Shown one piece after another: positions 1 through 28,086 of a DNA stretch of 28,086 nt. Position 1 is the stretch's first letter; the number at the start of each line of letters is the position of its first letter. This DNA is from a virus. The position numbers and the translations under genes are program-made. Below the pieces are notes generated by a model. That model saw nothing but the letters and a program-made list of their open reading frames with translations. It searched no databases and was not told the origin of the DNA. The stretch is taken from the IMG/VR virus record IMGVR_UViG_3300028025_003994, positions 1 through 28,086 of that record; one strand, written 5' to 3'.

Positions 1-87
1 GTTATTGGTGTCGAAACGAGAAAACTTCCTTACAATTTATACGAGGTAAGTGTGGTAAGACTTAAAATATCAAATATCTACCTATAA
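1..87 (+). CDS. C-terminal end of a gene cut by the window edge (unknown)
   Basis: Frame 1 is open from the first base and ends at a TAA at 85-87, giving 28 residues that finish in ...RLKISNIYL. The stop lies 4 nt before the next ATG (92), the same tight spacing seen between the other plus-strand genes, so this is probably the tail of the preceding morphogenesis gene. Too little is visible to name a family. A T7-like gene order would make a tail or other structural protein likely, but that is inference from position only. Confidence 0.55.
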   Translation, partial: VIGVETRKLPYNLYEVSVVRLKISNIYL

Positions 88-91
88 GTTT

Positions 92-1207
92 ATGGCTGAA
101 GAAAACACACAAATAAGAAGACCAACGTTAAGGGACTACTCTCCTACTGAACCTAATCCATTATCTATTGATATTGGGCAATCTTTTATTAATCAAGGCT
201 CTGTTGATCCAGTTGTAGAGGAGCAATCATTTGCCTATAGTCAGTCACATGGCGGTGGCAATAGCTCTGAGTCAAAAAAATACCCTCCTTTTTATCCTTA
301 TCTAAAAAGAAATGGAACAGGTTATGATATTGCAGTAAAAACTGGATATGTTGTAGAGCACGTTATTGCTGGAGATAGTTCTATCAAATATCATTTACCG
401 ACTGGTGTTCCTACTAGAAATAATGCAGATCCAATATGGAAAGCAATTGAAATTGGTCAATGCTTATACATTAAATGTGATATTAATGAGGATGGAGAAA
501 TAGAAGGTAATCCAGCTTTAATTGTAGGTGACAGCGGTTTAGAGGGTGAGCATTACCGTCCTGAAGTATTTGATTTTGGTGGCAACTCTGGAATTAGTTA
601 TTACAAGTTGTGTCAATTGGTTTCTGATGGACCTGGAGTATCCATTAAGTTGTTTAATGCAGGTAGTAATGTTGAGCATTACGATGAGCGTGTTGGCATG
701 GAAAATCTTGAATTACCTCAAGACATAGACGCAGGTTCAATTTATCGAATAGGTAAAAATTATGACGAAACTAGTGACAAGGTTCAATTTCGGACATTAA
801 TGCAACTTGAAGGAGATGGTGAGCCAGTAATTAAAGATGAAGAAGCTGCAACACCATTAGACAGTATTCGTTTTCGCAGGATAGTCGATCTTGGCTCTGA
901 AGCGCAAGTTCATGTCAGTAATCAAGATGGAGCAATTTTAGTTCGCGGAAACTCGTATCCATCATCAGTAACAAATGCGCACAAAATCTCAATGACAGTT
1001 AAAGACGGTTTAGTTACAGATCTTCAACAGATTGACTCTGAAGGATGGTGGGGAACTATTGGGTTCGGTTTTCTTGCTTCGGAATCATATGTTACAGCGG
1101 CTTTAGTGTTTGAGGATGGAATGCTTAAAACAGTTGAGGTTAATGCTACAAACATTGAAGGCACAGAAGGAACACCAGGAGTTGCAAACATCAACTTCTC
1201 AGTTTAA
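92..1207 (+). CDS. Putative phage structural protein, 371 aa, unknown family
   Basis: No family recognised. The protein has a hydrophilic N-terminus of about 60 residues rich in Ser, Gln and Asn, then a region rich in short alternating beta-like stretches (about residues 60-360) with many Gly, Asp and Val. It ends in a beta-like segment finishing GVANINFSV. There is no signal peptide, membrane helix or cysteine cluster. This composition fits a virion or tail-associated protein, and the gene sits just upstream of an adaptor-like gene in a plus-strand morphogenesis block. The ATG at 92 follows the previous stop by 4 nt and has no purine-rich Shine-Dalgarno sequence (upstream bases read cctataagttt). 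It could be a decoration, fibre-base or tail protein; the sequence does not decide. Confidence 0.8.
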   Translation: MAEENTQIRRPTLRDYSPTEPNPLSIDIGQSFINQGSVDPVVEEQSFAYSQSHGGGNSSESKKYPPFYPYLKRNGTGYDIAVKTGYVVEHVIAGDSSIKYHLPTGVPTRNNADPIWKAIEIGQCLYIKCDINEDGEIEGNPALIVGDSGLEGEHYRPEVFDFGGNSGISYYKLCQLVSDGPGVSIKLFNAGSNVEHYDERVGMENLELPQDIDAGSIYRIGKNYDETSDKVQFRTLMQLEGDGEPVIKDEEAATPLDSIRFRRIVDLGSEAQVHVSNQDGAILVRGNSYPSSVTNAHKISMTVKDGLVTDLQQIDSEGWWGTIGFGFLASESYVTAALVFEDGMLKTVEVNATNIEGTEGTPGVANINFSV

Positions 1208-1226
1208 TTCCTCGCCAACAAATAAA

Positions 1227-1253
1227 TTGACACGACAAAAATCATGTTAACAT
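1227..1253 (+). promoter_or_regulatory. Possible sigma70-like promoter in the 151-nt gap before the adaptor gene
   Basis: The gap 1208-1358 is one of the few spaces in the plus-strand block. It holds a perfect -35 hexamer TTGACA (1227-1232) followed after 15 nt by TAACAT (1248-1253, 4 of 6 matches to TATAAT); the spacer is shorter than the ideal 17. No terminator-type hairpin with a U-run is seen for the upstream gene. The call rests on motif similarity only. Confidence 0.25.
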
Positions 1254-1297
1254 AACCATAAACGACTACACAAAACACATAAACCATTTGTTATTTT

Positions 1298-1311
1298 TTT
1301 AGTTGGCTAAA
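1298..1311 (+). repeat. Copy 1 of the 14-base word TTTAGTTGGCTAAA
   Basis: Exact copy, lying 47 nt before the ATG at 1359. The word is a short inverted repeat (TTTAG / CTAAA around TTGG). Exact copies also occur at 16176-16189 (reverse), 23694-23707 (reverse) and 27948-27961, and a one-base variant at 21367-21380. Confidence 0.8.
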
Positions 1312-1358
1312 CCAGACATTTTAATTGCAAGAATCCTAGAGATGTGTAACTTCAACGC

Positions 1359-2027
1359 ATGTCTCAAATCTTAACATTTGCTGAAGCACAGCAGCGATTC
1401 TCTAATTTGGTGACAACCGAAGTTGATATTGCTGATGCTATTCAAGAGGTAGTGGATCGCGCCTATGAAATGGGACGCTGGAGAGGCATGATTGAAGAAA
1501 TTGAATGCACCACTAACCAATATGTTACAATTAGAGAAGACGCTGAAAAAGATGAAGTTTACCTTGATTTTGATCCTGCTCAATTTGACGGAGCTATTGG
1601 CTTTCGTCAAGGAGGTAGAGGATACGGAATTAAAACACTAGTGTCCCTATACCAAGAAGATACCAGTGTTGGTGATTTATCTTTTATTGATATTGGTGAT
1701 GTAACTATCAGCAATTACACCTATCGTCGTTATAGAGTGCCTCGTTACTGGAGCAGCCCTATAGTTGAGCTATACGCGCTTCTGAAGAAGGTCAGCAAGT
1801 CTCCATTGGCTGATAACGACATTCTACCCATCAAAAGCATAGGAGCGCTTAAATCAGGCATTCTGGCTGTTGCTTACGAGAATGTAAACGACATGGAAAG
1901 AGCAGATGCTCACTGGCAGAAATTCATGCAACTCATGGAGAGAGCACAGAAACAATACAATGGAGGTCGTAAGATTTCTATTCGATTCAATGACAACATC
2001 AGGAAACGTCCAACCCAATTCAAATAA
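1359..2027 (+). CDS. Putative head-tail adaptor / tail tube-like protein, 222 aa
   Basis: No firm family match by eye. The protein begins with a helical stretch (residues 1-47, ending in GRWRGM), has a beta-rich middle (about 48-135), and ends with two helices. The second of these reads LKSGILAVAYENVNDMERA and is followed by an acidic/basic helix. A late 'L(K/R)xxxxAxxYExxND...A..W' helix pair is typical of podoviral tail-adaptor proteins (T7 gp11 and P22 gp4 types), which form the ring between portal and tail. Length (T7 gp11 is 196 aa) and position before coiled-coil virion proteins agree. The assignment is inference from pattern and order. The stop overlaps the next start by one base (TAATG at 2025-2029), implying coupled translation. 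No Shine-Dalgarno sequence precedes the ATG. Confidence 0.75.
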   Translation: MSQILTFAEAQQRFSNLVTTEVDIADAIQEVVDRAYEMGRWRGMIEEIECTTNQYVTIREDAEKDEVYLDFDPAQFDGAIGFRQGGRGYGIKTLVSLYQEDTSVGDLSFIDIGDVTISNYTYRRYRVPRYWSSPIVELYALLKKVSKSPLADNDILPIKSIGALKSGILAVAYENVNDMERADAHWQKFMQLMERAQKQYNGGRKISIRFNDNIRKRPTQFK

Positions 2028-3286
2028 TGGCACTACAACAAGATCCCTCAAAAAGTTTTGGCTCTACATCTTATTTTCAAAATAAAGATGAACAACGCCG
2101 TGTGGTAAATGACATGCGTAGAGAGCAACGTAACAAGCGTATTGCTCAACAAGGCCTTACTCGCAACATTAAAAGAGCAATTAGAAAAGGTGAGAATCCT
2201 GGAGCTTTTATTAATGCCGCCAAAGAGATGGGTCTTGATCCATTAGGTGGTGGTGGGTTTGGTCCTGAAGCTGCACAAAGAGATGCTGCGCTAAGAGCTA
2301 AAGCTGCCGCTGGATTTGAAGAGGTTAGTCAACAGAGACAAAAGTCTGACAAAGCAGTTGGTAATAAAGGTGGAGCTATTAACGACAAGCCAATCACAAC
2401 TGAATCTGGCGGTATGGTAAGTTCGGCTCCAGCAATAAATCCAGCTAATGTCGATGTAACCAGTGCGCAAACAGTTGAACCTGTTGCAACTGGCATTATA
2501 AGCAATAAGCCTAAAGAACCAGAGTGGTTTACAGGTGATGTTAAAAAAGATACTACGTTTAAGGGAGTGGATCTCACTGAAACTAGATTTATTGGAAAAA
2601 GCAGAGAAGAAGCTCGTCAAATGGTTATGTCTGATAAAGCTAGCAAAGCCTTAAGACAGTTTGATGTGACTGGACAAGCTCTTGCACAAAAAGAAAAAGA
2701 TGCAGCCTTTGCGCAAGAAAAACAAAACATTGAAGCACAAGGCAACATTGCAAGAGAGCAGGTTAGCCAGATGGATATAGACAAAAAAACACAAGCTGCT
2801 CTTGATCCAACAAATATAGCAAAACAAAAAGCTGATTTTGTCGCTTCTCAAGCTAGGAGCGAAGAATACAAAAAAGCTTTAGAGAGATTTGATTCTATTA
2901 CTCCAGCACTGGATAAGGGTGTAGAAAGCGTTGGATTATTTCAAGATTACACAAATGCATCCATGTCTGGAATCAAAGCGCAGTCTGATTTCATGCAAAG
3001 AGTAAACACTTCAAATATAATGCGTGATGCTCAAATTCAAAGAGATGCTCAACTTCAAGCAGATCAGCAAATTAGAGAAGATCAACAAAGGTCTATAGAC
3101 TTTAATGCGGGAGTGCAAACAAATGAAAATACTCGCGTAGCAAACATGACCACATCAGCTAATCGAGATTTATTTAATCGCTCCACAAAGGGTAAGATTT
3201 ATAATACTGGAAGCGCAATGGCTAATGCTGTAGCTAAAGCCACTTCATCTATTTTCAATAACACAAATCCATACTACATAAAATAA
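2027..3286 (+). CDS. Putative internal virion protein, Gln/Ala-rich coiled coil, 419 aa
   Basis: The family is not recognised. The N-terminus (about 1-60) is basic and helical (RREQRNKRIAQQ). Residues about 60-180 include a glycine-rich patch and a Pro/Thr linker. From about 190 to 380 the chain is long, helical and rich in Gln, Ala, Lys and Asp, with heptad-like runs such as QIQRDAQLQADQQIREDQQ. The C-terminus is Asn/Ser-rich and ends NPYYIK. No enzyme motif, signal peptide or membrane helix is visible. Position and composition resemble the first of the T7 internal virion proteins (gp14/gp15 region), which are ejected with the DNA; this is inference. Translation is probably coupled to the preceding gene through the one-base overlap. 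Confidence 0.75.
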   Translation: MALQQDPSKSFGSTSYFQNKDEQRRVVNDMRREQRNKRIAQQGLTRNIKRAIRKGENPGAFINAAKEMGLDPLGGGGFGPEAAQRDAALRAKAAAGFEEVSQQRQKSDKAVGNKGGAINDKPITTESGGMVSSAPAINPANVDVTSAQTVEPVATGIISNKPKEPEWFTGDVKKDTTFKGVDLTETRFIGKSREEARQMVMSDKASKALRQFDVTGQALAQKEKDAAFAQEKQNIEAQGNIAREQVSQMDIDKKTQAALDPTNIAKQKADFVASQARSEEYKKALERFDSITPALDKGVESVGLFQDYTNASMSGIKAQSDFMQRVNTSNIMRDAQIQRDAQLQADQQIREDQQRSIDFNAGVQTNENTRVANMTTSANRDLFNRSTKGKIYNTGSAMANAVAKATSSIFNNTNPYYIK

Positions 3287-3287
3287 T

Positions 3288-4769
3288 ATGCCAAGTCCAT
3301 TTGATAAAGTTACAGAGTCTCAACAGTTAAGAAACTATTTGGAGAATCGTCCAGTTGTTGAAGAATTAGCTAGAAGTCAAGATGTTGTATTTCAAGCTGA
3401 AATGAACAGACTTGGTTTAGAGGAGAAGCAAAAAGAAATAGCGATAAATGACGAGAATCGTGCAATAATGAAAAGCTACGATGAAAACGTTACTAGCCAA
3501 TCATCTAGTCCTGAAGACTTAATGAAACGAACGCAAGACTTCCTCAAGAAAAATCCTAGAAGTTCTGCTGCAATTATGGAGTATGCTGGTAAAGCATCTT
3601 CATTTTTTGACATGGGCAACAAGAGCAAGCTTTCAGGCATTCAACTTGAGCAAGCAGTTCGTGAAAATGAAGCTCAAAAGAAATTTCAAGAATTAAACGA
3701 AAAATCTATTCAAGCAAATCTTGAATCTAGTATTCTTAAATCTGCTCAAGATAAATCAACGGCTGAAATAAATACCTATAAAGAAAATAAAAGCAAAATT
3801 GATGGTATTACTGGCATGTTTGCGTCAATTGATAGGCTTGGTCTTGATGAGAAAACCAAAGCGGCTATTGCAAATGTTAATAATAACTATTACAAGAAGA
3901 TCAAGGATTCTTCTAATAGAGAAGATTCTCAGAGCAAACTTGATTCACAAAAATATTTTGATGAAGCAAATAAGATTTTTGCTCCACTACTTGAGTTTGA
4001 TGCAGTTAATAAAACATTAAGAAGTTCAGCTAGTGTAAAACATGCAGAAACAAGAGTTAAAGCAGAACAGCAATATCAACCACAATATCAACAATGGACT
4101 GCAACAAAAAGTGCAGAAGGCGCTGATACGGCTTCTTTGACTTTTGATAAGTTTTTGATTGATTCTTATAATCAAAAAGATGAACCAAATACTGTTGGTA
4201 ATGCAATGATGCGCGATAGCAAACAAGCTGAAATGCTTGAAGATTTTGGTGAGCTTTCTGAAGCTGCAAATGAGTTTCAAAAATACAATGCTGCATTACT
4301 TGAATCTATTGATCCTATTACTGGAATGCCAAGTGAGGATAAAATGGGGAATCTTGCAATGCGTTCAGAAAGCATGAACCTTTTATTGAAGCAATCAATT
4401 GAAAGAAAGAAAATAAAGGCTGACACTTATTCCCAACAGCTTGATCAAGAAAAAGCTCGTTTAGATAATCTTCAAGCTGAAGCCGATCTTCGAAATACAG
4501 AATCACTCACCAGAGCTAGAGATGAGGGGCGTATTGATGTTGATGATCCCGAGCTACAAAGTCTTCAATCAGAAAGATCCGCTATACTTAGAAGCATTCG
4601 TCAAGAAGAGTCAAAGAAAGCGGAGAAAAATGGCGCAACTGAGGCTCGAACGAAATTAATCGAAAAACTTGAAAAACAAGTAGGAGACTTAAATAAAGAA
4701 ATCACTAATAGACGAAACGCTATTACACAGAAATCAAATGCAACAAATTCAGTAAATCCAGCAGAATAA
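3288..4769 (+). CDS. Putative internal virion / scaffold-type coiled-coil protein, 493 aa
   Basis: The family is not recognised. The protein is almost wholly hydrophilic and helical with long heptad-like stretches: about residues 15-75, 120-230, 255-345, and a strong coiled coil about 365-480 (for example DQEKARLDNLQAEADL, then KLEKQVGDLNKEITNRR). It has no cysteines in a cluster, no membrane segment and no nucleotide-binding motif. The ATG starts one base after the previous stop, and the next gene starts 3 nt after its stop, so the three genes form one translation unit with the giant protein. By order it matches T7 gp15 (DNA-ejection tube component), but only order and coiled-coil character support this. 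A scaffold or tape-measure-like role is an alternative. Confidence 0.75.
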   Translation: MPSPFDKVTESQQLRNYLENRPVVEELARSQDVVFQAEMNRLGLEEKQKEIAINDENRAIMKSYDENVTSQSSSPEDLMKRTQDFLKKNPRSSAAIMEYAGKASSFFDMGNKSKLSGIQLEQAVRENEAQKKFQELNEKSIQANLESSILKSAQDKSTAEINTYKENKSKIDGITGMFASIDRLGLDEKTKAAIANVNNNYYKKIKDSSNREDSQSKLDSQKYFDEANKIFAPLLEFDAVNKTLRSSASVKHAETRVKAEQQYQPQYQQWTATKSAEGADTASLTFDKFLIDSYNQKDEPNTVGNAMMRDSKQAEMLEDFGELSEAANEFQKYNAALLESIDPITGMPSEDKMGNLAMRSESMNLLLKQSIERKKIKADTYSQQLDQEKARLDNLQAEADLRNTESLTRARDEGRIDVDDPELQSLQSERSAILRSIRQEESKKAEKNGATEARTKLIEKLEKQVGDLNKEITNRRNAITQKSNATNSVNPAE

Positions 4770-4772
4770 CTT

Positions 4773-7700
4773 ATGACCGATCCATTCAACGAAAGCAAAA
4801 AAGGTTTTTTCACTTTTGAGAAAAACAGCGAGTATTCCTATCTTAACCAACCAATTGCTAAACCAGTTGAGGCGACTAAAGTCGAAGAAAAAGAAGAAGA
4901 GAAGTTTACTCCAGAAACCTATGGTGATTATGGCATCAAGATTCCTGATCCATTAAATCCATTTAAGATGTTTGATTCAAACGAGTGGGCAAACAATCCT
5001 GATTCGCGTGAAGAGGCAGCACTTAAAGTTACGGAGAATTACTACAATGAGCTTATGAAGCCAGAGGCTACTGTTCCTGCTATTGTTGATGGACAACTTA
5101 AGCAAGTGCAAGCATCTGAGGCTGGACGCTTAACAAAGGCTGGATTGCACGCATACGATAATAGCTTGCAATTGATTGGCATGGCGCAACAAAGGGAGGA
5201 TGGAGGATTCCGTCTTAATCCAATGACAGGTAAAAAAGATTTTGCATTTGGAAGTAAGAATCTTACTCCATATGATCCAGAAAAAGACAAGGATAGTCAG
5301 AAACGTCAAGCTGATGAAAATGGATATGGAGCAAATGATTACGAGTTGAGCAATAAAGAAATTTTTGGACGCGATCATGTATCTAGTGTTATTGATGCAT
5401 ACGCCAAAAAGAATGATTTAGATATTGAAGACTTAAAGCCAGAGAGTATTACGCCAGAACGCTTTGTTCAGATTCGTGATTCACTGCGTGAAGGCGATCC
5501 TTCTGGTGGTGCTTTTGAGGTAACTAAAAAGATTAATGGAAGTAACGATGCTGTTCTTGATGAGGAAGCACGTAAGGAGTATGCAGATGCGCTTGGTTAC
5601 TACACAAAAGAAAAGCAACTTGGTGACAAGCTTGTTGATATGTATAATGGACAACCTGTTATTAACTATGAAAAACTTACTGATCTTAATAAGTTTGAAG
5701 AAGCAGTTAATTCCTTGCAAATGCCAGCAGTTGATAAGGCTAGGTTCCTGACAACATTTAAGCGTAACTTTGAAGAGGATGCCGCAAGAATTCTTATGGA
5801 GCAACAATTAGGCTCTACCGCTCCAGAATTAGCATTTGCAGCAACTCCAGCAGGAGCAATAGCTACATATGCTGGCTTAATGGATGGTGAGAATGAAATT
5901 CAAAAATGGGCGCGTGAAGGAAATAAAACTGCTTATGAATTCCTTAAAGAGAATCCATTTTACTCCCAAGATACTCCATATGCTATTTCTGCACTAAGAC
6001 GTGTAGGACTAAGAACTGTTAATTCATTCCAGAATACCGCCCTTGGTGCTAGCGCCCTTGGTCTTGGATTTGTTGGGGTAGTAGCTAAAAAAGTAGGAGC
6101 CGAAGGCGTATCAGATTTGGCAAGAGAGGCTGGAATGTCAATGATTGAAGCAGGAGCATATTCAAGCAATGTCCTTACTGCTGGAGCTAAATATGATGGT
6201 GGAATAAATGAAGTATTTAGCATTGGTGACATTAGCGTTACTGATGAAGATTTGTATTCCGTTGTTGGTCAGGTTCTTGAAACTGTTGCAACTGGAGGTG
6301 CTTCAATGCTTGTTAAAGGCGCTATTAAAGGCGGCACAACTTCTTTAGCTAAAATGACATTAAAAGAGTCCCTTGAATTTGGAGCGGCTAAAGCTTCTCA
6401 ATCAATAGCTAAAAGACAAACAGCTGGATTTGCAACTAAGGCAGCAATCAAAGCTAAGGAAGCAGCTATATCATTGTGGACTAATTCTTCAAAAGTTAAA
6501 CTAGCTGAGAATATCTTGGCAACATCATTGCAAGGATCATTTGGTTCAGCTGGACAAGCTTTGTCTTCTTCTTATGGAGAAGCTATTGATAAGGGTATGA
6601 GTAGAGAAGATGCTCTTGCTGAAGCTACTGGCAAAGCTACAGCTAATGGACTTGCTACGTTTGCAGCAATGTCATTAATGAACATGGTTGCTCCAGGTGT
6701 TGAAAAGATTTTAATGTCACCTGAGACCCTTGTTGGTGCTGGTCAAGCAATTAAGAATACATTGGCTAGTCGTGCAGCACGTAAAAGCATTTCAGCTGGC
6801 TTAACTGATGTCGTTGGAGACAAGGCTGTCAGAACAGCCCTTTCTAAGGGCGTAGCTGACGCTGTAAGAGGTCAGGTGTCGAAAGAAGGTATTGGTGGCT
6901 ATATTGGCGCTGTCGCTCTTAACGGGGTTGCTGAAGGCCTTGAGGAGATGATTGACACTGCTCTTGCAACTACACTTGATGCCTACATGAATAACTCCCC
7001 AGAAGCAAGGAAGGAACTAGAGTCTGGTGGATTATGGCTTGATGTTATTAAGTCTGGTATTATGGGCGCAATGATGGGTAGCGGAGTGAATGCTGTATCG
7101 CTAACATCCAAAGATAAAAAGGAAATGGCAATGAAATCTAAAGATAGCATGAATGACTATCTCCAGAAAAAACTTCCAATGCTTTCACCTAGCCTACAAT
7201 CAAAAGTATTTGTTTCTCAAAAAGATAAGTCTCAACCACAAATGGCGCAGACGATTCAACAGATATTGCAAACTGGTGATCTAAATCAAAAGGTAGAGGC
7301 TCTTGCCAATCTTGGTAATATTGCTGCCGTTAATGCATTTACTCCCCAGACAACAGTTACGCCAACAGGAACCACTACTCCTACAACTACAGTAACCCCA
7401 GCAAAAGCTGCGCCTAGTCAACCAGTTGACGTTACTCCTGATTTCTTTGAGTCACTAGCCATTGACACTTCATACGATGCGCCAGATAACACGACATGGA
7501 CAAGAAAGCAAAATGCATCAGGTAATTCAGTAATGACTAGAAATGATTCTGCTGGCAATGTAAAAGAAATGACTACTACAGAGTTTGCTAATTTTGTTAA
7601 TACTCAAAACAAAACTACAGTTAGCAAAACCAAACCTGTTGTTACTACAAAAGCAGAAGAGGCTACAACAAAAGAAGTTACTCCTACTGAAGTATCTACT

Positions 7701-10700
7701 ACACCTACTTCATTTAAATTGTCTAATAAATCTGGTGTAGCTGTTGAAGTCAAAACTCCAGTTAAAGATGAAAAAGAATTAGCTGGCTACGCTTATGAAG
7801 AAGCTCATGGCAAATCTATTGCTGGAGAAAAAATTGAGCCAACTAAAACAGAGGATGTAATTTCAAAAGGTAAAACATACAAGATTGCTACTTACTCTAT
7901 TGATGGTAAACCAGCCGATTTACATAGCGTTGAAGTAGATAATGATGGTAATCCAGTGACCGTTGGCTACGCAGGAGAGACTACAACAAAATTCTATAAT
8001 AAAGCAGAACTCGTAAAACTACTTTCTTTAAGTAAATCTTCTCAAGTTGTCGTCAAGGATGATAATGATTTTAAATCTGAAGCGCAAGATGTTGCGCCAA
8101 AAGAAAAGGTTGAAACCAAAGCTAAAAAACCTTTATATTTAGAACCTGAAGAAAATCAAGAGTCTGCGATTTTTGGTTTACAAAAGGAGACAAAACCAAA
8201 ATCAAAAGCCCCCAAGCCTTCACCTGTTAAAAAAAGCGATGAAGTAACTGAATCTGAAATTGATGGTGAAGATAAATTACCAACAAGACATAAAGGGACT
8301 ATTAAAAAGTTTACTAAGGTTCTTAATAAACTTGGAATCAAAGTTTATGTTCGTGAAAACAATACGGAATTAAATAAATTTTTAACTGAAAACAATGCTC
8401 AGACAGTTGAAGACAATGCTATGGCGGCTACAACTATTAATGGCAAGCCAGCTATTGTAATTAATGCAGAGCAAGTAGGCAAGTTGCAAGACTTGCTCAC
8501 TGGTATGAAGCACGAAGTATTTCACACTATTGAAATAGCTTTCAGGAAAACACCAGAAGGCAAGAAACTCTATAACTTAATAAGCCCCCAAAAACTCTTG
8601 CAAGACAAGAAACTTGTTGAGTTTATGCAGAGAGAATACTCAAGCAAGTTTGCAGAACTTGATGAGACAAACGCTTTTTATGAAGTAATGAGAGCATTTA
8701 TCGCTGGTAAACTTCATGGAGAAACATTTACCTATAAGCCATTCTTGGAATACCTCAAAGCATTTATCAATCATGTAAGAAAGTTAGTGAAGGGTGACAA
8801 AGAACTTACTAATTATGTTGACAAACTTTCACGGTATTACGAGAGCGCAGTTAAAGATGCTGACAAGGAGTTAGGATTAAGTGTTGCTTCTACTGGCGTT
8901 TTCAAAAGCTTTATGTCTTCAATTGCGAGTAAAGCTAAAGATTTAACTAAATCAAAAGCAAAAGAAGGCAAAGCCATTCAAACAACAACTGCTAGCGAAA
9001 GTGATATTGACGATCTTGTTAATGATTTGCTTATTCAAATTAATAATGCTTATGAAGACAATGCCAATCCTGATGAAATATTCAACTATGTTGTAAGAAC
9101 CATTGATAATAGATTGGTTGGTGTTGATGTAGGATTGGATTCTTATAGTAAAACTAAAGTTTTTGAGATGGTCTTGGGCGCATTAAATAATGAAAGCTCT
9201 ACACCTGAGTTGAAAAGTTTATTTGAAAACAAAATTACTGATCTCGGAAAAGAAAAATCTCCCGTTATTGCGCTTCCTGCAAGTCAGGTTGAAAACATGG
9301 AGCCAATTAAAAAGAGATTAGATCTTGCTGGATGGACTGGCATTAGACGTTTTATTTCTGAAGTAAGAGAGGATGGATTAACTCGAAACCAGCCTGATGT
9401 CATGTCGTTTAATGATGACACAAAACTTCCATTTACAAATGCATTTATTGAGTTCCCAATGGACCCAGTTACCCAAAAGTATCCTGATCATGATTTGAAG
9501 TTTGGTGATGCAATGGAAAGCATTAATGCTGCTGGTGTTGTTGATGGCTATTTGATTTATAGTCATAGCATTGAAACATTTAATCCAGAAACCAATACAG
9601 GTTATATTACTCATCGTTTTATGAAGAGTCCTGCATTGAAGCCTAATGGAAAAATAAGTCCTTTCTTCTCTGTTAAACAATCTCAATATGCGCGTGAGTT
9701 TTACGACATGGTTACTGATAGCAATGTCATTGCAACTATGTTCACTCCAACTAATGAGGGAGTGATGATCACTTCACCAGAAGGCCTTATTAAGCTTGTA
9801 TTTGAGTCCCTTACCTCAAACAGAACTAAGGCAGAGAATGGCAAAACTCCAGAGGCATTCCTTAAACAAGGAGACAAGGATATTAAATTTGCTGATATAT
9901 TTGAATTTGTAGCGAAAGACAATAAAGATGGAACAAGCCCCTTCTACTACAAAGACGGGAAGATTGTGGTTAATACTGCAAAGCTTGCAAGAAACTTTAG
10001 CTTCATCAAGGAAGAGGCATTAAGCACTAAAGAGCAAAAGACTAGCGTTGCATTGATGGTTGCTTCTACTGTTCGCGCAGCTATTGAGGAGGAGATTCTT
10101 CACTTTGCAACCATTGGTGTTTTTGCTGGAGACAACAATCCCAAAACTGGCGTTAATAAACTAGTTGAGTTTTACGATGAACTAGAAAAACTTGGTTACT
10201 TCAATGATATGATTGATCAAATCAGGGAGATGCAAGGCATTGATAATGCTGGTGTGTCTCTTACTAATGAAGAGAAGATTGTTATTGCTGCGGAGGTAAT
10301 GTCATTCACCCATCAACGTGCAACTAATGGCGCTACCTATGGAGATGAATATCAACGCCTCTATGATGGCATGTATGCCAGAGGTGAGCAAGGAGGTAAT
10401 GCTCTTGCAACTGCGCGTCAATATGGTCAGACATTAAACAATATCCTTCAGGCTCGCGCAGCTACTTCCTTCATGTCTCCTAGGATGCAGGAAATGCTTG
10501 AGAAGCTAAACAAAGCCAAGGTTGAACTTGGTGTAAACCAAAGGCTCAATAACTCTGATCAACTTGCAGCAAACTACCTTAGCGAGCAATACCAACTCAA
10601 TAGAGGTAATATGCAGAAGTCTATTGATGAAGCATTTATGAATGACTCTTTTGCGGTTGAGGAATTCCGTGCTGAACTCAAAGAGATTAACATACCTATT

Positions 10701-13700
10701 CGCCAAGTTATTAATATTGACTTTGAAAAAGGAACAATAGACATCAATCCTGATTTTGCTGATTACTACAGAGAGAAATATGGAATTGACAAGTATGACT
10801 CAATCTTGTCTTACTTTAGCCGACTAAACGAACAGAGCGTAGCTAAAGACTTGGCTAAATCAGTTAAGTCTGCTCGTCAAGTAATGGACGCTATGCGCAT
10901 GTCTCTTGATGTTAATAATGAACTAGACAATCTAGCTACGCAATTGGTTAATGGCAACTTCGATCAAGTTATCAATTATCTTGAGGGCTACAACCAGCAA
11001 GAAGGAAAGATTGTATTTGATAGCTTAATTCAATTGGCGCAGTCTTTTGAATTTAACGACAATATTAGCTTGGCTATTGAAAAAGATAAAGCAATGGTCA
11101 AGAACTTCTATGACTTTGCTACACGACCTAATGAGGTTTTCAATAAGCCATATGTTGGATATCAGCCTACAACTGGCCCTACTGTTTCTCCATGGCAAAC
11201 AAATGCTATATCTGCGGAGAATGCTAAAAGAAAAGCTTATTACAATTCAGGTTTTATCAATCTTCTTAATCAATTAATTCCTAGAGGACAAGTTGATTAC
11301 TATAGTGATTCAGATAGTGATTACATCAACAAAGCAATTGCTCAATTAGTTCCTCAAGACATCATCATGCAAGGTCATGACGCTGTAATTAACGAACTGT
11401 ATAACGTGTTTAAAAATGAAAACATTTTACCCAACATTAAAAATGCACGTAACGCAAACACAGACAAGAAAAAACAAAATCAAATCATCTCATTACTTAC
11501 AAACAAAAACACCAGTATTGAGAACGGTGGCGTATTGCCTTCTTATGCTCCATTTATTGCATCTGTAAATAACTACAATGATCTAGTTGTAAACTTTGAT
11601 GAAATCATCCTCAACAAAAACCTGACGAGGGTTAATGAGTTTGGTAGAGAATTTGTTTCTCTTGATAACTTGCTTCCAGAGTCAAGCAATGGCGAGCGTA
11701 GATTAGCGGTTGGTGTTGATTTTGAGCCGAACATTTTTGGTTACTCAAATGAGTATCCATCAAATGTAATAAATGATAGGCTATATGTTGGCAGCATGAG
11801 GAATAAAGGCGAGAATGAGGACGTTATTGAGACTACTGCTCAATGGCAACGTTCTTTCCTTGGTCGATATACAAGCAGTGATAGAGAGCGCTATCCTGAA
11901 AAACCAATGACTGTTGAGTCTAATGCTGCAAAAGCTGGAGAAGAAGACTACAATAGGTATATGATGGGGCGTATTGCAGGTACTCCATTGCTTATTACAA
12001 AATTAGATGACAATGGTAATGAGTTCCTTAGTGATGTTTCATATGATGATTATTACAAAACAATGGGCTTTCAACCTGTTGTAAACAATGTCAGGATTTT
12101 TGATGGTTATGCAGATCCAGCTTTGTTGAATGAAAACCTTTTGAAGTTCTCAATTAGTGACAGGGGCATTGAATTGACTAAAAACTTCAGTGTTAAAATG
12201 CGCCAATTAAATAGTGACGCAGCAATCAAAACATTTGCTAGGGACGCAGGTAGTTTGGATATTGCAATCAATAAGATTACAGAAATGTTGTTTGATGGCA
12301 ATGAAGCTGGAATCAGAATTGATGACTGGTTTAATACCATCTCAATTTTGATTGGCTACAATAAAAAAACTGGTGAAGCAACTGTTGTTCGAAGCATTGA
12401 TGGACGTGAAACATTTGCATCCCAGTTTGCTGATCAAATGATTTTCAGAATGTTTGGCAAAGAAGACAATCGTTCTAAGAATCTGGAAGAATACATCGAG
12501 CTTCTTAGTAAGGCATATAAATCATTAAGACCTGAAGAATTTAAGGATGCTGGTAAACTTAGTGCAGAAGAAAAAAGAGTAATCATTGACGAGCTTCCTA
12601 TTTTCTTGGAATTGGTTGATGCAGCTAATAGAGACATTGGATTAGGAAGAAAAGCCTATAGCCGATTTAGAAGTCGTTTCTTAACAGGAACAATCAATGC
12701 TGATATTAGATTAATTCAAGAACAGGGCGCTGAAGGTATTCGCGCAAATGAAGAACTGGTTAAGTCTATTGCTGATAGTTATTATGACATTCAAGCAATG
12801 TTTGATGTTGAATGGCATTCAAACTATTTAACTAATGGTGGCCCTATTGGTTATCAGGGACTTACGGCATTGCAGTTGATGGATGAGTTTGCTCGCATTC
12901 CTAGTTCTGCCACTAATGAGTTCTTCGTCAAAGGGAAAATGCCTACTAAGGTTGGATATCTTCTTGATTACTACAACAATATGCAAGAAGCATATGGTAG
13001 TGTCAGAAAGAAAGATGCTGATGGCAAGTCTGGATACGCGCTAGACAACTTGATATTTAATCCAATTGAGCGCCCTGCTGACAGTCCCAGCGAGCTTGAT
13101 GAGGAATTCAATGCTGACATAGCCGCTAGACCTAGTGAGTTCACAGAGACGCTTAACGCGCTTCCACAAGGCTATGAGGGAACTGCTGAACAACTAGACG
13201 CAAATCGTCGTAAAGACCTTTTTGAAGAACAGAAAAGATTAAAGTCTTGGGCAACTCATACTGCTCTTGCTATTTTCCAAAGCATTCCAAGCACAGCTAA
13301 TTCTATCTTCACAAGAGCGGTTACACCTGATAGAGCCAAGTTATTTTTCTACTTGTTTGCAAAAGCTCAAGATATGAGTGCAACCATTGAGGATAAACGC
13401 GCAACTCAAGGCGCTCTTAATGCTTTAGTTGGCGAACAAATGACGCAACTTTCCAGTATTTACGGCACGTTAAAACAAGAAGTTAATCCATTTGCTGATA
13501 TTGCTGGTAAAGTAATGACTTACAACCATCCTTATGAGTTTCTCATGGATGTTGCTGAGGTTATTGCTGGCAAAGAAAGACAGTTTGTTGATGAACAGAG
13601 AGCATTGTCGGGAACACTTGCTAGTAGCATTGTGCCTCAATTAAGAAACAATGTTTCTAATGAACTACTAAACAACCAAAGATCATCTCAAGAAATACTT

Positions 13701-16700
13701 GATTCATTACAGGAGGATTTAGATAAAGGAGAATTACGTCCAGGAACTCTTTTTAATGCTCGTATGTTCCAACTTGGCAATGCTAATTCAATGCTTGATA
13801 GTTCATTGCTCATGAATGCTCCATTGTTCTCAATGTTGCTACAAGCTATGCCTAATCTGGTTGTTTATCAGCCAGCGCAATACACAGGCAAAACATCCAA
13901 TGTATCCAAGAATGTTGATATTGCATATCTTGATAATGGTGATGCGGTTCTTTATATTGATAATGCAATGGGTCTTGGTTCTAGTCAGCAACAAGAAATC
14001 CTTGAGAAACTTCTCATTGAAAGAATTGGTCAAGAAAGAGCTAATGGCGCAAGTGGACTTGAAAGCGTAATTAATTTTACAGCTGAAAACATTCGCAAAC
14101 AGATTCGCTATGCATTTAATATTGCTCCAGCACGTATTGAATCAATGGTTGCTAAAGCGGAGGAGGCACTGCGCTCTATTAATGGCATGCCCCCTGAAGC
14201 AATTAAACCGCTTGTTGATAAGTATCGTAATTCTCTTGAAGCAGAGGCTACAGAGAAGATGTCATTGCTTGCAGGTCACTTGTCATCCAGTAGGTTCGCT
14301 GAAAACGCATACGGACTAAGCAGTATTGACGCAAAAGGATTCTTCCAAACAATTCTCGCTCCAGAACCAGCTTCGGCTATGATCATGGGAGTTAAGACCG
14401 TTGTTGGTAAACCAAATCTATTTGACAGTTTGCGCTTAATAACAGAAATGTTCACTAATCCAGAAGCTTACGATGTTCTTAGCAAGATCAAAGCTCCTGA
14501 AGCAGATTTGATTACGGATAAGGTTAATGAGCGATATGAAGCATTTATTGAGTCAGCACTTAATAGATTTCAAGCAAAAGAAGTTCAAAGCTCCATGGTT
14601 TTTGAAATTGCAATGGATCAAGGCAGATCTTCCTTAACTCAAATGGAAGATGATGTAACATCAATAAATGAAATGGATTTAACTGATTATACTGATCCTT
14701 CTTATATTGCTACATTCCTTACTCAAGCATTTGAAGCAACCTTTAATGGAGAAAGCACAGATAGATCTTATTCTGAAATTCAACAATTGGTTAAGAGAGT
14801 CAATGGCATTGATTCAGATTTAATTAGAAACATGATTGATAAACTTCTGTTGCAAGAAGCTTCTAAAAACACTAGCCAAAGAATGGGTTATAAAGAGGTT
14901 GACACTGTAAGCGGTATCTTAACTGAAGCCGATTACAAGCCAGACTTCATGTATCGCTATGTTGCATCAGAGTTGATTAACGCTTTGTCTCCAGCATCTG
15001 ATTACGCTGGAACAATTGAGGACCTAAATGACTTACCTAGAGAAAACAGCGCTTACAATATCATTAAGAGTGGTGCATTCCCTCTTCTTGTTGATAACGT
15101 AGGCAATACTAAATCATCATCTTATGGTAATCTTACTAATTTCTACTATGGTAAATCACCATTAACTGAACTGTTTGAACGCAAGCGCAAGAATGAGTTT
15201 GTTAGCTTGCTTGCATCTGAAACACCAAAAGCACAAGAGGTTCTTCAAAATCAAATTAACAAACTTGGAAGAACTGATGCATCAAGTAAAACAATTGACT
15301 TGAATGTATTTGAATCTGATGACTTACTATTTAAGATAAGACAATCTATTGAGAAACTTGTAGGATCAGCAAACATTAACCAAGCTATTGCAAACATCGG
15401 TAGGCTTAAACAGAGAAATGAAGAACTTAACAATGGAGCACTTGAAAGAATTAAGGACATTGATGAAGAAATCAAATCTTTACAAGAAAACGGATTAGGC
15501 TTTGTCGAATTAATGATGTTCCAAAACGCTGGTAAGAAACTTACTGATGCTTCTGAAGTTATGGATCGCGTGGCTTCTGCTATTGCAGGTTTAGTTGCTG
15601 ATAAACAAATGAAGCTCCAGAACCATTCTACTAGAATATCTAATTCACTACAAAGTAATTCAAGTGAGTATATTGATGATTACAATCAGTATGTAACTAA
15701 TATTTACAATATTGATTCTGAAATCAAAAAGCTTATTGAGTCAAATCAAGAAACACCTCTTGATACACAGTCATATCAATCTGCTATCAATAACTTGATT
15801 GCAAGCAGAGATAGTCTGGCTATTAGAGCAAACAATGAAGCATCTCTTATTGCTGATTCTATCGCTCAAGAGATTCTTTCAAATGTTGTAAATGGAGCAT
15901 TTGGTTTAATTCCTCCAGTTGCTGAAATGACTGCTTTTATCAAGTCGAATTATATGGCTGGTATGCGCATTTGGGAAATTGGTAGTGTTGATGTAACTTC
16001 TCCAACTCCTCTTGGTGCGTATCTTAGCTCTACTTTCTTTAGTAAGTCAGCTAAAACTCGCATAGCTAGAAATCTATTTAGCGCCAACACAATAAGTAGA
16101 ATGCTTGATGGATACATGGCGTCTTCCGACTTGAAGGATAGAATTGATTCTATTACAAGCTCCAACAACAAGCTCTTTAGCCAACTAAAGAAAAACAAAA
16201 AACTTGATAAGGTTATCAAGAAAGCTGTTGCGGATAACAAAAATGTATTTGATCGAGACTTAATCAAGAAGAATGTAGCTTCCGCTATTTTGAATAGTGA
16301 TGTTGTTATTGAGTCCTTGAACAATGAATTTAGTTTTGGTTTTGGTGATTTGATTGATAACCTTGACAATAAGGATGCTGATTCTGGTCTTATTGCAGAG
16401 TCTGAAGAATCTATTGGATTGCATAACTCGGCGCGTGTAATTAGCTTACTGCTGGCTGAGCGCAAACAACTGCAAAAAATAATTAATCAAAGACAAAACG
16501 AAGCATCAAACGATCAGGAAAATGAAGTATCAAGCAATAAGCAAAGCAATAAGCGAGTGTTTATGCAGCTGCGCAAAAAAGTTCGATTTGATGAGCAAAC
16601 AACTCTTCAGCGCGTAGATAGAGTAGGTCCTAGCTTCAACATGCTTATTAACCTTGTCTATGATCCAGATACTCTTGAGAACACTCCTGTAAATGAGAAT

Positions 16701-19700
16701 CGAAAAGCTGAAGCGCAGCTACAAATGCAGATCATTCAGGAAGCTTCCAGACTCTTTATCGAGAGAGAAGGTGAGGCTATGTATAGAGCAATCAATGAAG
16801 ACGTAGATGTCTTTGGTTTAGGTTTTGACTTAGACCAAAACATTCAACGTGTTATTTCAATTGCGGATATACGCAACAAAATGGAAAGAGTCGCAAAGGG
16901 TACCTATGCTGATTTTGCTGATGAAGTATTTGATGATGAGATGGATAGCGCCAACACTAAAGCTAAGCAAATGTTTGGGGTAACAGTAAAAGACATGATT
17001 ACTCATAACTTATCTCCAGCTGTGATTACCACCAAAGACAAGGTTGTTGACGGAGCTACTTATCCAATGGAGCTGGTAAACATCAAAGTTATCAATAGAA
17101 ACGCTAGATTCGCAACGGAACAAGATCAACTAAGAAAACTAGCTCTATTTATTGAGGATGAATACACAACAAGTGTATATATGCCAACAACAACAAAACT
17201 TGAAAACCAACCAACCAAAACATATTTAACTTACAATCAAGACGCTCAATCTGAATTAAAAAGAATCAAAGAACAATCAGGCGCAAAATGGTCAGTTGAT
17301 GAGCAATTCAAAGGAATCATCTTCCGTGCTTCATTGAACCCAGGAGCAAATGGAAAGGGAGGACTCAAAACTCAAACACATAAAGACATTGATGTTAATC
17401 TTGATAAACCAATCAATGACAAACTTGCTGCTGCGACAAAGGTAGATCCTAATACGACAGTTAGAGAGTTTATCAAACTAGCTAAAAAGAATTTCAGTGG
17501 TTTCTTTATCCAGAATACTATTGGAGAACCAATTAGTGACTTTGCTCAAGGCATTGGAGTTATTGGAACAATAAAACCAGTAAATAAACTGAAGGATGAA
17601 GATATTAAAGATGTTTTTGCAGAGATTCACTCATTTGCAAGTGATGCAAATAACAAGCAAATCTTGCAGACTTCAGGCATGGAATTTCTTTCCAAGTCAA
17701 AAAATCAATACTCTAAAGATGAGCAAAAAGCTATTATTGAAAAAGCTTATGGAATTGTAATTAAAGAAAACTCTTTCCTTAATCCGCAATCTAAAGCTAG
17801 TCATGCATTGCTGCTTAACGAAGCGCAACTTACGGATGTCATTAACATGATCAACAGTGAGGAGATGGTTGGTAAATACGACAAATTCAAAACATATGTT
17901 GATGAGGCTGTTGATTCAATTGGAAAGCTCTTCAGCATCAATGAGAGCATTGCTAAATCAACTGCTGTAGCGCCATATAATCTATCTAGAGCCATCCTAG
18001 ACCTTGACCTTAGCCATAACTACTCAAGACTATTCTCTGTCTTATATGCGTCAAATACGATGTATAGACTTGTAGCTGGTGCTATCAATCCTGAGGTTTC
18101 CGACAACATGCTTTCAAACCTTACGGTTCATGAAAATGCATTAATGCGCCGTAAATTCTCTGGTGGTATTGGTTCATACAATGAAGCATTGAACTTAGTG
18201 GGAGTAATTGACCATGGACTAAATGGGTCATCTGGAAGAAACCGATTTAACGCAGAGTATCAAAGCTTCCAAAACAAGATGGGTGTTGCATCTAAAGACC
18301 TTAACAATGATTATCTCAATGGGGCAAGAGCAATGCTTATAGCGTCCCTTAAAGGAATTAAGATCGCAAACAAAAAAGATGGAGGAAGCGAAGGTGATTA
18401 TGTCCGCAAGGTTAATCAATGGGCTTACATGTTTAAGGCTGGATATAGAGACTACAAGAAGATTGATGAGAACAAAGCTAAATTCAATCAAAACGCAAAC
18501 AAGTTATCTAGAATTACTTCTAAGTTAAAACCAATCGGAAGAAAACAAAGCAGAGAGGGAGCCGCAACTGAAGAGCTTTACTCATTGCTTGAAAGAAACA
18601 TTAACAGTTTGGCCAACATTATCAATACGGGAACACTTAAGGAAAATGATGTGGATGCTGCTATTGCTGCAATGATTTCAAAACTAGAAGCTGGATTAAG
18701 TCAAGATGAAGTAAACGCTGTAAATAAGTATTCAAATGCTTTGCTTGAAGAGTTTGGCGATATTTACGATGCTCATAGAATAGCAAACACATTTGCAAGC
18801 AGAGACAATCGAGTAATCATTAGTGAAGATAAATTAAAATCAGCAACAAAAGTATCTGATGCACTTGGTCGCCCTTACTCTATCTTGCCACTAAAAACTG
18901 GCTTTGTGCGCAATCCACTGAATACGGCCGATAATGAATTTGATGAAAGCTCTTTATCCATTAATGAGTTCATTGGGTTTGATCGTTCTAGCTTGAACTA
19001 TAAAGGAAAACGTTCTTTGACTGTCCAAGAAAATGTTGGTGATCCGCTACGCCCAATTGACTTGAATCCGTTTACTGCTGTAGATGGATTAGCGCGTGAT
19101 GCAATGTATCGAACATTTCTTTCTCCAACATTTAATGTCATTAAAAAATTAATGGGAAATGTTGAGTTCAATGAAAACAGACAAATGATAACAACTCATG
19201 GATTTTTGCATGGTGTTGCATCTGTTGAGATTGGATCAATTAAAAATGGTGAATACTTCCCGCATATTGCTTCTTACATCATGCACATGGTAGAGAAAAA
19301 CATCAGAAATGACATGCCTAAGATGATTGATGACAGCATTCTGAGTGATGTGATTAAAATTGGAAACCTATCAACGCTAGTAAGAGCATTGTTTAGCTTT
19401 ATCCAGCCAATTACAAACGGTGTTCTTCCAGCTTTTTCCAAGTTTGCAACAGTTGGAATGATGAACGCCTTTAGTTATAGAAGTTGGTTTGGCGCAACTC
19501 ATAAATCGACAGAGGCTTTAGCTTCAGCGTATAAACATGCGATAATGGGCTATTCAAAACCTGATAGTGCTATTGCTAATTTCGTAAAAGAAAACAGCAT
19601 TAACAGCTATAAATGGAAAGCTGAAGGAGCAAACATCAGGGAGACTCAAATTAGTCTGGCTAAATACCATAAAGAAAACAGAATTAAATATGGTGGTAGA

Positions 19701-20864
19701 TGGCTTGCTGCTCGTATTAGAAATGTCGGCGAGAAATCACTTGATATTACAATCGGTGGCCCAGAAAGAGCTAACGTCCAAGCAATTTTTACTTTTGAGC
19801 TATTCAATGAACTTCAGCAAACAATGGGTGATAAAGCACCTAAGACAGTTGAAGAAATGTTCAAGATGAATCCAGATGACATTAGCACATTGGCTAAAAC
19901 TAAAGCCGACATCATGGTATCTGACTTCATGGGAATGAGCGACAAAGCTAAGAAAGCACAAATTTATAACCTTGATGTTAAGCGTCCAATGCTTAGCTTG
20001 ATAACCTCTGGACTTACTAGATTCGGAAACCACAAGTTGACCACCAATGCAAACTTAATGGTTTATGGAAAGCACTTGTTTAAGAGAGCCACAGGTAATG
20101 ACAGATATGACCCAAACATTACAGCAAGTGCTGTTGAGAATGTTGCTGGAACATTGATTCAAAACATTCTTTACCATTATGCTAAAGCTCAAGTTATGGT
20201 TCCTGTTTTGACCTGGGCTGCTGCTGCATTGACAACATTTGTTTCCGAGTTTTTTGATGAAGATGAACCAGATGAATCTAAACTAGAAGTTATCAACGAA
20301 AGGTATTATGATTGGCTTGAAGCAATCACCCAAGCAACTCCAGATGGATTGTTCTTATTCAACTGGATAAAAGAATGGGCATTCCCTTATATGAGCGCAT
20401 ACGAAAGCATTGATGAGGGTATTGGAAGTGGACTTACTGGAACTCTTGGCAAGGCAACTGAAAATGCTTTATGGGAAACAACTGGATTTGTCCCTGCTAT
20501 TGGTGCAGCCCTTGGCTTGCCAGCGGTAGAGTCGGTTGTTAAAGTTGTCGGAAGTTATGGATTTAACCAGATTGTTCCAGCTGATGAGGAAGAATTCATG
20601 GATAAAGTAAAAAGTGATCGCGACAGATTGCGTCAAGCAGAAAGAGCGTTCTCAACATTTACTTCTCCAATTTCCGAACCTTATGAAGCAACAAGAGACA
20701 TGAGCGCGGTATTCCTAAACTATATGTCACCTAAGGATGGATACGATGGTATCTCTACTCAGGAATTTGTATATGGATTGCTCAGTCAGTCGATTGGAAC
20801 GAGAGAGGCTAAGTCTAATCAATCAAGAAGACATAAGGAGGATGGAGGATGGGGAGGCTACTAA
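4773..20864 (+). CDS. Giant polyvalent-type virion protein with metallopeptidase-like site, 5363 aa
   Basis: One uninterrupted frame of 16.1 kb, predicted near 600 kDa, far longer than the about 3500-aa N4 virion RNA polymerase. Visible layout: hydrophilic N-terminus (1-330); Ala/Gly-rich, membrane-active-looking stretches (about 421-440, 497-520, 581-600); a helix with AEGLEE (720-725); Thr/Pro linkers (about 857-885 and 943-980); a charged linker (about 1090-1170). A zinc-peptidase-like site HEVFH (1247-1251) has a possible third ligand Glu1304 in YEVM. A second site, EEILH (1773-1777), has a downstream AEVM (Glu1841). Long helical regions follow. Near the C-terminus are hydrophobic segments at about 4871-4900 and 5141-5160, and the chain ends GGWGGY. 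Polyvalent phage proteins are known to be packaged and injected, and often carry such peptidase modules. Position after two coiled-coil genes matches T7 gp16. No Walker A, NPPY methylase or N4-type polymerase motif was found by eye. Most of its length has no assignable function. Confidence 0.9.
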   Translation: MTDPFNESKKGFFTFEKNSEYSYLNQPIAKPVEATKVEEKEEEKFTPETYGDYGIKIPDPLNPFKMFDSNEWANNPDSREEAALKVTENYYNELMKPEATVPAIVDGQLKQVQASEAGRLTKAGLHAYDNSLQLIGMAQQREDGGFRLNPMTGKKDFAFGSKNLTPYDPEKDKDSQKRQADENGYGANDYELSNKEIFGRDHVSSVIDAYAKKNDLDIEDLKPESITPERFVQIRDSLREGDPSGGAFEVTKKINGSNDAVLDEEARKEYADALGYYTKEKQLGDKLVDMYNGQPVINYEKLTDLNKFEEAVNSLQMPAVDKARFLTTFKRNFEEDAARILMEQQLGSTAPELAFAATPAGAIATYAGLMDGENEIQKWAREGNKTAYEFLKENPFYSQDTPYAISALRRVGLRTVNSFQNTALGASALGLGFVGVVAKKVGAEGVSDLAREAGMSMIEAGAYSSNVLTAGAKYDGGINEVFSIGDISVTDEDLYSVVGQVLETVATGGASMLVKGAIKGGTTSLAKMTLKESLEFGAAKASQSIAKRQTAGFATKAAIKAKEAAISLWTNSSKVKLAENILATSLQGSFGSAGQALSSSYGEAIDKGMSREDALAEATGKATANGLATFAAMSLMNMVAPGVEKILMSPETLVGAGQAIKNTLASRAARKSISAGLTDVVGDKAVRTALSKGVADAVRGQVSKEGIGGYIGAVALNGVAEGLEEMIDTALATTLDAYMNNSPEARKELESGGLWLDVIKSGIMGAMMGSGVNAVSLTSKDKKEMAMKSKDSMNDYLQKKLPMLSPSLQSKVFVSQKDKSQPQMAQTIQQILQTGDLNQKVEALANLGNIAAVNAFTPQTTVTPTGTTTPTTTVTPAKAAPSQPVDVTPDFFESLAIDTSYDAPDNTTWTRKQNASGNSVMTRNDSAGNVKEMTTTEFANFVNTQNKTTVSKTKPVVTTKAEEATTKEVTPTEVSTTPTSFKLSNKSGVAVEVKTPVKDEKELAGYAYEEAHGKSIAGEKIEPTKTEDVISKGKTYKIATYSIDGKPADLHSVEVDNDGNPVTVGYAGETTTKFYNKAELVKLLSLSKSSQVVVKDDNDFKSEAQDVAPKEKVETKAKKPLYLEPEENQESAIFGLQKETKPKSKAPKPSPVKKSDEVTESEIDGEDKLPTRHKGTIKKFTKVLNKLGIKVYVRENNTELNKFLTENNAQTVEDNAMAATTINGKPAIVINAEQVGKLQDLLTGMKHEVFHTIEIAFRKTPEGKKLYNLISPQKLLQDKKLVEFMQREYSSKFAELDETNAFYEVMRAFIAGKLHGETFTYKPFLEYLKAFINHVRKLVKGDKELTNYVDKLSRYYESAVKDADKELGLSVASTGVFKSFMSSIASKAKDLTKSKAKEGKAIQTTTASESDIDDLVNDLLIQINNAYEDNANPDEIFNYVVRTIDNRLVGVDVGLDSYSKTKVFEMVLGALNNESSTPELKSLFENKITDLGKEKSPVIALPASQVENMEPIKKRLDLAGWTGIRRFISEVREDGLTRNQPDVMSFNDDTKLPFTNAFIEFPMDPVTQKYPDHDLKFGDAMESINAAGVVDGYLIYSHSIETFNPETNTGYITHRFMKSPALKPNGKISPFFSVKQSQYAREFYDMVTDSNVIATMFTPTNEGVMITSPEGLIKLVFESLTSNRTKAENGKTPEAFLKQGDKDIKFADIFEFVAKDNKDGTSPFYYKDGKIVVNTAKLARNFSFIKEEALSTKEQKTSVALMVASTVRAAIEEEILHFATIGVFAGDNNPKTGVNKLVEFYDELEKLGYFNDMIDQIREMQGIDNAGVSLTNEEKIVIAAEVMSFTHQRATNGATYGDEYQRLYDGMYARGEQGGNALATARQYGQTLNNILQARAATSFMSPRMQEMLEKLNKAKVELGVNQRLNNSDQLAANYLSEQYQLNRGNMQKSIDEAFMNDSFAVEEFRAELKEINIPIRQVINIDFEKGTIDINPDFADYYREKYGIDKYDSILSYFSRLNEQSVAKDLAKSVKSARQVMDAMRMSLDVNNELDNLATQLVNGNFDQVINYLEGYNQQEGKIVFDSLIQLAQSFEFNDNISLAIEKDKAMVKNFYDFATRPNEVFNKPYVGYQPTTGPTVSPWQTNAISAENAKRKAYYNSGFINLLNQLIPRGQVDYYSDSDSDYINKAIAQLVPQDIIMQGHDAVINELYNVFKNENILPNIKNARNANTDKKKQNQIISLLTNKNTSIENGGVLPSYAPFIASVNNYNDLVVNFDEIILNKNLTRVNEFGREFVSLDNLLPESSNGERRLAVGVDFEPNIFGYSNEYPSNVINDRLYVGSMRNKGENEDVIETTAQWQRSFLGRYTSSDRERYPEKPMTVESNAAKAGEEDYNRYMMGRIAGTPLLITKLDDNGNEFLSDVSYDDYYKTMGFQPVVNNVRIFDGYADPALLNENLLKFSISDRGIELTKNFSVKMRQLNSDAAIKTFARDAGSLDIAINKITEMLFDGNEAGIRIDDWFNTISILIGYNKKTGEATVVRSIDGRETFASQFADQMIFRMFGKEDNRSKNLEEYIELLSKAYKSLRPEEFKDAGKLSAEEKRVIIDELPIFLELVDAANRDIGLGRKAYSRFRSRFLTGTINADIRLIQEQGAEGIRANEELVKSIADSYYDIQAMFDVEWHSNYLTNGGPIGYQGLTALQLMDEFARIPSSATNEFFVKGKMPTKVGYLLDYYNNMQEAYGSVRKKDADGKSGYALDNLIFNPIERPADSPSELDEEFNADIAARPSEFTETLNALPQGYEGTAEQLDANRRKDLFEEQKRLKSWATHTALAIFQSIPSTANSIFTRAVTPDRAKLFFYLFAKAQDMSATIEDKRATQGALNALVGEQMTQLSSIYGTLKQEVNPFADIAGKVMTYNHPYEFLMDVAEVIAGKERQFVDEQRALSGTLASSIVPQLRNNVSNELLNNQRSSQEILDSLQEDLDKGELRPGTLFNARMFQLGNANSMLDSSLLMNAPLFSMLLQAMPNLVVYQPAQYTGKTSNVSKNVDIAYLDNGDAVLYIDNAMGLGSSQQQEILEKLLIERIGQERANGASGLESVINFTAENIRKQIRYAFNIAPARIESMVAKAEEALRSINGMPPEAIKPLVDKYRNSLEAEATEKMSLLAGHLSSSRFAENAYGLSSIDAKGFFQTILAPEPASAMIMGVKTVVGKPNLFDSLRLITEMFTNPEAYDVLSKIKAPEADLITDKVNERYEAFIESALNRFQAKEVQSSMVFEIAMDQGRSSLTQMEDDVTSINEMDLTDYTDPSYIATFLTQAFEATFNGESTDRSYSEIQQLVKRVNGIDSDLIRNMIDKLLLQEASKNTSQRMGYKEVDTVSGILTEADYKPDFMYRYVASELINALSPASDYAGTIEDLNDLPRENSAYNIIKSGAFPLLVDNVGNTKSSSYGNLTNFYYGKSPLTELFERKRKNEFVSLLASETPKAQEVLQNQINKLGRTDASSKTIDLNVFESDDLLFKIRQSIEKLVGSANINQAIANIGRLKQRNEELNNGALERIKDIDEEIKSLQENGLGFVELMMFQNAGKKLTDASEVMDRVASAIAGLVADKQMKLQNHSTRISNSLQSNSSEYIDDYNQYVTNIYNIDSEIKKLIESNQETPLDTQSYQSAINNLIASRDSLAIRANNEASLIADSIAQEILSNVVNGAFGLIPPVAEMTAFIKSNYMAGMRIWEIGSVDVTSPTPLGAYLSSTFFSKSAKTRIARNLFSANTISRMLDGYMASSDLKDRIDSITSSNNKLFSQLKKNKKLDKVIKKAVADNKNVFDRDLIKKNVASAILNSDVVIESLNNEFSFGFGDLIDNLDNKDADSGLIAESEESIGLHNSARVISLLLAERKQLQKIINQRQNEASNDQENEVSSNKQSNKRVFMQLRKKVRFDEQTTLQRVDRVGPSFNMLINLVYDPDTLENTPVNENRKAEAQLQMQIIQEASRLFIEREGEAMYRAINEDVDVFGLGFDLDQNIQRVISIADIRNKMERVAKGTYADFADEVFDDEMDSANTKAKQMFGVTVKDMITHNLSPAVITTKDKVVDGATYPMELVNIKVINRNARFATEQDQLRKLALFIEDEYTTSVYMPTTTKLENQPTKTYLTYNQDAQSELKRIKEQSGAKWSVDEQFKGIIFRASLNPGANGKGGLKTQTHKDIDVNLDKPINDKLAAATKVDPNTTVREFIKLAKKNFSGFFIQNTIGEPISDFAQGIGVIGTIKPVNKLKDEDIKDVFAEIHSFASDANNKQILQTSGMEFLSKSKNQYSKDEQKAIIEKAYGIVIKENSFLNPQSKASHALLLNEAQLTDVINMINSEEMVGKYDKFKTYVDEAVDSIGKLFSINESIAKSTAVAPYNLSRAILDLDLSHNYSRLFSVLYASNTMYRLVAGAINPEVSDNMLSNLTVHENALMRRKFSGGIGSYNEALNLVGVIDHGLNGSSGRNRFNAEYQSFQNKMGVASKDLNNDYLNGARAMLIASLKGIKIANKKDGGSEGDYVRKVNQWAYMFKAGYRDYKKIDENKAKFNQNANKLSRITSKLKPIGRKQSREGAATEELYSLLERNINSLANIINTGTLKENDVDAAIAAMISKLEAGLSQDEVNAVNKYSNALLEEFGDIYDAHRIANTFASRDNRVIISEDKLKSATKVSDALGRPYSILPLKTGFVRNPLNTADNEFDESSLSINEFIGFDRSSLNYKGKRSLTVQENVGDPLRPIDLNPFTAVDGLARDAMYRTFLSPTFNVIKKLMGNVEFNENRQMITTHGFLHGVASVEIGSIKNGEYFPHIASYIMHMVEKNIRNDMPKMIDDSILSDVIKIGNLSTLVRALFSFIQPITNGVLPAFSKFATVGMMNAFSYRSWFGATHKSTEALASAYKHAIMGYSKPDSAIANFVKENSINSYKWKAEGANIRETQISLAKYHKENRIKYGGRWLAARIRNVGEKSLDITIGGPERANVQAIFTFELFNELQQTMGDKAPKTVEEMFKMNPDDISTLAKTKADIMVSDFMGMSDKAKKAQIYNLDVKRPMLSLITSGLTRFGNHKLTTNANLMVYGKHLFKRATGNDRYDPNITASAVENVAGTLIQNILYHYAKAQVMVPVLTWAAAALTTFVSEFFDEDEPDESKLEVINERYYDWLEAITQATPDGLFLFNWIKEWAFPYMSAYESIDEGIGSGLTGTLGKATENALWETTGFVPAIGAALGLPAVESVVKVVGSYGFNQIVPADEEEFMDKVKSDRDRLRQAERAFSTFTSPISEPYEATRDMSAVFLNYMSPKDGYDGISTQEFVYGLLSQSIGTREAKSNQSRRHKEDGGWGGY
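16176..16189 (-). repeat. Copy 2 of the 14-base word, inside the giant gene
   Basis: Exact reverse-strand copy, extended here to a 16-base inverted repeat CTTTAGTTGGCTAAAG. On the plus strand it encodes part of a Ser-Gln-Leu-Lys stretch of the giant protein, so its presence is not forced by protein conservation shared with the other copies, which lie in other frames and genes. Confidence 0.75.
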
Positions 20865-20880
20865 TTCTTATTAGCGCCCC
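20851..20880. terminator. Hairpin at the convergence of the two gene blocks (possible bidirectional terminator)
   Basis: CTAAT (20861-20865) pairs with ATTAG (20870-20874) around the loop TCTT. Outside an internal loop, GGGG (20851-20854) can pair with CCCC (20877-20880). The hairpin overlaps the stop codon of the giant gene (20862-20864), and the facing minus-strand gene ends at 20889. There is no U-run on either side, so intrinsic termination is not proven; its place between two converging genes is the main argument. Confidence 0.35.
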
Positions 20881-20888
20881 CTGCTTAA

Positions 20889-21251
20889 TCAAGCATCCAT
20901 TGACTTAACTGTATTGATCAAAATATTTGCTGACTCTATGCGTTTCCTGATGATTTCACGGCGTATAGCTGTCAGCGGTTTTTTTGACTCAAAGAACTTA
21001 ATAGCATCAATCAACAATGGAACTACTCTCAATACTTCCAGCTTCACCGTAGATGGCGTTACAAGCGGCAACGAGGGCATGGATAGGTTGCTTGGGTATG
21101 TTGACTCTACTTCTTGCTGAAGAGGGCTAGAATCGCCATTTATGTCTTCTTGTTGCGCTACAATGTCAGGCTCGCTGTAATTCTCAAGTTCTGGTGGTGC
21201 AGCAATAGTTTCCTCATCAATGATGGGTTTTGGTTTTCTTAGTTTAGGCAT
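20889..21251 (-). CDS. Hypothetical protein, 120 aa
   Basis: Unrecognised. Residues about 1-65 are disordered-looking, rich in Pro, Glu, Ser and Asp. Residues about 66-118 form helices: a hydrophobic one (KLEVLRVVPLLIDAIKFF) and a basic one (REIIRKRIESANILI). It could be a small adaptor or DNA-associated protein, but no motif supports a specific role. It is the last gene of the minus-strand block, ending 25 nt from the giant gene's end. The 134-nt gap before it (21252-21385) holds a hairpin at 21276-21321 and a 7-bp hairpin beside the HNH stop. Start chosen as the first ATG; no Shine-Dalgarno sequence is seen. A competing 68-aa plus-strand frame lies inside it but lacks coding character. Confidence 0.6.
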   Translation of the reverse strand: MPKLRKPKPIIDEETIAAPPELENYSEPDIVAQQEDINGDSSPLQQEVESTYPSNLSMPSLPLVTPSTVKLEVLRVVPLLIDAIKFFESKKPLTAIRREIIRKRIESANILINTVKSMDA

Positions 21252-21275
21252 AAGTTGTTTGTAAAGGTTTGCGGT

Positions 21276-21321
21276 GGTTAAGTTGCTGCCGCATCAGCTG
21301 TGCATTAGGACTCTCTTAACC
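21276..21321 (-). other. Stem-loop in the leader of the 120-aa gene
   Basis: GGTTAAG (21276-21282) is perfectly complementary to CTTAACC (21315-21321). Inside it GCTG (21285-21288) pairs with CAGC (21295-21298). On the minus strand this lies 24 nt upstream of the ATG at 21251. I tried to fit a tRNA and could not (no T-arm, no matching acceptor). It could be a leader regulatory hairpin or an incidental fold. Confidence 0.3.
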
Positions 21322-21366
21322 TAGAGCTACAAAGGGAAATACGAAAACCCTCCATTAGCACGAATC

Positions 21367-21387
21367 TTTAGTCGGCTAAAGCCGATT
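21367..21387 (-). other. Hairpin at the HNH stop containing a one-base variant of the repeated word
   Basis: TTTAGTCGGCTAAA (21367-21380) differs from the 14-base repeat by one base (C for T in the loop). A stronger stem, AGTCGGC (21370-21376) with GCCGATT (21381-21387), has 7 pairs including one wobble around the loop TAAA, and overlaps the HNH stop (21386-21388). No U-run follows on the minus strand, so a terminator role is only possible. Confidence 0.4.
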
Positions 21388-21673
21388 ATGAATTGAGAAA
21401 ATTTGTTTTTGGACTTGTAAACCAGCCTTCGTCTTTAGCGGCTGAACTATTTTCATGAATCCATCTATGACACTCTTCACACAAAGGAACTACTACACAA
21501 CAAAACTCTCTTGTTGTGCGCTTGAATGGATGGTGTGGCTCAAAGTCTCCACCAAAATGCTTCCAGTTATTGCCACGCATACGGCAACGAGCACAGGCAG
21601 CAGGAATATACACTTCAAGTATGCGCTTATACTGCTCAAGCCATTCCTTCCTTTTGTCTGATATTCTTTTCAT
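21386..21673 (-). CDS. Small HNH endonuclease, 95 aa
   Basis: A free-standing HNH nuclease of the compact phage type. In the 95-aa form it has a zinc knuckle pair CARC (27-30) and CEEC (65-68), the HNH core histidines in EPHHPFKR (47-48), and CHRWIHEN carrying the last histidine (73). The N-terminus MKRISDKRKEW is typical of phage HNH proteins, so I start at this ATG (21671-21673). An in-frame ATG 30 nt upstream (21703) would put the start inside the structured element at 21689-21778. These enzymes nick or cut DNA and act in packaging, homing or host-DNA attack. The gene follows thyX on the same strand, a position often used by homing endonucleases, but no split gene or intron is evident here. 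Confidence 0.85.
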   Translation of the reverse strand: MKRISDKRKEWLEQYKRILEVYIPAACARCRMRGNNWKHFGGDFEPHHPFKRTTREFCCVVVPLCEECHRWIHENSSAAKDEGWFTSPKTNFLNS

Positions 21674-21688
21674 TGAGGTAAATAAGGA

Positions 21689-21778
21689 GACTTCTAGTGT
21701 CATGTTTTCAAGTCACGGAGACAGGCACTCTTCCCATTTAAGGGATTTATCCTGGGTCGCCACCCCAGCCTAGAAGTC
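21689..21778 (-). ncRNA. 90-nt structured element between thyX and the HNH gene
   Basis: GACTTCTAG (21689-21697) and CTAGAAGTC (21770-21778) form a perfect 9-bp closing stem. Inside are three smaller stems: CTGGG/CCCAG (21752-21756 / 21764-21768, 7-nt loop), TCCC/GGGA (21732-21735 / 21742-21745), and TGTC/GACA (21698-21701 / 21720-21723). The layout resembles a four-way junction about the size of a tRNA, but D- and T-loop consensus bases are absent, so it is not a tRNA. It begins 7 nt after the thyX stop and ends 15 nt before the preferred HNH start. Since all flanking genes are on the minus strand, that strand is assumed; a cis-regulatory or RNA-processing role is inference. Confidence 0.5.
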
Positions 21779-21785
21779 AAATTTG

Positions 21786-22436
21786 TTATCGTCCGTATCC
21801 AAGGGCTTTCAAGGTGTTCTTGAATGGCTGATTAGGAAGTTGATGAATAGTGTGAAGCATAATCTGAGCAATGTCTCTTGTCTCTTGTTGAGTGTCTGGT
21901 TTGAGACGCAGATTGAATAGATGGATAAATGCCGCTAATGATCCAGTCCAAATAAACTTTGTCATCAAGCATAGGGGAAGATGGCATCTAGCTTGTTCTT
22001 TTGCTACGCCAAAATCTACCATCATGTTGTAGATTCTTTTAGCTTCATTAATAAGCTTCTCTACATCTTCAACAAAAACCTCATTTACTGTATTGCTTAC
22101 ATTACCTGAACTCCCTTGCTTGCTATCTTTGGACTGGTAACGATATCGCGTTGGTTGTTCATACTCATCTGAGAAGTCAACATAACGACCACTGATGCTA
22201 TTAGCAGTAAGACCAACCTGATGCTTGAAAAGCTGACGCTCAACATAAATTGGACATTCAATTCTAAACTGTAACTGTGGATGACGCAGCGGAGACATAT
22301 GCTTATGATCAATTAAGAACTTGATTAACTTAGCGTCTTTGTCGCTGAATTCTTTTGACTCTTTATCGTAACTAACGCGAGCCGCATTGACGATCATAAG
22401 GTCGTCTCCAAAGTGATTCAGTAATTCTACTTTCAT
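21786..22436 (-). CDS. thyX: Flavin-dependent thymidylate synthase ThyX, 216 aa
   Basis: ThyX methylates dUMP to dTMP using methylene-tetrahydrofolate, with FAD and NADPH, giving the phage its own thymidylate supply. Family marks: an early NAARVSY (17-23), RHPQLQFRIECPIYVERQ (51-68), the signature region KHQVGLTANSISGRY (71-85), QARCHLP (149-154) with Arg150, and FNLRLKPDTQQETRDIA (174-190) with Arg177. Length is at the short end of the usual 210-250. The signature departs from the canonical RHRxxxxxxxS: the basic pair around the histidine is Lys and Gln, and the spacing to Ser82 is one residue longer. The start overlaps the stop of the upstream RHH gene (ATGA), so translation is coupled. The stop lies 7 nt before a structured element, then the HNH gene. 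Confidence 0.92.
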   Translation of the reverse strand: MKVELLNHFGDDLMIVNAARVSYDKESKEFSDKDAKLIKFLIDHKHMSPLRHPQLQFRIECPIYVERQLFKHQVGLTANSISGRYVDFSDEYEQPTRYRYQSKDSKQGSSGNVSNTVNEVFVEDVEKLINEAKRIYNMMVDFGVAKEQARCHLPLCLMTKFIWTGSLAAFIHLFNLRLKPDTQQETRDIAQIMLHTIHQLPNQPFKNTLKALGYGR

Positions 22437-22597
22437 AATTCTAATAACAATAACATTTTTAAAGCTCTTTCTGTAATCCTACTTGCTGGTTCTCCAGTCT
22501 TTTCGCTAAGTAATTTTAGTTCTGAGATTACACGTGGTGACAATGTTAATGCAAGTTCTTTCCTTTGTAATTCTTTTTTAATTCGAGGCCTTCCCAT
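22433..22597 (-). CDS. Small ribbon-helix-helix (CopG/Arc-like) protein, 54 aa
   Basis: Translation from the ATG at 22595-22597 gives MGRPRIKKELQRKELALTL as a basic arm and beta strand, then SPRVISELKLLSEKTGEP as helix 1, and ASRITERALKMLLLLEL as helix 2. A basic N-terminus, a strand with alternating residues (KELALTL), and two helices joined by a GEPASR turn are the classic ribbon-helix-helix plan of small DNA-binding repressors. The stop TGA overlaps the thyX ATG by 4 nt (ATGA), so it is almost certainly translated together with thyX. It may repress its own operon; a direct repeat upstream (22638-22656) is a candidate operator. Short length makes the call less certain than for larger genes, but the fold pattern and coupling are convincing. 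Confidence 0.75.
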   Translation of the reverse strand: MGRPRIKKELQRKELALTLSPRVISELKLLSEKTGEPASRITERALKMLLLLEL

Positions 22598-22637
22598 GTT
22601 TTTATGTGTAATGGTCTTAATAAAATCTTTAAGTTTT

Positions 22638-22658
22638 GCTGTCTATTCCAGCTGTCAA
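22638..22658 (-). promoter_or_regulatory. Candidate -35 box and operator repeats upstream of the RHH-thyX pair
   Basis: The six bases GCTGTC occur twice, at 22638-22643 and 22651-22656, 13 nt apart (just over one helical turn). The first also forms a GCTG/CAGC inverted repeat with 22649-22652. The right copy overlaps a perfect minus-strand -35 hexamer TTGACA (22653-22658 on the complement). A -10 box at the right distance is weak (AACTTA or ACTTAA). It lies 41-61 nt upstream of the RHH start. RHH proteins usually bind short repeats as pairs of dimers, so autoregulation is plausible but unproven. Confidence 0.35.
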
Positions 22659-22660
22659 CC

Positions 22661-23118
22661 AGAAGATATTTCTACATTTGCTCGCCCAGCAGCTACACGC
22701 GCTCACTGCCTAAACTCATAGTATGATTATCTGATGTCATCACGAGCACCTTGTGGTTTCCCACACTCCAACCCCAGATCAGGTCGCTAATAGAACTCTG
22801 CCAGACAAGGCTGTTAGCAGTGTTGCACCACCGCAGGTAAAAGTCCTATCCCCTCATTGCTGGAGCTGGAGTGTGGTGTCGGTCTTGCACCCGACTTTGG
22901 TGTCACAATTGATTAGTGAGAATCTGCACACCTACATTTCTCAATTCAACTTTGGCTTGACGCGCATGGAGAGTTACTACCACATCTTGCGTTGAGTCAT
23001 TCTCCAAAGCTGGATTGAGAAGACATACTTTAAGCGGTATGTCAGCGCCTTACATAGTCAGCATCCAAATACCTACCAAGTAATACTGCATCATCCAATA
23101 ACAGTAACTGACTATATA
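22661..23118 (+). ncRNA. Large structured RNA candidate in the 525-nt gene-free stretch beside tRNA-Ile
   Basis: No convincing gene lies between 22598 and 23122. Stems seen: AGAA/TTCT (22661-22664 / 22670-22673); TGCTCG/CGAGCA (22679-22684 / 22743-22748); CCACACTCCA/TGGAGTGTGG (22761-22770 / 22867-22876, perfect); GCTAATAG/CTGTTAGC (22786-22793 / 22811-22818); GTCGG/CCGAC (22878-22882 / 22891-22895); an 18-position helix (22938-22955 / 23004-23021, 16 Watson-Crick pairs) stacked on CTTGACGC/GCGTTGAG (22956-22963 / 22989-22996); GACATAC/GTATGTC (23022-23028 / 23037-23043, perfect); ATAGTCAG/CTGACTAT (23054-23061 / 23108-23115, perfect) enclosing TACTG/CAGTA (23084-23088 / 23102-23106). Wobbles read as G-U on the plus strand five times and on the minus strand once, so the plus strand is favoured, though the neighbours are minus. 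Known large RNAs found beside phage tRNAs are GOLLD and ROOL; I cannot confirm either. Confidence 0.55.
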
Positions 23119-23122
23119 AAAT

Positions 23123-23196
23123 TGGTTGCGGGAGAAGGAGTTGAACCTTCAGTTCGGGTTTATCAGACCAGCGTGTTACTATTACACCATCCCGTA
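23123..23196 (-). tRNA. tRNA-Ile (anticodon GAT), CCA encoded
   Basis: Read on the minus strand the gene folds as a cloverleaf: acceptor TACGGGA / TCCCGCA (6 of 7 pairs, A2-C71 mismatched); D-stem GTGT/ACAC with a 7-nt loop; anticodon stem CTGGT/ACCCG (28-42 mismatched) with loop CTGATAA, hence anticodon GAT; a 4-nt variable region; and T-arm GAAGG/CCTTC with the fully canonical loop TTCAACT. The discriminator A73 and an encoded CCA (23123-23125 on the complement) follow. The D-loop lacks the usual adjacent GG. Two stem mismatches and the reduced D-loop make it divergent; it may still be functional. It sits 5 nt from the end of the DUF3310 gene. Confidence 0.85.
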
Positions 23197-23201
23197 TTAA
23201 A

Positions 23202-23657
23202 TTAATTGCGAGTTTTTAACCTGCGCTCGATCTCACGATTAACATACCAAACCGCTTTACGCAAGTCTTCTATGTCATTTTCTTTATCGTCTGCTCTCCA
23301 GATGTATTTGATTGCATTACCAAGACAGAAGTTTAGATGCTCTGTCACTTGAATGCATTCAATACCAGACGGGTGTGACTTATAGTGACGGGGATGATTC
23401 ACTTTATCTTCTTTATCTGGATTTGATTCTTCATCTTCATCGTAAGCAAGAAGCTCCTTAAATTTATCTGCCCAAAATTTATAACCTTCAGGAGCATTCA
23501 CCCAAGAAAAAGCATTAAATAAAGCACACGAAAGCGTGCTGATTTTAATTCCTGCTTCTCTTAAAGGATATTTTTCATGATAAGCAATAGCCGAATCCCT
23601 TACTTCTTTATCGGGAATTTCTCGCAACCAATCAATTATCGACTTTTCTTTTTGCAT
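23202..23657 (-). CDS. DUF3310-domain protein, 151 aa
   Basis: The C-terminal half (about residues 85-148) is a clear DUF3310 domain, with VNHPRHY (86-92), SGIECIQVTEHLNFCLGNAIKYIWR (97-121) and DLRKAVWYVNREIERR (131-146). DUF3310 is common in phage nucleotide-metabolism/replication regions and is sometimes labelled 'nucleotide kinase', but its biochemical role is not established. The N-terminal part (about 1-72) is helical (SIIDWLREIPDKEVRDSAIAY, then FWADKFKELLAYDEDEE) and is joined by an acidic linker. Its start overlaps the end of the upstream 60-aa frame by 22 nt. There is no good Shine-Dalgarno sequence. The tRNA-Ile gene follows 5 nt after the stop. Confidence 0.85.
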   Translation of the reverse strand: MQKEKSIIDWLREIPDKEVRDSAIAYHEKYPLREAGIKISTLSCALFNAFSWVNAPEGYKFWADKFKELLAYDEDEESNPDKEDKVNHPRHYKSHPSGIECIQVTEHLNFCLGNAIKYIWRADDKENDIEDLRKAVWYVNREIERRLKTRN

Positions 23658-23818
23658 AGTTCTGCTGTTTCGGGTCTAGTTCCTGGGTTTTCTTTTAGCC
23701 AACTAAAGAGTTCCTTGTGGTTTCTTTGTGGTGATTGCATCAATCTTTGGATGCGCATTGGTGGACCATCCATTGGATAGCGTTTCTTTCCTTTTTCTTT
23801 GTGGTATATAGTTTTCAT
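23636..23818 (-). CDS. Small hypothetical protein, 60 aa
   Basis: I start this at the ATG 23816-23818, one base after the stop of the primase-helicase gene, rather than at an in-frame ATG 84 nt further upstream that would lie inside that gene. The product is basic and hydrophilic: KEKGKKRYPMDGPP, a short helix, then NHKELFSWLKENPGTRPE and a lysine-rich end. No family recognised. Tight spacing on the 5' side and a 22-nt overlap with DUF3310 on the 3' side fit the packed style of this block. It contains copy 3 of the 14-base repeat. Confidence 0.5.
   Translation of the reverse strand: MKTIYHKEKGKKRYPMDGPPMRIQRLMQSPQRNHKELFSWLKENPGTRPETAELCKKKSR
23694..23707 (-). repeat. Copy 3 of the 14-base word, inside the 60-aa gene
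   Basis: Exact copy of TTTAGTTGGCTAAA on the minus strand, where it is read in frame as Phe-Ser-Trp-Leu-Lys. The flanking base extends the left arm to CTTTAG, as in copy 2. Confidence 0.8.
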
Positions 23819-23819
23819 A

Positions 23820-25652
23820 TTAAAGCCATGGTTTTTGGGTTGGAGAATACATTGGACGAACAGGGCCGGGACTTGGAAGGAATCGTTTAGTTCCCTTGTC
23901 AAACCATGTGTTGGTCATGGGAATCTCACCAGTAGCACGTTGCTTGCGGCAGATTAACTTGCCACACGGAGTTGACTCCCAGAACTCCTGCATTGCGTCA
24001 TCAGGATAGTCATTAGCTTTCATCTCTGCAAGACGTTCATGCTTAGATACGTCACGCCACACAGTAATGATGTTGTCTGGCATGTTGCCCCACTCACTAG
24101 CACCTTGAATCTCGGCGATAGCTGGTGGACTGCTGACACCTTCACCACTTTTACGTGGATGCGCTACAACATGAACATGCACAGGGTAGTTGGAAGCAAA
24201 GACACGGATAGCATCAATAGCTTCTGCTTGAGCGGTATTGTCTCCGCGATCAACATCCATTGTCATGACGTTATCAATGACAAAATTAGTTACCCCATAC
24301 CGTTTATGGGCATGAATAAACATGTTGATTAGTTTGAGAGGGTTTGCTTTTTCTCTGCTTTTGTAGATAAAGCAATGCTCACTAAGATATTTGAATGCTT
24401 TGTCAAAATCTTCATTGGCAACAATATCTGAACTGCCAGTCATATTCATCAAGATGGAGCCAAACGTGCGTTCAGGCGGCTGCTCAAAAGAAGCGACAAC
24501 ACTCATAACCCCACGCGCAGCTAAGTTAGCAACTTGATTCTGAACTGCTTGAGACTTGCCTTGTGACGTGTAACCAAACCACAAAGTAATCTCATGCTTA
24601 CGGAAGGTAAGGTCAAAGCCAGGAATAAAAAATGGATCACCATCAAGAAGATAGTCACCACGAATGAAGTCCATAACTTCATCCTTCATTTCTTGAGCAT
24701 CTACAATCTCATCAAGTTGACCTTTGGCAGTGGACTCAATAAGGTTGATGATTTCCCCACCACGGCCAGCCTTGAGCATGTCATTAGCATCCTTGAGTGG
24801 CAGGTTGACGATAATGCATTTATCAATACCTAGACGGGCAGCAACATCTACTGCACATTTCTTTCCAGGCGCATCATTGTCCATGATAAGAACAATGGTG
24901 TCGAAATAAGAAAGATACTCATAATCCTCCTTGATCCAATTCATATTGGATACACCAGAAGGAATAGATACAGCAGGAAGCCCTAGCTCATACATGGCTA
25001 AGGCATCCCACTGACCCTCTACAATAATGAGGCGATCACTATTTGTAGAAGGATCACAAACATCTTTGCCAAACAAGTTGTGAACAGGATTTGCACTGCT
25101 CCACATTGTCTTGTCGTTATTAGGCATCCAGTGCTTGTTGAGACTTAAGCGTGACTCACAGTCGTAATGCGGAAAGATAAGCTCTCCACGGCCGCCTGTG
25201 CCAACGCTATATGCTTCTAGTGTGCGCTTACTAATCTTGCGTTCAGCTGCATACTTGATGCAATCCTCACTAAGAGGTTTAATAGCCTCAGCCAACTCTT
25301 TGTAGTTGGTGGACTTGTTTGCTCCAGAGAAGTTCTGAATTGGAGCAATGTTAAGGAAATTACCCAACCATGCAATACTTGCAGGAATAGAAATACCTTT
25401 TACTAAATGAACTAACTTCCACGCACTACCCTTGATTGAAGGGTTAGCGTGGTCGTAAAACTGACCAATGTTATACGACTTAGTTGAAATACTAAGACTG
25501 TCTCCAGGATTACCGTCAATGTTACCAATGCGGTAGCATCCAGTTTGTTTCTTTGCAGCAGGGAATAAAGTCAGAACGAATTCGTCAATTCTGTGCTCTA
25601 GCTTTGCTTTAATTTCTTGTAAGTCGTATATCGTTTTGGTTTCAGTTATCAT
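23820..25652 (-). CDS. TOPRIM-helicase (T7 gp4-like primase/helicase), 610 aa
   Basis: This protein should form the replicative hexameric helicase and possibly the primase. Residues about 35-105 look like a primase zinc-finger fold (YNIGQFYDH ... SAWKLVHLVKG) but without the paired Cys/His zinc ligands. A TOPRIM domain follows with VEGQWDAL (211-218; catalytic Glu212) and LIMDNDAPGK (255-264; Asp258 and Asp260). The RecA-type helicase has Walker A GYTSQGKS (360-367), a Walker B-like FVIDN (457-461) and VHVVAHPRK (493-501). Length and order match T7 gp4 (566 aa). Loss of the zinc ligands makes primer synthesis at specific sites uncertain; helicase function looks intact. The start overlaps the 138-aa gene by 11 nt, and the 60-aa gene follows one base after the stop. 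No DNA polymerase is in the window. Confidence 0.92.
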   Translation of the reverse strand: MITETKTIYDLQEIKAKLEHRIDEFVLTLFPAAKKQTGCYRIGNIDGNPGDSLSISTKSYNIGQFYDHANPSIKGSAWKLVHLVKGISIPASIAWLGNFLNIAPIQNFSGANKSTNYKELAEAIKPLSEDCIKYAAERKISKRTLEAYSVGTGGRGELIFPHYDCESRLSLNKHWMPNNDKTMWSSANPVHNLFGKDVCDPSTNSDRLIIVEGQWDALAMYELGLPAVSIPSGVSNMNWIKEDYEYLSYFDTIVLIMDNDAPGKKCAVDVAARLGIDKCIIVNLPLKDANDMLKAGRGGEIINLIESTAKGQLDEIVDAQEMKDEVMDFIRGDYLLDGDPFFIPGFDLTFRKHEITLWFGYTSQGKSQAVQNQVANLAARGVMSVVASFEQPPERTFGSILMNMTGSSDIVANEDFDKAFKYLSEHCFIYKSREKANPLKLINMFIHAHKRYGVTNFVIDNVMTMDVDRGDNTAQAEAIDAIRVFASNYPVHVHVVAHPRKSGEGVSSPPAIAEIQGASEWGNMPDNIITVWRDVSKHERLAEMKANDYPDDAMQEFWESTPCGKLICRKQRATGEIPMTNTWFDKGTKRFLPSPGPVRPMYSPTQKPWL

Positions 25653-26058
25653 TAAATTGTCTTTGATTGATTTCTTCGATTGTTTCTACTACTGGATCAA
25701 ATCCGATTGTTGCAGCCATAGAGCCAATCAACGAGGTAACAAAATTCAATCCTATTGCATCAGCCATGGGAACTAACTTCATTACCTGAATCATGTTTTT
25801 CTCCATAATTGCAATGCTTTCGGCATCTGACAGGCTTTTGAATTGGTCAATATAATCAGCTATTTCTTCTGACTCTTTTGCCAATGTTTCTCTAATTTGC
25901 GATTGAAGGTATGTTGTTAATGCTCCAACTTCAATTAGAACATTTTTTAATCCTTCATTCGTAACTTCTGTTCCTTCCCGTTGATCTTGATCACATTGGT
26001 TTTCAGATTGATTACAATTGCCGCTGTCGGCTCCGTCATACTTTTGGTTCTCTTCCAT
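25642..26058 (-). CDS. Hypothetical acidic protein, 138 aa, overlapping its upstream gene by 112 nt
   Basis: Unrecognised. Residues 1-32 are low-complexity (Asn, Gln, Asp, Glu, with two Cys) and are encoded within the upstream gene in another frame. Residues about 33-100 are helical (GLKNVLIEVGALTTYLQSQ, then SEEIADYIDQFKSLSDAE). Residues about 100-125 are more hydrophobic, with Gly and Ala (LIGSMAATIGF). The end overlaps the primase-helicase start by 11 nt. No alternative ATG exists before residue 85, and I see no GTG or TTG start in the early part, so either the long overlap is real, a rarer start is used, or the frame is entered by -1 frameshifting. The role is unknown; its place before the helicase suggests replication. 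Confidence 0.65.
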   Translation of the reverse strand: MEENQKYDGADSGNCNQSENQCDQDQREGTEVTNEGLKNVLIEVGALTTYLQSQIRETLAKESEEIADYIDQFKSLSDAESIAIMEKNMIQVMKLVPMADAIGLNFVTSLIGSMAATIGFDPVVETIEEINQRQFNDN

Positions 26059-26942
26059 AGATTATTTTCGTCACAAGTAACATAATCAACTGAAGCATCT
26101 TTACATGCTGCAATTAGATCCTCTACTTGGTCTTTAGATTTTAGGTCAACAATTACTGAGTTGCCTAGTTTTTTGCAGATACTTGCAAGACTTCTTACAT
26201 TCTTGGCTGACAATCCAATTTCTTCAGCTTTTGTAAGAATTAGGTCTTTATCTGCTTTTTCAATTTTTGAATAAAATGCTTCTTTGTGGTGACTGAATGA
26301 CAAGTTGAACTTACGTCCATTGTATTCCTTGAACACGCTGACTGCCGTAACAATAGTGTTGTAGGCTTTATCAGACACTTCAATCACTTGGCTTACGTCA
26401 AACTGATTACCAAAATGGTTTTCTAGTTCAGAGGTAATGCTACCAAGCAACCAAGTCGAGTAGTCGTCAATCTTTTCCGTAACATTGCGCGCTACAAAGA
26501 TACGATCAATCACCTTGTATGCTTGCTCCAATGATGGAGGATTGTCCATCCGTAGCGTGGCTTGTCCACCTTCACGAATAACAAAGTGTTCAGAGATAGG
26601 ATCAGTTACAATCTGCATCAAAGCAGCAATGTCCTGCTCTTTGTCGTCAATTTGCTCAGGATCGCTCAGGACGGCAGCGACATCAACTTTGGATACTACT
26701 TCCAGATTGACGAATGCCTCTGCTTCCAGGCTATCTGTAGCGTCCCTAGAGAGCATTGAGATAAATCCATTCACTCTGTTTTTCACTACGCCACTATACG
26801 CATTGCTATTTATGTCTTTTCCGTTTCTGTATTGAGCGAGAAGCTCTGCAACAACGTCATAAGGAATTGCGTATTCTTCACTTACTGCACCAATCTCATC
26901 ATCTTCTAATGGGATTCCGTCAAGGTATACTGTGTTTGTCAT
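25947..26942 (-). CDS. Hypothetical protein, 331 aa, possible DNA-binding role
   Basis: No firm family. The N-terminus is acidic (about 1-25). The body is helical, with EYAIPYDVVAELLAQYRNGK (about 24-43), a middle section with alternating strands, and a region about 216-250 reading NLSFSHHKEAFYSKIE, then ILTKAEEIGLSAKNVRSLAS. That 'SHH..A......A....L..A.E.G.S...LR' pattern resembles the ParB/HTH-like segment of several phage and plasmid DNA-binding proteins, which is a weak similarity. The last 37 residues (with AAIVINLKTNVIKING) look well folded and are encoded in the 112 nt shared with the 138-aa gene. It starts 3 nt after the 83-aa gene. A role in replication or transcription control is inference. 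Confidence 0.75.
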   Translation of the reverse strand: MTNTVYLDGIPLEDDEIGAVSEEYAIPYDVVAELLAQYRNGKDINSNAYSGVVKNRVNGFISMLSRDATDSLEAEAFVNLEVVSKVDVAAVLSDPEQIDDKEQDIAALMQIVTDPISEHFVIREGGQATLRMDNPPSLEQAYKVIDRIFVARNVTEKIDDYSTWLLGSITSELENHFGNQFDVSQVIEVSDKAYNTIVTAVSVFKEYNGRKFNLSFSHHKEAFYSKIEKADKDLILTKAEEIGLSAKNVRSLASICKKLGNSVIVDLKSKDQVEDLIAACKDASVDYVTCDENNLWKRTKSMTEPTAAIVINLKTNVIKINGKEQKLRMKD

Positions 26943-26945
26943 AAA

Positions 26946-27197
26946 TTATTCTTCTTCACTAAATGTCTCTAGTCCGATTCCTTTTTTTCCTGCTTCTCTC
27001 AGCAGTAGGTCATAAGCGTTCGGTGGGTCAGGTTTATCCATGCTGAATCTGGCTGCAAGTTTTAATTTTGTCAAAATCTGACATTCATTTTTGTTTACAA
27101 CCTCCCATCTTCCAGTTTCTTCAACAAAATAAATCTGAAGAAACATGCTTGCCATTTTATCCCAATTACTTATCAGGGCTGTTTTTACTGTATTCAT
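26946..27197 (-). CDS. Small hypothetical protein, 83 aa (or 69 aa)
   Basis: Unrecognised. The sequence has a short beta-like opening (MFLQIYFVEETGRWEVVN), a helix (ECQILTKLKLAARFSMD), and a helical end (AYDLLLREAGKK, then an acidic tail). The ATG at 27197 gives a 32-nt overlap with the upstream gene. A second in-frame ATG (27153-27155) would give 69 aa, begin 10 nt after the upstream stop and remove the overlap, so the shorter form is equally plausible. It ends 3 nt before the 331-aa gene. Probably an early accessory protein. Confidence 0.6.
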   Translation of the reverse strand: MNTVKTALISNWDKMASMFLQIYFVEETGRWEVVNKNECQILTKLKLAARFSMDKPDPPNAYDLLLREAGKKGIGLETFSEEE

Positions 27198-27435
27198 CTT
27201 GCATTTTCTGTAAAACTTTTCGCGCAGTTGTTGCTAACTCAAAAATAACTGAAGCGTCATCATTGAACAACAAAGAACTCTTGAACTGCCATGGATCTGC
27301 AATTATTTTTAACGCTTCAACCATATCTGGTAAGTGAATTGCCGCAACAACATCTGCTCTATTTTGCTCAATTGTTTCAACAATTTCCAAGTCCCATGGC
27401 CCAGGTGTAATGTCTTTCAAGATTGATTTACTCAT
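27166..27435 (-). CDS. Small 'TPGPW' type phage accessory protein, 89 aa
   Basis: Begins MSKSILKDITPGPWDLEIVE. It then has a helix with DVVAAIHLPDMVEALKIIAD (about 28-47) and a final helix with ATTARKVLQKM. The order 'TPGPW ... AA..PD..EAL ... A..A...L' is a recurrent plan of small early phage proteins of unknown function. Its start overlaps the upstream stop by 4 nt (ATGA, 27432-27435), indicating translational coupling. It overlaps the downstream 83-aa frame by up to 32 nt. Function is not known for the family; the context suggests an early/metabolic gene. Confidence 0.7.
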   Translation of the reverse strand: MSKSILKDITPGPWDLEIVETIEQNRADVVAAIHLPDMVEALKIIADPWQFKSSLLFNDDASVIFELATTARKVLQKMQDEYSKNSPDK

Positions 27436-27719
27436 AGTTCTTTTAGAATTGTAACTGGCAGGTTGATTTCTTGTGAATACTTATCAATAACGGCTTTGTT
27501 TTGAGAAACCATTACCAGATTGTCATTGTCGTAAACGCCATAAATAATCTTTTTTGGGGGAGCTATTTTGTATTCATAGCGACCCCAATTCCATTCTGGG
27601 CATAGGTCTAATTCAAATTCTTCATCATCGCATGAAAGTGGTCTTGAAAGCACTTCTCCGCCATTGGCATGGTGCAACATAATACTTGTCATTTCTTGAA
27701 TTTTTTCAAGGTTGGTCAT
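27432..27719 (-). CDS. Small hypothetical phage protein, 95 aa
   Basis: The N-terminal half has a helix (TNLEKIQEMTSIMLHHANGG) followed by EFELDLCPEWNWGRYEYKIAPPKK (about 34-57). An 'a..G..v.......W.W....Y.I.PP' module is frequent in small phage early proteins and seems to be a small beta domain of unknown role. The C-terminal half (about 58-95) reads as alternating strands and helix (IIYGVYDNDNLVMVSQNKAV). The stop overlaps the next start by 4 nt. The 43-aa frame upstream overlaps its start by 14 nt. No Shine-Dalgarno sequence precedes the ATG, only an A-rich stretch (ctaaaaaacaaa). Confidence 0.7.
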   Translation of the reverse strand: MTNLEKIQEMTSIMLHHANGGEVLSRPLSCDDEEFELDLCPEWNWGRYEYKIAPPKKIIYGVYDNDNLVMVSQNKAVIDKYSQEINLPVTILKEL

Positions 27720-27837
27720 TTTGTTTTTTAGTTAATTTGAATTTGAATAAAGGAAAGCATAGTTTCCATTGATTACTTTTTGGGCTTGGTTTTAATGCCA
27801 AGTATTTTCCGTTTGTGAAAATAGACCACAATTTCAT
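27706..27837 (-). CDS. Possible small protein, 43 aa
   Basis: ATG at 27835-27837 starts MKLWSIFTNGKYLALKP, which is Trp- and Lys-rich, and the frame ends at a TGA overlapping the next gene's start by 14 nt. The product is strongly basic and mixed aromatic (SNQWKLCFPLFKFKL). The overlap with a downstream start and placement 17 nt after the pseudoknot candidate support it as a real leader gene or small protein; its shortness leaves doubt. No family recognised. Confidence 0.4.
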   Translation of the reverse strand: MKLWSIFTNGKYLALKPSPKSNQWKLCFPLFKFKLTKKQNDQP

Positions 27838-27854
27838 ATTATTGTAAATTAAAC

Positions 27855-27942
27855 ACCTCGCCAAGATAGGTTTTGCCTGCCCATCAATATGTCTATGATG
27901 CTACCTTGACGAGGTAATCCTAATCCATCACTCGATGGCAGG
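27855..27942 (-). promoter_or_regulatory. Probable H-type RNA pseudoknot downstream of the partial gene
   Basis: Helix A: 27855-27865 with 27905-27915 (ACCTCG/CGAGGT and CAAG/CTTG around one C-A, which becomes G-U on the minus strand, giving 11 continuous pairs). Helix B: 27876-27885 with 27934-27942 (CCTGC/GCAGG and CATC/GATG with one bulged C). Their arms alternate, so the two together form a pseudoknot. Two local hairpins, CCATC/GATGG (27925-27929 / 27934-27938) and CATCA/TGATG (27882-27886 / 27896-27900), compete with helix B. It starts 6 nt after the stop of the partial gene and ends 17 nt before the 43-aa ORF, so it may control that ORF or stabilise an mRNA end. The remaining 27720-27854 has no other recognised signal. 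Confidence 0.5.
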
Positions 27943-27947
27943 AAAGT

Positions 27948-27961
27948 TTTAGTTGGCTAAA
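27948..27961 (+). repeat. Copy 4 of the 14-base word, over the stop codon of the partial gene
   Basis: Exact copy of TTTAGTTGGCTAAA. On the minus strand it covers the final Leu-Ala-Asn codons and TAA of the gene entering from the right edge, just before the pseudoknot candidate. Confidence 0.8.
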
Positions 27962-28086
27962 GCAACTGCTGACTCAAGGAGCTTGTTGCCACGCTTGACG
28001 TTGGCATCCCAGTCAATCTCAAAGCGTTGAGCTGCAATAGTTTTGGTTAATGCTGAAGCACCCCAGTTACTGCTGTAGTTTTGAGC
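27949..28086 (-). CDS. C-terminal 45 residues of a gene cut by the window edge
   Basis: On the minus strand the frame is open from base 28086 to a TAA at 27949-27951. The residues read ...NYSSNWGASALTKTIAAQRF, then EIDWDANVKRGNKLLESAVALAN. Codons use more C- and G-ending choices (GTC, AAG, CGT, GGC, CTC) than the other minus-strand genes, which could mean high expression. The family is not recognised from this piece. It is the upstream-most gene of the minus-strand block visible here. Confidence 0.65.
   Translation of the reverse strand, partial: AQNYSSNWGASALTKTIAAQRFEIDWDANVKRGNKLLESAVALAN

Follow-up and report, generated by a model that had tools for sequence, protein, structure and literature searches.

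The window analysed here is a 28,086-nt stretch of viral DNA (positions 1–28,086 of IMG/VR record IMGVR_UViG_3300028025_003994), in which a 525-nt gap at 22598–23122 is flanked by tRNA-Ile(GAT) on one side and by a ribbon-helix-helix (RHH) gene and thyX on the other (Table 1). The gap contains no evident gene, its longest open stretch being 86 codons, and a protein-coding reading was ruled out because no frame is conserved. Inverted repeats are abundant and comprise an 18-nt repeat with 16 Watson–Crick pairs (22938–22955/23004–23021), a 17-nt repeat (88%) that contains a perfect 10-bp run (22761–22777/22860–22876), a perfect 7-bp hairpin (23022–23028/23037–23043) and a 12-nt repeat (92%, 23050–23061/23108–23119). 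A preliminary description of this DNA had pointed to the gene-free gap beside tRNA-Ile and to its many inverted repeats, including the 18-position helix; the gap holds as described and the repeats are present beyond shuffle expectation.

Table 1 Features of the RNA locus and of the genes beside it in the window.
Feature	Position	Strand	Basis or remark
tRNA-Ile(GAT)	23123–23196	minus	relatives have tRNA-Met(CAT) in the same place
Stem module H1 (TAGTCAG...CTGACTA), between tRNA and P0	23048–23121	minus	90% identity over 74 nt with L002–L005
P0 hairpin, GACAUAC-CGCUUAAA-GUAUGUC, precedes the core in the long form	23022–23043	minus	variant comparison
Inserted domain between P0 and P1, window only; holds the 18-position helix 22938–22955/23004–23021	22877–23021	minus	folding
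Core module: P1, CA bulge, X–X', UG-AGGG...AGCGACCUGA internal loop, P2 and variable head	22761–22876	minus	model R1 match, covariation, MFE
P1 5' arm (CCACACTCCAGCTCCAG)	22860–22876	minus	inverted repeat; P1 covariation
Left invariant strand CAAUGAGGG, X = A	22851–22859	minus	sequence
P2 and variable head, 62 nt	22789–22850	minus	P2 covariation; fold of the window head
Right invariant strand AGCGACCUGA and X' (U)	22778–22788	minus	sequence; X–X' pairing in members
P1 3' arm (CTGGGGTTGGAGTGTGG)	22761–22777	minus	inverted repeat; P1 covariation
3' domain (GGGAAACCA..ACATCAGATAANCRTACTATGAG..CTGGTTGAC), common to L106, L231, L234 and L270	~22628–22760	minus	68–70% identity over 146 nt
RHH gene, 54 aa, downstream of the RNA	22433–22597	minus	context only
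thyX, after the RHH gene	21786–22436	minus	context only

Folding of the whole 525 nt gave −175.1 kcal/mol on the minus strand (z = −4.46 against dinucleotide shuffles) and −137.6 kcal/mol on the plus strand (z = −2.2). The corresponding minimum free energies of the core at 22761–22876 were −59.1 (z = −5.6) and −38.0 (z = −1.7), and those of the tRNA-proximal stem −20.3 and −9.7, with the 18-nt helix alone folding about equally on both strands (z = −4.3/−5.1). Across homologues, the inner P1 and P2 pairs present G–U and A–C combinations in a ratio of 50:2 when read on the tRNA strand, and a tRNA lies within 1 kb on the same strand in 30 members and on the opposite strand in none; these two counts assign the window's RNA to the minus strand. 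The comparisons show a predicted structured non-coding RNA encoded on the same strand as the tRNA, thyX and DUF3310 genes. The plus-strand origin proposed earlier is contradicted by the pair counts and the tRNA orientations, and a plus-strand RNA was rejected on the strand folds and the homologue counts; that proposal probably rested on the helices of the inserted domain, which are near-equal on both strands.

Four loci (L002–L005) have the same DUF3310–tRNA–gap–thyX order, but their likeness to the window is limited to the modules next to the tRNA and to dispersed motifs. A motif common to all, a stem around GCAATGAGGG...AGCGACCTGATC, came to light through a short BLAST match in contig L086, and pattern scans of IMG/VR for two short strands 40–70 nt apart, with variants, yielded about 100 further loci, most of them true members. 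Three of the four scans carried no P1 or P2 criterion; the first required part of one P1 arm and gave 13 loci. The resulting RNA class represents about 40 distinct phage lineages in IMG/VR, with members drawn from contigs of which many are fragmentary, and an independent pattern search recovered the same two invariant strands.

The class consensus is P1, CAXUGAGGG, P2–head–P2', AGCGACCUGAX', P1', with a P1 helix of about 8–17 bp and a total core size of about 65–160 nt. The minimum free energy fold of the window on the minus strand follows this order, with P1, the CA bulge, an A–U and a U–A pair, a G/G mismatch, AGG/CCU, an asymmetric G/AGCGA loop and P2. Heads range from 24 to 101 nt among the members listed and are of several types, a recurrent one opening with the hairpin CGUC-ACUAA-GACG. 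The heads of L124, L130, L154, L218 and L230 carry another recurrent arrangement, TAGGTGAG-hairpin-TTGTAACTG, which differs from the CGTC-ACTAA-GACG type. Model R1 matches the window at 22869–22768 with 60.7 bits and an E-value of 5.5e-16, a match that is partly by construction (the window copy is among the 34 seeds) and whose E-value is rough owing to the short calibration. Run over loci retrieved on account of DUF3310 or thyX, 570 kb in all, R1 gave five matches, all true.

Pairing in the core is strongly supported by covariation, which had been put forward as a check on the preliminary description and is found in P1, X–X' and P2. Of the 68 members whose flanks are distinct, 54 have at least six contiguous P1 pairs, against 8% when flanks were shuffled among members; those below this value mostly have a shorter stem, or a mismatch or bulge. 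Among 38 distinct members, standard pairs occupy 89.5% of P1 and X–X' cells (46.9% shuffled), two-sided changes number 190 (64 shuffled), and none of 500 shuffles reached either value, with pairing falling to 41–46% when the partner was shifted by one column. Covariation was observed at all 10 modelled P1 pairs. P2 is paired in 91.9% of cells and shows two-sided changes at all four modelled pairs. X–X' is A–U or U–A in 38 of 38 distinct members, a count that is less independent than that for P1 since some patterns fixed one or both letters.

Part of the core's invariance stems from the search patterns themselves. Fifteen loci were found through the ACUAA hairpin and the left strand alone, and 14 of them retain the right strand (complete or lacking the final A), so that conservation of this strand is not merely a product of the search. 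Diverged copies also back the U–A pair, the second copy of L217 having A and U and L288/L289 having U and G; the drift seen in the second copy of L217, L281 and L288 is mostly pair-preserving. One copy in a tRNA array (L290, ~918) has the left strand and the ACTAA hairpin with no right strand found within 135 nt, and is either degenerate or has a very long head.

Read on the minus strand from the tRNA, the long form in the window runs H1, P0, inserted domain, core and 3' domain. H1 folds far better on the minus strand and is defined by identity and folding rather than by covariation. The P0 hairpin occurs in seven variants, all paired at 7/7 positions, with compensatory combinations AUAC/GUAU, AUGC/GCAU and AGAC/GUCU. 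No homologue of the inserted domain (23021–22877) was found among the fetched loci, and the 18-bp helix was rejected as the heart of the RNA for this reason. The multi-stem, tRNA-linked phage RNA proposed in the preliminary description is real, but its conserved part is 22876–22761 and not this helix. Where the 3' domain is shared (L106, L231/L234 and L270), P0 follows within a few bases of the end of a TTGACA-17-TAATAAT promoter, and not all the ORFs after the RNA are related, both of which argue that the RNA forms its own unit. Contig L106 most resembles Verrucomicrobia phage P8625, which suggests possible verrucomicrobial hosts for this group. L003 and L086 share another domain 3' of the core (CGGTCATG..TAAAG..TGAGAAATATCC), unlike that of the window, and 3' modules seem to have been exchanged.

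Members are linked to tRNA genes and to promoters in a substantial part of the class. A tRNA lies within 100 nt in 24 of 68 members, compared with 10% of positions picked at random in these loci, and in arrays a spacer of −2 to 7 nt often separates the P1 edge from the tRNA (L109, L117, L118, L120, L122, L123, L165, L216, L217, L220, L237 and L238). Spacers to the tRNAs on both sides are 1 and 7 nt in L118, 1 and 4 nt in L120, and 3 and 12 nt in L237. This linkage is not universal, as almost half of the class lacks a tRNA within 1.5 kb. Some class members open a tRNA array at its 5' end, some lie within one or close it at the 3' end, and others stand alone; they have no constant downstream gene. 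In 12 of 68 members P1 comes right after a sigma70-type promoter that matches the consensus at 10 or more of 12 bases, against 0.6% of random places, and in L109, L122 and L165 the order is promoter, RNA, 4 nt and tRNA-Gly. A GG-/GC-rich subgroup has a T run (U5) straight after P1. Most phage records contain one copy. The 96-kb phage G048 (the contig of L237) has two, at 18501–18584 and 68647–68777, a long form (AGTGACC variant) and an array form between tRNA-Arg and tRNA-Leu. In the tRNA array of L238, positions 4928–5010 gave a sub-threshold match to abiF (25.9 bits, gathering score 37, E-value 0.93).

The RNA class is, as these searches show, practically absent from bacterial genomes and near-restricted to phage contigs. 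The exact pattern gave 10 matches across 85,000 bacterial species, of which one was convincing (L209, a Saprospiraceae MAG contig), and L209 was the sole member in a scan of 198 Bacteroidota genomes. The motif was found in no host RNA at the scanned spacing in bacterial genomes, making mimicry of rRNA sequence unlikely. R1 had no match in T4, T5, HK022, phi29, crAss001, phage G, P8625, S-PM2, S-CRM01, ACG-2014f, vB_BcoS-136 or StarPlatinum, the last two of which are tRNA-rich phages; this null result is weak for five of the 12, HK022 included, owing to a tool warning. BLAST of three members against INPHARED returned nothing relevant.

Scanning the window and 19 related loci with Rfam models (cmscan, gathering score) gave no match to GOLLD, ROOL, HEARO, manA, wcaG or any other family in the RNA, in agreement with the earlier suggestion that a match to neither GOLLD nor ROOL would indicate a new class, and permissive scans of the window region, the L003 region and six loci likewise gave no family match in the RNA. 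No tRNA or tmRNA was found in the element with ARAGORN or Rfam. Nor was any description of the class found in the open-access literature, a comparison that a 2017 survey, reportedly of 224 candidate RNAs, lies outside. As judged against Rfam and the open-access literature, this is a new RNA family, the claim of novelty covering the family and not its mechanism.

GOLLD and ROOL are structured phage and prophage RNAs of unknown function, often near tRNA islands (PMC12286853), and the new class is likewise a structured phage RNA near phage tRNA genes. Unlike these large RNAs (659 nt for one ROOL example and >800 nt for many GOLLDs; PMC12286853), it has a core of about 65–160 nt, a different architecture and no Rfam match. 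Formation of a homo-oligomeric RNA nanocage is a further trait of ROOL and GOLLD. HEARO traits are likewise missing, with no model match and no HNH gene directly beside the RNA. The structured (cyano)phage RNAs manA and wcaG (PMC2864571, PMC9964418) are described as cis elements in the 5' UTRs of genes, and the new class matches neither Rfam model. Two stable RNAs of the T4 tRNA cluster, C and D (species 1 and 2), resemble the new class in being small and in lining up with phage tRNA genes on their strand, but R1 matches nowhere in T4 and the core strands are missing there. A likeness of the 3' motif GAAATATC to T4 rnaC was too short and was dropped. The class therefore bears on an old question, the role of the non-tRNA RNAs in phage tRNA clusters.

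The loop is kept in about 40 lineages of uncultured phages while the surrounding pairs change, which strongly supports a selected RNA function, and on these comparative grounds the existence of the RNA class appears close to certain. Layout, the sole basis for a reading of its action, points to an autonomous phage non-coding RNA that would act in trans, with the invariant loop binding a conserved partner, and we give this a probability of roughly 0.55. We infer trans action from the start, middle, end-of-array and lone positions, the lack of a constant downstream gene and the restriction of invariance to the internal loop; the RNA would be a free actor and not an mRNA leader. It may owe its release to a promoter and terminator of its own or else to the maturation enzymes of the tRNAs beside it, in which case tRNA processing within arrays would free the RNA and P1 would close its ends. 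The freely varying helices would serve as scaffold and the invariant loop as working surface for one conserved partner, perhaps a protein or some host machine that is universally conserved. The long form in the window is probably co-transcribed with tRNA-Ile; its core is flanked by P0, the inserted domain and the 3' domain. Against action in trans, the GG-rich subgroup ending in U5 could be a decorated terminator. More tentatively, and with lower confidence, the RNA may be phage-specific, carried like an extra tRNA, freed by tRNA-processing enzymes and acting through its loop on a target that many bacterial hosts have in common, such as a factor in translation, tRNA processing or defence; if true, it would be the RNA equivalent of the takeover proteins that phages encode. 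A small, usually single-copy RNA with an exact loop is amenable to pull-down, probing and deletion.

Three alternatives assign the RNA a role in cis or in processing. The put RNAs of HK022 are small structured phage antiterminators near promoters, and a put-like antiterminator, or an RNA polymerase-binding leader, could help transcription across untranslated tRNA arrays. Such an element would explain why the L109, L122, L165 and L238 copies lie right behind strong promoters ahead of tRNA genes, long untranslated tRNA operons being in need of termination protection. We nevertheless consider it unlikely, as copies also lie mid-array or at the 3' end (L118, L217, L237 and the GG subgroup), are not confined to early leaders and are in many cases followed directly by U5; HK022 itself, in a weak empty result, has no R1 match. 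Tight tRNA spacers of 0–7 nt with a terminal helix at the edge would also fit a structured spacer that matures and protects phage tRNA or mRNA ends and has no function as a free RNA, but a spacer leaves unexplained an invariant 20-nt loop in about 40 lineages whose helices change, as well as stand-alone copies with their own promoters, and we regard this as distinctly improbable. The aptamer-like anatomy, with its invariant internal loop, and the long forms of the window, L106 and L231 that stop shortly before ORFs could instead indicate a ligand-sensing, riboswitch-like 5' leader. This is a more doubtful proposition still, since what lies downstream ranges from the RHH gene to unrelated ORFs and tRNAs, and a copy set between tRNAs lacks any ORF to control. 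Chance folding or a decayed gene, to which only the homologue-free inserted domain (23021–22877) would lend itself, is refuted for the core module by covariation, promoters, strand bias and model specificity and has a negligible likelihood.

Two further features of the record were observed. An open frame on the plus strand (4773–20864; 5363 codons) occupies more than half of the 28-kb record and had no Pfam match when searched in three pieces. A second structured RNA, with no Rfam match, lies on the minus strand at 21693–21782, between thyX and an HNH gene, and its fold alone is no stronger on the minus than on the plus strand. Its interior (GGCGACYCAGGATAAAKCCCTTRAATGGGA..GAGTGCCTG..AAAACATGACA) is 98–99% identical in L002, L003 and L005 and 84–92% identical in L098, L099, L107 and L134. 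Homologues of this RNA precede unrelated ORFs, and their closing stems differ completely in sequence yet stay paired through compensatory changes (GACTTCTAG/CTAGAAGTC, TTGCATTAAG/CTTAATGCAA and CTCTCGCCAGT/ACTGGCGAGAG).
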